Shown here: positions 1 through 64,000 of the stretch, one piece after another | Layout of the letters: each line of letters opens with the position of its first letter | Position numbering within the stretch: position 1 is the first letter of the stretch | Origin: Paenibacillus sp. G2S3 | GTDB taxonomy: Bacteria; Bacillota; Bacilli; Paenibacillales; Paenibacillaceae | DNA: 64,000 nt | Assembly (NCBI RefSeq): GCF_030123105.1 | Contig: NZ_CP126095.1 | Coordinates: 3,782,001-3,846,000 of the forward strand | Direction of reading: 5' to 3' | The notes under the pieces: generated by a model | What the model saw: the letters and a program-made list of their open reading frames with translations, nothing else | What the model was told of the DNA's origin: nothing | Databases searched by the model: none | Translations under genes and position numbers: made by a program

Positions 1-828
1 GAAAGCATGAAGACTCTCCGTCTTCTCTACTAACAAATGCTGCTTTAACTTGAGTATCGCCTGTGGCATCAAAATATAGTCGCGATCTTTTGCCATCAGT
101 TCAGCGATTTGCAGCAGTTGATCGATCGTATAATCAGGAAATTCCACTTGTATCGGAAACCGTGAAGGCAATCCGGGATTGCTCATCAAAAAATACTCCA
201 TTTCTCCAGAGTACCCCGCTAAGATAAGTATAAATTGACTGCGATGATCCTCCATGGCCTTGACGAGCGTATCAATCGCTTCTTTTCCAAAATCCTTTTC
301 TCCACCACGAGCAAGGCTATAAGCCTCATCGATAAACAAAATACCGCCCAAAGCCTTTTTTACCAGATCGCGAGTCTTCTGTGCAGTATGACCGATGTAT
401 TCTCCTACAAGGTCGGCTCTCTCCACCTCAATGAGATGTCCTTTGGTCAGTACACCCATACGCTGGAACAGCTTAGCTACGATTCTAGCCACGGTTGTCT
501 TGCCAGTTCCGGGATTCCCTTTAAAAACCATGTGATAAGCTTGCCCACCGCTTGCAAGTCCTGCCTCAGTTCGCATTTGAGCAATCTGTAACAAGGCGTA
601 GATTTCAAAGACTAGCTCTTTGATATTGTCCAGACCCACTAAACCTTCCAATTCTTGCGTTAACTCTTGGAACAGGCTAGTGTGGCCGTGATTTTTTGGA
701 GGTACTGGCCGACTCTCTCCAGAAGGGTTAGTTATAGCCGGAGGCTCTTGACTCCGCAATACAATATTGATTTGTCGAGACGGTCTTTCTTCCTCCCGTC
801 CACTGGCCGCTGCTACGCGTCCGCTCAT
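1..828 (-). CDS. spoVK: Stage V sporulation protein K, AAA+ ATPase (3' end beyond window)
   Basis: Reading leftward from an ATG at 828, 276 codons stay open to the window edge, so the C-terminus is missing. The start has a strong GAGGTGATACC ribosome site. The protein has a variable, charged N-terminus of about 60 residues and then a CbxX/CfqX-type AAA domain, with Walker A GNPGTGKTT and Walker B ILFIDEAYSL visible. SpoVK is an ATPase made in the mother cell during sporulation and needed for spore maturation in Bacillus. The position downstream of miaA-hfq agrees with Bacillus gene order. The neighbours on the same strand are a YdcF-like and a DUF402 gene. Confidence 0.9.
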   Translation of the reverse strand, partial: MSGRVAAASGREEERPSRQINIVLRSQEPPAITNPSGESRPVPPKNHGHTSLFQELTQELEGLVGLDNIKELVFEIYALLQIAQMRTEAGLASGGQAYHMVFKGNPGTGKTTVARIVAKLFQRMGVLTKGHLIEVERADLVGEYIGHTAQKTRDLVKKALGGILFIDEAYSLARGGEKDFGKEAIDTLVKAMEDHRSQFILILAGYSGEMEYFLMSNPGLPSRFPIQVEFPDYTIDQLLQIAELMAKDRDYILMPQAILKLKQHLLVEKTESLHAF

Positions 829-921
829 CGGTATCACCTCATTATCCAGGGCTGACTTCTCTAATCAAGTCTATTCCAGTAAATGAAGTGTTATTAGAAG
901 ATTCGGGATTTTTTGGACAAA

Positions 922-1578
922 TCACAGGAATAGCTGCTGAAGCTTCCATTTCGTATAGGCTAGAATCTCACGTGTTTTATGTCTTGTCATCGATAGAACG
1001 GTGGATTCTGTAAGTCCCAGCTCAGGATTCACATATCCAAGCTCGTCAGCAATTTCATGAGCCCGCCACCCATGATAAGTATGCGTAATGATTATTGCTG
1101 AAGACAATCCTTCACGTGCCATAATCTCTTTACTATACAAAAGATTCTCGTAAGTGCTGGTAGCTTCATTCTCTACGTAAATGGCGCTATCTGGCACTCC
1201 TTTAGCAACCAAATAATTACGCATTCCTTGAGCTTCGGTGTATTGTAAATCAGGTTTATCTAAACCACCAGATACAATAAGATGCGGGAACATTCCTTCT
1301 AGATAAAGCTTCAGTCCGTAATCCAGCCGTTCCTTAAGTCCTGGGCTAGGCTCATCCCCCCACATCGACATGCCAAGAATGATCCCAACATCCGCCTTTT
1401 GCATAGGATCTGTCGTGGCAGCTTTATTAATATTGTTCAACGCATAAGCACACCACAACAATCCAGCAATCACAATAATCGATAAAGCGATAAGCAACGT
1501 TCGTTGCGTCCAGAATCTGCGTTTTTTGGAAACAATCCGAATCGGGGAAGACCCTCTTCCGTAGACGTACCATTCCAT
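922..1578 (-). CDS. YdcF/DUF218 family membrane-anchored protein
   Basis: 218 residues from ATG 1578. I chose this start because an AGGAGG site lies just upstream and it clears the preceding gene, whereas an upstream in-frame Met at 1623 would overlap that gene. A basic N-terminus is followed by one membrane helix (about residues 27-45) and an extracytoplasmic DUF218 domain beginning near ADVGIILGMSMWGDEPS, with the SGG and THTYH motifs typical of the family. E. coli YdcF binds S-adenosylmethionine and other relatives are linked to envelope polysaccharide (SanA, ElyC), but the substrate here cannot be told. It is 4 bp downstream of the DUF402 gene and probably co-transcribed with it. Confidence 0.8.
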   Translation of the reverse strand: MEWYVYGRGSSPIRIVSKKRRFWTQRTLLIALSIIVIAGLLWCAYALNNINKAATTDPMQKADVGIILGMSMWGDEPSPGLKERLDYGLKLYLEGMFPHLIVSGGLDKPDLQYTEAQGMRNYLVAKGVPDSAIYVENEATSTYENLLYSKEIMAREGLSSAIIITHTYHGWRAHEIADELGYVNPELGLTESTVLSMTRHKTREILAYTKWKLQQLFL

Positions 1579-1582
1579 TTCT

Positions 1583-2137
1583 TTATTTCCTCCTGAATTC
1601 TCCATGATGAAATAATTCGGCACGATGCTTCAAAGATAGTGAGAAATAAGGGAAAGCATGAGCATCGATGCCGCGTAAAATAGTATTGGCTGTCTCCCAG
1701 GCGAGTTTATAATCACTTTCGGAAATATCTTCCCTCTCCAGCGCTTCCTCTAATTCATCCTCATCAAGCAAAAAAACCTCGCCGTTCCAAAGCACAACCA
1801 CATCCAGATACAAATCATCAAACCATGGAACGCCTTGGTCTGTGACGCCTTGCACCTTGCAGGTGTCTATGTACCATTGAATGATATTTTGCCGTTCGTC
1901 GAACATAGCCGTCACAATATAGTGACTGTCTTTGGGGAAATATTGCAGCCAGGAATAACCTTTATCCGCAATACGATATGTATGCCGTCCATAGCTCTTC
2001 CACAGTGGTTCTTTCAGCCCGTAGATGGTATACAGCGTGATATATCCGCTGAATTCCCGGCTCTCCACATAGCGGCAGGCAAAATGGCGACGCGTAATCC
2101 GGCGCCAGTTGGCCCGGTCTCCGAATTTACGTTTCAT
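1583..2137 (-). CDS. DUF402 domain-containing protein (possible nucleotide phosphatase)
   Basis: 184 residues. The ATG at 2137 has GGAGAGG upstream. The C-terminal two thirds match the DUF402 pattern: GYSWLQYFP, a metal-ligand-like run DDLYLDVVVL, and LLDEDELEEAL. Characterised DUF402 relatives in Gram-positives (S. aureus Ntdp, FomD-like proteins) hydrolyse nucleoside tri- and diphosphates or related phospho-anhydrides with divalent metal. I infer a similar small phosphohydrolase, substrate unknown. It overlaps neither neighbour and is followed after 4 bp by the YdcF-like gene. Confidence 0.75.
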   Translation of the reverse strand: MKRKFGDRANWRRITRRHFACRYVESREFSGYITLYTIYGLKEPLWKSYGRHTYRIADKGYSWLQYFPKDSHYIVTAMFDERQNIIQWYIDTCKVQGVTDQGVPWFDDLYLDVVVLWNGEVFLLDEDELEEALEREDISESDYKLAWETANTILRGIDAHAFPYFSLSLKHRAELFHHGEFRRK

Positions 2138-2257
2138 AGAAATTACCCTCTCCAGTATGGTGTCTTCAGCTTAACACATTTAGCGGATACACTCAAAACA
2201 TCCCGCAAAATACAGCAAATTATTATCACAGATATAATTAGAAAAATAAGGAGTTAT

Positions 2258-2304
2258 AAAAAAGAAGCTGTCTCCTAAGTAGCATTCACTACTTTTGAGA
2301 CAGC
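2258..2304 (-). terminator. Rho-independent terminator of the penicillin-binding protein gene
   Basis: On the minus strand GCTGTCTC (2297-2304) and GAGACAGC (2267-2274) form an 8-bp stem, extended internally by imperfect AAGTAG/CTACTT pairing. A TTCTTTTTT run follows. It lies 43 bp beyond the stop at 2347. Confidence 0.8.
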
Positions 2305-2346
2305 CTCGGGAAAAGAAAAGCCTAACTTCATAAATTCGAAAAGTCA

Positions 2347-4917
2347 CTATTGAACAGAAATATCACCATTCACATTGCTAGCCTCTTGATCAGGGAGTGG
2401 CGTTGCATTACCACTATCATTCCCTGAACTTCCGCCTCCAGAAGGTACATCTGGTGGAGCGGTAGGTATCGGTGTTGCTGACGGTGGAGGCGTGGTGAAT
2501 TCAGGCAATGTTCCTGTTCCACCATTATTCCCGCCTCCATTGTTACCACCACCATTATTTCCACCATTGCCGTTATCCCAGCCATTGTCTCCACCATTCT
2601 CAGGGGTTGGTGTCGGAAGATTAGGATCAATGGTTGGCTCAGGTGTTGGCATCTCATCCTGTACAGAGACCGAAACCACATTTGATGGTTCACTTTCCAC
2701 TTGGGTTGCAGGATCATAGGCAGTAACATAATATTCGTAAACCAGACCAGGCATTGCACTAAAGTCTCCTGCACTAGTCGTGACCGTATTTAACAGTAAA
2801 CCGAAATCAGCTTCGGATGTCTCTCTACGATAAATACGATATTCTACACCTGCAACAGGAACTGCCTGCCATCCCAGATTTACTGTCATCGTAGATGGAT
2901 CATAAGCTGCTGTAAGTCCACTAACATTCTTAGCTGGTTCAGGTGTTTCTGTAGGTGCAGGAGCTATTTCATTATCTAGCTTTGGAAAGGACTTCTTAGG
3001 AACATCCCTTAACGCTTCCTCCATCACCTTACCCCAGAATGCTGCGGCAAGCCCACTGCTATTCTTAAGCAGATGTTTCTTGCTTGGCTTGTCATAACCC
3101 ATCCACACCGCTGCTGTCCATTCTGGTGTGTAACCTACAAACCATACGTCTCGGTTCGATTTGATTCCAGTATATCCACTTTGAGTTGTACCGGTCTTAC
3201 CAGCAACAGGACGGTCAATCCTTGCTTTTCTACCCGTACCATCTTCAACAACCTTTTTCATCATCTCGGTCATTTGATAAGCCGTCTCCTGACTCATAAC
3301 ACGTTCAGGCGTTGTATTGGCTTTGAAGACGGTCTCTCCGCTGCTGTCAGTGATCGATTTAATGGAATAAGATTCTCGAAGTTCACCGCCATTTGCAAAA
3401 GCACTGTAGGCCTGTGCCATTTCCAGTGTATTCGTTCCTTTGCTCATACCACCGAGAGCCAGTGAGAGGTTCTTGTCCTCGTCTTCCAGTCCAATACCCA
3501 ATTTCTTGGCGAACTTAAATCCGGTATTCACTCCAATTTCATTAAGCAACCAGACCGAAGGAATATTCTCTGATTTCTGTATAGCATCACTCATACTGAT
3601 ACTCTTGGAATACCCGTGAAGGTTGGTCGGACAATAATTAGAGAAACACTGCTTCTCATTGCTTAACGTAGAATACATGTCGTACTTTCCAGTTTCCAGT
3701 GCTGGAGCATAAGAAACGATTGGTTTAAAGGCTGAACCTGGAGAACGTCGGCTGCCATTTACACGGCTGTAGCCTTTTTTCTCATAATTCCGTCCACCAA
3801 GAAGTGCGACAATGCCGCCATTCTCTTGATTCACGATGGTCATTGAACCTTGTACCAGCTCATCGTCTACACTCTTCTCGAAGTTATCACTGTCTGCAAA
3901 AGCATCCTCTACGGTTTCTTGAGCGTGCTTATCCATCGTGGTGTAAATCTTGTAACCACCAATATTCAGATCATCTTCGGATAGTCCAAACTTCTCTTCT
4001 GCTTCTTCCACTGCGAAGTCAATAAAAGCTTGATAACGCTGTTTCTTTTCAGGTGGCTTATAATTATAATCCACAGCTTGTGCTTCGTCTCTCTCTTGCT
4101 CCGTAATATAACCTTGTTCATACATAAGCTGAAGTACTACTGCACGACGTTCTTTTGAAAGATCCGGGTTACGGAGAGGATTGTAGCGAGACGGTCCCTT
4201 AGGCATCGCAGCCAATGTCGCAATTTCCCAAACCTTCAGATCATTCAGATCACTCTTACCAAAATATCTTTCCGATGCTGCTTTAATTCCGTAGATCGTA
4301 CCCCCAAAGTTTATTCGGTTCAGGTACATCGTAATGATCTCTTCTTTAGATTTCTGGTTCTCCAATGCTACAGCAATGGATACCTCAGTCGCTTTACGGA
4401 AAAATGTTTTATCCCGTGTCAAAAAGATGTTTTTGGCCAGCTGCTGAGTAATGGTACTACCACCTTCTACCATGCTGCGTGCAGCAATATCTTTTACCGC
4501 TGCCCGGCCGATTGACCATAAATCCACACCAGAATGCTCAAAGAAGCGTTTATCTTCTGTGGCCACAAAGGCATTGATCAATAACGGTGGAATCTTCTCA
4601 TACTCTACAGGATCGCTTTTCTCAAGCGATAATTCGCCGATTAAATTAGCATTGCGGTCATATACTTTTGTAGTTTCATTAACGGTCAGCTTATCTTGGT
4701 TCTCTAGGAGAAGTTTTTGCCCATTCAGCATAATGAACAGATAACCGCCAAGCGCACAGAAAATGGCCAACGCTGTAGCAAAGAACAAGCTCCACAGCAC
4801 ACGCTTTTTAGTCAAAAACTTCTTTTTCTTCTTACTTTTCGGTTTTGGTTTTGAATTGGAACTGGACGATCCTCTATTTCTATTGTTGTTCGTCCTTGAT
4901 GTATCATCTCTAGACAT
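2347..4917 (-). CDS. Class A penicillin-binding protein, PBP1A family
   Basis: 856 residues from an ATG with AGGAGG at ideal spacing. This bifunctional enzyme polymerises lipid II and cross-links peptidoglycan outside the membrane. In order: a disordered Ser/Asn/Lys-rich cytoplasmic tail (1-38), a membrane helix (about 40-63), a GT51 glycosyltransferase with ATEDKRFFEH (catalytic Glu near 121) and GGSTITQQLAKN, and a transpeptidase with SAFK (Ser395), SEN (449-451) and KTGT (574-577). A fibronectin-III-like module (about 655-735) and a Pro/Thr/Gly/Asn low-complexity tail with (N)GGGNNGG repeats follow. The tail is probably wall-spanning or extracellular. The gene appears monocistronic, with a terminator behind hfq upstream and its own terminator downstream. 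Confidence 0.93.
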   Translation of the reverse strand: MSRDDTSRTNNNRNRGSSSSNSKPKPKSKKKKKFLTKKRVLWSLFFATALAIFCALGGYLFIMLNGQKLLLENQDKLTVNETTKVYDRNANLIGELSLEKSDPVEYEKIPPLLINAFVATEDKRFFEHSGVDLWSIGRAAVKDIAARSMVEGGSTITQQLAKNIFLTRDKTFFRKATEVSIAVALENQKSKEEIITMYLNRINFGGTIYGIKAASERYFGKSDLNDLKVWEIATLAAMPKGPSRYNPLRNPDLSKERRAVVLQLMYEQGYITEQERDEAQAVDYNYKPPEKKQRYQAFIDFAVEEAEEKFGLSEDDLNIGGYKIYTTMDKHAQETVEDAFADSDNFEKSVDDELVQGSMTIVNQENGGIVALLGGRNYEKKGYSRVNGSRRSPGSAFKPIVSYAPALETGKYDMYSTLSNEKQCFSNYCPTNLHGYSKSISMSDAIQKSENIPSVWLLNEIGVNTGFKFAKKLGIGLEDEDKNLSLALGGMSKGTNTLEMAQAYSAFANGGELRESYSIKSITDSSGETVFKANTTPERVMSQETAYQMTEMMKKVVEDGTGRKARIDRPVAGKTGTTQSGYTGIKSNRDVWFVGYTPEWTAAVWMGYDKPSKKHLLKNSSGLAAAFWGKVMEEALRDVPKKSFPKLDNEIAPAPTETPEPAKNVSGLTAAYDPSTMTVNLGWQAVPVAGVEYRIYRRETSEADFGLLLNTVTTSAGDFSAMPGLVYEYYVTAYDPATQVESEPSNVVSVSVQDEMPTPEPTIDPNLPTPTPENGGDNGWDNGNGGNNGGGNNGGGNNGGTGTLPEFTTPPPSATPIPTAPPDVPSGGGSSGNDSGNATPLPDQEASNVNGDISVQ

Positions 4918-4970
4918 GATGCCTCCTGACTCCCTTCCTTGAATAAATCATGTATGGACTTCTCTGAATG

Positions 4971-4995
4971 AAAAGAACAACCTTCTCAGGTTGCT
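4971..4995 (-). terminator. Terminator downstream of hfq
   Basis: On the minus strand CAACCT-GAGA-AGGTTG is followed by TTCTTTTC, about 60 bp past the hfq stop. It is short but well formed. Confidence 0.7.
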
Positions 4996-5056
4996 CTCTC
5001 ACACTCTATTCAAACGATTTATTAACAAGAAAGGTTTCACTTCAATTTTGTTAATG

Positions 5057-5296
5057 TTATTCTTCGTTACTATTGTCCTGCATAAGTGACACACTGCGCT
5101 GCGGTGTAAAAGTGGAAATCGCGTGCTTATACACCATTTGCTGGCGCCCATCACTGTCAATAACGATTGTAAAATTGTCAAATGCTTTAATAATTCCCCG
5201 GATTTGAAAGCCGTTGGTCAAATATACTGTAGCAGGGATATTTTCTTTGCGTAGTTGGTTCAAGAATGTATCTTGGATGTTAATGGACTTGTTCAT
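5057..5296 (-). CDS. hfq: RNA chaperone Hfq
   Basis: 79 residues from ATG 5296 (MNKSINIQD), which has GGGGG upstream; in-frame codons further upstream overlap miaA and lack a ribosome site. The Sm fold is complete: Sm1 ends near [15 protein letters not shown] and Sm2 carries the YKHAIST signature. The C-terminus is short, as in Firmicute Hfq. Hfq forms hexameric rings that bind A/U-rich RNA. It sits 20 bp downstream of the miaA stop, the usual miaA-hfq pair. Confidence 0.95.
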
Positions 5297-5315
5297 ATGA
5301 CGTACCCCCAATGGT

Positions 5316-6296
5316 TCAATTATATTGTTCAGAAGTATATTCAAGACCTGAGAGAAACTTTCCTGCTATTATAGCACGTATTTTCGAGAAATTCTCAGAA
5401 AAGTTTTGCTCACCTTCGACATCGATCCACTCGATTTCCTTCATGTGGCGAAACCATGACAACTGTCTTTTGGCGAATCGGCGAGTATCGCGTTTGAGCA
5501 GTATCACAGCTTCCTCAAGCGTCAGTTCCCCAGCGAGGTAAGCGGCGATTTCCTTGTAGCCCAACCCCTGCATGGACACAAGGCTTCTGCTGTAGCCATT
5601 ATCCAGCAGTCCCTTTACCTCAGCAACAAGACCATCCGCAAGCATGCTATCAATTCGGTCCTCAATACGTTTATATAGTATTTTCCGGTCCATTGTCAAA
5701 CCGATAAGGCATAAGTCATAGGGCGACTCCTTCTTTTGAGCTGCATGAGAAGCGGAAAGAGTGGTGTTTGTCTGGTGATGAATTTCCAGTGCTCGTATAA
5801 TTCTACGACGGTCATTCGGATGCAATTTCGCCGCACTAACCGGATCAACCGCTTCAAGTCTGGCATGCAGTGCAAGCGCTCCATGTTCTTCTGCAAATTG
5901 ATCCTGTTCTTTCCGGAAAGCTTCGTCAGCCACAGCTTCAGAGAATTGAAAACCGTAACATAAGGACTCAATATAGAGACCCGTTCCCCCAACAATAAAT
6001 GGAAGTTTTCCACGGCTGCTTATCTCCTCGATAAGTCTGCTACCTTGTTCCTGAAATTCAGCAGCAGAATAAGGGTCCTGTGGATCATGGATATCGATTA
6101 GGTGATGAGGAATTCCCTTCATCTCTGCTGGAGTGATCTTAGCTGTACCAATATCCATACCACGATAAACCTGCATCGAATCGCCAGAAATGATCTCTGC
6201 GTTATATGCAGCCGCAAGCTCCAAACTTAACCTAGTTTTACCTACAGCTGTTGGTCCTAATAAGACTAGAACCTTATGTCTCTCTTTAGTTGTCAA
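5316..6296 (-). CDS. miaA: tRNA dimethylallyltransferase
   Basis: 326 residues. Transfers the dimethylallyl group from DMAPP to N6 of adenosine-37 in tRNAs reading UNN codons. Visible: P-loop GPTAVGKT (residues 14-21), [17 protein letters not shown] containing the catalytic Asp, [11 protein letters not shown], and the C-terminal [17 protein letters not shown] helix that contacts tRNA. The length is normal. The start overlaps the end of the upstream methyltransferase gene by 11 bp, which suggests translational coupling. Confidence 0.95.
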
Positions 6297-7065
6297 TGTG
6301 TATCACCCCGTACGATGTTTTAGAGTTGCTACGAAGCAGCTCAGTAAAGCCAAGACGTTCGAATTCCCCGCTTAAAGCCTTCTCTTTCAAAAGAACAGTT
6401 TTACGAGCAACTCTCACTGCCTCAGCTACACTCTCTGGTGATAACGCTGCACGGTTAGCAAACTGCCGCAACGGGGAAATCGAAGCAGAACCAGTCAGTG
6501 GCACACGGAACATCGGATCGAAGTACACAATATCTATACTTCGATCCGGTTGCGCACGTAAGTAGTCCAAATGTTCACTATGCACGACATTAATTCTACG
6601 CAAGGCCTCATTCACCTTTACTTGTCCAGAGGTATAATGCCGCATCCCTTCATAGAGCAGCGCGTACAGCGGTAATGAGCTCTCCAGAGCGGTTACCACC
6701 GAGGACTCACCCCCATGCACAGCAAACAGCAAGGAATCAGCGCCTAGACCCGCTGTACAATCTAGTACGCTATCTCCGGGAAGCATACGTGCTGCAACAA
6801 GCATCGGCTCTATATCACCCTTTAAAATTCGTTTCGCGCGAACGAAACCCATGCTCGGATGAAATTCCATAGGTTCCATCCCTAATCGGTGTAAACGAAC
6901 GGCTTCTTGAGAAAGAATTAGTATATCCTCATCTCCGTAGTGTTCCACCATTTTGGGTATGGAGAATTTCTCGCGTGGAGCGTATTTACAGCCCGTTCTC
7001 TCTGTGAGATTCTGAGCTCGCTCTACAATTTCCATTATCGGGCTATAACCCGTAGTTATAATCAT
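6286..7065 (-). CDS. RsmJ-like SAM-dependent methyltransferase
   Basis: 259 residues from ATG 7065, chosen because GGAGG lies just upstream (4-nt spacer); an ATG 15 nt earlier has no ribosome site. It is a Rossmann methyltransferase with motif I VLDCTAGLGADSLLF and a DIVYFDPMFR catalytic-type motif, resembling the RsmJ family (16S rRNA m2G1516 in E. coli). The N-terminal 90 residues are a conserved extension (VEHYGDEDILILSQEAVRL). The RNA target is inferred. Its end overlaps the miaA start. Confidence 0.75.
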   Translation of the reverse strand: MIITTGYSPIMEIVERAQNLTERTGCKYAPREKFSIPKMVEHYGDEDILILSQEAVRLHRLGMEPMEFHPSMGFVRAKRILKGDIEPMLVAARMLPGDSVLDCTAGLGADSLLFAVHGGESSVVTALESSLPLYALLYEGMRHYTSGQVKVNEALRRINVVHSEHLDYLRAQPDRSIDIVYFDPMFRVPLTGSASISPLRQFANRAALSPESVAEAVRVARKTVLLKEKALSGEFERLGFTELLRSNSKTSYGVIHIDN

Positions 7066-7133
7066 GTTGCCTCCAGTCATACTTACAACAAATTTCTATA
7101 TAAGTTGATCTTAAAAACATTCTAAAAGGAAAA

Positions 7134-7309
7134 GTGACGGAGGGGAAGTTTGGAACTGTAGGAGCAATAGCGACCGCCTGAAAGCTTTCCGCAGGAAAGC
7201 TCACTTCGGAAGCACAGGCTGTCCCCGGATTTCAACCGTGAAACACGGTATATAATCAAGAAATCCGGGGACAACAGCGGCCGGAAGTCCAAGCATTCAC
7301 CGCAGTCAC
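7134..7309. repeat. Palindromic intergenic element with imperfect terminal inverted repeats
   Basis: The 176 bp between GTGAC (7134) and GTCAC (7309) show ends that align as inverted repeats over about 25 bp (GTGACGGAGGGGAAG against GTGACTGCGGTGAAT on the other strand, both continuing into TTGGA.CT). Inside are GAAAGCTTTCC/GGAAAGCTC and TGTCCCCGGATTT/AAATCCGGGGACA pairs. GC is higher than in the flanks and no ORF or ribosome site is convincing. It resembles a non-coding dispersed repeat or MITE-like unit. Other copies lie outside what I can check. Confidence 0.6.
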
Positions 7310-7359
7310 GCAATTACCTTAATAGAAAAATTTCAAGTTCAACTAATATAGACTTACAA

Positions 7360-9351
7360 TTACATCACCCGTTTGAACAATTTCTCTAAATCATAGGATG
7401 AAAAAGAAATCACAATTGGACGCCCATGTGGGCAGGTATACGGCTGTCTACATGCTGCCAGACGAGACAACAGCGCCTCGACTTCCTGTTCTGTTAGTTT
7501 CTGGTTGGCTTTAATGGAGGCTTTACACGAACATAGAATAGACGATTTCTCACGCAGCTTCGCAAGGTCAATCAATCGTTCACTCAAGACCCACTCCGCC
7601 ATTTCTTCAACGATCGCTTTCTCCTCGCCTTCAGGAAACCAATAAGGCAAAGATCGAATCAGAAAAGTCTGTCCTCCAAAATGTTCAAGGTACACTCCAG
7701 CCTGCTGAAACCAATGTAGACGTTCACTAAGTTGACGACTTTCCGAAGTCGTGAACTCAAGCGTAATTGGCAAAAGCAGATCTTGAGAAGCGTCTTCAGG
7801 CCGACCGAACTTCTCATAAAAATATTCGTAATTTATGCGTTCATGCGCCGCATGTTGATCAATGAGATACAGCCCACCGTCATTCTGAGCGATAATATAA
7901 GTCCCATGATGCTGCCCGATATAATTTAGTTCTGGGAAGGCCGGAAGTCCAGGTTCTTCATCGACTGGCGGTGCCCATATCGCTTGAGCAGAAGGAATCT
8001 GCCTCTGAGAGGTTATAGTCTCTTGCGGGCGATAGCTATTAGTATAGTTGTTGCTCACATTATTTTGACGTCCTTGCGAAGAGGAAGACTGGTAACCTGA
8101 CCCATAGGATGGAGCCGCTTCACGGGTCATGGGATGATCAGTGTGCCCCTCCTGCTTGAACTCACGAGCGTTGAGGTCAACGTTTGATGGCTGTTGTCTA
8201 TTAAAGGAACTCCCAGATCCCTGAGGAACTGAATCCTGGCCCACATCAGATGATGGCTGCGGCGGAACTGTGCCTTTTGAGAATGCAAACTGCTCCTGTA
8301 TAAAGGAACTGCTGCCCTTCGGCCCGATGGTTTCTTTACCAGGACGTGGAATCAGACTTTGGCCTAGCAGCACTTTACGGATTTCTTGTTCGACAAACGT
8401 GTAAAGCTCATTCTCCTTACTAAATCGCACCTCAAGCTTAGCCGGATGGACATTGACATCCACAAGAGATGGATGCATGTCCAGTTCGAGAACCAGCAGT
8501 GGATACCGGTTAATCGGAAGCAAAGTATGATAAGCACGCATGATCGCTGCGTTCAGACCATTACTGCGAATATAACGTCCTCCCACAATGGTAGTCACTG
8601 CGTTTCGATTTGAACGTGTCCATTCCGGACGGCTTATATAACCAGAAATACGGTAATCCAAGTCCTCAGCCGTAATCGGCAGCATAGCCTTGGCTGCGGA
8701 GGTTCCGTACACCGCAGCGATCACTTGCAGCAGATCACCATTACCAAGCGTGTGCAGCAGCTGATTGCCATTATGATGCAAGGTAAAAGAGATTCCTGGA
8801 TGAGCAAGCGCCATTCGATACATGGCATCCGATATATGACCAAGCTCTGTCTGGATACTCTTCATATATTTCAGCCTTGCCGGCGTATTAAAAAATAATT
8901 CACGCACAGCAAGATCGCTCCCGCGGCCAGAAGGGGAATCCTCATTCCGGATTAAATTACCACCTTCAATATCAATCAGGCGTCCTTTACCGTCATCGGC
9001 AGTAGCCGTTAGAAGAGAGACTTTGGATACCGCTGCAATACTGGGGAGTGCCTCCCCACGGAACCCTAAGCTAGTAATCTGGAATAGATCACGCCCATTA
9101 GCGATTTTACTTGTAGCATGGCGATAAAAAGCAGTCTCGCAATCCTCAGGCTCGATCCCTGAGCCGTTATCTTTCACTCGGATGCTCTGTAAACCGCCTT
9201 CCTCTACCGAAACCTCAATTCTTGTGCTGCCTGCGTCAATAGCATTCTCAACCAGCTCCTTCACAACAGAAGCTGGTCGCTCTACAACTTCACCCGCAGC
9301 AATCTGGTTGGCAATATGCTCGTCCAATATATGAATTTTGGCCAATTTCAT
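7360..9351 (-). CDS. mutL: DNA mismatch repair endonuclease MutL
   Basis: 663 residues, start ATG with AGAGGTGA. The N-terminal GHKL ATPase shows ELVENAIDAG (32-41), DNGSGI, ATSKI and SLGFRGEALPSIAAVSKV. A long Ser/Gln-rich linker (about 345-460) follows, then the dimerisation domain with the metal-binding endonuclease motifs DQHAAHERINYEYF, a CKASIKANQKL motif and C-terminal CPHGRP. It is therefore the nicking MutL of bacteria lacking MutH. It lies 26 bp downstream of mutS in the same transcription unit. Confidence 0.96.
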   Translation of the reverse strand: MKLAKIHILDEHIANQIAAGEVVERPASVVKELVENAIDAGSTRIEVSVEEGGLQSIRVKDNGSGIEPEDCETAFYRHATSKIANGRDLFQITSLGFRGEALPSIAAVSKVSLLTATADDGKGRLIDIEGGNLIRNEDSPSGRGSDLAVRELFFNTPARLKYMKSIQTELGHISDAMYRMALAHPGISFTLHHNGNQLLHTLGNGDLLQVIAAVYGTSAAKAMLPITAEDLDYRISGYISRPEWTRSNRNAVTTIVGGRYIRSNGLNAAIMRAYHTLLPINRYPLLVLELDMHPSLVDVNVHPAKLEVRFSKENELYTFVEQEIRKVLLGQSLIPRPGKETIGPKGSSSFIQEQFAFSKGTVPPQPSSDVGQDSVPQGSGSSFNRQQPSNVDLNAREFKQEGHTDHPMTREAAPSYGSGYQSSSSQGRQNNVSNNYTNSYRPQETITSQRQIPSAQAIWAPPVDEEPGLPAFPELNYIGQHHGTYIIAQNDGGLYLIDQHAAHERINYEYFYEKFGRPEDASQDLLLPITLEFTTSESRQLSERLHWFQQAGVYLEHFGGQTFLIRSLPYWFPEGEEKAIVEEMAEWVLSERLIDLAKLREKSSILCSCKASIKANQKLTEQEVEALLSRLAACRQPYTCPHGRPIVISFSSYDLEKLFKRVM

Positions 9352-9377
9352 TCACCTCTTATTTAGGCAATCAATAA

Positions 9378-12131
9378 TTAAAGATCCTTCGCTTTCATCT
9401 TTAGATCGTTCAGTAGACTCATTGCCTGCAGCGGAGTCATATTCATAAGATCTGCGTTACGCACAGAAGTGATGAATTCTTTTATCGCAGAATTCTCTTG
9501 TACTTCAGTTACTACTGCCGCCTGATTTGTACTACCTTTACGATTCTTACGTGGTTCTTCCTCGCCAAAGATAGACAGTTGAACGACTTCATTTGCTAAG
9601 GAAGAATCCGCAGCAGCTTCCAACGTCTCAGCGATGAGACTACCAGAATGTTGGATAGATGATGTTGTTGTTGCGATCTCTTTTGCAGCGGCACAACTTT
9701 CAAGTTCACCGCCATAATGTATTGAGGAACCTCCCGGATGCGCTGCCTGCTCAATACTCTGAAGCAGACCGTAAGCACGATCAATAATCCCTTCAGGAAG
9801 CCCGGCAAGGCGTGCACAATAAATACCATAACTGCTGTCAGCCGCTCCCGGAACAAGCTTGCGAAGGAAGTTTACCTTATCACCACTCTCTTGAACGGCC
9901 ATAGAGTAATTCTTCAACCCTTTAAGACTTTCTTCTAAGTGAGCCAATTCATGAAAATGCGTCGAAACTAAAGCTTTGCAAGAAATAGTATCGTGCACAT
10001 ACTCAATCACTGCTTGTGCGATTGCCATCCCCTCACTCGTCGAGGTTCCTCTACCAAGCTCATCAATAATAATTAAACTCCGAGCTGTTGCTTTCTCTGT
10101 CATGACCTGAATGTCGGCCATTTCTACCATAAATGTACTCTGACCTCCGATCAAATCATCGGCTGCCCCAATACGTGTGAAGATTCGATCAATAAGCGGT
10201 ACCTCTGCACTAGATGCCGGAACGAAACAACCAATCTGAGCCATAATGCAAATGAGTGCAACCTGCCGCATATAGGTACTTTTTCCAGCCATATTCGGGC
10301 CAGTAATCAAAAGAATATTTCCATCTTCCTTACTGAGCGTACTTCCGTTTGCTATAAATGCCGAGTCCTTTAACACAGCCTCTACGACAGGATGACGACC
10401 ACCTTCTAGTCGAAGATCGTACCCATCCGATAGAACAGGTTTTACAAAGCGATGCTCTGCACTGACGGCCGCCAGACATTGATACACATCGATTTCCGCT
10501 ACCTTTTCTGCAAGATTCTGTAAACGTGGAATTTGGCTACTGATTCGATCACGCAGTTCAGTAAAGAGGCTGTACTCCAAATCTGTCATCTTATCTTGCG
10601 CTTCAAGAATTAGTGCCTCTTTTTCCTTAAGCTCAGGTGTAACAAAACGTTCTGCATTTGCAAGCGTCTGCTTACGTTCATAACGCCCTTCCGGCAGCGA
10701 AGCCAGGTTGGATTTGGTGATCTCGATGAAATAACCGAAGATTTTGTTATAGCCGATTTTCAGTGATTTAATGCCTGTAGCTTGCCGTTCCTTCGCTTCC
10801 AGTTCTGCGATCCAGCGTTTACCATTACTGCTAGCTTCCCGTAGCTCGTCCAACCGAGCATGATAACCAGAACGGATAATTCCTCCGTCTCGCACGGACA
10901 CCGGTGCATCCTCTACGATTGCTTGATCAATATCCTCCCGGATCTCAGCGCACTCATCCATGCTAGCACCGATCTCGCGTAAGGTTGCAGACCCCGAAGT
11001 CATACATAATTCCTTCAAAGCAGGAATTTGTGCCAGCGATAGCTTCAAGGCATTCATGTCACGACCATTCGCACTGCCGAAGGCAATACGACCTACCAGC
11101 CGCTCTAAATCATAAATTTCCTTCAGCGCTAAACGAAGATCCTCTCGAACAATAAACTGATTGTACAAATAATCAACCGCCTCCAGGCGACGTTCGATCG
11201 GAGCACGCTGCAACAACGGCTTATCTATTCTACGACGTAATAAGCGCGCACCCATGGATGTCTCGGTACGGTCTAGAAGCCAAAGAAGAGATCCTTTTTT
11301 GGATCGTTCTCGAACCGTCTCTGTAAGCTCCAGATTTCGGCGAGTGAACGGATCAAGTATCATATAATTACCAGGTTCATATGGGGAAATCTGACTAAGC
11401 TGTCCCATTGAACGCCGCTGTGTCTCATTTAGATAGGAGATTAGCAGTGCTAGACATTGCCCGCGTTCTTTCTCCAGACGTACCCAGGCAGCTTCACCAA
11501 ACTGACGACGTGCCAGCTCCTCCTCGCGTTTTTCCCAAGGTGTATACACTACAGGCTTCGCTAATAGAGGTGTTTCACTACGTAAAAGTTCCAATAATGC
11601 AGGGTCTCCGATAATCTCGGCCGGTTCATAAATACCAATCTCATCGCGCAGCCACTCTGCACCAGATAAAACTGAAGTAACATACAATTCACCTGTCGTT
11701 AAATCACAAGCGGCTAATGCCATCATTCCATCACTTTCGGTTACACAAACGAGATAATTGTTGCTTTTGTCGGCAATGATTTTCCCATCCATAACTGTTC
11801 CAGGTGTCACGACACGAACGATATCCCGCTTCACCATTCCCTTTGTGACGGAAGCATCCTCTAACTGCTCACAAATGGCGACTTTATATCCTTTTTCAAT
11901 CAGGCGCTGAATATAACCCTCGGCGGCGTGGTAGGGTACTCCACACATAGGGATCTTCTCTTCGCCCCCACCTTCGCGACCTGTCAACGTAATTTCAAGC
12001 TCCTTGGAAGCCAAAATGGCATCTTCAAAGAACATTTCGTAGAAATCGCCCAGTCTAAAAAATAGGAAGGCATCCTTTGCCCCTTCCTTAACTTTTAAAT
12101 ATTGCTCAATCATCGGCGTATATTGTGCCAT
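9378..12131 (-). CDS. mutS: DNA mismatch repair protein MutS
   Basis: 917 residues from ATG 12131 with GGAGG 6 nt upstream; an earlier in-frame TTG has no suitable site. Domain I carries the mismatch-reading Phe-X-Glu in GDFYEMFF near the N-terminus. Connector, lever and clamp domains follow, then the ABC-type ATPase with GPNMAGKSTYMRQ, IIDELGRGTSTSEG and STHFHEL. The C-terminal tail holds the tetramerisation/beta-clamp-binding segment (VQLSIFGEEE resembles a QLSLF clamp motif). It is first gene of the mutS-mutL unit. Confidence 0.96.
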   Translation of the reverse strand: MAQYTPMIEQYLKVKEGAKDAFLFFRLGDFYEMFFEDAILASKELEITLTGREGGGEEKIPMCGVPYHAAEGYIQRLIEKGYKVAICEQLEDASVTKGMVKRDIVRVVTPGTVMDGKIIADKSNNYLVCVTESDGMMALAACDLTTGELYVTSVLSGAEWLRDEIGIYEPAEIIGDPALLELLRSETPLLAKPVVYTPWEKREEELARRQFGEAAWVRLEKERGQCLALLISYLNETQRRSMGQLSQISPYEPGNYMILDPFTRRNLELTETVRERSKKGSLLWLLDRTETSMGARLLRRRIDKPLLQRAPIERRLEAVDYLYNQFIVREDLRLALKEIYDLERLVGRIAFGSANGRDMNALKLSLAQIPALKELCMTSGSATLREIGASMDECAEIREDIDQAIVEDAPVSVRDGGIIRSGYHARLDELREASSNGKRWIAELEAKERQATGIKSLKIGYNKIFGYFIEITKSNLASLPEGRYERKQTLANAERFVTPELKEKEALILEAQDKMTDLEYSLFTELRDRISSQIPRLQNLAEKVAEIDVYQCLAAVSAEHRFVKPVLSDGYDLRLEGGRHPVVEAVLKDSAFIANGSTLSKEDGNILLITGPNMAGKSTYMRQVALICIMAQIGCFVPASSAEVPLIDRIFTRIGAADDLIGGQSTFMVEMADIQVMTEKATARSLIIIDELGRGTSTSEGMAIAQAVIEYVHDTISCKALVSTHFHELAHLEESLKGLKNYSMAVQESGDKVNFLRKLVPGAADSSYGIYCARLAGLPEGIIDRAYGLLQSIEQAAHPGGSSIHYGGELESCAAAKEIATTTSSIQHSGSLIAETLEAAADSSLANEVVQLSIFGEEEPRKNRKGSTNQAAVVTEVQENSAIKEFITSVRNADLMNMTPLQAMSLLNDLKMKAKDL

Positions 12132-12406
12132 GGTCAACCTCCATGCCTATTTATTGCTGTCCTCCATTATAACAGAAAGTCGCCGTACAAAGTCACCCTG
12201 AAACCGCATGGAAGTTAATCCTACTCGATCCACTGACACAAAATCACGAAATCCTACACTATTCCTAAAGCACAATGGGAAGTACCTTGTGTTTATATCT
12301 CAAGCATCCATCGTTCATTAGAAAGAAGTATATTCTTCTGCATTCTAATATTGTAAAATCTTAACACAGAGCGTCAGCTTATTAGAAAATCAAAGGAGAA
12401 TTTCAA

Positions 12407-13204
12407 ATGATACGAAGACTTACGGAGGATGATCGGGAACTTCTAATGGCGTTGCTACAGAAAGAGCCTGCTCTTAATTTGTTCATCATTGGAGATGTGG
12501 AGAATTTCGGGTTTGAACAGGATTTCATGACATTGTGGGGAGAGATAGATCCATCTGATGGTCGGATAAAAGCTGTTCTATTACGTTTCTATAGAAGCTA
12601 TCTACCCTATGCGGATGGGCCGTTTGATGTGGAAGGTTTCGCTGCAATCATGCGAAAAGATAACGATATTCATATGATTTCCGGTGTAACCGAAGTGGTA
12701 CAAGCGTTTGACGGAGTAATTAACTTTAAACAAGGAAAGCAATTGTACTTTGCTGAGCTAAAGGAAATGAATCCCGCCATTAAAGCTTCCTATTCATCCG
12801 CTGATCACATTAATAAAGCAACCGTTCAAGATGTGGAAGCGATTTGTTCGCTTACGGATACTATAGAAGAGTTTGAAAGTAGTCGGGACGGCTCGAGAAC
12901 AAGCCTTCGTAAAACATTGGCGACTGGCACTGGCCGCACGTATTATATGAAACGTGAAGATCAGGTTATAGCAACGGCCTCAACATCGGCGGAAAATTCC
13001 ATGTCAGCTATGATCGTAGGAGTTGCCACTCATCAAGCATTCAGAGAGCAAGGATTAGCTACAAGTGTAGTTGCACAACTATCTACAGACTTGCTCCAGG
13101 AAGGGAAATCTTTATGCCTCTTTTATGACAACCCTCATGCTGGGGTCATTTACAAACGACTTGGATTTCAGGATATTGGCTCTTGGAGCATCATGTATAT
13201 GTAG
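12407..13204 (+). CDS. GNAT family N-acetyltransferase
   Basis: 265 residues, ATG with AAAGGAG. The C-terminal 120 residues look like a GNAT fold with the acetyl-CoA-binding segment REQGLATSVVAQLS and a late LCLFYDNPHAGVIYKRLGF strand-helix; the N-terminal half is family-variable. Substrate unknown. It is oriented opposite to mutS and lies between mutS and the amidoligase-like gene. The 275 bp separating it from mutS hold the divergent upstream regions, where I saw no clear site. Confidence 0.8.
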   Translation: MIRRLTEDDRELLMALLQKEPALNLFIIGDVENFGFEQDFMTLWGEIDPSDGRIKAVLLRFYRSYLPYADGPFDVEGFAAIMRKDNDIHMISGVTEVVQAFDGVINFKQGKQLYFAELKEMNPAIKASYSSADHINKATVQDVEAICSLTDTIEEFESSRDGSRTSLRKTLATGTGRTYYMKREDQVIATASTSAENSMSAMIVGVATHQAFREQGLATSVVAQLSTDLLQEGKSLCLFYDNPHAGVIYKRLGFQDIGSWSIMYM

Positions 13205-13319
13205 ACAAGCATAAACGCCTTCGGTGTCCTTATTCCGACGGTAAGCGTTTATGCGAGAAATATTAGATATAAGAAGATATGTGAAAAACTTATACTTTCT
13301 AATCTTTTGAAATAAAAGC

Positions 13320-14620
13320 TCAAGCTCTAACTTTGCTGCACCAGAGCTCACGGATATCGCGAGATTCATCCCACGTTCGTTCAGCGGCGATATACTGAAA
13401 TAAAGGCTCTATGTATTGGGCGGCCTTCTCGTAGCCGCCTAGAGAGCGTAGCTGCGCCAGCAGAGGGGGTACTGCGTCGCGCAGCGGAGGTTTATCGCCG
13501 CCGTAGTAGGCGATATGCAGGTCTTCCCGGTCGAGTGGGCGCAGCGTCAGGTCCTCATAATGGCTCACGATTAGGTGAGCCAGATAGACCGCGCCTTTAG
13601 CGATGACCGGAGATACAAGGAAGCTCGGCAAGGTCCGGTACTCAAAGCCGCCATGCGGCTGAATCCGGAAATCGCCGAGCACGCCGTAACGAGGACGACG
13701 CGCTCCCGCGCGGACGTCCTCAAGCAAAAGCATCGGCAGCGCGAGATAGTTGTCGAGCGCGCGCAAGAGCGGCGCCGTCAGCGTCACGCCGCTGAAGTGC
13801 AAATGGCCGCCGAGGGCCCAGCCCGTCAGCGGCATGCCTCCCGCCCGCCAGCGCAGCGTGCGGTCGGCGATGAGCCGGTCCGCCGTGGCCGCGGCGGACA
13901 TCAGCTGCGCCAGCAGCGCGCGTGGTTCCCCGCGCGGCTGGGGGCGCAGCCGGCGACCGGGAACGCGCCGCGCGTTCTCGGAGGTCCGGCGTCGCAGCCT
14001 GCGACGCCGTCCGTGGGCAGGTACCGCGACGCAGGCACGACGCGGCCCGTGGACTCCCGGAGGATGATAAACTCCGGGTCCATGCCCATGAGCAGGGCGC
14101 TGCGGCCTGGCTGCTCCAGAGCAAGGCTCCGTTCCAGCGCTAATGCTGCGGAACGATATGGCTCTGGCAATGATTTGCCGGAAGTCTGTAGAAGTGGAGT
14201 AACTTCCTCCACGACATACCTCCGGTTCCCCATTGCCCTCAGTAGTACCTCACCGCTATCCAGCCCCAAGCTGTACAAAGTCCGAACAGCAATACGCTGA
14301 AGTAACTTCATTACCCCTCGCCACTCACCTGATGCTGAACCCCTTGATTCACTGCTGTCCACGCTATCCTCACCTAATACCCCTGATAGCATATCTGAGG
14401 CAGCGCGCATGCCTAGGCCTGCTCCAAGTGGAGTGATGTGCAGAACGGTCAAATTATAAACTAATATTTTATAACACTGTTTATGGCCCTTATCAGAAGA
14501 CTGCGTAACATATGTATCGGCGAAGCACGATATCAGCGTCGCTTCAATACCACTCCGGAGTAATCTGGACGCTCTCTGTGCTGCTGACAATCCCGAATAC
14601 ACCTTAAACCCTTCATTCAT
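13320..14620 (-). pseudogene. Frameshifted amidoligase-like gene (phiEco32-type COOH-NH2 ligase)
   Basis: Two leftward reading frames together encode one protein. The first, from ATG 14620 (GGAGGGGCGGGAG upstream), runs to GMDPEFIILRES, GCDAG and RGAFPVAG, then leaves frame. The second, in a different frame, continues LRPQPRGEPRALL, GGMPLTGWALGGHLHF, LRALDNYLALP, RPRYGVLGDFR, GGFEYRTLPSFLVSP. These are the conserved blocks of the ATP-grasp-like carboxylate-amine ligase family. The break is at about 13950 in a very GC-rich stretch; one missing base (GCC-GG-CTG where GCC-GNG-CTG is expected) explains it. It is either a real mutation or a sequencing error. Confidence 0.75.
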
Positions 14621-14740
14621 TCTCCCGCCCCTCCATCCATCGCAGCCCAAGCTTGAAAGCCCTGCAGTAGCACATCTTCCCCATTCATTCGAATCGAGTT
14701 GTTCCTAATCCACTCTGGTTCCAGCTTTTAATTCTAAAAA

Positions 14741-14770
14741 TAAATAAAAAAAAGGAGGGCATTCGCCCTC
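14741..14770 (-). terminator. Terminator downstream of cotE
   Basis: On the minus strand GAGGGC-GAAT-GCCCTC is followed by CTTTTTTTTATTTATTTTT. It lies about 70 bp beyond the cotE stop. Confidence 0.8.
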
Positions 14771-14842
14771 TACGCCGCCGTCCTCCCTACATATAATGGA
14801 CCATAACCCATCGATACTCAGTTAACGGCGGCGTATCCTTCC

Positions 14843-15400
14843 TTACAGCTCATCATCCAGATTGTCAGGGTCCAGATCATCGTAATCGAAGCTATCACCG
14901 TCAAAATCATAATCCTTGTCTTCTGGATCATCACTTTGTTCAGTGACATACACACGGACTTTGGTCTCAGCCACCAACTCCACTTCGAATTCGCGCTCTA
15001 CGCGAAGTGTCACACTGCCTCCGCCTGGCGATACGCCCGCTTCTACACAGTTGGGTTCCTGCGTTGCCTCCGCAGAGACCTCAACGGTAGAAGTGCGGTG
15101 TCTCGTGTCCAGGTACGAAAGCGGAATGAGCTCCACATAGGAGACCGTTTCTTTAGCTACCTCGGTCTGCTTGTTCTTGTCGTACGAGTACCAGATGTTT
15201 ACATCGTAAGTACCAATTACTTCGATTCCGTTCCCGGCGGCAACCGCTTCGTACTGGTGGTTGATAATCCAAGCCCCCAGAATACTAGTCGGGTGATGTG
15301 GCGGAGTCACGGTATGGGTTGCTGTAGAGAACTTACGACCTTTGCCGCAAATTGCCTTCGTAATGATCTCCCTTGTTTGACGTTTATGGCTTAATGACAT
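14843..15400 (-). CDS. cotE: Outer spore coat protein CotE
   Basis: 185 residues from ATG 15400 (MSLSHKRQTREI) with GGAGG; an upstream in-frame start overlaps the ribosome site. The pattern REIITKAICGKGRKFS, a central GTYDVNIWYSYDKNKQT segment and a strongly acidic Asp/Glu C-terminus match CotE, the morphogenetic protein needed to assemble the outer coat. Its place upstream of mutSL is the same as in Bacillus. Expression in the mother cell during sporulation is expected from the family; I did not find a convincing sigma-E or sigma-K promoter. Confidence 0.93.
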   Translation of the reverse strand: MSLSHKRQTREIITKAICGKGRKFSTATHTVTPPHHPTSILGAWIINHQYEAVAAGNGIEVIGTYDVNIWYSYDKNKQTEVAKETVSYVELIPLSYLDTRHRTSTVEVSAEATQEPNCVEAGVSPGGGSVTLRVEREFEVELVAETKVRVYVTEQSDDPEDKDYDFDGDSFDYDDLDPDNLDDEL

Positions 15401-15625
15401 CTTTAAACCTCCTCCATACAATCATTCACTATCAAGTGTATGCAGGTTCTAGGCATTTGTTGATTGTTAGTCTATAAATAAATTTGAGTAAGCCCTCCAG
15501 AGTGTCTTATCAGGAGACTTATAGTTCATTTTATTTCAAAATTTGAACAGATATGAGTAGATTATAAAAATGGTCCGGCCTATTACATACCCCTTCCGAA
15601 CGTTAAAAAAACCTTATAAAGCCTG

Positions 15626-16648
15626 CTATTGCGGGATTACGCGAACAATACCAATGGATCTATGTTTGCTTAAGTCGATAAAATCGTCATCAATATTCAC
15701 GAGTGGACGCAGTGGATCAGTAGCAAGAATCATAATGATTTTTCCTGTCCGTCCATCTGTCAATTCCACTTCATTCCCTATCATTGACTGCATTAACTTA
15801 TTAATAAAGACTCTACAAATATAAGGGTCAAGCTTGCCGAACACACTTTCCTCCATCTGCAGCAACACTTCATAAAGAGGTGATGCTTTTCGATAAAATC
15901 GGTCGGATGTCATCGCGTGGAACACGTCTGCTACTGCAACAATTTTACTGAAATCAGTAATCCGATTCCCAAGCACGCCGAAGGGATAACCACTGCCGTC
16001 CATTCTTTCATGATGCTGCAGAGCGACGAGCGCTTGCAGATGATTGGTTCCAATAGTATCCCGAATCATCTCGTAACCATAGGTCGTATGCTTTTTCATA
16101 AGCTGATACTCCTCATCGGTCAACGGACCCGGCCTGGTTAATAATTCATCCGGAATCCTCATTTTACCGATATCGTGAAGGGTCGCTGCGATCGTAAGCA
16201 TACTCAAATCCTCTGGCTTTAATTTTAGCCATTTACCTATCAATGTAGATATAATCCCAACCGCTACATTATGTCTGTATGTATAATCATCCTTGGACTG
16301 CAGGGCAGCCAATACGCCGTAGAAGTCATTCTTTTCACTTACCTGCTGAATAAACGGAATGACTTCATTTCTAACTTCAAGCATAGGAATTCGTTTGTTT
16401 TTGTTATGTCGAAGCTGTTCAAAAATATTCTCTATTGCAGCTGTGCAATCATCAATTGCAAGTTGGAAAAATTCCGCGCTATCCAGCTGTACGACGTCAT
16501 GAGACTCTAGGGTGATCTTATGTTGATTGATTAATCGTATATGCTCAGCACTTAATAAAGTCAATGCAGGTAAAACAAATACACCTTTGTCATTAAAAAG
16601 GTTAGCTATAAGCTGTTTTCCGATATATGATTCCATAACTTTGTCCAT
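15626..16648 (-). CDS. HD-GYP domain phosphodiesterase
   Basis: 340 residues from ATG 16648 (AGGTG six nt upstream). The HD-GYP domain occupies the centre and C-terminus: HDIGKMRIPDELL, KKHTTYGYEMI, and HHERMDGSGYPFG, the signature of enzymes that degrade cyclic-di-GMP or related dinucleotides. The N-terminal 120 residues contain no receiver or membrane segment and are probably a regulatory domain. The gene stands alone, with short AT-rich gaps (225 and 165 bp) on either side in which I see no gene. Confidence 0.88.
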   Translation of the reverse strand: MDKVMESYIGKQLIANLFNDKGVFVLPALTLLSAEHIRLINQHKITLESHDVVQLDSAEFFQLAIDDCTAAIENIFEQLRHNKNKRIPMLEVRNEVIPFIQQVSEKNDFYGVLAALQSKDDYTYRHNVAVGIISTLIGKWLKLKPEDLSMLTIAATLHDIGKMRIPDELLTRPGPLTDEEYQLMKKHTTYGYEMIRDTIGTNHLQALVALQHHERMDGSGYPFGVLGNRITDFSKIVAVADVFHAMTSDRFYRKASPLYEVLLQMEESVFGKLDPYICRVFINKLMQSMIGNEVELTDGRTGKIIMILATDPLRPLVNIDDDFIDLSKHRSIGIVRVIPQ

Positions 16649-16813
16649 ATGCCTCACCTGCCAATGCGGAAAATTCGACTACCGAACTTCCTGCTATTAT
16701 TTGAACTCACCATAAAATCGTTAATCATATCCTGTGATCAACTTTTAGTTCATACATATCTTATCGTGATTTTGACAGAGATAGTTAATACTTCACTTTA
16801 TTAAAGCCTCAAT

Positions 16814-17800
16814 TTAAGCCTTTTTTCGAATCTTCAGACGTTTCTCTGGCTTGTAACTGACCGGTATTTTATGTCGTTTAGCGATCTTTAAATAAAGTGC
16901 CAGTTCCCTACATAACTGAAGAATAGCTGAGCGCACTTCAAACTCCTCACGTGTCTCTGGCAGATCCATTTCTTCGAATTCTCGTGTCAGCTCGTCCAGT
17001 AAATGTTCAGTTCGTCCAGTATATTCTTCCGCAAGCACATCCCCGCTAAGCTGGTCGAACAATTCGGCAACCATCTCCCCGTGTGGTAAGTGGCGATACA
17101 CTTGAGAAAGCAGCTGCATCATACTTTGAATCGATTCCAGTTGCTCCTTCCGCATATAGAAATAGACATTCCATGCTTCATCAGGATGAATAACATGATT
17201 CTCCATCTCACGGGTAGCTGCCGTTAGGCCCCGCTGCACTGTATTATCTGCGTCAATTAATTCTTTGCCGTCCCAAATATACGAAGGATCACGAAGCGTA
17301 CGGGCCATCTGAGTAAAAATAACCGAAAAATAGCGATCCACTTCCTTCCGGATCCCATAAATGACTCCACCAGTCTGAGGCATGTAAACCAAGTTTACCA
17401 GACCTGCTGAACCCAGCCCTATGGCCAAAAGCTCTACTTGCTGCAGCAGGACATGGAGCGATAGTTCAGCTTGTCCAAACACGCGAAACACGATAACCGA
17501 GCTGGTGACAATTCCTTCTTTGTAGCCAGATTTGACGATCATCGGGAAGCCTACGAGTACATACAGCCCGAGCACCCAGTAATGGAACCCTAGAAGCCAG
17601 AATAGGATGCAGCCAAAAAAGAGTCCCACGAGCGAGGCTAAAAAACGAGCCGTTATCGTTCGGAAACTCCTTTTCAAAGTAACCTCTACACCCAAAATTG
17701 CCAGCAAGCCTGCACTCTGCGCATTAGGTATACCCACTGCAGACGCAACTAGTACGGATAGTAACGTAGCTGCTGCTGTTTTAATCACACGAAATCCCAT
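16814..17800 (-). CDS. Aromatic acid exporter family (FUSC/YhfK-like) membrane protein
   Basis: 328 residues from ATG 17800, which has AAGGAGAGATAAGG upstream; longer in-frame starts lack it. The N-terminal half has about five to six membrane helices (for example AAATLLSVLVASAVG and LGLYVLVGFPMIV). The C-terminal half is a cytoplasmic helical domain typical of ArAE_1 proteins in Firmicutes, ending in a basic tail. Family members are thought to export aromatic carboxylates. The gene stands alone upstream of an ABC importer operon on the same strand. Confidence 0.8.
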   Translation of the reverse strand: MGFRVIKTAAATLLSVLVASAVGIPNAQSAGLLAILGVEVTLKRSFRTITARFLASLVGLFFGCILFWLLGFHYWVLGLYVLVGFPMIVKSGYKEGIVTSSVIVFRVFGQAELSLHVLLQQVELLAIGLGSAGLVNLVYMPQTGGVIYGIRKEVDRYFSVIFTQMARTLRDPSYIWDGKELIDADNTVQRGLTAATREMENHVIHPDEAWNVYFYMRKEQLESIQSMMQLLSQVYRHLPHGEMVAELFDQLSGDVLAEEYTGRTEHLLDELTREFEEMDLPETREEFEVRSAILQLCRELALYLKIAKRHKIPVSYKPEKRLKIRKKA

Positions 17801-17894
17801 AGCCTTATCTCTCCTTACAAGCACTAACCAATATATAGGTAAAGATATAGACATGTTACAAGATTTTGTGTACGGACACAATGTTACATAAGGT

Positions 17895-18731
17895 TCATCG
17901 CCTGGATAATAATCGCTTCTCTAGATACACCACTAGTTGATACATTGCCGTAGCGACGGCCGCGATAATCAAAAGACTCGACATCACTAGCGTGAAATTA
18001 AACACCTGGAAACCATAAATAATCAGATAGCCCAGACCCGATTTAGCCACTAGAAACTCTCCTACTATAACCCCTACCCATGACATTCCCACATTCACCT
18101 TAAGGGTGGAGACCACCGTTGGGAATGAAGCTGGAAGAATTACTTTAAAGAACACCTGAACTCTGGAAGCTCCGAAGGAGCGAACCACCTTGACCAGATT
18201 CGGATCCACACTGCAAAAACTGTTGTACACAACAAGCGTCGTAATAATCACCGTTATAGATAAAGTAGTAACAACGATAGCAGTGAATCCGGCCCCGAAC
18301 ATGACGATAAAAATCGGTCCCAGCGCCACCTTCGGCATACTGTTAAATACGACCATATACGGATCAAGCACTGCGGATAAGAAAGGAGACCACCAAATAA
18401 TCACAGCCAGCAGTGTCCCTAGCAGCGTTCCCAGTACAAAGCCTACCGCAGTCTCACCTACCGTCATCCCCAGATGCGGCCACAAGCTCCCACTAACCAT
18501 ATCTCCCCAGATCTGGCGGAAGATTTTTGTGGGATAGCTGAACAATAGCTCATCAATCCAGCCCATTCTTGCTCCTGCTTCCCAGAGTACAAAAAACAAC
18601 AGTAGCAGGCTGCTCCTTACGACAATGACCTGATTGCGCCAGCGGTGCTTCGTTTTTTTATATTCGCCATGCATTTGCTGTAGCCACTGTTCACGGGAAG
18701 CTAATAACCCCGATTGCTCCGTATGTCTCAT
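17895..18731 (-). CDS. ABC transporter permease (SsuC/TauC/ThiX type)
   Basis: 278 residues from ATG 18731, whose first base is shared with the TAA stop of the ATPase gene (TAATG), so translation is coupled. Six membrane segments and the EAA-loop region around SFGASRVQVFFKVILPASFPTV place it with nitrate/taurine/sulfonate/thiamine-precursor permeases. It is the third gene of the importer operon. Confidence 0.88.
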   Translation of the reverse strand: MRHTEQSGLLASREQWLQQMHGEYKKTKHRWRNQVIVVRSSLLLLFFVLWEAGARMGWIDELLFSYPTKIFRQIWGDMVSGSLWPHLGMTVGETAVGFVLGTLLGTLLAVIIWWSPFLSAVLDPYMVVFNSMPKVALGPIFIVMFGAGFTAIVVTTLSITVIITTLVVYNSFCSVDPNLVKVVRSFGASRVQVFFKVILPASFPTVVSTLKVNVGMSWVGVIVGEFLVAKSGLGYLIIYGFQVFNFTLVMSSLLIIAAVATAMYQLVVYLEKRLLSRR

Positions 18732-19507
18732 TAGCCTTCCCTCCCTGCAATCTCCATCTCTTTCCATATTTCATGAAAAAGCTCCGAAAAGCCTGGCTGA
18801 TCACGCGCAAACAGCGGAGGTGCTGTCCGGATTTGCTCTGGCACTGAAAATACTTTACGGATCTTCCCTGGATTTCTTTGTAGAAGAATCACACTGCTGC
18901 TCACCGCAATGGCCTCGGATAGATCATGAGTGACTAAGATTGCAGTCGTTCCCCTGCTGCGTAAGGTCTCAGAGACCAAATCCTCCAGCTGTAATTTGAT
19001 CTGGTAATCCAGCGCCGAGAACGGCTCGTCTAATAGAAGCAGTCCAGGATTCGTAGCCAATGTACGCACCAGAGCCACTCTCTGCCGCATACCACCTGAT
19101 AGCTGTGAAGGAAAGGCATGCTCTTTCCCCTCTAAACCCATCTCCCGAAGTAGCTCTAGCGTCCGCTTTCTGCTCTCCTCATTTAAGCTTCCTGTCAGCT
19201 CCAGACCCAGAACGGCATTGTCCAGAATACTCCGCCAAGGAAAAAGATAATCCTGCTGCAGCATATACCCGACCTCTGGTGAGGGACCCGTAATGGGTTG
19301 GCCATTTATGGATACTTCACCTTGAGATGGCTGCAGCAGTCCTGCAATAATCGATAGGAGCGTCGTCTTACCGCAACCACTTGGTCCAACTAAGCTGACG
19401 AACTCTCCTTGCTCGACATTAAGGTTCAGGTCCTCAACGGCCAGTGAAGCTTCACGGTCGCCAAGATAGGCATGCGTTACTCCCTTTAATTGCACTACTG
19501 GAAGCAT
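18731..19507 (-). CDS. ABC transporter ATP-binding protein (SsuB/TauB/ThiZ type)
   Basis: 258 residues from ATG 19507 with GGAGGGG. Walker A GPSGCGKTT, Q-loop in YMLQQDYLFPW, signature LSGGMRQRVALVR, Walker B LLLLDEPFSALD and H-loop VTHDLSEA are all intact. It energises uptake by the adjacent permease and binding lipoprotein. Confidence 0.92.
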   Translation of the reverse strand: MLPVVQLKGVTHAYLGDREASLAVEDLNLNVEQGEFVSLVGPSGCGKTTLLSIIAGLLQPSQGEVSINGQPITGPSPEVGYMLQQDYLFPWRSILDNAVLGLELTGSLNEESRKRTLELLREMGLEGKEHAFPSQLSGGMRQRVALVRTLATNPGLLLLDEPFSALDYQIKLQLEDLVSETLRSRGTTAILVTHDLSEAIAVSSSVILLQRNPGKIRKVFSVPEQIRTAPPLFARDQPGFSELFHEIWKEMEIAGREG

Positions 19508-19561
19508 TGTCAGCCCCTCCTTCAATTTTACATCATCTTATTTAGGATCTTTGGTTCTCTC

Positions 19562-20584
19562 TTATTTTGAAGTGCTACTCTTAATGCTCTTCTCAGCTTT
19601 TTCAGCAAAACTGTTATTCACTATTTTGTCAGCAGGAACGCGTTCTTTAAGCTCACCAGCATTATCAATCACATCAAGCAGATTGTTCCATTCTTTTTGA
19701 TCTATGATTGGATTAACCGCATAGGTATCCTGTTCCTTATAACGTTTGACTGCAGAAACCACGATATCTCTATCCGTCTTATCAAAATAAGTCATAATCG
19801 CATCCGCGATTTCTTCAGGACTATGTTCCTTCACCCAAAGCTGAGCACGCTGGATCGCATTCGTGAACTTCTGTACCGTGTCTCCATTTTTACTAATATA
19901 GCTGTTCTTAGACATAAACACGGTGTACGGTAAATAGCCACTTTCCACACCAAACGAAGCCACTACTGCCCCCCGGCCCTCACGTTCAAAGATTGAAGCC
20001 TGTGGTTCAAACAGCTGCACATAATCGCCTGTACCTGAAGCAAAAGCACCCGCAATATTGGCAAAATCAATATTTTGGATCAAGGTAATGTCTTTGGTAG
20101 GATCTATTCCTTTTTTAGATAAAGTAAACGCACCTGCCATTTGTGGCATTCCACCTTTTCTTTGTCCAAGGAAGGTAGACCCCTTCACTTTATCCCAGTT
20201 AAACGCTCCGTCGGCCTTGCGGGCAAACAAGAACGTTCCATCTCTCTGAGTCAGCTGGGCAAAATTAATGACCGGATCATCCGAACCCTGCTGATACACA
20301 TAAATAGAGGTTTCAGAACCTACCAACGCAACATCGATAGCACCCGAGAGGAGTGCAGTCATGGTTTTGTCTCCACCGGGAATCGTCTGTAGCTCTACGT
20401 CAAGCCCTTCATCTTTAAAGAAATTTTGAGATAAGGCAACATATTCGGGTGCATAAAAGACAGAACGGGTGACTTCACCAATCTTCACCTTTACCAACTC
20501 TGACTTTCCGCCGCAACCGGCAAGCACTGAAAAGCATAAAGTAATGATCATGAGCGACAATGACAGCTTTTTCCTAATCTTCAT
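19562..20584 (-). CDS. ABC transporter substrate-binding lipoprotein (NMT1/THI5/SsuA-like)
   Basis: 340 residues with a lipoprotein signal peptide ending LAGCGG (Cys about residue 24). The VFYAPEYVALSQNFFKDEGLDVEL block and the GAIDVALVG block are typical of NMT1/SsuA binding proteins for pyrimidine precursors, sulfonates or nitrate. The ligand cannot be told from sequence. It is first gene of a binding protein-ATPase-permease operon. I looked for a TPP riboswitch upstream and found none. Confidence 0.88.
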   Translation of the reverse strand: MKIRKKLSLSLMIITLCFSVLAGCGGKSELVKVKIGEVTRSVFYAPEYVALSQNFFKDEGLDVELQTIPGGDKTMTALLSGAIDVALVGSETSIYVYQQGSDDPVINFAQLTQRDGTFLFARKADGAFNWDKVKGSTFLGQRKGGMPQMAGAFTLSKKGIDPTKDITLIQNIDFANIAGAFASGTGDYVQLFEPQASIFEREGRGAVVASFGVESGYLPYTVFMSKNSYISKNGDTVQKFTNAIQRAQLWVKEHSPEEIADAIMTYFDKTDRDIVVSAVKRYKEQDTYAVNPIIDQKEWNNLLDVIDNAGELKERVPADKIVNNSFAEKAEKSIKSSTSK

Positions 20585-20800
20585 TCTTCATTCTCCTTTC
20601 TTACCGGGTCCTTCGCCCTTGCTTAAAGCATATGCAGATGCCTACTAAAAGGTTAAAACCTCCAATAACATAGGGAAATCCAAGAATAACCATGATACTA
20701 GCGGCTTTTATTGAATTAATGGATAAATATCGTTTAATTTGCTGTTTTTGTATCTGTGCAAACGTTTTACCAAAGGGGATGCATTCGAGTACTATAGGAA

Positions 20801-20814
20801 ATAAAGCGCTTTCC
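20801..20814 (+). promoter_or_regulatory. Possible CcpA (cre-like) site upstream of the GH13 gene
   Basis: ATAAAGCGCTTTCC holds a 10-bp palindrome AAAGCGCTTT like the core of catabolite-responsive elements, about 46 bp before the GH13 start. It deviates from the full consensus at both ends, so the call is tentative. Confidence 0.35.
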
Positions 20815-20859
20815 ATTTCTTGTATTTATAAAAAATTGCAACAGAAGGGGTTCTCTCAT

Positions 20860-22560
20860 ATGTATAAAGGTGCTACATTCATAACCAAAAGAATCACAAG
20901 GTGCTCTCTGGTGGGCATCAGCCTAACCGCATTCCTGCTGTCCGGTTGTTCTGGAAATCAAAGCAACAAACCAACTATTGCTACGCCCTCCCCTAAAGCA
21001 GACACCGTTCAAAGCACCGCTACTCCCCAAGATGCAAAAGTATTAACTAAGACGGACGAACAACCCTCCACGGTTTATTATGAATTATTTGTTCGCTCCT
21101 TCTATGATTCAGACGGCGATGGCATTGGAGATCTCAAAGGAATCACCCAAAAGCTTGATTACTTAAATGATGGGAATCCTGAGACCACGTCTGATTTGGG
21201 AATCGGGGGGATTTGGCTCATGCCCATCAATCCCTCACCAAGCTATCATGGATACGATGTAACCGATTATCGTGCGATTAATCCTGATTATGGGACGATT
21301 GAGGATATGCAGGAGCTAATTACAGAAGCGCATAAACGAGGAATAAAAATAATTATGGATCTGGTTGTGAATCATACCTCCAAAGAACACCCATGGTTCG
21401 TAGATTCGGCTAAAAACACTGAAAGTAAATATCGTGATTGGTACGTCTGGGCTGAAGATCAAGGTCGTCCAGCAAACGGAGCTAGCGCTGCTGGCGGCGG
21501 CAATGCATGGCATTCAGTACTTGGTAGTCATTATCTGGGCGGCTTTTGGGAAGGCATGCCTGATCTGAATTTCGATAATGCTGAAGTTCGTACTGAAATG
21601 AAGAACATCGGAAAGTTTTGGCTGGAGCAAGGTGTGGATGGATTCCGACTAGATGCCGCGAAGCATATCTACGAAGATCTTTTAAGTGACAAAACTGAGG
21701 CTACTACCGCTAAAAATGTATCCTGGTGGCAGGAATTCCGCAAGGCCATGAATGAAGTAAATCCAGAGGCATATATAGTTGGCGAGGTATGGGAGAACTC
21801 TGCTGTCACTGTAGGAGCGTATCTAGATCAAGCCTTTGACTCAAGCTTTAACTTTGGCTTAGCAGAAACACTAGTGAATTCTGTAAAAACTGAAAAAGAC
21901 AGCGGGACTGCCTTTACACTGGAACGCACCTATAAATTATATTCCAAAATATCCGATAACCATTTTACAGATGCTATTTTCTTGACGAATCATGATCAAA
22001 ACAGAGTCATGAGTCAATTAGACAATAACCCAAATCATGCTAGAATGGCAGCAGCCCTTCTGTTAACTCTGCCTGGTAATCCTTTTATCTATTATGGTGA
22101 AGAAATTGGAATGCTGGGTGTGAAGCCTGATGAAGGACTTCGAGAGCCTATGAGATGGATGGCAGCCGATCAAGGAGAGGGGCAGACTACTTGGGAGGCA
22201 GGAAGCAATAATGCGGGTGCGATCAACGTTGATGTCGTAAGCCAGTTAAATGACAGCGACTCATTGTTAGAAAGATATCGCGAACTCATTGCGTTAAGAA
22301 ATGAGGTCCCTGCGCTCCGTGATGGTGGAATACGTGATTTTGCTTCCGGCAATACCGGGGTTATGGCTTACGAACGACTAACAACACAGAATCAGGTGCT
22401 CGTCGTTCATAACCTTACTGGGAAAGAACAAGCCATTGTACTACATCCCAATGTCGAGGGTTTCTCATACTCTAAGATCCTAAAGACGATTGCTGTCAAA
22501 TCAACCTTGAATTCTGATCAACTCACCCTCCCGCCTTATTCAACCACTATTGTGGAGTGA
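20860..22560 (+). CDS. Secreted alpha-amylase family (GH13) lipoprotein
   Basis: 566 residues from ATG 20860 (AGAAGGGG upstream). A longer in-frame reading would place a nonsensical leader before a clear lipoprotein signal, LLSGCS (Cys30). The catalytic (beta/alpha)8 barrel shows all GH13 regions: DLVVNHTS, GFRLDAAKH (nucleophile Asp), GEVW (acid/base Glu) and FLTNHDQNR (transition-state Asp). An N-terminal DSDGDGIGDLKGI segment looks like the calcium-binding/domain-start motif of amylases and neopullulanase-like enzymes. It probably hydrolyses starch or maltodextrins at the cell surface. Confidence 0.92.
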   Translation: MYKGATFITKRITRCSLVGISLTAFLLSGCSGNQSNKPTIATPSPKADTVQSTATPQDAKVLTKTDEQPSTVYYELFVRSFYDSDGDGIGDLKGITQKLDYLNDGNPETTSDLGIGGIWLMPINPSPSYHGYDVTDYRAINPDYGTIEDMQELITEAHKRGIKIIMDLVVNHTSKEHPWFVDSAKNTESKYRDWYVWAEDQGRPANGASAAGGGNAWHSVLGSHYLGGFWEGMPDLNFDNAEVRTEMKNIGKFWLEQGVDGFRLDAAKHIYEDLLSDKTEATTAKNVSWWQEFRKAMNEVNPEAYIVGEVWENSAVTVGAYLDQAFDSSFNFGLAETLVNSVKTEKDSGTAFTLERTYKLYSKISDNHFTDAIFLTNHDQNRVMSQLDNNPNHARMAAALLLTLPGNPFIYYGEEIGMLGVKPDEGLREPMRWMAADQGEGQTTWEAGSNNAGAINVDVVSQLNDSDSLLERYRELIALRNEVPALRDGGIRDFASGNTGVMAYERLTTQNQVLVVHNLTGKEQAIVLHPNVEGFSYSKILKTIAVKSTLNSDQLTLPPYSTTIVE

Positions 22561-23215
22561 GAAATGAGGAGGCATGCAACACCCACTTAGTTACTGATCC
22601 GCATAATTGAGCTTTTGTAATTGGGAGGGCGATAAGCCAGTCTTTGGATGGATCACTGCTCATTCGTAGCAACCAGCCACTGGAATGATCGCTCATGAAG
22701 CGAGCTTTTTGGAACCTCCATCCACTATCACTGGATGTGCAGAGTCGTAGTTCTCCTTCTACCATGAAACATTTCATCACTCTTGCTAGTTGGATGGAAT
22801 GTACATCATCTCCTGTCTCTGCGGCTAAACAATCTGAGAGCATTTGCAGCGTGGATGAGCATGAGCTGCTTTTCAGCTCCTCAAACTTTCTTTTTGACAT
22901 TAGTAATGCCGGAATCCCATGATTGTAGAGCTCCTTTGTATTCACACATTCGAACAGCTGAAGACAAAAGCTCTCTATTTCACATTCATCCTTTAATTCA
23001 TAGGGGAGGGATTCTGGCTTATTATTGCAGATTACTAGTACTCGGTCTTTATGTATTTGCAGACACAGATCCTTCATCTTCTCCTTTTCTTTATATTTCA
23101 ATCTACAGATCCGTTCTGCGGTAAAACCATTATGTAACTGATCCATTATTACTTGACCCTCAGTTCCATCTGGGAATAAAAAATGCGATAAATCCGTCAA
23201 TCCATTGTCATTCAC
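22547..23215 (-). CDS. Hypothetical protein
   Basis: 222 residues starting at GTG 23215 with AGGAAGG 10 nt upstream. I recognise no domain. The protein is Cys-rich for a soluble cytoplasmic protein (about 11 Cys), lacks a signal peptide or membrane helix, and begins like a self-contained small domain. Its 3' end overlaps that of the convergent GH13 gene by 14 bp, so the two transcripts are antisense at their ends. Confidence 0.6.
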   Translation of the reverse strand: MNDNGLTDLSHFLFPDGTEGQVIMDQLHNGFTAERICRLKYKEKEKMKDLCLQIHKDRVLVICNNKPESLPYELKDECEIESFCLQLFECVNTKELYNHGIPALLMSKRKFEELKSSSCSSTLQMLSDCLAAETGDDVHSIQLARVMKCFMVEGELRLCTSSDSGWRFQKARFMSDHSSGWLLRMSSDPSKDWLIALPITKAQLCGSVTKWVLHASSFLTPQ

Positions 23216-23357
23216 TTCATTGTATCCTTCCTGTATTACATATATATGTATTTTTATATAACAATCTTTATGTTATCATAAGCTAATTTTAAGGTAAAAT
23301 TAAGAAACAAAGGGTATTATCATTAACATGAAATACTTTTAGCGAGGTGTCTTCAAA

Positions 23358-23597
23358 ATGAGAATGCTCATCACATTTCAGAACAAACTTGTACCTGTGT
23401 ATTTCACAACAGAAAATAAACAGCCCACTCAAAAAGTACTTAGATTACTTAACAGTACGTTGGAGCTCAAAATTCAAAAGGGCAAGAATGCCATCCAGAA
23501 ATGCCTGAATTCATTAATTAGTATCGAAATTAAAGGCTCTGAGGCTATATTGCACAGTTATAGTGAGAATGATTCATTGGCGCTATCCCTCTATTAA
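23358..23597 (+). CDS. Small hypothetical protein
   Basis: 79 residues; ATG 23358 preceded by GAGGTG at 9-nt spacing. The sequence is Lys/Asn/Ser-rich with no recognised domain. The last codons and the stop lie inside the following terminator hairpin, as in many short genes with compact 3' ends. It could be a real small gene, but coding evidence is limited to ribosome site and terminator. Confidence 0.45.
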   Translation: MRMLITFQNKLVPVYFTTENKQPTQKVLRLLNSTLELKIQKGKNAIQKCLNSLISIEIKGSEAILHSYSENDSLALSLY

Positions 23598-23616
23598 TAG
23601 AGGGGTAGTTTTTTTG
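23583..23616 (+). terminator. Terminator overlapping the end of the 79-codon gene
   Basis: CTATCCCTCT-ATTAAT-AGAGGGGTAG followed by TTTTTTTG. The stop codon TAA is in the loop. Confidence 0.8.
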
Positions 23617-23643
23617 TAAAGTTTCTTCTATCTTTTGGCAGAC

Positions 23644-23677
23644 AAAACAGCAAGTCTCTGAAAGAGACTTGCTGTTT
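23644..23677. terminator. Second, bidirectional terminator hairpin
   Basis: AACAGCAAGTCTCT-GAA-AGAGACTTGCTGTT with T-rich tracts on both sides. It could terminate the small leftward ORF that ends at 23728 as well as read-through from the left. Confidence 0.7.
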
Positions 23678-23727
23678 TTAAGTTTTGCAGCTTTAGTAAT
23701 GAATGATTACGCGAATATGGGGCAATT

Positions 23728-23865
23728 TCAGCTAATCTTATAGTGCTTATTCTCTGCTTTTTCAGCTTTCTGTATCCGAAGTTTAAAGAGTCTCACTAAA
23801 TTTTGGCGCGTATGCTCTTCTTGACAGCTATCCAACTTCTTAATGATAAACCGATCAATGGACAT
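23728..23865 (-). CDS. Small basic hypothetical protein
   Basis: 45 codons from ATG 23865 (MSIDRFIIKKLDS), with AAAGGAG eight nt upstream; an ATG six nt earlier would lie too close to that site. The protein is Lys/Arg/Glu-rich, predicted helical, with no recognised domain. A terminator (23644-23677) follows. I consider it plausible because both translation and termination signals are present. Confidence 0.45.
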   Translation of the reverse strand: MSIDRFIIKKLDSCQEEHTRQNLVRLFKLRIQKAEKAENKHYKIS

Positions 23866-24019
23866 GTCCATCGCTCCTTTTAATTCATTCAGACCCTTAT
23901 GGATGTAGGGAATATTTTCCTGTTTTCTTGTAAGTTTATTAACCGGGATTTCTATTTTTCAAACTCTTGTTTCTTTAAAAAAATGCTCCATTCCCCAAAA
24001 AACAATTACAAAATAATAA

Positions 24020-24048
24020 TTTACAAACAAAAGAATACATGCTATATT
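24020..24048 (+). promoter_or_regulatory. Sigma-A type promoter of azoR
   Basis: TTTACA (24020-24025), a 17-nt spacer and TATATT (24043-24048), 45 bp before the azoR start in an AT-rich stretch. Fits the housekeeping consensus with one mismatch in each hexamer. Confidence 0.6.
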
Positions 24049-24093
24049 ATTTATAGTTAATATTAAATTCACACATCCAAGGGAGCAATCATA

Positions 24094-24720
24094 ATGTCTA
24101 ATGTTTTATTTATTAAAGCAAACAACCGTCCAGCAGAACAATCCGTAAGTGTTAAGCTTTACAACGAATTCTTGGAGAACTACAAACTTAACAATCCAGA
24201 AGATGAAATCACTGAACTTGATCTGTTCGCAGAGCAACTTCCTTACTATGACAATACCCTGATCACTGGTATGTACAAAGCTGCTCAAGGTTACGAACTA
24301 ACAGCTGAAGAAGCAGCAGGTGCAGCTGTAGTTAATAAATACTTGGATCAGTTCATCGCTGCTGATAAAGTAGTATTCGGTTTCCCACTGTGGAACATGA
24401 CTGTACCAGCTGTATTGCATACTTATGTCGATTACCTTTGCCAAGCTGGCAAAACATTCTCTTACACTGCTGAAGGTCCAGTGGGTCTTTTGACAGGTAA
24501 GAAAGCAATCGTTCTGAACGCTAGAGGTGGCATTTATTCCGAAGGTCCTGCAGCAAGTGCTGAAATGGCTGTAAACTTCATCGTTGGTAACCTTAACCTT
24601 TGGGGTATCAAAGATATTACACAAGTAATCATTGAAGGTCACAACCAACTTCCTGCACAATCCGCTGAAATCATTGAGAACGGATTACAATTGGCTAAGG
24701 AAACTGCTGCATCGTTCTAA
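24094..24720 (+). CDS. azoR: FMN-dependent NADH-azoreductase
   Basis: 208 residues, ATG with AGGGAGC. It is a flavodoxin-fold quinone/azo reductase: FIKANNRPAEQSVS at the phosphate-binding loop, VFGFPLWNMTVPAVLHTYVDYL, and NARGGIYSEGPA match AzoR/AcpD proteins. These reduce quinones and azo dyes by two-electron transfer and often protect against electrophiles. The gene stands alone between its own promoter and a bidirectional terminator. Relatives in Bacillus are repressed by redox-sensing MarR/DUF24 regulators; I do not see a definite operator. Confidence 0.93.
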   Translation: MSNVLFIKANNRPAEQSVSVKLYNEFLENYKLNNPEDEITELDLFAEQLPYYDNTLITGMYKAAQGYELTAEEAAGAAVVNKYLDQFIAADKVVFGFPLWNMTVPAVLHTYVDYLCQAGKTFSYTAEGPVGLLTGKKAIVLNARGGIYSEGPAASAEMAVNFIVGNLNLWGIKDITQVIIEGHNQLPAQSAEIIENGLQLAKETAASF

Positions 24721-24746
24721 TACAAGCCTATAAAAGAATTCAATAT

Positions 24747-24784
24747 AAAAAAGGTGACCCTGAGCTCAGGGTCACCTTTTTTTA
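24747..24784. terminator. Bidirectional terminator between azoR and rsgA
   Basis: AAGGTGACCCT-GAGCTC-AGGGTCACCTT with an A-run before and a T-run after. It serves azoR from the left and the convergent rsgA gene from the right. Confidence 0.9.
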
Positions 24785-25873
24785 ATACTCATCCAATTCT
24801 TTACGCCAACCGTACCCTCTAGTCCTAGAAGAGCTAACTTTAGAAGAAGCTGCGGTTTTTCTCTTGAGCTTCACCTCTTTGGTGCTTTGGTACAGCAGCT
24901 CACGTTGTGTCTTTCGATAGTTCAGCAGTCTCTTCTCTTCCAGCTCACCGGTTCGAACCGCTTCAAGTACCGCACAGCCCTCTTCGCGTTCATGTCTGCA
25001 GTTACTAAAGCGACACGTAGCAGCTAAGCTGCTAATATCACTGAACGCCAGATCTAATCCACCCTCATCTTCCCACAACTGCAACTCACGCATCCCTGGT
25101 GTGTCCACTATGATTCCTCCGTCAGGCAAAACAAAAAGTTCACGGTGAGTAGTGGTGTGGCGTCCGCGGCTATCTCCTTCTCTGACATCCTGTGTAAGCT
25201 GAAGGTTCTTTCCGCATAACCAGTTGACCATCGTTGATTTGCCACAGCCTGATGAGCCCGTTAGAGCCACTGTCTGTCCACTCCCGATGTAAGGCAGCAG
25301 TTTCTCAAGGCCATGATCTTGCAGTGCACTAACCGCATGAACTGGCACACCTGGTGCGGCGCTTTCCATTTCGGCGATTTTACTCTCTGCATCTGGGCAA
25401 AGATCCGCTTTGGTCAGTAGAATCACAGGATTTGCCCCACTGTTCCAAGCCATGATTAAGTATCTCTCCATCCGCCGAACATTAAAGTCATCATTCAAAG
25501 CACTGACCAGAAATAAAGTGTCTACATTCGAGGCAACAATCTGCTCCTCTTGTGTGTTTCCGGCTACCTTGCGTGAGATGACACTATGCCGAGGCAGTAT
25601 CCCATGTAAAATCGCGTGCTCGCCGCCATCCTGCATGGAAAGCACCACCCAGTCGCCGATCGCTGGAAAATCACCTGAAGCAACAAACGTATGTCTCAGC
25701 TTTCCTGATAGCTCACCCCAGGTCTCTCCCAAATCAGTCATCACCCTATACTTACTGCCAAAATCACCTACAATTCTTCCGGGAACAAGCCGTTTATCCT
25801 CCGTCTGCTCCCACCTTTCATCCCATTCTGAACTCCAATTTTCATTCCAACCATATTGCTGTATGTTAGTCAT
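24782..25873 (-). CDS. rsgA: RsgA/YjeQ-type ribosome small-subunit GTPase
   Basis: 363 residues, ATG with AGGAGG. The circularly permuted GTPase order is visible: G4 LTKADL, then G1 GSSGCGKSTMVNWL, then G3 DTPGMREL, with an N-terminal OB-like domain and a C-terminal zinc site (CRFSNCRHEREEGC). RsgA checks 30S maturation and is released by GTP hydrolysis. This copy is longer than the usual Firmicute RsgA (about 300 residues) and is not next to prpC-prkC, so it may be a second, stand-alone paralogue. The Lys/Arg-rich tail is typical of RNA binding. Confidence 0.88.
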   Translation of the reverse strand: MTNIQQYGWNENWSSEWDERWEQTEDKRLVPGRIVGDFGSKYRVMTDLGETWGELSGKLRHTFVASGDFPAIGDWVVLSMQDGGEHAILHGILPRHSVISRKVAGNTQEEQIVASNVDTLFLVSALNDDFNVRRMERYLIMAWNSGANPVILLTKADLCPDAESKIAEMESAAPGVPVHAVSALQDHGLEKLLPYIGSGQTVALTGSSGCGKSTMVNWLCGKNLQLTQDVREGDSRGRHTTTHRELFVLPDGGIIVDTPGMRELQLWEDEGGLDLAFSDISSLAATCRFSNCRHEREEGCAVLEAVRTGELEEKRLLNYRKTQRELLYQSTKEVKLKRKTAASSKVSSSRTRGYGWRKELDEY

Positions 25874-25943
25874 TTGAATCCTCCTAAAGATCTGTTTAAG
25901 TTTTTTTTATTTCCCATATACTGCTAGCCTTTTCCGAGAACAC

Positions 25944-25975
25944 AAAAAGCCGCCGGAATTCAAGACTCCGGCGGC
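25944..25975 (-). terminator. GC-rich leftward terminator
   Basis: GCCGCCGGA/TCCGGCGGC stem with an 11-nt loop, followed on the minus strand by CTTTTTGTG. It lies 70 bp upstream of rsgA and must end transcripts entering from the right. Confidence 0.75.
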
Positions 25976-26133
25976 GGTCTACATTTCATGAGCTCTTCTA
26001 GGGCAAAGAGGACAAAAAATGTACACACAATCAGAAAAATGTCTCATCCTAAAGACTAGAATAAGTTCATTTTCCCGTGCGATATATAGAGAAATAGACA
26101 TTTAACTACACATTCTATCTGTTCTATATACGC

Positions 26134-26169
26134 AAAAAAGCCGCCGGACCCAATACGGTTCCCGCGGCT
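26134..26169 (-). terminator. Second GC-rich leftward terminator
   Basis: On the minus strand AGCCGCGGGAACC pairs imperfectly with GGTCCGGCGGCT and runs into TTTTTTGCG. It lies 27 bp past the stop of the 31-codon Cys-rich ORF. The 5' sequence is shared with the terminator at 25944. Confidence 0.7.
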
Positions 26170-26195
26170 CTAATAAGCGTAATAGAGCTTACCTG

Positions 26196-26291
26196 CTAAC
26201 TGCACGAATAACTTATTCGGCAGCCGCTGTTCCCGGAAGACACGTATCCACAACAGTTGAGTTCATTACATTTAAAACTGTCATAAAACAT
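26196..26291 (-). CDS. Possible Cys-rich micropeptide
   Basis: 31 codons from ATG 26291, with GGAAGGAG only 3 nt upstream; five Cys in the pattern KCNELNCCGY...GCRI..SC. A second ATG seven nt later (26284) would read a different 23-codon frame at 10-nt spacing, so the true product is uncertain. The strong ribosome site and the terminator 27 bp past the stop argue for a real transcript carrying a short peptide. No function known. Confidence 0.35.
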   Translation of the reverse strand: MFYDSFKCNELNCCGYVSSGNSGCRISYSCS

Positions 26292-26366
26292 CGTCTCCTT
26301 CCGAAATAAGATGCTGTTATCATAAACGGCGCTGCCGTATAATGTCAACTATAAATTTTGATAAGA

Positions 26367-27038
26367 TTATAAAATAGACTTAAGCTCATTCAACTCGCAG
26401 ATTATCTTCCAAGGTTGTATGTCCAATTGATCGTCCCAGGCATGTTTTCTTTGCAGCCAAATGCCTTGTAGCCCTGCTTTCCCAGCACCCCAGATATCAT
26501 TCACTGGGTGATCTCCAATAAATAATGTCTGATCCGCAGTAACTCCTAATCTGTCTAATGCAAGTTGATAAATCTTAGGATCTGGCTTAGCGATTCCTAC
26601 TTCTCCAGAAATGACAATAGCCTCAAAGTACTCTCGCAGGGCAAGGGTATCAATTTTAGTGTTCTGGATATCTACTTTGCCGTTGGTAACCAGACCAAGT
26701 ATATAACCGCGCTCTTTGCAGTACTTCAGAACGTCCACAGCATCCTTCATCGTTGTACCATGATTGATATAGCTTGCATCATAATACGCACGAATATGTT
26801 CAGCCGTAACGGGCATTTCCCAAGGAAGCACCTCGCTTAGCTCTACGAAGAAACCGTCCTTATCACGGTATCCATCAGCATCTCTGTGAATCATATCTTC
26901 TATTACCTGCTGGGCTTCTTCGGCTTCCAAATGTCCTAGAAAATCCTGAACAAACTGAGCACTAAAACTGCGAAATGTATGATCACGATCCATTAAAGTA
27001 TTATCCAAATCAAATAATATGGCTTGTACTTCTTTCAT
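26367..27038 (-). CDS. HAD family hydrolase
   Basis: 223 residues from ATG 27038 (AAGGGG upstream). Motif I DLDNTL with the nucleophilic Asp, motif II LVTNGK, motif III Lys in GIAKPDP, and motif IV GDHPVNDIWGAGKAG are all present, with a helical cap between I and II. This is the phosphatase pattern of YjjG/PgpB-like nucleotidases and phosphoglycolate-type enzymes. Substrate not predictable. It stands alone; the 160 bp on its right hold no gene I can support. Confidence 0.88.
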   Translation of the reverse strand: MKEVQAILFDLDNTLMDRDHTFRSFSAQFVQDFLGHLEAEEAQQVIEDMIHRDADGYRDKDGFFVELSEVLPWEMPVTAEHIRAYYDASYINHGTTMKDAVDVLKYCKERGYILGLVTNGKVDIQNTKIDTLALREYFEAIVISGEVGIAKPDPKIYQLALDRLGVTADQTLFIGDHPVNDIWGAGKAGLQGIWLQRKHAWDDQLDIQPWKIICELNELKSIL

Positions 27039-27199
27039 CAAGCGATTCCCCTTACATGCTGTTGATTATAAGAATTAAACTTACAGAAATCTATTGTACT
27101 ATGCCTTTGGAGACAATGAAAAGACCATTCAGTAAAAAGGAACAGCTGCTTCCCCATCTACCGAACAGTCTCTATATGCTTTAAATTAGATTTATTCAT

Positions 27200-27655
27200 T
27201 TACTCAAAATGCTCCGCTCGATGTGTCAGCATCATCTCCTCTTCTGTTATATACAGTGGGAAGGGAGGGGTTTCTTTGAGATAACTTTCTGTAGCTAGCA
27301 AGCGATAATGAACCTCAGGTAACCAAGAATCTTCAACGAGTGGCAGCTGACCGGTATCGCTGATGTAATTGTCCACAGCGGACTGAACCATATCAAGATA
27401 ATATGGAACTAACTTATCTTCTTCCTCGAAAACTTCATATGTCTCACGTGACATATAGAAATTCTGGTCTGGAACCCCACCTAAATATCGTTTTAGTCGG
27501 CTCAAATCTATTCTTTTGTCATCCAGGATTAAAGCTGTTCTATTTATGAGCGCAGGCATATCTTCTTCAAACTGTCTGATCGCCTGCTTGACTTGGGTTA
27601 GGGTGACGGTAATATGATCGGATTGGGGTTGTTTTTTTGTGCGTTTGAAAAACAT
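27200..27655 (-). CDS. Conserved hypothetical protein, probably DUF3939
   Basis: 151 residues with AAAGGAG upstream. It starts with a basic MFFKRTKKQP segment and is otherwise acidic and soluble, with SRLKRYLGGVPDQNFYMSRETYEVFEE in the middle. I recall this layout from Bacillales DUF3939 proteins, but that is recognition from memory without a search. Function unknown. Confidence 0.6.
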   Translation of the reverse strand: MFFKRTKKQPQSDHITVTLTQVKQAIRQFEEDMPALINRTALILDDKRIDLSRLKRYLGGVPDQNFYMSRETYEVFEEEDKLVPYYLDMVQSAVDNYISDTGQLPLVEDSWLPEVHYRLLATESYLKETPPFPLYITEEEMMLTHRAEHFE

Positions 27656-27776
27656 AAGACAAGTCTCCTTTCGAAAAACTATCTTTGTTAACGCTTACAA
27701 TTCTATTATATTCGAATTCCTGCCTCTTAATCAGCATAATTCCAATCGACACAAATTGTTAACAATTTTATGATCA

Positions 27777-28373
27777 TTATTTGACATCTTCCCAACGAGT
27801 CCATATTTCTTGGGGATTAAGCTCATATTTGTCATTCTCACGATACATAAACTGATGCATAATAAATTCACGCCGAATGGTAGCAAAATCTTCATGAAAC
27901 TGCTTAATGAACTCATTGATTTCCTTTTCAGTATAAACTACCCCAGGCTCTAGCTTCTCAACCATATACTGAAGTGCGATCAGCTTCTTCTTATACTGTG
28001 CCGGGATTTGCCGAAGCCGCCCATCCTTCGCGAAAAAATTTCGAAGAACAGACTCCTTAAGGCTATTCTCAGGTGATTTTTCTTCCATATTCCTCGCTCC
28101 TTTCGAAAAAATAAACTGAAGTGAAGCCTCAGCTCCACTACTAATGAACTCAGGATTTAACTTAAAATAAACCGTATTTTTGTCGCGTCGTTCCTTGATT
28201 AGAGCCGCTTCACGCAATTTCGCTGCATGATGAGTTACTGTTGGTTGCGATAAATTCAGTTTCTCAGCCAGCGCTTGTCCGTGCATTTCTCCTTGCGACA
28301 GAAGCAACAAAAAACGTAGACGTGTTGGGTCAGCCAATGCTTTATGATAGTTCACTATTTTTTCCAACTGCAT
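27777..28373 (-). CDS. ArsR-type transcriptional regulator with DUF2087 domain
   Basis: 198 residues from ATG 28373. The N-terminal winged helix contains ADPTRLRFLLLLS and the recognition helix LSQPTVTHHAAKLREAALI, as in ArsR/SmtB proteins. The C-terminal 90 residues (RNFFAKDGRLRQIPAQYKKKLIAL through YTEKEINEFIKQFHEDFATIRREFI) match DUF2087, which is usually fused to ArsR domains. No metal-binding CXCXXD is visible, so metal sensing is doubtful. A 4-nt-rich palindromic TAGATATATATCTA at 28413-28426, just upstream, could be its operator. Confidence 0.85.
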   Translation of the reverse strand: MQLEKIVNYHKALADPTRLRFLLLLSQGEMHGQALAEKLNLSQPTVTHHAAKLREAALIKERRDKNTVYFKLNPEFISSGAEASLQFIFSKGARNMEEKSPENSLKESVLRNFFAKDGRLRQIPAQYKKKLIALQYMVEKLEPGVVYTEKEINEFIKQFHEDFATIRREFIMHQFMYRENDKYELNPQEIWTRWEDVK

Positions 28374-28412
28374 TGGAATCACACTCCTTAGATTTAATAA
28401 GCAAGATACATA

Positions 28413-28426
28413 TTAGATATATATCT
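28413..28426. promoter_or_regulatory. Palindrome upstream of the ArsR-type gene
   Basis: TTAGATATATATCTAA is a perfect 16-bp palindrome (core at 28413-28426), 40-55 bp upstream of the regulator start. ArsR-family proteins bind such imperfect 12-2-12 or shorter palindromes, so autoregulation is plausible. Confidence 0.4.
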
Positions 28427-28553
28427 AATTATATAATAATCAACATTACTGTTGCAATGGTTATTATGTTTAATCTTAAGCTTATGGCAAAATGAATGAA
28501 TTTAGGGTAGGATTTAAAGAAAAGATAGTAACAATCAGGAGGTAACCCGCTGT

Positions 28554-29558
28554 ATGAAAGATGTAATTATTATCGGTGCAGGCCCTTGCGGCCTCTCGGC
28601 AGCTATCGAATGCCAGCGCCAAGGACTCTCCAGTCTCATTATTGAAAAAAGCTTTATCGTTCACTCCATTTATTTGTATCCAACAAATATGCAATTCTTC
28701 AGTACCGCTGAGTTATTAGAAATCGGAGACGTTCCTTTCACCTCAACCAATGATAAACCATACCGCCATGAAGCTCTTGTCTATTACCGCCGGGCTGCGA
28801 AGCAGTATGGTCTAGATATCGCCGCTTACGAAGAAGCGTTATCCATTGAGCCTCTGGAAGATGGAACCTTTGCTGTACATACGTCCAATATGCGGGGTGA
28901 GCATCACACTCGTATAACCGCAAATGTCGTTATTGCTACAGGTTATTTTGATCAGCCGAATATGATCGGTATTCCAGGGGAAGAACTTCCTAAAGTTACC
29001 CACTATTTCGGCGAAGCCCATCCATATACAGGGATGAAAGTTACAGTCATTGGTGGCAGTAATTCCGCGGTTGATGCAGCACTGGAGCTTATGCGTGTTG
29101 GAGCTACAGTGGATATGGTCTATCGTGGTGAGAGCATTTCCTCGAATATTAAGCCTTGGGTTCGGCCAATCTTTGAAGGGATGGTACAAAAGGGAAAGAT
29201 CACCCTCCATCTGGAATCACGCGTTACTGAAATTACGGCTAGTTCGGTTATCATTACAAGTCACAATGGAGACAAGAAATCTATAGATAATGATTTCGTC
29301 CTTGCTTTGACCGGCTTCCGGCCTAGCCGAGTGCTTCTTACTTCAGCGGGTGTAGTTATGGATGATGATTTGGATAAGCCAGCTTTTAATCCTTCAACCA
29401 TGGAAAGCAATGTTCCAGGTCTTTATGTTGCAGGAGTAATCGCCTCAGGTCGGAATGCGAATGAAGTGTTTATTGAGACAGGACGTGGGCATGGTAAACT
29501 TATCGCTGATCATATTCTTTCGAAGCGCAGTTCTCACAATAAGGAGTTGAACGTTTAA
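28554..29558 (+). CDS. ypdA: YpdA-family bacillithiol disulfide reductase
   Basis: 334 residues, ATG with CAGGAGG. FAD-binding [14 protein letters not shown] at the N-terminus and a second dinucleotide motif [15 protein letters not shown] in the middle; the [21 protein letters not shown] stretch is characteristic of YpdA. It lacks the CXXC of thioredoxin reductases. YpdA (Bdr) recycles oxidised bacillithiol with NADPH in Firmicutes. The downstream DUF441 gene starts one base after its stop. Confidence 0.93.
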
Positions 29559-29559
29559 G

Positions 29560-30003
29560 ATGGACATGACCTCTTTGCTTTTACTTGGACTTGCTGCACT
29601 CGGTATTATAAGCAGTAATTCCCCTGTAACCATAGCAATGGTCGTCCTACTACTGCTAAGAGTTCTTGGCCTGCAGCAGACCTTCCCTTGGCTTGAAAAA
29701 TATGGTTTAACCATCGGGATTATCATTCTTACAATCGGGGTCATGACACCTTTGGCCAGCGGAAAAATATCGCTACAGATGGTCGGTCAATCCTTCCTCC
29801 ACTGGAAGTCTCTTCTTGCGATTGCGATCGGCATTCTCGTCGCTTATCTTGGTGGGCGCGGAGCCATCCTTATGACCAACCAGCCCACAGTTGTTGCCGG
29901 TCTTTTGATCGGAACAGTGATTGGCGTGGCATTGTTCAAGGGTGTCCCTGTAGGACCACTTATCGCAGCCGGTATATTGTCGCTCTTGATTGGTAAAATG
30001 TAA
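29560..30003 (+). CDS. DUF441 family integral membrane protein
   Basis: 147 residues with AAGGAG upstream, inside the end of ypdA. Four to five hydrophobic helices ([69 protein letters not shown]) and the conserved [16 protein letters not shown] end match DUF441 (YtwI). Function unknown. Probably co-transcribed with ypdA. Confidence 0.85.
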
Positions 30004-30026
30004 TAATGGGGCAACCATTGAACACA

Positions 30027-30080
30027 AAAGTAGAGCAGCAATCTCCACTATCGAGAGAATCGCTGCTCTACTTTATTTTT
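30027..30080. terminator. Bidirectional terminator between DUF441 and anti-sigma genes
   Basis: AAAGTAGAGCAGC pairs with GCTGCTCTACTTT around a long loop; T-rich TTTATTTTT follows on the plus strand and TTTTGTG on the minus strand. Confidence 0.8.
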
Positions 30081-31026
30081 ATTCAGCCTGAGAAATGGAC
30101 TGTGGAATTTCCTGAGATGAACGTTTTTCTACAAATAGCAAATCACCAACACCATACTCTGCTTGAATTTTTTTCAACTGATCCAAAGCTTCTGCTTCTG
30201 TATTGAAATACCCAGCTTCCACTAGGAATAATCCCTTCTGATCCTTTAATACGCGCACGTTCTCTAACCCGAACAACATCTCTTCAGCCATGCCTTGACT
30301 CTCGCCGGAAGGCTCTGAGACCGTTCTAAGTGAATAGATAGAAGTTCCTTCCCCCACGTCACCCTTCTTATCCTTCAATGTGATTGCCACCTGAGCTGGT
30401 TCCTTGTATTCCTTCACCTCATAAGCGACTGGCTCTTTGAAGGTTACATTGAAACGTATCATCGAGTCATCCAATGTAATTAAAGGATAAGCATCTTGAA
30501 CATACTTGCTTTCTTTTAATGTCTCAATATCTTTAACAGCTGAGAAGTTCCTTGCCCCACTCACGGTTACGGTCATTGTATAAGGATTGTCTGTAAATTT
30601 TACGTTATAAGAGCTTGCAAGGTCTTGTGTATTATCCGAATTTGCAAAGTTCAAAATCATTTGATCACTGTTCTTCTGATGTTTCAACGAAATAAAATTC
30701 ACATCTACTCCATCCTGTATCGTACCGCCGCCTGCACTTCCATCCGTAAATTTCAATACACTTACCAGCTTACCGAGAACTGGCACTTGATTCATACTAT
30801 CTGCAAAAGCGGGTACTGTATTAACACCCACTGTAAAAGAAATGATAACTGCTGCTGCAACTGATCCTGTCCATTTTAATCCGCTCATTTTTATTCCTCT
30901 TTTCTGTTGTTTATAACGTCTTCCTCTTTCAATACCTTTACGAGAAGCTTGTGATAGTTCTTCAGGGATTTCAATATCGTTGTATGCATTCTGTAAACGT
31001 TCATGTTGATTATCCAAAGTACTCAC
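30079..31026 (-). CDS. Membrane-anchored DUF4179 protein, likely anti-sigma factor
   Basis: 315 residues if started at GTG 31026, overlapping the sigma gene by 17 bp; TTG 31017 is better spaced from AAGGGG, so the true start is one of the two. About 45 cytoplasmic residues, a single helix (GSVAAAVIISFTVGVNTVPAFA) and a large outer domain resembling DUF4179, ending in a SPOR-like segment (LVEAGYFNTEAEALDQLKKIQAEYG). By position and layout I infer a regulator that holds the adjacent sigma factor inactive. It could also respond to cell-wall fragments through the SPOR-like end. Confidence 0.78.
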   Translation of the reverse strand: MSTLDNQHERLQNAYNDIEIPEELSQASRKGIERGRRYKQQKRGIKMSGLKWTGSVAAAVIISFTVGVNTVPAFADSMNQVPVLGKLVSVLKFTDGSAGGGTIQDGVDVNFISLKHQKNSDQMILNFANSDNTQDLASSYNVKFTDNPYTMTVTVSGARNFSAVKDIETLKESKYVQDAYPLITLDDSMIRFNVTFKEPVAYEVKEYKEPAQVAITLKDKKGDVGEGTSIYSLRTVSEPSGESQGMAEEMLFGLENVRVLKDQKGLFLVEAGYFNTEAEALDQLKKIQAEYGVGDLLFVEKRSSQEIPQSISQAE

Positions 31027-31546
31027 TCCCCTTCATATTAATTTTTAATTTTCCTAAACCCCGATAGATAACGGTCTTCACTGTACTCTCTGGCATGTCC
31101 AATACCCCGGCAATTTCCTTTATGGGCAAGTCTTCAAAATATCTCATCACAATGATCATTCTTGATCTTTTATCAAGGACTCTTAACGCCTCCTGTAGAT
31201 CAATGACGTCCTCTATAGGTTCTGAAGCGTAACTACCTTCGGGATTTTTCTCCATATAGACGATTCTTTTAGATTTCCGGATAAAGTCCAAGGCACAATT
31301 GACGGCTATTTTTGTGAGCCAGGTTTTAAAATATTGAGGTTGCTGCAGTTTATGAATAGAGATGTACGCTTTGTAGACGGTCTCCTGCACAATCTCCAGC
31401 GCATCATCCTTATTCCTCACATAGGAGTATGCCATACGGTAAAGTCGCTCCTGCATCCCATCTATCAGTGCAGTAAAGCTGTCTTCATCACCCGCTATCG
31501 CCTTTTCCTCCAGCTCTGTTGTATTCAAGTTCTCACTACCTTTCAT
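31010..31546 (-). CDS. ECF-type sigma-70 family factor
   Basis: 178 residues from ATG 31546. Region 2 (ERLYRMAYSYVRNKDDALEIVQETVYKAY, KTWLTKIAVNCALDFIRK) and region 4 (DLPIKEIAGVLDMPESTVKTVIYRGLGKL) are clear. No strong ribosome site precedes the ATG, and a TTG 45 nt upstream is an alternative. Paired and overlapping with the DUF4179 gene. Confidence 0.88.
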   Translation of the reverse strand: MKGSENLNTTELEEKAIAGDEDSFTALIDGMQERLYRMAYSYVRNKDDALEIVQETVYKAYISIHKLQQPQYFKTWLTKIAVNCALDFIRKSKRIVYMEKNPEGSYASEPIEDVIDLQEALRVLDKRSRMIIVMRYFEDLPIKEIAGVLDMPESTVKTVIYRGLGKLKINMKGSEYFG

Positions 31547-31559
31547 GTTGCTTATATTT

Positions 31560-31590
31560 TTTAGACGCACTTGATATTCAAAAAGACTCA
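31560..31590 (-). promoter_or_regulatory. Possible autoregulatory ECF promoter
   Basis: On the minus strand, upstream of ATG 31546, TGAGTC and CGTCTA are separated by about 17 nt. CGTC is a typical -10 core of ECF factors; the -35 is a weak match. Confidence 0.3.
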
Positions 31591-31600
31591 AATGGGTTTA

Positions 31601-31630
31601 AAAAAAATGGCCCTCTCTCCCGAGAAGACC
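31601..31630 (-). terminator. Terminator of the ABC exporter gene
   Basis: On the minus strand GGTCTTCTC-GGGA-GAGAGGGCC (with G-U pairs) runs into ATTTTTTTT, 33 bp past the exporter stop. Confidence 0.75.
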
Positions 31631-31662
31631 ACCTAAGTAATTTATTGTAATGTTATATCTTA

Positions 31663-33411
31663 TCATGTATCCAAATGCTGTACGTTAAACAATCTCGCAT
31701 AACTTCCATCTAGCCCCATCAGTTCTTCATGTGTACCACGTTCTGTAATTTCACCATTCTCAAGCACAACGATCTGATCCGCATGTGTAATGGTAGACAG
31801 CCTATGCGCAACAATAAGTGTAGTACGTTCCGACGAGAGAGATTGCAGCGCTTGTTGAATTAAATGCTCTGATTCCAGATCCAGCGCTGACGTAGCTTCG
31901 TCTAAAATAAGAACCTTAGGGTCTTTAAGAAACACCCTTGCTATGGCAACCCGTTGCTTTTGCCCGCCGGACAGCTTCACTCCACGTTCTCCCACCTCTG
32001 TGTCATAGCCTAGCGGCAGCTGCTCAATAAAATCATGTGCGTTCGCAGCTTTCGCAGCAGATAGGACTTCCTCCTCTGTAGCATTAGGATTACCGAACAA
32101 AATATTATCTCGTACAGATCCACTAAATAAGAAGTTATCTTGAAGTACCATCCCAACAGCTCTTCGTAAACTCTCTTGCGTCAAACCTTGTATATCCTGA
32201 CCATCCATCTGGAGGCTACCTTTGCTGATGTCATAGAATCGCGGGATCAAGCTGATGAGAGAGGACTTTCCACCACCACTCATTCCGACAAAAGCGACCG
32301 TCTGTCCAGGTTTAATACTTAAATTGATATCCTTCAGTACCCAATCATTCTCTTCGTTGTATTTGAACCATACATTATGAAAATCAATTTCACCTCTTGC
32401 ATTCGTCAGAGGTCTCGCTCCCGGTTTATCCACGATATCATAAGGCTCTTCTAGCAGCTCAAGCACCCGTTCAAGGGAAGCCGAAGCTTGTGTAAGCACT
32501 GTCGAGGAATTAATTAATCGCCGCAACGGCGCATACATCCGGTCAAGATAGCCGAAGAAAGCAACAAAGGTTCCGACTGTCAAATTGCCATGAATCACTT
32601 GATAACCACCGTATCCGATGACTAGCAGTGGTGCAATATCCGTTAATGTGTTAATAATCGCGAAGGTAATCGCGTTCCAACGGGTTTGAGCCATCGCTTT
32701 TTTGAGAAAGTTACCGTTAATATCTTCAAACTGCTTCTGATCCACTTTTTCCATGGTGAAGCTGCGAATGATCGATATGCCTTGAATCCGTTCATGAAGA
32801 TAGCCTTGAATGCCTGCCAGAGCTTGTGAACGGTCTTTGGTTAACACCTTAAGTCGTTTATATAGTTTACTTACCGCAAAGGCGTAAAATGGAAGGACAG
32901 CGATAGATACTAGCGCCAGTACCGGATTTAAATAAAACATAAACCCGAGCGCAAACACTAGCGTAAATAAATCCAGCCATACATTCATCATTCCGACTTC
33001 TACTAAATTTTTAGTCTGTTCTACATCATTTATAAATCTCGAAATCGCTTCGCCCACTTTTGTATTCTGATAATACCTTAGCGACAACCGCTGTAAGTGA
33101 CTGTATAGCTTGTTCCGCATATCGAACAATATCTTGCTTGTAATCAACTGGGCAAAATACTGCCGGTAATATTCTACCGGTCCCCTTACAATGACGAATA
33201 AAACAAAAGCGCCCCCGAGGATGAGCATCAATTGGGATACCCGCTCCTCAACACTCATGGCAGGGTTCATCAGCAGGTCATCAACTACGTATTTCAGAAT
33301 CATAGGCAGTGTCAACGGGATGCTGAACTTGATCATGCCTATACAGAGCGTAAATACAATCCATTTCATGTAAGGACGTACAAAAGTAAAATATGATTTC
33401 CATTGCTTCAC
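31663..33411 (-). CDS. ABC exporter, fused permease/ATPase (MsbA/BmrA-like)
   Basis: 582 residues starting at GTG 33411 (AAAGGA upstream at about 12 nt). Six membrane helices in the first 310 residues; ATPase domain with Walker A GMSGGGKSS, signature LSGGQKQRVAIAR, Walker B VLILDEATSALD with catalytic Glu, and H-loop AHRLST. Both catalytic sites are canonical, so it probably works as a homodimer. Exports lipid or drug-like substrates; specificity not visible. Confidence 0.92.
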   Translation of the reverse strand: MKQWKSYFTFVRPYMKWIVFTLCIGMIKFSIPLTLPMILKYVVDDLLMNPAMSVEERVSQLMLILGGAFVLFVIVRGPVEYYRQYFAQLITSKILFDMRNKLYSHLQRLSLRYYQNTKVGEAISRFINDVEQTKNLVEVGMMNVWLDLFTLVFALGFMFYLNPVLALVSIAVLPFYAFAVSKLYKRLKVLTKDRSQALAGIQGYLHERIQGISIIRSFTMEKVDQKQFEDINGNFLKKAMAQTRWNAITFAIINTLTDIAPLLVIGYGGYQVIHGNLTVGTFVAFFGYLDRMYAPLRRLINSSTVLTQASASLERVLELLEEPYDIVDKPGARPLTNARGEIDFHNVWFKYNEENDWVLKDINLSIKPGQTVAFVGMSGGGKSSLISLIPRFYDISKGSLQMDGQDIQGLTQESLRRAVGMVLQDNFLFSGSVRDNILFGNPNATEEEVLSAAKAANAHDFIEQLPLGYDTEVGERGVKLSGGQKQRVAIARVFLKDPKVLILDEATSALDLESEHLIQQALQSLSSERTTLIVAHRLSTITHADQIVVLENGEITERGTHEELMGLDGSYARLFNVQHLDT

Positions 33412-33535
33412 AGGAATATTCTGTCCTTTCTCTTTACTGAGTTGCTAAGTACAGTTGACTTTTGCGCTCTACAGTGTTTTTATATTTTTAAGTCCATAAG
33501 TACGATAGCAGTACCCGAACTTCAGGAGGATAACG

Positions 33536-34051
33536 ATGTCTAGACAATTTGTGACGGAAGCCGTCATGATGGCGATTTACGGCCAGCTTCTCATATCGAG
33601 CAGCCCTGTAGAATATATAGTGCCTTATACGACTGTGATGGAATTATACGAACTGCGGGATAGTGATGATCCGTTAATGAACCGTCCAGATGATGACAAG
33701 CATGTCAAACTCAAGATTGGTGAGCTCATTGCCTATTTCGAAGAGCCACTTAATGCTAAAAAAATCAACCGCTGTCTGGCCGTTCCTTGGGCAAAAAGCT
33801 CCGGTATTCTATTAGGCGGACAATCAAAGATTACCATCATTAACAGCATGGATACCGCCGTTTACGGCGAAACGTTCGATCCTATCGAAACGGAGCTCCT
33901 ATTGTCCTCTCAACGTGAGAAGGTGCCTATTCTTACCGACCAATTCGAGCTGATTCAACGCATTATTGAAGGTGGAGTCCCTGTTCAAGTATACGACATC
34001 GACGATTTCGATTTTGCTATGGAGGAAGAAACGTTTCACAATTCGCACTGA
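33536..34051 (+). CDS. Conserved hypothetical protein
   Basis: 171 residues, ATG with CAGGAGG. Soluble, mixed alpha/beta, acidic C-terminus (DIDDFDFAMEEE). I do not recognise a catalytic motif; proteins of this layout may carry an ADP-heptose synthase name in databases, for which nothing in the sequence gives support. The start QFVTEAVMMAIYGQLL and the block GELIAYFEEPLNAKKINRCL may be useful search seeds. Stands alone between two terminators. Confidence 0.7.
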   Translation: MSRQFVTEAVMMAIYGQLLISSSPVEYIVPYTTVMELYELRDSDDPLMNRPDDDKHVKLKIGELIAYFEEPLNAKKINRCLAVPWAKSSGILLGGQSKITIINSMDTAVYGETFDPIETELLLSSQREKVPILTDQFELIQRIIEGGVPVQVYDIDDFDFAMEEETFHNSH

Positions 34052-34066
34052 TTATATCAACGTAGA

Positions 34067-34096
34067 AAAAGCCCCTGCCTTTTGGCAAGGGCTTTT
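34067..34096 (+). terminator. Terminator after the 171-codon gene
   Basis: AAGCCCCTGCC-TTTT-GGCAAGGGCTT followed by TTCATC; A-run on the other side could make it bidirectional. Confidence 0.75.
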
Positions 34097-34125
34097 CATC
34101 ATCAGTTAAAAAAGAATTAAGACTT

Positions 34126-34443
34126 TTATACCTCTACTTCACCAGGTACCAACTTGGCTTCATACTTATATTCAATGTCATCCTCTGCCTCAGAATACAC
34201 AATAGTTAAGCCGTAGCCTTCCATATACCATAAGTCCTGCTCCTCCATGTAGAACAAAATACCGTCTTGTTCAACCTGTATTGCCGGTCGTGCAGGAGCC
34301 TCTGTTGCGATCCCTAGTGAGAAGCCAGGGTGAAGTCCACCTCCCGAGCTATAGCGGGGAAATAAACGAATATAGTCTCCATTGTTAAGATCCAGTTCTC
34401 TTTTAAACCAAGCTGCCGCTGCTTGACTAATTTCCATGTTCAT
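34126..34443 (-). CDS. HesB/YneR-like protein
   Basis: 105 residues with AAGGAG upstream. The fold pattern (ISQAAAAWFKRELDL, YIRLFPRYSSGGGLHPGFSLGI, ILFYMEEQDLWY) follows the HesB/IscA-like domain of the YneR type. The three conserved iron-sulfur Cys of IscA are absent (no Cys at all), so it is unlikely to be an Fe-S carrier. Function unknown. Confidence 0.75.
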   Translation of the reverse strand: MNMEISQAAAAWFKRELDLNNGDYIRLFPRYSSGGGLHPGFSLGIATEAPARPAIQVEQDGILFYMEEQDLWYMEGYGLTIVYSEAEDDIEYKYEAKLVPGEVEV

Positions 34444-34543
34444 TTCTCTCAGCTCCTTTGTATAGTCTAATCATACTGAAAATGAATCGATATTCAAATA
34501 CCTTTATACAATTAATGTTTTCCCAAGCCCCTCAAAAATTAGT

Positions 34544-34573
34544 TTGACAACTTTGCGAAGCGAGTGATAAACT
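34544..34573 (+). promoter_or_regulatory. Promoter of the bmr-type leader and exporter operon
   Basis: Perfect -35 TTGACA (34544-34549), 18-nt spacer, TAAACT (34568-34573). It is followed at 34580-34602 by the inverted repeat ATAACTA-N9-TAGTTAT, which would sit at the transcript start and could be an operator or a 5' stem. Confidence 0.65.
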
Positions 34574-34579
34574 CTGAAC

Positions 34580-34602
34580 ATAACTAACGGTCTACTAGTT
34601 AT
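34580..34602. promoter_or_regulatory. Inverted repeat at the start of the bmr-type transcript
   Basis: ATAACTA (34580-34586) and TAGTTAT (34596-34602) separated by 9 nt; spacing and position just past the -10 suit a repressor site. Confidence 0.4.
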
Positions 34603-34643
34603 TACCAAAAGTTATTATTAAATCAATGAAAGGGGTGAGCGCG

Positions 34644-34736
34644 GTGTTTACGAAGTTACAGCCATATCATATTACTATTGTTGGAATTTCAAATCAACTG
34701 AATACCGAAGCAGCCCAAGTGGTGAAACCATCCTGA
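34644..34736 (+). CDS. Leader peptide upstream of the bmrCD-type exporter genes
   Basis: 30 codons from GTG 34644 (MFTKLQPYHITIVGISNQ at the start), with AAAGGGG eight nt upstream. An in-frame GTG nine nt earlier is too near the ribosome site. The ORF ends about 100 nt before a strong terminator that sits in front of the exporter genes. In B. subtilis, bmrCD is preceded by the leader ORF bmrB and controlled by ribosome-mediated attenuation; order and spacing here match that arrangement. I judge homology by position only, as I could not compare sequences. Confidence 0.7.
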   Translation: MFTKLQPYHITIVGISNQLNTEAAQVVKPS

Positions 34737-34789
34737 AGTTCCCTGCGAGTGTAATTGATCGTATAACTTTAGTTCTTGAAGGTCTCTCA

Positions 34790-34873
34790 CATGCCTGGTG
34801 CTGTATAGCACCGTGCGCATGATAGCTGTAAATTACAGGCATATCGTCCGTTTCCGGATGATATGCCTTTTTT
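34790..34873 (+). promoter_or_regulatory. Transcription attenuator with mutually exclusive hairpins
   Basis: Three pairings compete. (1) CATGC (34790-34794) with GCATG (34817-34821), enclosing GGTGC/GCACC. (2) ATGCCTG (34791-34797) with CAGGCAT (34836-34842). (3) The terminator, AGGCATATCGTCCG (34837-34850) with CGGATGATATGCCT (34855-34868), then six Ts. Pairing 2 uses the 5' arm of the terminator and the 5' arm of hairpin 1, so it would be the antiterminator. Which state forms would depend on ribosome position on the leader ORF. Confidence 0.7.
34837..34873 (+). terminator. Intrinsic terminator of the attenuator
   Basis: A 14-bp stem with one internal G-U, tetraloop TTTC and a T6 tract, 175 bp before the first exporter gene. 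Confidence 0.9.
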
Positions 34874-35047
34874 GTTTAAATATAAGAATTTATATGTTCC
34901 ACGATATAGATTTTCTTATATTTCTTCGAGAAATGGTTGTCATCTTTGATGGATGACAACGTCGTTTCTTGTTGGCTGTTGAGATAACCACTTGCGCTTT
35001 TTTCCAACATCAAAGCTATTACTTTAACTCGAAAGGAAGGGATTTAC

Positions 35048-36796
35048 TTGTTCTCCGTTCTCCGTAATCTCGGCTGGTTCTTTCGCCGAGAAAAAAGGCG
35101 TTACCTGATTGGCCTGATCTTACTTATTGGTGTAGGTGTTCTTGAATTATTCCCCCCACGTCTGCTAGGCAATGCCATTGACGACATAGTACGCGGTTCT
35201 ATTACTACAGCATCATTAGCCAAATATATTGGCATGATCCTCATTTTACTGCTAGTCATTTATTGGATTACCTACATATGGATGCACAAATTATTCGGAG
35301 GCTCCAACCTCGTAGAGCGCCTGCTGCGCTCGAGATTTATGAATCATTTGATGACCATGACCCCTTCGTTTTTCGAACGCAATCGAACGGGTGACCTGAT
35401 GGCTCGGGCAACCAACGATATCAGAGCTGTCTCTGCTACCGTTGGATTCGGGATGCTCACCCTGGTGGATTCTACAATCTACCTTACAGTCGTACTGTTC
35501 GCTATGGGTTTTCTCGTCAGCTGGAAGCTGACTCTTGCAGCGGTATTACCATTACCACTAATTGCGATAGCTATGATTTTTTATGGTAAAGCGATCCATG
35601 ATCGTTACAGCTTAGCACAAGATGCATTCGGAGATATGAATGATCAGGTTCTCGAATCTATCTCAGGTGTGCGGGTTATCCGTGCTTATGTACAAGAGAG
35701 ACTTGATGAGAAGCGTTTCTCGGACATTACAGAAGATGTATACAACAAGAACATGGCCGTCGCCCGTGTCGATGCCTTCTTCGAACCGACGATTCGGTTC
35801 TGCGTAGGACTCAGCTACATTATCGGTCTTACCTATGGGATTTATCTTGTGTTCCGTAATCAGATCACGCTAGGTGATCTTGTCTCCTTCAATATGTACC
35901 TCGGAATGATCGTATGGCCGATGTTCGCCATTGGAGAGCTAATTAACATCATGCAACGTGGTGGTGCCTCTCTCGAACGTATTGATGAGACGCTAAACTC
36001 CAAAGCGGATGTTCAGAGTGCTGCTAACCCGGTTCACGTTGCAAATCCTACCCAAATTGAACTTAACAATGTGACCTTCCGTTATCCTTCATCGACGATT
36101 GACAATCTAACTAATGTCAGCCTGAACCTGAACCAAGGGCAAACACTAGGTGTAGTCGGTCGCACGGGTAGCGGTAAATCAACGCTTCTCAAACAGCTTC
36201 TTAGAGAATATCCGACAGGCAATGGTGAAATTCTCATCTCTGGTGTTCCTATTCAACAGATTTCATTGGATCAACTGCATAGCTGGATGGGTTATGTTCC
36301 TCAAGAACAGATTCTTTTCTCCAAATCAGTACGTCAGAATATTCAATTTGGTCTAGACAACGCGGATGACGATACGATCATGAAAGCCATCACAGCTGCC
36401 GCCTTCCAAAATGACTTAGGAACATTATCCGACGGTCTAGATACGTTGGTTGGTGAACGTGGAGTATCCTTATCCGGTGGACAAAAACAACGTGTATCCT
36501 TATCCAGAGCCTTTATCGCAAATCCAGATGTACTGATTCTGGACGATGCCTTATCCGCTGTTGACGCTCGAACTGAAGCTCAGATCATTGAGAATATTCG
36601 CCAAGAGCGTGCAGGTAAGACTACATTGATCTCTACGCACCGCCTCTCTGCTGTTCAACATGCCGACATGATCGTCGTACTTGATAACGGACATATCGTT
36701 GAACGTGGTACGCATCAGGAGCTATTGGATATGAATGGCTGGTACCGCGAGCAGTATGACCGGCAGCAAGTAGAGAATAATTTATCGAATGATTAA
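35048..36796 (+). CDS. bmrC: ABC multidrug exporter subunit, BmrC/YheI-like
   Basis: 582 residues from TTG 35048 with AGGAAGG upstream. Six membrane helices (residues 1-310) and an ATPase with Walker A GRTGSGKST and signature LSGGQKQRVSLSR. Walker B reads VLILDDALSAVD: Asp replaces the catalytic Glu, as in the degenerate half of heterodimeric exporters such as BmrC. It must work with the next gene product. The pair in Bacillus exports dyes and antibiotics and is induced by translation inhibitors. Confidence 0.9.
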   Translation: MFSVLRNLGWFFRREKRRYLIGLILLIGVGVLELFPPRLLGNAIDDIVRGSITTASLAKYIGMILILLLVIYWITYIWMHKLFGGSNLVERLLRSRFMNHLMTMTPSFFERNRTGDLMARATNDIRAVSATVGFGMLTLVDSTIYLTVVLFAMGFLVSWKLTLAAVLPLPLIAIAMIFYGKAIHDRYSLAQDAFGDMNDQVLESISGVRVIRAYVQERLDEKRFSDITEDVYNKNMAVARVDAFFEPTIRFCVGLSYIIGLTYGIYLVFRNQITLGDLVSFNMYLGMIVWPMFAIGELINIMQRGGASLERIDETLNSKADVQSAANPVHVANPTQIELNNVTFRYPSSTIDNLTNVSLNLNQGQTLGVVGRTGSGKSTLLKQLLREYPTGNGEILISGVPIQQISLDQLHSWMGYVPQEQILFSKSVRQNIQFGLDNADDDTIMKAITAAAFQNDLGTLSDGLDTLVGERGVSLSGGQKQRVSLSRAFIANPDVLILDDALSAVDARTEAQIIENIRQERAGKTTLISTHRLSAVQHADMIVVLDNGHIVERGTHQELLDMNGWYREQYDRQQVENNLSND

Positions 36797-36843
36797 AAGA
36801 CATACTAGCTATGATAATGCAAAACTTTTAGGAGGTGTCACCG

Positions 36844-38931
36844 TTGACAAAGAGTACAGGCAAACGCCTGCTTGAATACGCATTGACCGCAAAAAAAACC
36901 TTTATCGCAGCCCTTATACTCCTCTCCATCGGGGTAGCGGCAGAGCTGGCAGGTCCATTTATCGCCAAAAGCATGATTGACAATCATATGTTGGCCATCG
37001 AAAAGCCTTATTTTAGTACTACATCACCAGATGAGGCGGTTCAGTATAACAACGCTTATTACAAACGCGGAGACCGATTCGAGCCCGGGGAAGCTAAGGG
37101 GCAAGAAATTCGCATTCTTCAATCGGGACGAAGTTTCTACTTTATCAATGAAGCCGTAACACAATCCGATGGTGAAAGAAAGTTCAGTAATGGTGAAATG
37201 CATATCACGCGCGGCCAGGATGAAGTCATCTATCCTGCGGTTAAGCTTTCAGCGGATGAACTGTTTGATTTTTACAAACCTGAGCTCCCTGGTATTTATC
37301 AGCTGGTCGGTTTGTACGCTATCTTCCTAGTCATCTCGATCTTTGCCGAATTCGGTAAAACCTATTGGCTGCAATCTTCGGCGAATCAGGTAATCCGAAA
37401 ACTACGTACAGATGTATATGCGCATATCCAGCGACTTCCGGTTTACTTTTTTGACAACTTGCCAGCAGGTAAGGTAGTGTCACGCGTAACTAATGATACC
37501 GAGGCGATTAAGGATCTATTCATTGCCGTTCTCTCCAATTTCAGTACCGGTATTATTAATATTACTGGTGTATACATCGCCTTGTTCTTGCTCGATGTTC
37601 GGCTAGGTCTGATCAGCTTGTTCATCATCCCAATTCTTATTCTTTGGATCGTGCTCTATCGGAAAATCGCTACCAAATACAATACGATCATCCGCTCACG
37701 TCTGAGTGAGATCAACGCTATCATTAATGAATCGATTCAAGGAATGTCCATTGTTCGTATATTCCGCCGCCAGAAGCAGCTTGGTGAAGAATTTGAGCAT
37801 CTGAACGATGACTACTTGAAATATCAGAATAAAATGCTAAATCTGAATGCCTTCACCTCCCACAACCTAGTGAACTCTCTACGCAGTCTCTCTTTTGTGA
37901 TGGTGCTTTGGTATTTCGGACATGGCAGTATTACGGGTTCTACATTTGTATCTTTAGGTGTTCTGTACGCCTTCGTCGATGTGCTTGGACGTTTGTTCCA
38001 ACCGATTACAGGTATGGTGAATCAGCTCGCAAACCTCGACACATCTATGGTATCTGCGGGTCGTGTATTTACTCTTATGGATGAGCCTGGGGAGAATGTT
38101 ACCGATGGTTCCATGCCGCGCTATAAAGGAAAAGTGGAGTTTAAGAACGTATCTTTTGCTTATAAAAAAGACTTCGTCCTTCGCGATATTTCTTTTGAGG
38201 CACGTCCAGGCGAAACTGTTGCACTAGTCGGTCACACCGGTTCCGGAAAAAGCTCGATTATCAACTTGTTATTCCGGTTCTATGATCCGCAAAAAGGAGA
38301 AATCACGATTGATGGCCAGAAGGTTACAGATATTCCGAAGCAGTGGCTACGCAATCACATGGGGATTGTTCTGCAAGATCCTTACCTCTTCACTGGCACT
38401 ATTGCTTCCAATGTCAGCCTGGGGGATGAACGAATCTCACGCGAACGGGTAGAACGGGCTTTACGGGAAGTCGGAGCAGATAAATTGCTAGCCCACCTTC
38501 CTCAAGGTTTTGATGAACCCGTTATTGAAAAAGGAAGCACCTTATCTGCAGGTCAGCGGCAATTGATTTCTTTTGCCAGAGCGCTCTCCTTCGACCCAGC
38601 TATTCTAATTCTTGATGAAGCTACCTCCAATATCGATACGGAGACAGAAAGCATCATTCAAGATGCACTAGAAGTTCTTAAAAAAGGACGTACCACATTT
38701 ATCATCGCACACCGTCTATCCACGATTCGCAGCGCTGATCAGATTCTTGTTCTGCATCACGGAGAGATTGTAGAGCGCGGAAGCCACGATGAGCTGATGG
38801 CACTCGGCGGCAGATACTTCCGGATGTACCAGCTACAAGTAGGTGCTGGTTCTAACAGTATAGACAATAATAATGGTGCACCCTCCCGACCTTCGTTAGG
38901 CAGCTTGCAACCATCGCTAGAGAAAATGTAA
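36844..38931 (+). CDS. bmrD: ABC multidrug exporter subunit, BmrD/YheH-like
   Basis: 695 residues from TTG 36844, eight nt after AGGAGG; an in-frame GTG inside the ribosome site is less likely. Between helices 1 and 2 there is an insertion of about 100 residues (roughly 55-155, hydrophilic) that is typical of BmrD and extracellular. The ATPase has Walker A GHTGSGKSS, signature LSAGQRQLISFAR and Walker B LILDEATSNID with the catalytic Glu, so it holds the residue its partner lacks. Its start is 47 bp past the bmrC-like stop. Confidence 0.9.
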   Translation: MTKSTGKRLLEYALTAKKTFIAALILLSIGVAAELAGPFIAKSMIDNHMLAIEKPYFSTTSPDEAVQYNNAYYKRGDRFEPGEAKGQEIRILQSGRSFYFINEAVTQSDGERKFSNGEMHITRGQDEVIYPAVKLSADELFDFYKPELPGIYQLVGLYAIFLVISIFAEFGKTYWLQSSANQVIRKLRTDVYAHIQRLPVYFFDNLPAGKVVSRVTNDTEAIKDLFIAVLSNFSTGIINITGVYIALFLLDVRLGLISLFIIPILILWIVLYRKIATKYNTIIRSRLSEINAIINESIQGMSIVRIFRRQKQLGEEFEHLNDDYLKYQNKMLNLNAFTSHNLVNSLRSLSFVMVLWYFGHGSITGSTFVSLGVLYAFVDVLGRLFQPITGMVNQLANLDTSMVSAGRVFTLMDEPGENVTDGSMPRYKGKVEFKNVSFAYKKDFVLRDISFEARPGETVALVGHTGSGKSSIINLLFRFYDPQKGEITIDGQKVTDIPKQWLRNHMGIVLQDPYLFTGTIASNVSLGDERISRERVERALREVGADKLLAHLPQGFDEPVIEKGSTLSAGQRQLISFARALSFDPAILILDEATSNIDTETESIIQDALEVLKKGRTTFIIAHRLSTIRSADQILVLHHGEIVERGSHDELMALGGRYFRMYQLQVGAGSNSIDNNNGAPSRPSLGSLQPSLEKM

Positions 38932-38937
38932 TCGATG

Positions 38938-38968
38938 CCCTGAATCACAGATGTGATTCAGGGTTTTT
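38938..38968 (+). terminator. Terminator of the bmrCD-type operon
   Basis: CCCTGAATCAC-AGAT-GTGATTCAGGG followed by TTTTT, just after the stop. Confidence 0.9.
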
Positions 38969-39037
38969 CTATACTTGATATTAGAACGTTTGTTCTGTAA
39001 AATGAAAAATAATACATATAGGTGAAGGAGGCATTTG

Positions 39038-40276
39038 ATGCGTACATACAATGTTACTAAGAAGCAAGCTCGACTTTTTCTCCTGGCTCACCAAAAGTTA
39101 ACTAAAGGCGCTCTTCCTGCCGGTAAACTTAGCATTTATGATTATGTTCGTCATGTAGGCTGTATCCAATATGATCCACTTAACATCGCAGGCCATAACC
39201 ATGAGCTTGTCCTCCAAGCACGAGTTCCCGGGTTCACACCTGAGCAAGCTCAAGAGCTATTGTATCAAGACAGACTCCTAGTAGATGGCTGGGACAAGAA
39301 CATGTCCATTTATTGTACAGAGGACTGGCCTTATTTTAAACGGAGAAGAGATGCATCAGCCACATACCATCAGGCTAATGAGCCAGTAATGACAACAGTA
39401 GAACAAGTTCGTGAAGAGCTATTAAAGCGTGGTCCCCTCTCCTCTCTGGATTTAGAAGGTAAGGACAAGGTGGATTGGGCTTGGGCTCCGGCTAGATTAA
39501 CACGGGCAGCTTTGGAAAGTATGTACTTTTGGGGAGAAGTCGTCGTTCATCATCGTGTTCATACCCGCCGGTATTATGATTTCGCTGAACGTCTGCTTCC
39601 TCATAAGCTTTTAAACGGTGAAGACCCTAACCCCACGGATGAACAATTTCATGATTGGTATGTGCTGCGTAGAATAGGTAGCATCGGACTATTATGGAAT
39701 AAATCTGGCGATGGATGGCTTGGGATTTCTGGTCTAAAGAGCAAGGAACGTACTGCAGCGATTCAAAGGCTGTTACAAAGCGATAGCCTCAGGGAAGTTC
39801 TAGTGGAGGGTATTAAGCTCCCACTCTACATCCGTAGCATGGACGCTCTAACTTTAGAAGCTGTAATACAGCAGGAGTCAGAAGATGCTGAGAGTCCTTC
39901 AAGTTATTCGTTTGCAGCTGTAATAGCTCCCCTGGATAACTTAATATGGGATCGAGAGCTGATCCGACAATTATTTGGATTTCATTATCGCTGGGAAGTC
40001 TATAAACCAGCCTTGGAACGGGAGTACGGTTATTATGTACTGCCTTTATTATATAATGATCGTTTTATTGCGAGATTTGAACCGGTGATGGATAAGAAGA
40101 GCCAAACATTGAACATTATGAATTGGTGGTGGGAACCGGGTGAGCGCCTAACACCAGAGATGCTTCCGGCGTTAGGCGAAGCTCTATCTGCACTATCAAG
40201 CTGCGTTAGAGCTTCTAAGATTCATTTTAGACCGGAGGTTGTAGAGGACTGCGGATTAGAAGGGTTATTAGTGTAA
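39038..40276 (+). CDS. AlkZ/YcaQ-family winged-helix DNA glycosylase
   Basis: 412 residues from ATG 39038 with GAAGGAGG. The N-terminal VTKKQARLFLLAHQ and the CIQYDPLNIAGHNH block, containing Gln-Tyr-Asp, match the HTH_42/YcaQ family; LLVDGWDKNMSIYC and the late HFRPEVVEDC fit too. E. coli YcaQ unhooks interstrand crosslinks and uses a Q-X-Q motif; the Q-X-D form seen here marks a related subfamily, so alkyl-base excision is inferred. Its end overlaps the convergent HEPN-like gene by 9 bp. Confidence 0.85.
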   Translation: MRTYNVTKKQARLFLLAHQKLTKGALPAGKLSIYDYVRHVGCIQYDPLNIAGHNHELVLQARVPGFTPEQAQELLYQDRLLVDGWDKNMSIYCTEDWPYFKRRRDASATYHQANEPVMTTVEQVREELLKRGPLSSLDLEGKDKVDWAWAPARLTRAALESMYFWGEVVVHHRVHTRRYYDFAERLLPHKLLNGEDPNPTDEQFHDWYVLRRIGSIGLLWNKSGDGWLGISGLKSKERTAAIQRLLQSDSLREVLVEGIKLPLYIRSMDALTLEAVIQQESEDAESPSSYSFAAVIAPLDNLIWDRELIRQLFGFHYRWEVYKPALEREYGYYVLPLLYNDRFIARFEPVMDKKSQTLNIMNWWWEPGERLTPEMLPALGEALSALSSCVRASKIHFRPEVVEDCGLEGLLV

Positions 40277-40732
40277 AGTTTCCTCTTCTAACCCCAGTTT
40301 CGTGAACATTTCTGTACAATAGCCTTGTAATTTGATCTCTAGTCTTCTAGCTTTATTTTTGAATCGTTTTAACTCCTCGATCATCTTTGCCCTTCCAGTT
40401 GGGGTGAACGTTTCTTGTATCCGTTCTTTGAAATAATCGTGAACGATATGGTTACGCTGTTTCCACACTTCTTCTAGCTGAGCGGTTTCTTGCTCTGAGA
40501 AAGGAAAGTGATGCTGTATTTCTTTGATGAGTTGACCGAGTGAATTGCTGAGTTTTCGCTGATACAGATCAGTCAGATCTGCTTCAGTGGGCGTCTTGCC
40601 TTGTGATAATTTGGTGAGCAATAACAAATTGGTCAACTGCTGTTCTAGGGCTTGACCATAATAGACTGCTAGTCCAAAATACGCAAATAACTCCTTGGAT
40701 TGTTCACTCTCTGGTACTTGTGTATGCTTCAT
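40268..40732 (-). CDS. HEPN-like helical protein
   Basis: 154 residues with GGAGGGG. All-helical, with KQRNHIVHDYF matching the R-N-X3-H ribonuclease motif of HEPN domains. HEPN proteins often act as RNases in toxin-antitoxin or phage-defence systems. There is no MNT-type nucleotidyltransferase partner next door, so the role is open. Could also be a non-toxic HEPN relative. Confidence 0.6.
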   Translation of the reverse strand: MKHTQVPESEQSKELFAYFGLAVYYGQALEQQLTNLLLLTKLSQGKTPTEADLTDLYQRKLSNSLGQLIKEIQHHFPFSEQETAQLEEVWKQRNHIVHDYFKERIQETFTPTGRAKMIEELKRFKNKARRLEIKLQGYCTEMFTKLGLEEETLH

Positions 40733-40777
40733 CTTTCCCCTCCACTTCTGTATCCTTGTTACTTTTATCTATACAAG

Positions 40778-41491
40778 TTATGTTTTGTTGTAGTCTCTCT
40801 GTCTTGATCTGTACAAATAAAAACCGATAAGCAGTGTTATATATAAGAGCGCATGTGCAAATGAACCTAGCAACTCCGCTAATGGCATAGTATCAGCTTT
40901 CATCATAACCTCCATAACTGGGGCAACAGGAGGTAACAACCAGATCAGAAAATGTAACGAACTAGGCAAACTATCGCTGATCTGAGTCCCACCTAGAGAC
41001 AATATAACAATCCCTAGCATGATACCGGCAGCATGGCTGCCTTTCTTAACCCACGAAGATTGCAGATATAAGGAAATTGACACACCAAGCATCCCTAATA
41101 ACCCGTGTCCTACAAGAGCTAAGCTGAACCGATACACCCCTGGTGATTCTGCGAAGTGGCCCGTTAGCCAAGGATAAATAACAAGGATTAGATCAAGCAG
41201 CAACGTAAGAACTGCAAGCGCAACAATACCCCCTACACTATGTCTAACCGCGCTTCGCAGATGAACAACAGCGATCTGTCGATGTACAGGATGCTCATGA
41301 TTTAGAAAGCTGAGGCCCATCCAAGCACAACTGATAAAAAGCATTACTGCAGTAGCTGCATAGCTATTCATTACCGGATTAGGTTTATAGGAATACAAAA
41401 TCTGCACCGCAATCACAATCCCTGCTAATGGGCCGAAATATCGCTGAGATCGAGTATAGCTTCGCAGCATATAAGCGATAAGCGAATTCAT
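40778..41491 (-). CDS. ABC-2-like transporter permease
   Basis: 237 residues; the ATG overlaps the stop of the ATPase gene by 4 bp. Six membrane helices by eye, including LAGIVIAVQILYSY and ALLYITLLIGFYLYRS. With the ATPase it forms an export complex; no substrate clue. Confidence 0.75.
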   Translation of the reverse strand: MNSLIAYMLRSYTRSQRYFGPLAGIVIAVQILYSYKPNPVMNSYAATAVMLFISCAWMGLSFLNHEHPVHRQIAVVHLRSAVRHSVGGIVALAVLTLLLDLILVIYPWLTGHFAESPGVYRFSLALVGHGLLGMLGVSISLYLQSSWVKKGSHAAGIMLGIVILSLGGTQISDSLPSSLHFLIWLLPPVAPVMEVMMKADTMPLAELLGSFAHALLYITLLIGFYLYRSRQRDYNKT

Positions 41492-42450
41492 AAATCGACC
41501 TCCTTAGCTCTGGTCGCTGGGTTCATCCACAGTTCTATACCATCACGTCCCCCTCGGGGATCTACCGATTGAATTGAGCCACCCGCTTCTAATACAAACC
41601 GCAGAAAGGTGTCAGAATGTGAAGCCTCTACAGTCAGCCCTATACCATCACTATAAGCACTATCCTTAACTTCATCTAAAGAAATAAACCCTGTCATACC
41701 CTTCAGATGCAGCTGATTCTGAATAGACAGATTGGATACTCGGATATAAGTAGTGGGGTTAGCTCTCAACTTCTCAGACCCCACAATGGACTTAACAATC
41801 CTTCCTCCTTGAAGTACATGGACATGGTCGGCTAGCATTTCTATCCACTGAGGCTCATGTACCGAGAATACTATGGCTGTGCCCTTGTTCTTCAAATCTA
41901 TTAGAAGGTCAACAAGCTTATTCATGGAAGAGAGATCCAATCCCGACATAGGCTCATCAAGAAGCAGCAATGAGGGACTTCCCATTAAGCTTTGGATCAG
42001 ATTTATTTTTTGCAGCATCCCTTTGGAGAAGTTTAACATAGATTGTGTACGAAAATTCTCCAACAGAAACAGTTCGAATAACATTGTTAATTCCTGCTCG
42101 ATCTGAGCTGGGGCAAGTCCGCTAATCTGACCCATGCTTCGCAAATACTGCTCTGGGGAAAGCTTCGATCCTGGAAAAATTTCAGGTGCATATCCGGTCC
42201 TCATATTATGATGAATGCGACTCAACTTACCTGAGGAAACATGGATGAGTCCAGCTAGGATAGATAGCAGCGTGCTTTTACCAGAACCATTCCTTCCGAT
42301 AAGTGCAGTGACAGTTCCCATTTCAACGACCATCGAAACGTCTTCCAACACTGTTCGTCGTGCAAATTGCTTACTGATTTGTTCTAATGCTATTAGGGGA
42401 GTAGCATCTATGCCAGTGTCTGTAAAGTTAAGTTCCTCTCTGTTTGTCAC
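41488..42450 (-). CDS. ABC transporter ATP-binding protein
   Basis: 320 residues from GTG 42450, eight nt after AAGGGAG; an ATG 18 nt earlier has no ribosome site. Walker A GRNGSGKSTLLSIL, signature LNFSKGMLQKINLIQ (LSGGQ replaced by FSKGM, as in several ABC-2 ATPases), Walker B LLLLDEPMSGLD, H-loop SVHEP. A C-terminal domain of about 90 residues follows the ATPase core. Operon with the permease downstream. Confidence 0.87.
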   Translation of the reverse strand: MTNREELNFTDTGIDATPLIALEQISKQFARRTVLEDVSMVVEMGTVTALIGRNGSGKSTLLSILAGLIHVSSGKLSRIHHNMRTGYAPEIFPGSKLSPEQYLRSMGQISGLAPAQIEQELTMLFELFLLENFRTQSMLNFSKGMLQKINLIQSLMGSPSLLLLDEPMSGLDLSSMNKLVDLLIDLKNKGTAIVFSVHEPQWIEMLADHVHVLQGGRIVKSIVGSEKLRANPTTYIRVSNLSIQNQLHLKGMTGFISLDEVKDSAYSDGIGLTVEASHSDTFLRFVLEAGGSIQSVDPRGGRDGIELWMNPATRAKEVDL

Positions 42451-42529
42451 TAATCGCGCTCCCTTCATATCTACTGTTAATTCTCCGGTTCCCTACGAAT
42501 TTCCTCTTATAGGGACTAAATTTTAATCA

Positions 42530-42563
42530 AAAAAAGAAAGAACTGCTAAAGCAGCCCTTTCTT
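42530..42563 (-). terminator. Terminator ending the carbohydrate ABC locus
   Basis: On the minus strand AAGAAAGGGCTGC-TTTA-GCAGTTCTTTCTT is followed by TTTTTG, 61 bp past the stop of the last gene. Confidence 0.8.
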
Positions 42564-42623
42564 AAATTCAAAATTTTTATTATAAAATTGTTTGCTTTCC
42601 GTTAACCTTTTCCCTCTTTTAGT

Positions 42624-43916
42624 CTATTTGTTATGAGACAAAATATCTTCCGCTCGATGCCGGAACTGTTCTGCAGCCTTCTCTGGTGTAATCTGACTGA
42701 ACATAAGCAAATCATATAACTCACGTAATACACCAGTCACCTCTGAAGAGCCCACCGGATCAGGTGGGTCCATCGGGCTGCTATTTTGCTCCACCCATTC
42801 AATATATTCAAAGACCTGTGCAAGCTCTGGCTCTATAAATGGTTTCATCTGTTCTTTGATAGCCGAGGAGACAGGAACCCCTCGTTCACCTTTAAGCACT
42901 TTATTAGCTTCTAAATTATTTATGAAAAAATCAATAAACTTTGCTGCTTCCTCCTTTTGCTTCGAGCTTTTCGAAATAGAGAAGAACATACCCGGCTTCA
43001 GAAATAGGCCACGGTCTTGGTTGGGGCCGGGCATGGTGGCTATAGCCAGAGGTTTCCCATAACTCTTTACCGTACTGATAAATTGATTGGAATATCCCCA
43101 TCCAAACAGTGCTTGCCCTTTATAAAAGGGATCTTGATCAGGCTTATTAATATCCAGCGTCCATATATCCGGTCCATAAACCAGCTTATCCTGCATTAGC
43201 CGCTGCATGCGTCCAAAATATTCGATAAATAACCGGTCATCGTTATATCCCAAAGCTTTGCCATCACTTGAGAACAAGCTCGCGGTATTTTGCCGCAAAT
43301 AGTAAGCAAAAAACTGCTCCGGTGTGAGATAAGTCCCTAAGTAAATCCCTTCTCCTTGTTCCTTTAACGTAACCCCTATCTGCTCAAAATCTTCCCAATT
43401 CCAATCTGGCCCCGGAGGTTTTATTCCTTGTGCCTTCAAAACTTCTGGATCATACACACTGTATAAAGCATTAATGCCCAAGTTAAAACCATAGAGCTGC
43501 TCGCCCAGTTTACCCCCTGCGAGGTTGCTGCCACTGATGTTGCTCGTATCTATGAGTCCACTTTGGATATAAGGTCTCAAGTCTTGCAGCAAATCCAGCG
43601 ATCCATATTGAGACAGATAAGAAATATCCATTTGAATAATATCGGGCAATACATTGCCGGCTGCACTAGGTGCAAGCTTTTTCCAATATTCATTAAAAGC
43701 ACTGTAATCATATTCAATCTTCACATGCGGATGCTGTTGTTCGTACATATGGATAACCTGAATTGTAGCATTGTTACGAAAGTCACTCCCCCACCAGGCA
43801 ATACGGAGGTTAATTTCCTCGGCAACTTGCTCTGGTGGGGGAGCACTTTGTTTCCCGCAGCTTCCAAGACTTGTGAGCATGCTTAGCAGTGCCAAACTGA
43901 GTATGAATCTACGCAT
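42624..43916 (-). CDS. Extracellular solute-binding lipoprotein, family 1
   Basis: 430 residues from ATG 43916 (AGGAGG eight nt upstream, inside the end of the kinase gene). Signal peptide with lipobox LGSCGK. The LRIAWWGSDFRNNATIQ start and PDIIQMDISYLSQYG block are typical of sugar-binding proteins. It directly follows the sensor kinase, so it may present ligand to that kinase rather than serve transport. Confidence 0.88.
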   Translation of the reverse strand: MRRFILSLALLSMLTSLGSCGKQSAPPPEQVAEEINLRIAWWGSDFRNNATIQVIHMYEQQHPHVKIEYDYSAFNEYWKKLAPSAAGNVLPDIIQMDISYLSQYGSLDLLQDLRPYIQSGLIDTSNISGSNLAGGKLGEQLYGFNLGINALYSVYDPEVLKAQGIKPPGPDWNWEDFEQIGVTLKEQGEGIYLGTYLTPEQFFAYYLRQNTASLFSSDGKALGYNDDRLFIEYFGRMQRLMQDKLVYGPDIWTLDINKPDQDPFYKGQALFGWGYSNQFISTVKSYGKPLAIATMPGPNQDRGLFLKPGMFFSISKSSKQKEEAAKFIDFFINNLEANKVLKGERGVPVSSAIKEQMKPFIEPELAQVFEYIEWVEQNSSPMDPPDPVGSSEVTGVLRELYDLLMFSQITPEKAAEQFRHRAEDILSHNK

Positions 43917-43919
43917 CAC

Positions 43920-45662
43920 CTACACCTCCTGCGGGAACGGCAAAAGAACACTAACTTTAGTTCCAAACCCCACCGTACTCTCAACCTGTACGCCATATTC
44001 GTCACCGAAGGCGAGTCTGACACGATCGCGGATATTAAGCAGGCCGATACCTGTGCCTCTAGTCTCCACTTCCCCATTCAGTAAACGTTTGAGGAAATCC
44101 TCTTCCATACCGGGACCACGATCTTCTACAACAATCGCTAGCTTGCCATCAAGCGGTTCAGCATACAATAGAATTTGGCAGGGCTCAATCATGGTCTCAA
44201 CACCGTATTGAATCGCATTCTCCAATAACGGCTGTAAGGTTAGCTTGGGAATAGAAACTGCATTAAAGACTTCCGGAATCTCCATATGAAAATCCAAGCG
44301 ACTCTGAAACCGATAATTCTGAATAGTGATATAATGCTTGACGATTTCCAGCTCCTGCGCGACTGTAATTACATTTTGCTTCAAGCTGATCGATGAACGT
44401 AGCAGAAAAGCCAGCGACACTACCATACTCGAAATCTGTGCATGTTCACTTTTTTTAGCCAGCCAGTGGATCGAATCCAGTGAGTTATATAGGAAATGAG
44501 GATTAATCTGAGCTTGCAAAGCCTTAAATTCCGTCTCTTTAATAATCAGTTGATTAGCATAGTTTTCTTTGATCAATGTGTTAATTTGTGTAATCATCTG
44601 ACGAAATGTCCGTTGTAATAGCCCAACCTCATCCATCTGCTGAAGGGGAGGCGCTATTAGCTTAGTATCCATACTGTCCAGATCCCCGTATTGAACCTCC
44701 TTCATCTGACTGATCAGTGAACGAATCGGTTGAGTCAGATTACGAGCAAAGCTCATGCCTAGCGCAATTATTATCACTATCACTATTCCAAATACGACGA
44801 TCATCGTATTTTTTAGCCAAATGGTTTTTTCAAAAATATCATTGTAAGAAACATAGTTGTAATAAGTCCACCCAGAGTACGAGGACTGCTTCTGTGATAC
44901 AAACACAGCTTCCCCATTCATCTCTTTGATCTCATAACCAGTTCCTGAATTCAGAGGCTGTAAAACCTCGGTTACACCATCTGCAACTTTCCGATAAGGG
45001 TATACCAGATCTTGACCCGCTTTCAGAATAATATCGCTGTCTTCTGCGGCTACACCGGCGTAGTCCTGTGCTAATCTCTCAATATTGATGCGTAAATAGA
45101 GCGTTCCCAGCTTATCCAGCGTCATGGGATCATAGGCTCGCACTTCGCGAACCATGACCAGCATCGGATCTGTGTCGTCAGGATACAGCCAACGTACAGC
45201 GCCATTGCCTTCCTCCGCCTCACGAATCATTCGTGCAGATTTCTCCTCCGTGTACAGAATTGACTCCCCATAACCACTGACCTTCCCCTGCGAGTCAATT
45301 AGATGTACAGATTGAATATAACGTTCATCCATATTAATGTTTTTCCATAATCGCTCCGTAATCATTTGCCGGGTTAAGTAGCCCGTAAAGTCGATATCAT
45401 CCTTACGCAAATCTTTTAGCCCTTGCTGAATTTGCTTATCAGCAATCATTGTCAGTGTCATCGATTCAAGCTTTTTAAGCTCCATATCAATCGTTGTTGA
45501 TGATAAATTAAGAAGCCGATAAGATTTGTCGTACAGCTGCTTGTCATAAATAGAATACGCATAATATAAGGAACCGAACGCCGTAGTTATGATTAGAACC
45601 AAGATTAGGACAATCATCAGAAAAACCTTCATTTTAATACTCAAATTCCGATAAATTTTCAT
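43920..45662 (-). CDS. Sensor histidine kinase, YesM/LytS type
   Basis: 580 residues from ATG 45662 (AAAGGAG). N-terminal helix (about 9-32), a large extracellular Cache-like sensor domain, a second helix (about 290-310), HAMP, His-kinase box INPHFLYNSLDSIHW, and HATPase with DRGPGM and GTGIGLLNIRDRV. It would phosphorylate the AraC-type regulator encoded at 49492-51042 in response to sugars outside the cell. Confidence 0.92.
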   Translation of the reverse strand: MKIYRNLSIKMKVFLMIVLILVLIITTAFGSLYYAYSIYDKQLYDKSYRLLNLSSTTIDMELKKLESMTLTMIADKQIQQGLKDLRKDDIDFTGYLTRQMITERLWKNINMDERYIQSVHLIDSQGKVSGYGESILYTEEKSARMIREAEEGNGAVRWLYPDDTDPMLVMVREVRAYDPMTLDKLGTLYLRINIERLAQDYAGVAAEDSDIILKAGQDLVYPYRKVADGVTEVLQPLNSGTGYEIKEMNGEAVFVSQKQSSYSGWTYYNYVSYNDIFEKTIWLKNTMIVVFGIVIVIIIALGMSFARNLTQPIRSLISQMKEVQYGDLDSMDTKLIAPPLQQMDEVGLLQRTFRQMITQINTLIKENYANQLIIKETEFKALQAQINPHFLYNSLDSIHWLAKKSEHAQISSMVVSLAFLLRSSISLKQNVITVAQELEIVKHYITIQNYRFQSRLDFHMEIPEVFNAVSIPKLTLQPLLENAIQYGVETMIEPCQILLYAEPLDGKLAIVVEDRGPGMEEDFLKRLLNGEVETRGTGIGLLNIRDRVRLAFGDEYGVQVESTVGFGTKVSVLLPFPQEV

Positions 45663-45737
45663 CCGGGCTCTCCTTTGCACCTGTAATATAACTTGTATAC
45701 CACATTATGGATAACCCGGATAGTCTACTTAATCTGC

Positions 45738-47411
45738 TTACTTAGCCATGTAACGGTCATAGGCGGCTTGATGAATTTTTATAGCTTCCTCAATGCCCAT
45801 TCCTTTGATCGTATCCACCATTTTATCGAATTCCGAGATAGCCTTCTGACCGTTAATGATCGCTGTCATCGTTTCATTCAGATACGTGTTGACCTGGCTC
45901 ATAATTGATGTGCTTTTACTTGCTTCGTCAACACTCAGGCGGAACGGAGGCAGGGTCAAATCAGAGCTCGCCTTCATCCATGAAGCATTAGCTTCCCGTT
46001 GTCCCTCGTCGAACAATAAAGCATCCAAATAACGACTGTCCTGATTGATAGGTCCATCCATGATGGAGAGCGCATAAGAAGCAAGCGCCTGATCGTAAGT
46101 TAAGCCCTGAGGATTTTTGGTAATAACATCTGTGAATTTAATCGATTCCCCTTCCTTCACATAGCTCTCACCTTCGATTCCGAAGTTAAACAATTCATGA
46201 CCTTGCGGGCTGTAATTGAAATCCATCCATTGAACAATTTCCTTCAGTTTATCCTTATCGGCTCCGGAAGTAATGGCTTCACCATAGGTCAGCACTTTAT
46301 TGTTCATATTAAAAGTAGCATACGCTGTTCCGTTAGGAGAGGTAGGCCAAGGCACACCTGTAAGATTAAAATTCGGATCAGTATCACGCATCAGGTTGAA
46401 AAATTTGCCCATACCGCTAAAGACACCGCCGCCATAAGAACCAGCTAAATTGTTCGTCACTTTATAGTCAAAGGCTTTACCATCATTAGTCATAATTTCC
46501 GGATCAATCAGACCTTCTTTATACCATGTGGCCATTGTTTCCAAGAAGCTCTTATACCCTGGCTGAATCGGACCGTATTCCACCTTGTCTCCATTCATCT
46601 GGAACCCGCCAATGACCCCAAATCCGGGAGAGAAGTCGTGTAGCTTCGTCAGATCACCAGGGCCCCAGTTTCCTGTGAACGGCAGTTCATCTGCCTTCCG
46701 GTTGCCATTCGGATCTTTTTCTTTAAACGCTTTCAAAACAGTATGCCATTCCTCAATGGTGGTCGGTGGCTTCAGTCCCAGCTTATCTAGCCAATCCTTG
46801 CGCATAATCAAACCTGAAGTAGCATTCAGCTTAAGCGCATCAAGCTTCAGTAGCGGGAACATGTAGATCGTTCCATCATCCAGTGTGATTTGCTTTTTAA
46901 CGTCCGGGTCGGATGCAATGATCTTGAGAAGATTCGGGGCGTACTGTTCAATCAGTTCATTTAAGCGAATAATTCGTCCATCCTCGATTAATTTTTCGGG
47001 TCCCCCCACCGCATCTGCCCAGTTATAATAGATGACATCTGGAAGCTCTTTTGTAGAAATCAACAAATTGAACTGGTCCTTCTGCTGACCAAGAGGTGGG
47101 TGTGTAAACTTCACTTTGATGCCTGTTAGCTCTTCTTTCTTTTTATAGCTGGCCATATCACCAAAACTCTCCAAAGAAGCTGTGAGCTTGCCATCATTGG
47201 CTCGCCAGTAATCAATCGTCATTGCATCCTTTGTAATTGGCAGCGGAATTTCTGTTAGCTGTTCGACCGGTGCATTAGTTGCTTCAGTTTTCCCCGAATT
47301 ATCTCCCGCTTTATTTCCTGTACCACTTCCTTCATTGCTGCCTGAACATCCTGCTACTAAAGTAGAAAGAAGTACTGAGCTTAACATCATGGCCCCTATT
47401 TTTCTTTTCAC
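45738..47411 (-). CDS. Extracellular sugar-binding lipoprotein (LplA-like)
   Basis: 557 residues from GTG 47411 with GGAGG nine nt upstream. Lipobox LVAGCSG. MTIDYWRANDGKLTASLESFGD and the long type-2 solute-binding fold (VRIIRLNELIEQYAPNLLK-like block) match LplA/YtcQ proteins that feed LplB-YtcP permeases. The substrate is probably an oligosaccharide, possibly pectin- or xylan-derived, by family. Confidence 0.9.
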   Translation of the reverse strand: MKRKIGAMMLSSVLLSTLVAGCSGSNEGSGTGNKAGDNSGKTEATNAPVEQLTEIPLPITKDAMTIDYWRANDGKLTASLESFGDMASYKKKEELTGIKVKFTHPPLGQQKDQFNLLISTKELPDVIYYNWADAVGGPEKLIEDGRIIRLNELIEQYAPNLLKIIASDPDVKKQITLDDGTIYMFPLLKLDALKLNATSGLIMRKDWLDKLGLKPPTTIEEWHTVLKAFKEKDPNGNRKADELPFTGNWGPGDLTKLHDFSPGFGVIGGFQMNGDKVEYGPIQPGYKSFLETMATWYKEGLIDPEIMTNDGKAFDYKVTNNLAGSYGGGVFSGMGKFFNLMRDTDPNFNLTGVPWPTSPNGTAYATFNMNNKVLTYGEAITSGADKDKLKEIVQWMDFNYSPQGHELFNFGIEGESYVKEGESIKFTDVITKNPQGLTYDQALASYALSIMDGPINQDSRYLDALLFDEGQREANASWMKASSDLTLPPFRLSVDEASKSTSIMSQVNTYLNETMTAIINGQKAISEFDKMVDTIKGMGIEEAIKIHQAAYDRYMAK

Positions 47412-47440
47412 CCAAAATCGCCTCCATAAATGAATGTTAT

Positions 47441-48310
47441 TTATTGTTTCACGGCACCAATTAAAGCGCCTTGAACAAAATATTTCTGGATAAACGGATA
47501 CACCAGCATGATTGGCAACGTCGAGATGATGATCGTGGCGTATTTGATGTTCTCGCCGATAGCAAACCCTGTATCAACCCCTGCTCCCATCGACTCCGTA
47601 CTGCTGCTGATCAGAATATCGCGCATTACAATTTGAATCGGATAAAGATCCTGACTACGCAAATACAGCATCGGGGCCACATAATCATTCCAGTGGTCAA
47701 CCGCATAATAGAGTGTCATAACCGCGAGAATCGATTTGGACAGCGGCAGCACAATTCGGAATAAAATCAAGATATCGTTAGCTCCGTCAAGCTTCGCCGA
47801 CTCGATTAAACTGATCGGGATCCCCTCAAAGCTAGTCTTCATGATCAAAAAATAGAAAGTACTAATCGCCCCAGGGATAATCATCGCCCAGCGGGTATCC
47901 ACCATTCCAAGATTCTGAATGAGCAGAAAAGTTGGGATCATCCCGCCGCCAAAAAACATCGTGAAGGTAATTAACTTCATCAGCGTTTTTCTACCGAAAA
48001 GATCCATTCTGGACAATGAATACGCCGCAATTGATGTCATCAGCAAGTTAACAATAGTTCCTACCGTCACATAAAAAAGCGTATTCAAATATCCGCTGTA
48101 GATTTTTGAATTATGGAATACCGCTTTGTAGGCCTCCAGTTGAAAGCCCTCAGGTAGCAGCATTAGTGACCTGGAACGCAGCAACTCATTCGGGTCACTT
48201 ACAGAGGAATTCAGCACATACAGCAGCGGATAGATCGATACAGCCATGATGACTACTAGCAGCACTACATTAATACAGTCAAAGATACGTTCACCTGCCG
48301 AACGTCGCAT
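47441..48310 (-). CDS. Carbohydrate ABC permease, YtcP type
   Basis: 289 residues, six membrane helices; EAA loop around ESAKLDGANDILILFRIVLPLSK. 18 bp downstream of the partner permease and 29 bp before the binding-protein gene. The C-terminal YFVQGALIGAVKQ is characteristic of YtcP. Confidence 0.92.
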   Translation of the reverse strand: MRRSAGERIFDCINVVLLVVIMAVSIYPLLYVLNSSVSDPNELLRSRSLMLLPEGFQLEAYKAVFHNSKIYSGYLNTLFYVTVGTIVNLLMTSIAAYSLSRMDLFGRKTLMKLITFTMFFGGGMIPTFLLIQNLGMVDTRWAMIIPGAISTFYFLIMKTSFEGIPISLIESAKLDGANDILILFRIVLPLSKSILAVMTLYYAVDHWNDYVAPMLYLRSQDLYPIQIVMRDILISSSTESMGAGVDTGFAIGENIKYATIIISTLPIMLVYPFIQKYFVQGALIGAVKQ

Positions 48311-48328
48311 GGGTCCTCCTCCTTTTCC

Positions 48329-49291
48329 TCACCAAAGACTGGTAGAATTCACTTTTTTACTAATAGAGTTGGCAAGCAAAAGCAGCGAGAAATTTATAAT
48401 TCCGTTAATTAATCCAATGGCTGTGGAATACGTATAATTTCCTTCCAGCACTCCTGAACGGTAGACAAAGGTTGAAATGACATCCGAGGTTTCATAGGTT
48501 GGAGCGGTTTGCATCAATAATATTTTTTGAAAATCGGAATTCATTACCGCACCCAGACGCAGGATCAGCATTACGACTACAGTGGGCATAATTCCCGGCA
48601 GAGTGATGTTCAGCAGCTGTTTCCAGCGACCTGCACCGTCTATTTTTGCCGCCTCATATAGTTGGGGATCAATTCCGCTAAGCGCCGCCAAAAAGATAAT
48701 GGACGCCCAGCCCGCACCTTGCCAGATGTTAGAGAGAATATAAAGCGGCCGGAACATATCCTTCTCTGCCAGAAACATCAAAGGCTGTAGATCAAAAAAG
48801 CCGCGTACTACGTTAAATAGCCCGCCGTCCAGTGCTGAGAATGTTTTCAACATCCCTACAACCACTACAACCGAAATGAAATGCGGCATATAGCTGACGG
48901 TTTGAACCGTGCTTTTGAACCACTTATTCCGCACCTCATTTAACAGCAAAGCCAATATAATCGGTGCAGGAAATCCGAAGATGATACTGTAAAAGCTAAG
49001 AATCAGTGTGTTCTTAATGATCCGCCAAAAGTAATAGCTCTCAAAAAACATTTTAAAATTATCAAACCCGATCCAATGCCCTGCCATAATGCCTTTTATA
49101 GGACTATAGGATTTTTGAAAAGCCATTAGCAGACCGTACATCGGACCATAGCTAAAAATCAGATAAAAGAGCGCCACGGGAATTAACATGATATACACGT
49201 ACTTATTCCGCTGCAGTTCTTTTTTTACAAAAGATACTTTACCAGGTTTCACTCCGGACTTTTTGGTCAGCAGCTGCTGCTTAAGCTCCAT
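48329..49291 (-). CDS. Carbohydrate ABC permease, LplB type
   Basis: 320 residues with the LplB-specific start (KKELQRNKYVYIMLIP) and EAA loop EAAKIDGAGRWKQLLNITLP. It is first gene of the transport operon permease-permease-binding protein-kinase-binding protein. No ATPase gene is present, so it must use a shared MsmX-like ATPase encoded elsewhere. Confidence 0.92.
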   Translation of the reverse strand: MELKQQLLTKKSGVKPGKVSFVKKELQRNKYVYIMLIPVALFYLIFSYGPMYGLLMAFQKSYSPIKGIMAGHWIGFDNFKMFFESYYFWRIIKNTLILSFYSIIFGFPAPIILALLLNEVRNKWFKSTVQTVSYMPHFISVVVVVGMLKTFSALDGGLFNVVRGFFDLQPLMFLAEKDMFRPLYILSNIWQGAGWASIIFLAALSGIDPQLYEAAKIDGAGRWKQLLNITLPGIMPTVVVMLILRLGAVMNSDFQKILLMQTAPTYETSDVISTFVYRSGVLEGNYTYSTAIGLINGIINFSLLLLANSISKKVNSTSLW

Positions 49292-49423
49292 TGGTTGGCC
49301 TCCCCGTATGTAATGTGACTAGCTTCTTGATACCCATAACTTTACAGGCAATGCTCCCTTTTCCCCATGTTCATATCCGGTAATTATTTGTTCAAAACCG
49401 TGGAACCCTACTTGTCCGCACAC

Positions 49424-49466
49424 AAAAAATACCCCAGAGTACTTATCGAGCAAGTACGCAGGGTAT
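49424..49466 (-). terminator. Terminator between the regulator and the transport operon
   Basis: On the minus strand ATACCCTGCGTACTT...AAGTACTCTGGGGTAT forms an interrupted stem followed by TTTTTTG, 26 bp past the regulator stop. It separates regulator and transporter transcripts. Confidence 0.75.
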
Positions 49467-49491
49467 ATGATTTGTCTCTAAGTTTAAACGA

Positions 49492-51042
49492 TCATTGAGC
49501 TGTTTTCTTATATTCTGAAGGGGAGAACCCGGTGAATTTTTTGAAGGCTTTGCTAAAGTAAGATACATTGTCTCCAAAGCCTACTTCTTCAGCTAAAGGC
49601 CCTATCGTAAAATGCTCACAGCCTTCAATAATTCCGAGCGCTTTCTGCATGCGGTATTTCATGACATAGTTCGTAAACTTCTCCCCTGTTTGTTTCTTGA
49701 ACATCTTACTAACATAATCAGGATTCATATAAATCTCCTGTGCAACAGTCTGCAAGGTTAAAGTCTCCTCACGATAACGTTTATTTACAATAGCTTGTAT
49801 CTCTGCCACCATTTGCGACTGCTTGCTGCAATTTCGGTCATAACGATCAAGTGTGATCTCCTCAGCAATATTCAATACAAACTGTTGAAAGGACTGAAGC
49901 GTGCTAGTCTCGATCATTTGGGGCAGCTTGTCTATATAGCTCTGCATCTTATTCTGACCGCTCAAACGAATAATCTCCATAAAGATCTGGATCAAATAAG
50001 ACTTGGTCTTGGCTATGCCGTATCTCAGGTTCAGAAGCTGCTGTAAAATTGTCTGCAACTCGCATTCGGCATCTGACCAGTGTCCCGCTTTCATAAGCAT
50101 GACCAATCGCTCGAGATCTAACTGTAGCTCTAGCCCCTCTTCATCCTCAGGGATGCTGATATCTTTTTCTGTAATTAAGCTCCCTTCCCCCAGATAAAAT
50201 CTATGGCTAAGACATTCAATTGTCTGTGTAAATAAACGCCTAACTTGCGTCAGCTCTCCGGGTTCACTTAATGCGGCCGTCAGATCAATATGATAATATT
50301 TCATAAATGTGGCGCGGATGCTGTCTATTTTCTCAAACAATGCAGCCTCGGACAGCTTATCTTCCATTAGTAGAAGAACCCGTCGCCCGACGGTAGAGCT
50401 TAAAATATGATGCTGAAAAATATCTCCCGAAATATTACTAATCGCGAATAAATGCTCATATTCATGTTCTCCTTCGACTTCTACCAGCAGCAGCCTTACC
50501 CGTTGACTCTGAAAATTCAGTCCAAACAGCTCGCCAAAATATTTCCATTCTTCCACACCATAGGTCTTGTTCGTCACAAGCTCCTTCAGGAATTGTTCTT
50601 TGGCATGGGGAAGTACACGTTCCAGACCATATTTTATCGACAAAATAAAGTTCTCCTCATTCTGCCGTTCCTCTCGTTTCTGAACTACCTCGCTAAGTGC
50701 CTCATTCAGGCTCTCTTCACTGCATGGCTTCAGTAGATAATGCTTAACCCCGTACTGCATCGCCATCTTGGCATAATCGAATTCAGAGAAGCCCGTGAGC
50801 ATAATAAAAGAGGTCTCAGGATAAAGTGCTGTAACCGTCGCCACCAGCTCCAGACCATCCATTCCTGGCATCCGAATATCGGTAATAATAATATCAGGTA
50901 TAGCTTGCTTGATTATTTCTAATGCCTCCAAGCCATTTTGTGCGGTTCCGATAAGCTCTGTGCCCAGTGCCCCCCAGTTCATTACGGATGAAATACCGTC
51001 CAAAATAATAAACTCATCATCCACCAAAAGCACCTTTTGCAT
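49492..51042 (-). CDS. AraC-type response regulator, YesN family
   Basis: 516 residues from ATG 51042 (GGAGGAG). Receiver domain with phospho-acceptor Asp in IIITDIRMPGMDG and Lys in LLKPC, a long middle domain, and a C-terminal double HTH_18 (LTLQTVAQEIYMNPDYVSKM, FSPSEYKKTAQ end). Partner of the YesM-type kinase; expected to activate the downstream transport genes. Confidence 0.92.
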   Translation of the reverse strand: MQKVLLVDDEFIILDGISSVMNWGALGTELIGTAQNGLEALEIIKQAIPDIIITDIRMPGMDGLELVATVTALYPETSFIMLTGFSEFDYAKMAMQYGVKHYLLKPCSEESLNEALSEVVQKREERQNEENFILSIKYGLERVLPHAKEQFLKELVTNKTYGVEEWKYFGELFGLNFQSQRVRLLLVEVEGEHEYEHLFAISNISGDIFQHHILSSTVGRRVLLLMEDKLSEAALFEKIDSIRATFMKYYHIDLTAALSEPGELTQVRRLFTQTIECLSHRFYLGEGSLITEKDISIPEDEEGLELQLDLERLVMLMKAGHWSDAECELQTILQQLLNLRYGIAKTKSYLIQIFMEIIRLSGQNKMQSYIDKLPQMIETSTLQSFQQFVLNIAEEITLDRYDRNCSKQSQMVAEIQAIVNKRYREETLTLQTVAQEIYMNPDYVSKMFKKQTGEKFTNYVMKYRMQKALGIIEGCEHFTIGPLAEEVGFGDNVSYFSKAFKKFTGFSPSEYKKTAQ

Positions 51043-51062
51043 GATACTCCTCCATTCTTTAT

Positions 51063-51076
51063 TGTAAGCGCTATCA
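51063..51076. promoter_or_regulatory. Catabolite-responsive element (cre) before the YesN-type gene
   Basis: TGTAAGCGCTATCA matches the CcpA consensus TGWNANCGNTNWCA on both strands. It lies 21 bp before the regulator start, a position expected to block transcription of the regulator when preferred sugars are present. Confidence 0.65.
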
Positions 51077-51164
51077 TAAATATGCATGAAGTTAAATCTG
51101 TATGTAATTAGCATTTTACAGGGTCATTTCCTTTTTTACTACCATTAGCAAGTAATGTGGATAT

Positions 51165-51210
51165 AAAAAAACCAGACTATTGCTATATTTCTATAGCAAC
51201 AATCTGGTTA
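51165..51210 (-). terminator. Terminator of the Csp-like gene
   Basis: On the minus strand AACCAGATTGTTGCTAT pairs with ATAGCAATAGTCTGGTT and runs into TTTTTATATCC. Confidence 0.85.
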
Positions 51211-51243
51211 TCGGTTCATATATGAGAATTAGGATACACGTAT

Positions 51244-51591
51244 TTACGCATAAACCTCAACAGCATCGCTAATCAAACGACATGCCTCTGCAGCTCTACG
51301 GCAGGCATCAATGCACTTCTGACAGTGATTATGTATATGCTTGCTGCTCTCGTCCGCGCAGGCTTCACAAATTTCTGCACATAATCTTAGGATTCCGCCT
51401 ACAAACGGACTTTGACGAGTCATCGCTTGTATGGCATAAGAGCAAATATCCGCACATTCACGATCTAGCCGCATGCTTTCACGCAGAGAAGCAAGATCAT
51501 ATTCTTTTAGGCTTGAGACATAGCTATAATTACAGGCATTCATACTTTCTAAACAAGCGTCAATGCACTCCTGATATTGAATTCGGGTCAT
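51244..51591 (-). CDS. Four-helix-bundle copper-storage-like protein (Csp/DUF326)
   Basis: 115 residues. Thirteen Cys spaced along helices (CIDACLESMNAC, RECADIC, CAEICEAC, CQKCIDACRRAAEAC) in the pattern of Csp3/YhjQ proteins, which bind many Cu(I) ions inside a four-helix bundle. No signal peptide, so cytosolic as Csp3. Followed by its own terminator; a CobW-type GTPase gene lies just upstream on the same strand. Confidence 0.9.
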   Translation of the reverse strand: MTRIQYQECIDACLESMNACNYSYVSSLKEYDLASLRESMRLDRECADICSYAIQAMTRQSPFVGGILRLCAEICEACADESSKHIHNHCQKCIDACRRAAEACRLISDAVEVYA

Positions 51592-51685
51592 AGCCTTAAA
51601 CCTCCTGTATTTTTATAGGGTATGCGATACTATTAACCTACAAGATTAGGAATGAACCATTACAACTTCTGACAAGGAGATCTGA

Positions 51686-52711
51686 TTATAGACTTCTCTT
51701 AATAGAGTTAGGACGAACGAAGGTACGTCCCTCCATCTCCAGCAGCCTAGTGCGCAGTTCACTAGATGAGAAATGTTCACCGATAAATACGGCTACGTCT
51801 GGCACTTCGCCCTGTGGTGTGATTTTCATAAAATCAGCTTCACGATAGGCATATTGGAAAAGAAACCGACTGGAGGTATCATTAAAGGTCACAATCCCTT
51901 TAGCTCTGTATACATCACGCGGTAGTTCCTTAACAAACTGTTCGAATTCCTCACTGTTTACCGGGCGTTTAAAATAATGTGTATACGCCATAACATGATC
52001 GTGGGTAGCATGTGTACCACTAGTAGAGTGTTCATCTTCATCATGCAAGAAGCTTTCACTCGCGTCCTCAACCTCTTCCAGTTGTGCATCCGTAAGAACT
52101 CCACCTGCATCACGCAGCAGTTCCTCCGTTTCCACCTCACAACGTACAGTTGGCAGGATAGGTGCATAAGCGTTCCATTTCCGCAGTACAGAGGTAACCT
52201 CTTCCGCTTCTTCAGCGGTTATACGATCAATTTTATTCAATAGCAAGATAGAAGCGCAGCGAATCTGCTCCTGCATCAAACGATAAGTTGCCCCCTGCTG
52301 TGCACGATACAGCTCAAGAAGATGCGCGGCATCAACGACGGTGATCAAGCTTTTCAGTTCTACTTTTTGATACAACGAAATCTCGGTTACGCCATCCACA
52401 ATTTCCAGCGGGTTCGCAGCGCCTGTTGCCTCAATCACGACGACATCCGGAGACTCCTTCTTGATCAGTGTAGCAAGTTCTGTACTAAGATCACTTCGGA
52501 TAGAACAGCATATGCATCCACCAAGTAGTTCTGCCATAGGGACAGTTTGCTCAACTAGTAATCCATCCAAATTCACTTCACCCAGCTCATTCATCACTAC
52601 TGCAGGGCGTAAACCCTGATTTTTCCAATGATCTAGTAGGCGCTGCAGCAATGTTGTTTTGCCGCTCCCCAGAAATCCTGACAATATATACACAGGTACG
52701 ACCTGTTCCAT
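51686..52711 (-). CDS. CobW/COG0523-family metal-chaperone GTPase
   Basis: 341 residues, ATG with GGGGAGCG. P-loop GFLGSGKTT, the CXCC metal site in GGCICCSIR, LNKIDR guanine motif, and a His/Asp-rich loop (DEDEHSTSGTHATHDH, about residues 222-237). These features define COG0523 GTPases that insert or traffic zinc or other metals. No Zur or other metal-regulator box could be named upstream. Confidence 0.9.
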   Translation of the reverse strand: MEQVVPVYILSGFLGSGKTTLLQRLLDHWKNQGLRPAVVMNELGEVNLDGLLVEQTVPMAELLGGCICCSIRSDLSTELATLIKKESPDVVVIEATGAANPLEIVDGVTEISLYQKVELKSLITVVDAAHLLELYRAQQGATYRLMQEQIRCASILLLNKIDRITAEEAEEVTSVLRKWNAYAPILPTVRCEVETEELLRDAGGVLTDAQLEEVEDASESFLHDEDEHSTSGTHATHDHVMAYTHYFKRPVNSEEFEQFVKELPRDVYRAKGIVTFNDTSSRFLFQYAYREADFMKITPQGEVPDVAVFIGEHFSSSELRTRLLEMEGRTFVRPNSIKRSL

Positions 52712-52882
52712 GTTTCATCGCTCCCCAGCAAATTACAGTTATGTGTAGCGAGTGTACTACATGCGCGCGAAGCACGCAAGCGGCACCCAAAATTCCAGTT
52801 GAATTCAGTGAGTTTAGTTAGCTTGTCTTTATTTCAGTCATACCCTATCATGATAACATCTCTAGTTTAGGAGTTGAGCCAT

Positions 52883-53395
52883 TTGTCATCTGTTGAAGAA
52901 CATCGGAAAGAAGCGCCACAAACCGTTTCCTGCTATATCATTACCGTCTCGGACACCAGAACTACTGAAACAAATACCGGAGGAGCTTTGATTAGATCTA
53001 TGCTCGAAGAAGCCGGATATGAAGTGACAGGCAGCACCATTATTAAAGACAATTATCAGGATATTCGTGAGCTTTTGTATAAATGCGTCGACCACGCTGG
53101 AATAGAAGCCGTACTCCTGACAGGTGGAACAGGAATTTCTCCACGGGATACGACCTATGAAGCTGTTGCCTCTTTACTTGATAAAACATTACCTGGTTTC
53201 GGTGAGATTTTTCGGATGCTAAGCTTCACAGAGGACATCGGTTCGGCCGCTATTCTTAGTCGAGCCATTGCTGGCACCATGGGAAAAACCGCAATCTTTT
53301 CTATGCCCGGCTCTACAGGAGCCGTAAAACTGGCTATGGAACGGTTAATTATCCCGGAACTTCGCCATGTGATGCGTGAAATTTACAAGCGTTAA
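52883..53395 (+). CDS. moaB: MogA/MoaB family molybdopterin biosynthesis protein
   Basis: 170 residues from TTG 52883, nine nt after AGGAG; an earlier in-frame TTG touches the ribosome site. The MoaB/Mog fold is clear: YIITVSDTRT, LTGGTGISPRDTTYEAV and MPGSTGAVKLAMERLI. Adenylylates molybdopterin before metal insertion. Stands alone next to the divergent CobW-type gene; about 170 bp separate the two starts. Confidence 0.9.
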   Translation: MSSVEEHRKEAPQTVSCYIITVSDTRTTETNTGGALIRSMLEEAGYEVTGSTIIKDNYQDIRELLYKCVDHAGIEAVLLTGGTGISPRDTTYEAVASLLDKTLPGFGEIFRMLSFTEDIGSAAILSRAIAGTMGKTAIFSMPGSTGAVKLAMERLIIPELRHVMREIYKR

Positions 53396-53494
53396 GCTAA
53401 TACCCATTTTTAAATACAATAGACAAACAACCAAGCAGGCTTTTGTTCTGTGCGTATAATACGGTAAGTCCACACACAAAAGGAGCTGAAGGAA

Positions 53495-53707
53495 ATGTCT
53501 GAATGTCCAAAATGCCCGGCCCAAACGGTTACTGACCCACCAAAGGTGGTTTATCAAGATCACTTCCACCCACAAGTAGTAAATGTGATTCATCCTGTTG
53601 AAATCGTAAGACGTCATCACTGTGTACCCGTTCCTCGCCATTGCTACACCTATTCTGTGAAAGATGTTTTTTGCGATAATAACATGATGCCTAGAGGCGG
53701 AAGATAA
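53495..53707 (+). CDS. Spore coat protein, CotD family
   Basis: 70 residues with AAAGGAG. His/Pro/Val/Cys-rich composition (HFHPQVVNVIHPVEIVRRHH, VPVPRHC) is that of CotD-type inner-coat proteins. CGTATAATA about 40 nt upstream resembles a sigma-K -10 element, but I could not define the -35. Followed by a strong terminator. Confidence 0.8.
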   Translation: MSECPKCPAQTVTDPPKVVYQDHFHPQVVNVIHPVEIVRRHHCVPVPRHCYTYSVKDVFCDNNMMPRGGR

Positions 53708-53743
53708 CTCTATTTCACAACACTATTAAAAGTCCCCTATAAG

Positions 53744-53791
53744 TGAGAGACAGACCCGTGCTAAATGCACAGGGCTTTCTCTCATTTTTTT
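53744..53791 (+). terminator. Terminator of the cotD-like gene
   Basis: TGAGAGA...GACCCGTGC and GCACAGGG...TCTCTCA form a long interrupted hairpin followed by TTTTTTT. Confidence 0.8.
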
Positions 53792-54037
53792 CACGGGACT
53801 CGGGTCTGATGTATTACAACTTTCAAGCGCCCAAGGAGTTGTTCGGCGGGGTTCGTATACCTCCAGTGGTATTTCCTGTTTGGGCAACCGGATTATCACT
53901 TCTATTTCCGGTTCCCTATAGCTTAATACTCGTGCGGGGAGCTTTGTACGATAATATAGAGTTCATACTGGAGCTAGAATAAAAAGTGGACAGCAGTTAA
54001 CAGACTGGCGATAATGAGTCCACGGAGGTGTGTTCAC

Positions 54038-54355
54038 ATGGGAGAACATCGACAACGGTATAACGAAGAATTTAAAAAACAGACAGTGCAGTTCATTCAA
54101 GAGCAAACAAAGACAGTAGGCGACTTGGCGGAAGAGCTCAACATCCCAAAAAGTACCCTGCATCAATGGATGAGCCAGTATCGAGAACTAAAGAATGAAC
54201 CAGCAGCTAGCGTGGATCGAGTACGGGAACTCGAGGCACAGTTGAAAGAAATGAGCCGTCAACTTCAGGAAAAAGATAACAAGATTGCCGATGTGGAAGA
54301 GGAATTAGCAATCGTAAAAAAAGCAGTGCACATCTTCAGCAAACCAAGGAACTGA
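54038..54355 (+). CDS. IS3-family transposase OrfA
   Basis: 105 residues from ATG 54038 (GGAGG nine nt upstream). Helix-turn-helix (TVGDLAEELNIPKSTLHQWM) and a leucine-zipper-like coiled coil (about 62-98). At 54316-54322 an A7 run followed by G gives the slippery site for -1 frameshifting into OrfB. Confidence 0.9.
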   Translation: MGEHRQRYNEEFKKQTVQFIQEQTKTVGDLAEELNIPKSTLHQWMSQYRELKNEPAASVDRVRELEAQLKEMSRQLQEKDNKIADVEEELAIVKKAVHIFSKPRN

Positions 54356-55230
54356 GATTCCAGTTTATTGAAAAGCATCGCTCCGAGTTTCTTTTGGAGA
54401 AGATGTGCAAGGCCCTACATGTGTCACGGAGCGGGTACTACAAGTGGCGGACAGAAAAAACCAGTACGCATATGCTTCGTAAGGCTGCGATAATGAAGCG
54501 AATTCAGTATCATTTTGTAGACCATCAAAAGCGATATGGGAGTCCGAAGATCACCCGCCTGTTACATCAAGAAGGCTATACCATTACCGAACGCACGGTG
54601 AGTGTGTATATGCGACATATGAAGCTTCGCTCCATTGTGTCCAAAACGTATCGCGTACAGACCACCGACTCCAATCATGACCATCCGATTGCCCCGAATA
54701 CGCTGAACCAGCAATTTAAGATACTCAAACCCAATACAGTATGGGTTACCGACATTACATACATTCCATGCCGGGGAGGTCGCTTGTACCTGGCTAGTGT
54801 GATGGATCTTTGCACGCGTGAAATCGTGGGGTGGCGCTTAGAGAACCACATGGAAACTAGTCTGGTTTTGGGAGCCTTACAAGATGCTTACGCAGCAAAA
54901 CAGCCGGAAAAAGGTCTATTACATCACTCCGATCGAGGTTCTCAATATACCTCTCATGAATACACGAAACAGTTGAAAGCGTACGGCATGGAGTCTAGCA
55001 TGAGTCGCAGAGCTAACTGTTATGATAACGCCTGTATCGAGTCGTGGCACAGCATTTTGAAAAAGGAGCTCATTTATTGTAATCCACGATTCAAAACTAA
55101 GGAGCAAGCCTACCAAACACTTTTTCAATATATTGAGTTTTACTATAACCGCAAGCGAATGCATGGTGCACTGGGGTATCTTTCTCCAGTTCGTTTTGCT
55201 GAGCAATTGACTAGAATGTCTGTTGCGTGA
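54322..55230 (+). CDS. IS3-family transposase OrfB (integrase domain)
   Basis: Reading frame -1 relative to OrfA, open from the A7 slip site; an internal ATG at 54394+6 is available but the OrfAB fusion is the expected enzyme. The DDE catalytic residues are in WVTDITYIP, HHSDRGSQYTS and NACIESWHSILKKE. The HTH_21 domain precedes them. No stop or deletion seen, so it may still be active. Confidence 0.9.
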   Translation, partial: SSAHLQQTKELRFQFIEKHRSEFLLEKMCKALHVSRSGYYKWRTEKTSTHMLRKAAIMKRIQYHFVDHQKRYGSPKITRLLHQEGYTITERTVSVYMRHMKLRSIVSKTYRVQTTDSNHDHPIAPNTLNQQFKILKPNTVWVTDITYIPCRGGRLYLASVMDLCTREIVGWRLENHMETSLVLGALQDAYAAKQPEKGLLHHSDRGSQYTSHEYTKQLKAYGMESSMSRRANCYDNACIESWHSILKKELIYCNPRFKTKEQAYQTLFQYIEFYYNRKRMHGALGYLSPVRFAEQLTRMSVA

Positions 55231-55446
55231 CTGTCCACTTTCTTGACAGAGGTCCACCAGAGTCCCTATTCATTAGAAAAGGGATCTTTTTTGATGCTTT
55301 TTTTGCTAATAGCTGCTCTGGAGTCCGTTAACATTTGTAATACGGTAAAAAAGCTGCGTTTAAGGTCAACTGAGTCCGATAGCTACTTTTTACGCACAAG
55401 TACCCCCTAATTAGACGTAGTTTGGTGTACGACTATTTTTATAAGA

Positions 55447-56151
55447 TCAAGGGATTTGTGGATTAAATGTCTTCAACTGATCAAACTCATATATCGTTCG
55501 AAGATAGTAGGGTTCCTTCTCATTCTCTCTTTCAAACACACCCATGTATCCAACCTCATTAAAAAAAACGTATTCCAATGTAACCTGCTGATCTGGGCGG
55601 TTAGATTGCCAATAATAATGTAATTCTAACGGAGCCTCATACCATAACCAATCTAAATCCTTAATTGCTACATTTCTATGCTGGAGAACCCATATACTGA
55701 AGGCTACATGAGGATCCTCTACAGGTATTTCTGACTTTCGATTTTTATCTTTTAAATGATTTGCTGTCGTCTGGAGTACATCGTTAATATCTGACTCAAC
55801 GGAAAATTGTGAAACGGCTTTAATCTGATTGAATTGCTCAGTATATTTATTAGCCTTCGTTAGCTCATGGATTTCATTCAAACTAATCTTAGGGCCATAG
55901 AAAATAACACAGACACTAATTAACCCAAAAATAAGTGCTTTTGAAAAAAGAAACTGCTTCTTTTTATACATATAAATTAATCCAAAAATAAAGCCCACAG
56001 GAATCAGTAAGCCGAACAAATTCACGCAGAACTCACCAAGTATAAAGGCTCCAATAATTAACGCCCAATCCTTTAATCTCAATGTTTTTCGCTGATCCCA
56101 ATAGGACACCAGTAAAGAAACAATAAAACAAATCCAAAAGATCCAGCTCAT
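55447..56151 (-). CDS. Hypothetical membrane protein
   Basis: 234 residues, ATG with GGAGGAC at about 9 nt. Three to four helices in the first 105 residues and a hydrophilic C-terminal domain of about 130 residues rich in aromatic residues (LDWLWYEAPLELHYYW). No family recognised. It is 95 bp downstream of the amide-hydrolase-like gene on the same strand and may belong to the same unit. Confidence 0.65.
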   Translation of the reverse strand: MSWIFWICFIVSLLVSYWDQRKTLRLKDWALIIGAFILGEFCVNLFGLLIPVGFIFGLIYMYKKKQFLFSKALIFGLISVCVIFYGPKISLNEIHELTKANKYTEQFNQIKAVSQFSVESDINDVLQTTANHLKDKNRKSEIPVEDPHVAFSIWVLQHRNVAIKDLDWLWYEAPLELHYYWQSNRPDQQVTLEYVFFNEVGYMGVFERENEKEPYYLRTIYEFDQLKTFNPQIP

Positions 56152-56246
56152 TAAAATCAGTCCTCCTCTCTCCTACATTCTCCATATATTAACACATCCA
56201 AGGTGGCACGAAGAGGACTCCCAGCATGTCTTACAACTCCAAATGA

Positions 56247-57254
56247 TTACTCAGCCCTAAAAAAAGAATCTGGATAATTGGCTACAAATCGAATCATGTC
56301 ATCAGAGATCTCCCATCTAAAGATGGAAGTCAAAACCGGATCTCTAAAAAAGGATTGGACTACTTTATGATTGAAATCAGCGGAGTAATTCTCGAACTTG
56401 GCTCTTTCGTGGTTTGCATGCAGCTTTTGTAGGTTAGCAGCTTGAGCAGGCCCCTTTACAGAAAAATCAAACTCATCTAAACGAATCTTAATTCGTTCTT
56501 GGTTTCGCTGAGTCATAACCTCTATCTGTAGCTGATTCAGATCGTATATCAGGCTATATACAGTATCCTCGCGCTGTGCTGTGGCAAGTACTTTAAATGC
56601 AAAATCCATGTCAGGCGTTTGCTCCGCTAATGTGCTTAATGCCTCATAAGCAATCTTAAAGCGATCCAGTGAATTCTGTTCATAAGCATCCCGATCTTCC
56701 CAGCCCATGAAAGCCACCCTCTGAATCGCCTGTACAGCATCCGCATACGCAGTATTAGCGATAATAGGAACGGAAAGCTTGCCTTTATATACAACCAACC
56801 GTCCATCTAAAAACTCCAGAATCGCTTGATCCCCCCTCCGGTCAGCCAACAGATAATGTAAACTTGAAGTGCTTTGATCGATACGAACCGTCGTAGCTGC
56901 TGCCAATGCTTCCTGAACAGTAGCACAGGTATCAAGTAAATATTGAATAAAATGCAGTTCACCTAATCCAGGGCGTTCATCCATCGCAGGATATTTAGTC
57001 TGCCAAAGTGTCGTTTGCTCCACCACCAGCCCTGCTTCATTCATCCCCCCATTAGGATTTTCTTTTCCAATTTGTGAGATGGTTAGGCTTCCATACTGAG
57101 AAATCCAAGAAGCGGGTTGAGCTGGAGGCATCATTAATGCAGTCTTCTGTAAACCTCTTTGATTCGTAAAGAGATACACTCCATCGTAGATTACATCCTG
57201 ATTTTTACAGACTCTATTGATTTCATTTTTAAGCATATGGAAGGCTGTACTCAT
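56247..57254 (-). CDS. Linear amide C-N hydrolase homologue with Ser in place of the nucleophilic Cys
   Basis: 335 residues from ATG 57254 (AGGGTG six nt upstream). YGSLTISQIGKENPNGGMNEAG and the LVVEQTTLW block match the choloylglycine hydrolase / penicillin V acylase superfamily (N-terminal nucleophile hydrolases). These normally begin Met-Cys and use Cys2 after Met removal. Here the aligned start is M-S-T-A-F, so Ser2 takes that place, and the family's N-X-D-W is NQDV. It may be a Ser-nucleophile enzyme or a non-catalytic relative. Downstream of the XRE-type gene with a 16-bp gap. Confidence 0.75.
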   Translation of the reverse strand: MSTAFHMLKNEINRVCKNQDVIYDGVYLFTNQRGLQKTALMMPPAQPASWISQYGSLTISQIGKENPNGGMNEAGLVVEQTTLWQTKYPAMDERPGLGELHFIQYLLDTCATVQEALAAATTVRIDQSTSSLHYLLADRRGDQAILEFLDGRLVVYKGKLSVPIIANTAYADAVQAIQRVAFMGWEDRDAYEQNSLDRFKIAYEALSTLAEQTPDMDFAFKVLATAQREDTVYSLIYDLNQLQIEVMTQRNQERIKIRLDEFDFSVKGPAQAANLQKLHANHERAKFENYSADFNHKVVQSFFRDPVLTSIFRWEISDDMIRFVANYPDSFFRAE

Positions 57255-57270
57255 GTTCATCACCCTTTTC

Positions 57271-57753
57271 TTATAGCAGCTTGTTTAGAACCTCTTTATT
57301 TTCATTTTCCATATGTTCCAAAAAAGCTAAACATAACTCTTCAACCTGCTTATTCTTTTGATCTAAGAGGGTTGAGAATCTTGTAATCAAGGTCTGCTTT
57401 CTTTTTTCCCATTGCAGCTGTTGCAATTTCTGTAGATACCCTTCCTTCTCCGGATTTTCCTCTTCATTCCTTAACATCCGGGTTAAAAAAAGAATTTGCA
57501 CCTCGATTTTTGCTTCTGGTGTTAGATCAAGCAAGTAATTGTTCTCATCAATCAACAGATCAGCATCCACTTTGAAAAATTCTGCCAATGCTTGCAGTCT
57601 TTCTTTGGGTACAGGACGACGTTTCTTGACCCAATCACTAAATTGTTGCGGGGTCAGCCCTACTTCTCTGCATACATTGGTGTATGTCACTTGATGAATT
57701 AATGCAAGGTATTGCAAAATTGTTAGGGCAGATACAGTAGTATTACTTTCCAT
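57271..57753 (-). CDS. XRE-like transcriptional regulator
   Basis: 160 residues from ATG 57753 (AGAAGGA upstream); longer in-frame starts overlap the upstream operator. HTH near residues 20-60 (YTNVCREVGLTPQQFSDWVK) and a helical, Glu/Lys-rich C-terminus probably for dimerisation. It precedes the amide-hydrolase-like gene. Two palindromes at its promoter suggest self-control. Confidence 0.75.
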   Translation of the reverse strand: MESNTTVSALTILQYLALIHQVTYTNVCREVGLTPQQFSDWVKKRRPVPKERLQALAEFFKVDADLLIDENNYLLDLTPEAKIEVQILFLTRMLRNEEENPEKEGYLQKLQQLQWEKRKQTLITRFSTLLDQKNKQVEELCLAFLEHMENENKEVLNKLL

Positions 57754-57787
57754 GATCACCATTCCTTCTAAAAGCACTGTTATCATT

Positions 57788-57802
57788 GACATAAAATATG
57801 TC
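57788..57802. promoter_or_regulatory. Operator palindrome A
   Basis: GACATAAAATATGTC, a near-perfect palindrome, downstream of the promoter of the XRE-type gene. Matches operator B at 14 of 15 positions in its inverted reading. Confidence 0.65.
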
Positions 57803-57818
57803 TACTCCAATTAATGCC

Positions 57819-57847
57819 ATCTTACATTTTGACGTATTTTATGTCAA
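57819..57847 (-). promoter_or_regulatory. Promoter of the XRE-type operon
   Basis: On the minus strand, perfect -35 TTGACA (57842-57847), 17-nt spacer, -10 TAAGAT (57819-57824). The -35 and most of the spacer are covered by operator B. Confidence 0.7.
57831..57845. promoter_or_regulatory. Operator palindrome B
   Basis: GACGTATTTTATGTC; on the other strand GACATAAAATACGTC. Centre-to-centre distance to operator A is 43 bp, about four helical turns, so two bound dimers would face the same side. Confidence 0.65.
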
Positions 57848-57876
57848 CCACAAATCTGTTCAATACAGTTAAATAC

Positions 57877-57910
57877 AAAATAGCCCGACAGAGAAATCTG
57901 CCGGGTTATT
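57877..57910 (-). terminator. Terminator of the 2-oxoacid oxidoreductase operon
   Basis: On the minus strand AACCCGGCAGA-TTTC-TCTGTCGGGCTA is followed by TTTTG, 13 bp past the stop. Confidence 0.8.
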
Positions 57911-57922
57911 CATCATTATCTT

Positions 57923-60229
57923 TTACAAATCAGGATGCTCATGTTTTGCTTTTAGACGATTCCAGCGACGCTCCACTTCTGCCTCGAAGCTGCGTAACGC
58001 TGGCTCATTCTCAGGCTTCAGTAAATGGCGAGTTTTGCCCATTGTCTTCAACCAAGCAGAGAGCTCAACGCGTTTGCCTTTGTCTTCTGGATTGTACGTG
58101 ATATTCGTAGAACCATGCTCCACTTCATATAGAGGGAAGAAGCAAGATTCAACAGCCAGCGAGACGATGTTGGTGCCTTCTTTATCTTCAGACATCCAGT
58201 TCAATGGGCATGCGATCAGGATTTTACCGTACACTAGACCTTCGTTCTGAGCGTACCACTGTGCTTTTGCCGCTTTCTTCACGAGATCCTGCGGGTAAGC
58301 TTCGGAACCTGTGAAGACATATGGAATGTTAGTAGCTGCCATGATTTGCGCAGTATCCTTATGCTGTGTAACTTTACCTTGCTGATTCTTACCAATGCTG
58401 GATGTAGAAGTACGGTGACCCAGTGGTGTGGAATAAGACTGCTGAGCACCTGTGTTCATGTAACCTTCATTATCGTACTCTACGATAATCATTTTGTGAC
58501 CGCGTAGTGCAGCCCCAATCGCAGGACCCATTCCGATATCCATCCCGCCATCCCCAGTTACCATAACGAATGTGAAGTCGTCTTGAAGCCCAAGTCCATC
58601 TAATTCACCACGGCGTTTGCGTTCCCAGAACATTTCTACGACACCGGATAAGGTAGCTGCACCATTTTGGAACAGGTTATGAATAAATGTAGATTTATGA
58701 GAGGAATATGGATAGCCCGTAGTTGTTACCATCGCACAACCCGTGTGATAAAGCGCTACAATATCCCCTTCGATACCTTTGAAGAACGTCTCCAGTCCTG
58801 AGAAAATCCCACAGCCTGGACATGCGCCGTGACCTGGTGCCAGTCGTTTAGGTTTCTTTGTCAAGCTGCGCAGTGGGGGTATCCGCACACTTAATTTCCC
58901 TGTTGCTTCATCCTGTTTAACCGTAATTAATCCTGTCTTCAGTGAATCAAAGTCCATCGGCTTCAATAGACGCTGTGGCGCTTTGTCCGGTGCACCTGGA
59001 TTGTGACCATAGTAGTCAAAAGGTACTTCAACACGGTCTGCAGCAACGGCATCCAATGCTAATTGGAAGAATGCATGACCATCTTCTGCGTAGAAGTCCT
59101 TACCGCCCAACCCGTAAATACGGCTAATTACCTTTGTAGTAGTGTTACCATAGGTGAACAGTGCTGCCTTGATCTCATTTACCATATTACCGCCGTGACC
59201 ACCAACCGAATCCGCACGGTCGCCTACGGTGATTGCCTTAACATTCTTCAGCGCTTCCGCAATTTGCTTCTGCGGGAAAGGACGAATCATATTCGGCGAA
59301 ATTGCACCTGCTTTAATCCCTTGCAAACGAAGCTGATCTACAACATCTTTAATGATCTCTGAGGCAGAGTTCATCAAGAATACGGCTACTTCCGCATCAT
59401 CCATCCGATACTCTTCGATCATTGGATAGTGGCGTCCAGTCAGTTCAGCGAATTCTTTAGCGATTTCTTCGAAGACTTCACCCGCATTATACATCGCTAC
59501 CGACTGCTGATAGCGGTTATTGATATAGTCAGGTTCATTCATATACGGACCTACGGTAACCGGATGATTGCGATCTAGTGTATCCGTAAAGCCTACCGGA
59601 GGTTGTGGCCCAACGAATTTATGAACATCCTCACGGTGAGTAAATGCCTGTACGCGACGTTTCTGGTGCGAGGTAAAATACCCATCCGATGCTACCATTA
59701 CTGGAAGTCGCACTTTGGCGTGCTCAGCAAGCTTAAGTGCCATCAGATTCATATCATAAACAGATTGTGGATCACGGCACATCAGAATCGGCCAGCCCGT
59801 ATTTAGCGCAAAATACAAATCAGAATGGTCACCGTGAATATTAAGCGGACCAGATATTGAGCGACAGATTAAATTCATAACCATAGGCATCCGTGTACCA
59901 GCTTGTACCGGCAATTGCTCTAGCATGAACATATAACCTTGGGCACTGGTAGCATTAAATACACGTCCGCCAGCTGTCGAAGCTCCATAACAGATTCCTG
60001 CAGAGCTGTGTTCACCATCTGATGGAATAAGCATAATATCATGCTGACCGTTCGCTTTCATGGTATCAAGAAATTGAGCGACTTCTGTCGATGGGGAGAT
60101 CGGAAAATAACCCATCACATGATAATTAATCTGATGTGCAGCATAAGCTGCCATTTCATTGCCGGATTCATATAGGAATTTCTGCTCTACCTTCGTAGAG
60201 CTTATTTCTTTTTCATAATCGATAGCCAC
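57923..60229 (-). CDS. 2-oxoacid:ferredoxin oxidoreductase, fused alpha and beta subunits
   Basis: 768 residues. Residues about 1-450 are the alpha (pyrimidine-binding and domain II) part: NEMAAYAAHQINYHVMGYFPISPSTE at the start. Residues about 470-768 are the beta part with GHGACPGCGIF and HTGCAMVTT (iron-sulfur Cys) and the TPP motif GDGGMDIGMGPAIG...NEGYMNTG. Separate subunits in most organisms are joined here. Carries out CoA-dependent oxidative decarboxylation of pyruvate or another 2-oxoacid, with electrons to ferredoxin. Second gene of the pair. Confidence 0.92.
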   Translation of the reverse strand: MAIDYEKEISSTKVEQKFLYESGNEMAAYAAHQINYHVMGYFPISPSTEVAQFLDTMKANGQHDIMLIPSDGEHSSAGICYGASTAGGRVFNATSAQGYMFMLEQLPVQAGTRMPMVMNLICRSISGPLNIHGDHSDLYFALNTGWPILMCRDPQSVYDMNLMALKLAEHAKVRLPVMVASDGYFTSHQKRRVQAFTHREDVHKFVGPQPPVGFTDTLDRNHPVTVGPYMNEPDYINNRYQQSVAMYNAGEVFEEIAKEFAELTGRHYPMIEEYRMDDAEVAVFLMNSASEIIKDVVDQLRLQGIKAGAISPNMIRPFPQKQIAEALKNVKAITVGDRADSVGGHGGNMVNEIKAALFTYGNTTTKVISRIYGLGGKDFYAEDGHAFFQLALDAVAADRVEVPFDYYGHNPGAPDKAPQRLLKPMDFDSLKTGLITVKQDEATGKLSVRIPPLRSLTKKPKRLAPGHGACPGCGIFSGLETFFKGIEGDIVALYHTGCAMVTTTGYPYSSHKSTFIHNLFQNGAATLSGVVEMFWERKRRGELDGLGLQDDFTFVMVTGDGGMDIGMGPAIGAALRGHKMIIVEYDNEGYMNTGAQQSYSTPLGHRTSTSSIGKNQQGKVTQHKDTAQIMAATNIPYVFTGSEAYPQDLVKKAAKAQWYAQNEGLVYGKILIACPLNWMSEDKEGTNIVSLAVESCFFPLYEVEHGSTNITYNPEDKGKRVELSAWLKTMGKTRHLLKPENEPALRSFEAEVERRWNRLKAKHEHPDL

Positions 60230-60254
60230 TTGTGTTCCACCTTTCCTCCGTAAT

Positions 60255-61271
60255 TTAGGCTTGGGTTACGAGATCAAAAATATGCCGGACCGTATGACTC
60301 TCTGCGTAGCCATCCTCCTCGCGCTCGCCAGACAATGCCGTTGTAGGGCAAGCTTCTACGCATTTTAAACAGCCTTTGCAGTATTGATAATCAATCCCTT
60401 GCAGGAACATTTGCGGACGTCCCTTCTTATCAGGCTGCTCCTCCCAAACAAAGCATAAATCAGGACATACCGTATCGCACTGCGCACAATGAATACAATC
60501 CTCTAATTTAAAATGAGGCAATAAACCGGATCTTGAAATGCTGAGATTCTTTAAAAAGCTGCTGCCAGGATTCGTAATGGTACCACCGATAGGCTGAGTT
60601 TCATAACCTAAGGCCGAAATATCAGACCGAACGAACTCAGGCATAATCGCACCTTCTGGTAATGGGAAATGCATGAAGGTAACTTCATTAAATCCACGTT
60701 CGAAAGTAGTTATTGCTGAATGAACAGCTTGCGGATATTTTTTGCCAAGTGATTTCTCGATAACACCCTTCATAATTTCAGGATCCAAGAAATCACACAT
60801 CCGGAACAACGCACCTAACATTGCCATGTTTACGCGGTTCTTCTCATCTAATGCGATTGATGTAGCATCAACAACTGCTATAGTTCCTGCCATCATATTC
60901 AGGGAGGACTTCAATTCCTCCGGCGATTTGGCCGAATTCACCAGCACCGTGCTATGATCATAAATTCCGCTTGTCACGTTAACGGTCTTTGCCAACGCTT
61001 CATGGAAGATTCCTACGACATGGGGTCGTTCTACTGGTGAAGTGTCACGAATATGCGTGTTCAAATCACAAAAACGAATATGCGCTTTTACCGCTGATCC
61101 CTTTTTCTCAGAACCATAGGAAGAAAAGCTCACTCCATTCATTCCAGCACCGACAACGCCTGCTTCTGCAAGCATTTTACCAGCTAAGTTCGCGCCTAGC
61201 CCTCCAATTGATTCCAGACGAATCTCAAAAAATCCGAGTTCGTTCACTTTTGGTAACTGTACCACCGACAT
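60255..61271 (-). CDS. 2-oxoacid:ferredoxin oxidoreductase, fused gamma and ferredoxin-like subunits
   Basis: 338 residues, ATG with AAAGGGG. N-terminal gamma domain (LESIGGLGANLAGKMLAEAG, SYGSEKKGSAVKAHIR), then a 2[4Fe-4S] domain with CIHCAQCDTVCP and CKGCLKCVEACP. Together with the downstream alpha-beta fusion it supplies all four subunits in two polypeptides. The 316-bp gap on its right is shared with the divergent permease. Confidence 0.92.
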   Translation of the reverse strand: MSVVQLPKVNELGFFEIRLESIGGLGANLAGKMLAEAGVVGAGMNGVSFSSYGSEKKGSAVKAHIRFCDLNTHIRDTSPVERPHVVGIFHEALAKTVNVTSGIYDHSTVLVNSAKSPEELKSSLNMMAGTIAVVDATSIALDEKNRVNMAMLGALFRMCDFLDPEIMKGVIEKSLGKKYPQAVHSAITTFERGFNEVTFMHFPLPEGAIMPEFVRSDISALGYETQPIGGTITNPGSSFLKNLSISRSGLLPHFKLEDCIHCAQCDTVCPDLCFVWEEQPDKKGRPQMFLQGIDYQYCKGCLKCVEACPTTALSGEREEDGYAESHTVRHIFDLVTQA

Positions 61272-61587
61272 AGCCCCTTTCAGAATGTCATCCGTATAAT
61301 ATCCTTATGACTTTTTCAACGATTGTATCTTGATTTTGCAAGTCGCGAAGTGACAAATCTTGCATTTTCCATGTGTTACCTATACTTATTTAGCTACTTT
61401 TATTTAGCAATAAAATTAAAAATTAAGATGTTAAATTCATCACATTCTTCATGATAAATATCACACTCCAGTGAAAAGTCATGCCTCTTCATAAAAATGT
61501 GTGTTTTTTTTACTTTTCAACTAGTCCATTTCAGGATAAACTGATGCTTGGTGTAATTTTTCGAAGACAGCTTAGGAGGCATTAATT
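61272..61587. other. Divergent intergenic region, no gene
   Basis: Holds the upstream regions of the oxidoreductase operon (leftward) and the permease (rightward). An inverted pair TGCAAG/CTTGCA around 61335-61363 could be an operator. I could not define either promoter with confidence, nor any riboswitch. Confidence 0.4.
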
Positions 61588-62931
61588 GTGAGTTCAAACG
61601 AAGCATCATTACAGAAGAAATTGCTTCCTCGGCATATCAGCTTTATGGCGATGGGCGGAGTAATCGGTACGGGAATTTTTAAAGGAAGTTCTGAGACCAT
61701 AAGCATTGCCGGACCTGCGGTTATTCTTACTTATGTATTAGCAGGCTTGCTACTCTTAGTGGTCATGGGGGCAATAGCCGAAATGGCTACGGTGTACCCG
61801 AATAGGAACATGAAGGACTTCATTCGTGAGGCTTTTGGAGAACGTCTCTCCTTTATCGTGGGTTGGTTATATTGCTTCATGTGGTTGACCGTCTGTGTAA
61901 TTGAAGTACTGGCAGCAGGCAGCTTCTTACAATACTGGTTACCGGATGTTCCATTATGGCTGCTTAGTCTTGCAAGTGGCGCTTTAATTATCGGCATCAA
62001 CATGATGAGTGTAGGTGGTTATGGAGAAACGGAGTTTTGGTTAGCCGGTATCAAAATTGCTATGATCATCATCTTCATTATTTTAGGAAGCTCATTAATT
62101 TTTGGGCTGTTGCCAATGACTGAGGCTACGCCTTACTTACACAACTTTACAGATTATGGTGGATTTCTCCCGAGAGGCTGGACCCCCATTTTCTCTGCCC
62201 TACTTGTCGTCATGTTCTCTTACGGCGGATCAGAGCTGATCGGGCTAACCTTGACGGAGACACAGGATGCAGAGAAGGTCTTACCTAAGGTTGTCAAAAG
62301 CTTCATTCTGCGCGTTATTCTGTTCTATACCTTACCGATCTTAATCATCTGTGGATTAATTCCCTGGAATCAACTGAATGAGCATACCAGTCCGTTTGTT
62401 CAGGTGTTAGCCGCTACAGGACTTAAGGGTGCCGATCACGTTATGAACTTCATTCTAATTACAGCGGTACTCTCTGCTGCCAATTCTGGTATCTATGGCG
62501 CCACCCGCATGTTGCACTCTATGGCGTCACAGGGCGAAGCACCACGCAGCTTGGCAAAAACTTCTGCAAAAGGTGTACCCATCAACAGCCTGAAGCTCTG
62601 TGCCGTTGTTCTTGTTATTGGTTCCTTGTTAGCGTACTTCGCCCAGGATGGATTGTTCCGTTTGCTAATGGCTGTTCCAGGCTTTGTGGTTATTCTCGTA
62701 TGGATCAGCATTTGTATGTCACAACTTAAACTGAGAAAATCTTATCCGAAAGAACCAACCTTTAAGGTATGGGGATTCCCTTATATAACCGTTGTTACAC
62801 TTGTTTGTTTAACTGTTATCGCGGTTTCTTTTCTCTTCGATGTTCAGAACCGTATCAGTATAGGAACATGTCTAGCTGTTCTGTTGATGCTTACGATTTG
62901 GTCGTTCGTAAAATTCAAGAAAAAGAATTAA
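61588..62931 (+). CDS. APC-family amino acid permease
   Basis: 447 residues from GTG 61588, eight nt after AGGAGG. Twelve membrane helices; HISFMAMGGVIGTGIFKGS at the N-terminus is the substrate-binding unwound helix 1 motif of the amino-acid-polyamine-cation family (GABA/lysine/aromatic-type). Ligand not predictable. A bidirectional terminator follows. Confidence 0.9.
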   Translation: MSSNEASLQKKLLPRHISFMAMGGVIGTGIFKGSSETISIAGPAVILTYVLAGLLLLVVMGAIAEMATVYPNRNMKDFIREAFGERLSFIVGWLYCFMWLTVCVIEVLAAGSFLQYWLPDVPLWLLSLASGALIIGINMMSVGGYGETEFWLAGIKIAMIIIFIILGSSLIFGLLPMTEATPYLHNFTDYGGFLPRGWTPIFSALLVVMFSYGGSELIGLTLTETQDAEKVLPKVVKSFILRVILFYTLPILIICGLIPWNQLNEHTSPFVQVLAATGLKGADHVMNFILITAVLSAANSGIYGATRMLHSMASQGEAPRSLAKTSAKGVPINSLKLCAVVLVIGSLLAYFAQDGLFRLLMAVPGFVVILVWISICMSQLKLRKSYPKEPTFKVWGFPYITVVTLVCLTVIAVSFLFDVQNRISIGTCLAVLLMLTIWSFVKFKKKN

Positions 62932-62959
62932 AGGTTCTAGCTTGGACCGATTTATCAAC

Positions 62960-63032
62960 AAGAGGTGTATCCCCTGTTCTTCGCATTCGCGAAGAGAGGG
63001 ATACGCCTCTTTTAATTATTGCCGTTCAAAAC
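62960..63032. repeat. 73-bp repeat, copy 1, containing a bidirectional terminator
   Basis: Differs from copy 2 (63775-63847) at 3 of 73 positions. Contains AGAGGTGTATCCCC/GGGATACGCCTCT with a long loop and T-runs on both strands (62960-63014), ending the permease transcript. Confidence 0.85.
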
Positions 63033-63111
63033 GTGTTCGCAGCCACCACCATGAGTGGCCAACTTCTTCGCCTTCTTTGGTTATAAATCCATCAGACTTT
63101 TCGTTTTGGCA
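63016..63111 (-). pseudogene. Remnant of a DUF6273-type gene
   Basis: About 31 codons in frame, reading KSDGFITKEGEEVGHSWWWL, then RTRFERQ and a stop. The WWWLRT block matches that in the intact gene end at the window's right edge, where it is followed by 39 further residues. About 132 bp coding for that tail are missing here, and the 5' side stops at a terminator-like hairpin. I read it as a decayed paralogue. Confidence 0.6.
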
Positions 63112-63120
63112 AAAAATAAA

Positions 63121-63155
63121 AAAACGCGGCAACATCACTCTCCCGCGCTTTTTTT
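63121..63155. terminator. Terminator-like hairpin
   Basis: CGCGG-N13-CCGCG flanked by A-run and T-run, between the DUF6273 remnant and the next gene. Confidence 0.65.
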
Positions 63156-63246
63156 GTATATCTGTTTATCTAACACTAATCATGACTCCTTTACATACAA
63201 TGTCTCGTGACAAATGACTATTGTAATTAATAATGGAGGGAACAGA

Positions 63247-63702
63247 ATGTCTATGTATAATAATTCTACTATGATTTATCCCAATGGGATGAGGAATACA
63301 ACTGTTGACGAAAGAGAAATGGTGATGCCTCATCCTGTCGTAGTGGAGGCAAGACAAATTGCTTTGAATCAAATTTTAGTTACTTACGATCAACCTGCGG
63401 ATTTAGCATCAGCAACAAATATTTCGAATTATTGGATAAGAAGTAATATGCCAAATCCAAATGACATAGCTAGTGTAGGAATGGGAGAGGCCCTTACTAG
63501 AGGGAATACGATTCGTGCTGATAAGGGAATGATAGCTGCAATTGATAATTCAAAAATGAGATTTGTTATGACCTTCAATACGAATGCTACTATGGGTGTT
63601 CTATATATCTTGCTCCCTTGTTTTGTTAATTTAGAGGGGAGATCAGGGTATACTGGGGCAAACTGGGGGCCGTTTAGTAGAAATATGTTTATCGGACTGT
63701 AG
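63247..63702 (+). CDS. Hypothetical protein with an Ig-like pattern
   Basis: 151 residues from ATG 63247 (GGAGGG six nt upstream); an upstream in-frame start has no ribosome site. Residues 40-150 show VVVEARQIALNQILVTYDQP, ATNISNYWIR and a late MRFVMTFN strand, like the Ig-type (SbsA/Big) repeats of surface proteins. No signal peptide or anchor is visible. More AT-rich than its neighbours and flanked by DUF6273 gene ends, so it may be an acquired insert. Confidence 0.65.
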   Translation: MSMYNNSTMIYPNGMRNTTVDEREMVMPHPVVVEARQIALNQILVTYDQPADLASATNISNYWIRSNMPNPNDIASVGMGEALTRGNTIRADKGMIAAIDNSKMRFVMTFNTNATMGVLYILLPCFVNLEGRSGYTGANWGPFSRNMFIGL

Positions 63703-63774
63703 TTATTAGAATGGAATATGTTTAAATAATGGAGATAAAAGATCTACCAGTGTGTATTAATAATACTTAATAAA

Positions 63775-63847
63775 AAGAGGTGTATCCCCTATTCTTCGCA
63801 TTCGTGAAGAGAGGGATACGCCTCTTTTAATTGTTGCCGTTCAAAAC
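63775..63847. repeat. 73-bp repeat, copy 2, containing a bidirectional terminator
   Basis: Near-identical to copy 1. Its hairpin (63775-63829) would end the hypothetical gene from the left and the DUF6273-type gene from the right. Confidence 0.85.
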
Positions 63848-63860
63848 CGAATTTCCTTTA

Positions 63861-64000
63861 TCACGGAAGATTAATTACTAGAGCAGGGCGCACGCCGTCA
63901 CGGGCTACACTAACATTCGCATAGCTGCGAATGCTGTAGCTCGGACCGACAAAAAACGCACGCGAAGGCTTGTTTCCTTGTGTTCTCAGCCACCACCAAG
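63861..64000 (-). CDS. DUF6273-type protein, C-terminal end only
   Basis: 45 residues before the stop at 63861-63863; the rest is beyond the window. WWWLRTQGN, AFFVGPSYSIRSYANVSVA and DGVRPALVINLP are the characteristic end of DUF6273 (WWLRSPG...GVRPAL) domains, which are SUMF/lectin-like modules on secreted proteins in Firmicutes. Probably an intact gene. Confidence 0.75.
   Translation of the reverse strand, partial: WWWLRTQGNKPSRAFFVGPSYSIRSYANVSVARDGVRPALVINLP

Follow-up and report, generated by a model that had tools for sequence, protein, structure and literature searches.

The transporter genes bmrC and bmrD of Paenibacillus sp. G2S3 are preceded by a short open reading frame and a terminator, and the question that this locus raises is what allows transcription to pass the terminator and reach the genes. 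We looked for the answer in the window, that is the whole stretch of 64,000 nucleotides that was analysed, which belongs to a 6.70 Mb genome present as a single contig, and in related genomes. The original prediction had taken the exporter genes to be of the bmrCD type, and this assignment is confirmed by the best solved relatives of the two half-transporters (Table 1). It had also placed a strong terminator about 175 bp before them, and indeed a 14-pair stem (34837-34868), followed by a T run, lies about 175 bp 5' of the TTG start of bmrC (35048). The leader RNA as a whole is predicted to fold at -87.1 kcal/mol, compared with -67.2 +/- 4.4 kcal/mol for dinucleotide shuffles, and is better than all 200 of them. 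An intrinsic terminator ahead of a structural gene, with competing pairings upstream of it, is a general feature of ribosome-mediated attenuators and is present here. We consider it very likely that this leader controls bmrCD as an attenuator responding to ribosomes.

Table 1. Features of the bmrCD leader and the transporter genes in Paenibacillus sp. G2S3 (positions in the window)
Feature	Position	Strand	Basis
Promoter, TTGACA-N18(TGn)-TAAACT	34544..34573	+	motif scan; same form at the same place in 87/89 genus loci
Shine-Dalgarno stretch of the leader ORF, GAAAGGGGTGAG	34628..34639	+	seen in the sequence; ORF parse over genus loci
Leader ORF, GTG start, 30 codons and stop, MFTKLQPYHITIVGISNQLNTEAAQVVKPS	34644..34736	+	ORF parsed in 88/89 loci
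Segment S1, start codon and flank, CGGTGTTTAC, partner S2a	34642..34651	+	partner permutation, column-wise covariation
Segment S2a, CTGAATACCG, partner S1	34698..34707	+	partner permutation, column-wise covariation
Segment S2b, AAGCAGCCCA, partner S3	34708..34717	+	duplex listing and permutation
Segment S3, CATGCCTGGTGCTGT, partner S2b or S4	34790..34804	+	permutation, covariation
Segment S4, 3' arm of the S3:S4 hairpin, with ATGATA of the proposed antiterminator	34808..34824	+	permutation, alignment, covariation
Segment S5, 5' arm of the terminator, with TATCGT (34842-34847), proposed partner of ATGATA	34837..34850	+	terminator scan, covariation
Segment S6, 3' arm of the terminator and T run	34855..34873	+	terminator scan, covariation
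bmrC (yheI) homologue, ABC exporter half-transporter, TTG start	35048..36796	+	best solved relative YheI
bmrD (yheH) homologue, partner half-transporter	36835..38931	+	best solved relative YheH

When the leader DNA (34540-34875) was used as a query against 100 genomes of the genus, it was matched in 95, the own genome counted. As read from the table of matches, 52 extended over most of the query, and the other 43 initially covered the terminator part alone; for these 43 the remaining leader was read from the fetched DNA. A bmrC homologue follows downstream in all 90 genus loci that were fetched, representing 90 of the 95 matching genomes. The genus set used below comprises 89 loci: L068 was left out, its bmrC match beginning farther downstream, and the row of L001, a duplicate of L009, was dropped. 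Segment anchors were placed in all 89 loci, by hand in L063, L075, L078 and L083. A covariance model built from S3 to S6 extended the search and, under strict filters that lose weak matches, found 86 of 295 family genomes, 43 of them in six other genera; in an order-wide sample filtered in the same way it matched 49 of 246 genomes, every listed match belonging to the same family. For the other genera, 36 of the 43 matches were fetched, and bmrC lies downstream in 34 of these 36, spread over four genera, whereas the single fetched matches of two further genera (L149, L152) have no bmrC downstream. The predicted conservation of the arrangement beyond Bacillus is thus upheld, and these sequences suggest that the element upstream of bmrC represents a widespread, so far unnamed RNA family that extends beyond the single published attenuator. 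Among 40 further loci, those devoid of bmrC (L149, L152, L159, L160 and L161) are all weak model matches, with E values of 1.7e-4 to 9.1e-4, and may be chance hits or other attenuators; in L150 and L151 the pattern search gave no S2 anchor.

The relatives also speak for the near-consensus promoter that had been proposed. In G2S3, its -35 element (TTGACA, 34544-34549) and its -10 element (TAAACT, 34568-34573, preceded by TGn) are separated by 18 bp, and as a match in a single sequence it lies within chance, two promoter-like sites being observed and 3.4 expected in shuffles. The combination of TTGACA-N18 and TGnTA recurs at this position in 87 of the 89 genus loci, and the remaining two (L061 and L063) contain TTGACA with a slightly different -10 element.

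The same holds for the 30-codon leader ORF and its good ribosome site: an ORF of 26-45 codons behind a Shine-Dalgarno sequence was parsed in 88 of the 89 loci, so that conservation of the leader ORF, proposed earlier as a check, is evident. As first parsed, 71 of these ORFs start with GTG and 17 with ATG, four of the latter having later been reset to GTG. Their stop codon lies 3' of the S2 motif in all 88. What is conserved in this ORF? The heptapeptide QLNTEAA is frequent among the leader peptides and could be taken as a sequence-specific arrest peptide, a conserved nascent chain stalling with a particular drug, in which case the RNA pairings would be secondary. The QLNTEAA stretch is, however, S2 itself, and in seven of the 88 loci (L070, L074, L075, L083, L084, L090 and L092, which are of like sequence) S2 is read in a different frame while its RNA sequence is kept. 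Near B. velezensis, L176 has S2 in the ATG frame, and L177 and L178 have it in the +1 frame. A conserved arrest sequence in the nascent leader peptide was accordingly not found, and the peptides listed for the genus loci have, by eye, no common motif outside S1 and S2. It is therefore the RNA and the passage of the ribosome over S2 that appear to be conserved, not the peptide, and we regard an arrest peptide as very unlikely.

Whether the segments listed in Table 1 are really partners of one another was assessed by partner permutation, in which the duplex energies of a locus's own segments are compared with those of segments swapped among 32 genus loci less than 75% identical, in 5000 permutations. 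These tests ignore the tree, so that a part of each z value reflects relatedness, the size of which is shown by the worst control. Own S2:S3 partners reached -13.7 kcal/mol versus -10.9 kcal/mol for swapped ones (z -6.1), and none of the 5000 permutations was as good; the same was true of S3:S4 and S5:S6 (z -5.7 each) and of S1:S2 (z -7.5, or -8.2 after the starts of L054, L067, L069, L085 and L093 had been corrected by hand). Controls were S2:S4 (z -0.6), S2:S5 (-0.05), S3:S6 (+0.2) and S4:S6 (+2.2), with S2:S6 as the worst (-3.2, 8/5000). In the S1:S2 test with corrected starts, the control S1:S3/4, for which S3 and S4 are taken together, gave z -2.3 (46/5000), and the genus controls of the test before correction gave +1.8, -1.95 and -1.1; a control of the family set with a segment ahead of the Shine-Dalgarno sequence was disregarded because its energies are meaningless. 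The values for S2:S6 and S1:S3/4 indicate that relatedness alone yields some signal.

The combined test with S3/4 extends this picture beyond the genus. Over all groups (53 loci), S1:S2 reached z -11.5 and S2:S3/4 -7.1, compared with -1.6 for the control S1:S3/4; S2:S3/4 stood at -5.2 in the 32 genus loci, and 15 further family loci (L137 included) gave -2.3, -3.4 and +0.5, respectively. In six Bacillaceae loci, S1:S2 gave z -2.9 and the control -1.3, while S2:S3/4 was not significant (z -0.6, n=6). Tested separately in 33 loci of other genera, one of which (L137) belongs to the own genus, S1:S2 gave z -2.65 (19/5000).

In strain G2S3, the S2b:S3 duplex consists of GCAGC:GCTGT, a one-base bulge and CCA:TGG. 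Contiguous helices of at least six S2:S3 pairs are found in 19 of 32 genus loci versus 49% of swapped partners; for 33 further family loci the figures are 28 and 70%. By this measure the signal is weak, and the longest contiguous helix is a poor test of this pairing. S3 is misplaced by MAFFT in several clades, and the case for S2:S3 is therefore based on duplex energies, which were permuted without an alignment. S1:S2 could be followed column by column, over nine pairs in 88 distinct windows out of 122 loci. Here 86.4% of the cells are paired, as opposed to 32-45% once one strand is shifted against the other by one to three columns, 39 cells are changed on both sides (9.2 in shuffles), and the covariation score is 0.211 compared with 0.118. 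Two of the five measures were no better than in shuffles, namely how many pairs carry a double change (4 versus 3.9) and how many further pair types occur (12 versus 11.4). In 69 of the 88 rows the start codon's first base forms G-C, in ten A-U and in eight G-U; in one row it is unpaired. The start codon and S2 vary together: 86 of 105 loci with GTG have AATACC, and ten of 13 loci with ATG have AATATG or AATATT. For S3:S4 together with S5:S6, examined in 56 loci less than 92% identical, 88.4% of the cells are paired (98% for the terminator, 78% and 70% for the two portions of S3:S4), and 41 are changed on both sides compared with 11.6 in shuffles. Taken together, these comparisons show that S1:S2, S2:S3, S3:S4 and S5:S6 covary among relatives. 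Three competing pairings had originally been envisaged; of these, the terminator S5:S6 covaries and the pairing of ATGCCTG with CAGGCAT does not. S1:S2 and S2:S3 had gone unseen.

The pairing of ATGCCTG with CAGGCAT had been cast as the antiterminator of a simple attenuator, which would form, and block the terminator, when a ribosome stalls on the leader. The seven-base complementarity does exist in strain G2S3 (34791-34797 with 34836-34842), but it is not kept among relatives: own partners (S3:S5) gave z +1.3, with 4557 of 5000 permutations as good, and CATGCC is replaced by CATGTC (e.g., in L027) or CTGGCC (L048) while CAGGCAT is retained. A ribosome on the ORF, which stops at 34736, is moreover too far upstream to cover position 34791. 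We give this mechanism hardly any credence.

A better candidate for the antiterminator would be S4:S5, in which ATGATA (34819-34824) is complementary to TATCGT, giving six pairs plus a variable inner part. Covariation of S4:S5 was not observed in the 32 loci (z +3.3, own partners worse than swapped ones); as ATGATA:TATCRT is almost invariant in the genus, the pairing is not demonstrable by covariation. The sister genus has another S4 sequence that, by eye, again fits S5, with ATATG facing CATAT. The terminator arms are strongly conserved in sequence, which is what a second partner for one of them would lead one to expect. So unusual a conservation could also be that of a ligand-binding riboswitch or a protein-binding terminator next to an incidental short ORF. 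Against this, 88 of 89 loci retain the Shine-Dalgarno sequence, the start codon and an open frame over S2, and the published B. subtilis counterpart is reported to require leader translation (PMC4191407). Neither did Rfam 15 return any family for the G2S3 leader at E values up to 5 (sub-threshold matches occurred solely at 34013-34135, outside the leader), nor were there matches at the gathering score in nine loci. An explanation of this kind is improbable in the extreme.

The proposed antiterminator S4:S5 and the covarying pairings can be joined into a chain of six RNA segments in which neighbours can pair, and the leader would then be a transcription attenuator that reads the position of the ribosome on the short ORF. 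The OFF state would consist of S1:S2, S3:S4 and S5:S6, the ON state of S2:S3 and S4:S5. If the ORF is untranslated, S2 would fold onto the start codon, leaving S3 to pair with S4 and the terminator S5:S6 to form; a ribosome moving freely through the ORF would cover S2, with the same OFF outcome. A ribosome held on the first codons, for example by a drug acting on early elongation, would instead cover S1 and leave S2 exposed, whereupon free S2 would take S3, S4 would pair with S5, the terminator would be blocked and bmrCD transcribed. The signal would thus be a ribosome arrested near the leader start, and the inducers would be translation inhibitors of the 50S type, as published for B. subtilis bmrCD. 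We think that the six-segment chain is probably correct in its main features, and the pairings suggest that it is longer than the chain published for the related Bacillus system.

Folding with ribosome footprints was in line with these states when it was carried out stepwise. With S3 just made, at least four S2:S3 pairs formed in 81 of 89 loci when the footprint was at the start, in none when it was on S2 and in 57 when there was no ribosome. With S2:S3 held, S4:S5 averaged 5.0 pairs compared with 2.2 with a ribosome on S2, and was higher in 60 of 89 loci. At equilibrium, the states were poorly separated, with mean S4:S5 pairs of 3.0 (naked), 2.7 (stalled at the start) and 2.2 (S2 covered), and S2:S3 exceeded S3:S4 in only 28 of 89 stalled loci. 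The small contrast at equilibrium, set against the stepwise result, favours a kinetic, co-transcriptional reading, although these models do not prove it.

Because S1:S2a and S2b:S3 barely overlap in the genus, both may form together, and the untranslated state is uncertain. A version with five segments builds on this compatibility: S1:S2 would merely tune leader initiation, the untranslated leader would be ON by way of S2b:S3, and OFF would require a ribosome moving over S2. The covariation of S2:S3, S3:S4 and S5:S6 and the 57 loci that form S2:S3 without a ribosome agree with it. S1:S2, on the other hand, has some of the strongest support of all the pairings and changes with the start codon, and the naked transcript, once extended to S5, favours S3:S4 with 8.0 pairs over S2:S3 with 1.8. 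A model without S1 also predicts an untranslated leader to be ON, against the published finding that the untranslated B. subtilis leader is low and uninducible (PMC4191407); it was therefore replaced once S1:S2 had been seen, and we consider it unlikely.

The six-segment chain invites a comparison with B. subtilis, where the bmrB leader precedes homologous exporter genes and has a leader ORF, as in G2S3, followed by anti-antiterminator, antiterminator and terminator (Reilman et al. 2014, PMC4191407), to which S3:S4, the candidate S4:S5 and S5:S6 would correspond. The ORF published there, as described, is a 53-codon GTG frame that contains the terminator, whereas the 30-codon ORF of G2S3 stops at 34736, about 100 nt before the terminator stem; a terminator inside the leader ORF is thus absent in G2S3. 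The structures predicted for bmrB occupy nucleotides 60-162 in that account; S1:S2 and S2:S3 are located 5' of this region or extend past it. A scan of Bacillus and relatives yielded 19 loci with bmrC, none of them named as B. subtilis. One of them, from B. inaquosorum (L169, region L169:779-1200), has a GTG frame of 53 codons ending 119 bp 5' of bmrC and fits the published bmrB, which is given as 162 bp ending 119 bp upstream of bmrC (PMC4191407). Its GTG is preceded at six bases by a weaker Shine-Dalgarno-like AAGGA, while an ATG ORF in another frame has GGAAGGAGGG. Among the seven loci L169-L175, the GTG is kept in four and the published type of frame runs through the terminator in three, so that a terminator within the ORF may not be a true defining feature; the ATG ORF of 23-26 codons with a strong Shine-Dalgarno sequence is present in all seven. 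An ATG ORF of this kind, of 23-31 codons, occurs in 15 of 18 loci of Bacillus relatives; by pattern it is absent in L183-L185 in both scans and in L187 in the folding scan.

In these relatives, the Shine-Dalgarno sequence and start of the short ORF can pair with S2. In L169, their duplex with sequence farther along the ORF has -29.5 kcal/mol compared with -14.4 kcal/mol for shuffled sequence, and S1:S2 in the 15 loci with the ATG ORF gave z -1.4 to -6.4. An S2:S3 pairing can be drawn in Bacillus relatives and is no better than in shuffled sequence (z -1.5 to +0.4). To the eye, L176-L178 have an S2 motif similar to the Paenibacillus one (CTRAATAYCGGCGTRAC), and the frame in which it is read differs among them. 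Judged by their sequences, the relatives of B. subtilis share the S1:S2 design, and from this comparison we lean slightly towards the view that in B. subtilis the 53-codon frame taken as BmrB is not the right one. Published experiments bear on this in two ways. Removal of leader translation, by mutation of the GTG, an added stop and four upstream changes that remove other starts or ribosome-binding sites, is reported to lower expression and abolish induction (PMC4191407), which the six-segment model accounts for if the untranslated leader is held OFF by S1:S2; these mutations may have hit the ATG ORF as well. The same paper reports that an in-frame BmrB-GFP fusion was fluorescent from a plasmid, though not from the chromosome, and the plasmid result counts against a wrong frame. 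Of the bmrB-type logic assumed at the outset, the attenuator build and the conserved leader ORF stand, whereas the assumed antiterminator does not, and the published 53-codon model is poorly conserved in the relatives fetched. The far-reaching reading that bmrCD operons of Bacillales share one RNA switch sensing ribosomes at the first codons, with the start codon and ribosome-binding site as one arm of a six-segment chain, that the 53-codon BmrB frame is wrong and that the real sensor is a 23-codon ATG ORF masked by S2 is put forward tentatively, its chances being a shade below even.

Several features of the neighbourhood were recorded alongside. Between terminator and bmrC (34863-34974) lies an interspersed repeat made of two adjacent hairpins (AAATATAAGAA..TTCTTATATTT and GTTGTCATC..GATGACAAC), with at least some 40 further matches on both strands of the own genome that are 72-94% identical (40 candidates scored). 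In close relatives, the terminator starts 209, 152 or 112 bases before bmrC, as if repeat units had been gained or lost. At 34013-34135, between two converging ORFs, there is a strong hairpin (GCCCCTGCCTTTTGGCAAGGGC) with T-rich flanks, to which several unrelated Rfam sRNA models match below threshold and which is probably a bidirectional terminator. On the minus strand near bmrCD, a second ABC exporter half (31663-33411) is MsbA-like by NCBIfam, under the model cut-off, and two overlapping minus-strand ORFs (30079-31591) resemble, by eye, an ECF sigma factor (193 aa) and an anti-sigma-like partner (315 aa).

The attenuator of the enterobacterial his operon is, like the one proposed here, a chain of six segments whose neighbours pair alternatively; it differs from the bmrCD leader in sensing charged tRNA-His and in the genes it controls. 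In attenuators of the ermK/ermC type, stalling depends on the sequence of the peptide and on position. In these attenuators a ribosome stalled by a drug on the leader ORF makes room for another pairing (PMC5418344, PMC4191407), as is proposed for the bmrCD leader; they differ from it in that a conserved arrest peptide was not seen in the bmrCD leaders studied here. The vmlR leader of B. subtilis is described as having an upstream ORF, an anti-antiterminator, an antiterminator and a terminator, with induction by antibiotic-stalled ribosomes, and also a hairpin sequestering the Shine-Dalgarno sequence (PMC9226507); its ORF lies within the anti-antiterminator hairpin, whereas that of G2S3 is located upstream and would act via the additional S2. 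In the open-licence literature of PubMed Central, as represented by titles and the openings of abstracts, no description of such a leader in Paenibacillus or of a revised bmrB frame was found.

With these results, one published attenuator becomes a widespread RNA family whose parts can be tested singly. The model offers a role for the anti-antiterminator, which is termed unclear in the B. subtilis study (PMC4191407), and raises the possibility that the leader ORF was read there in the wrong frame. It predicts that the signal is the position at which the ribosome stops, not the peptide that it makes. In B. subtilis, bmrCD is reported to be induced by lincomycin, erythromycin and chloramphenicol, while kanamycin and gentamicin do not induce it (PMC4191407); if true, a shared switch that senses ribosomes at the start would explain why drugs acting on early elongation induce these exporters and misreading aminoglycosides do not.
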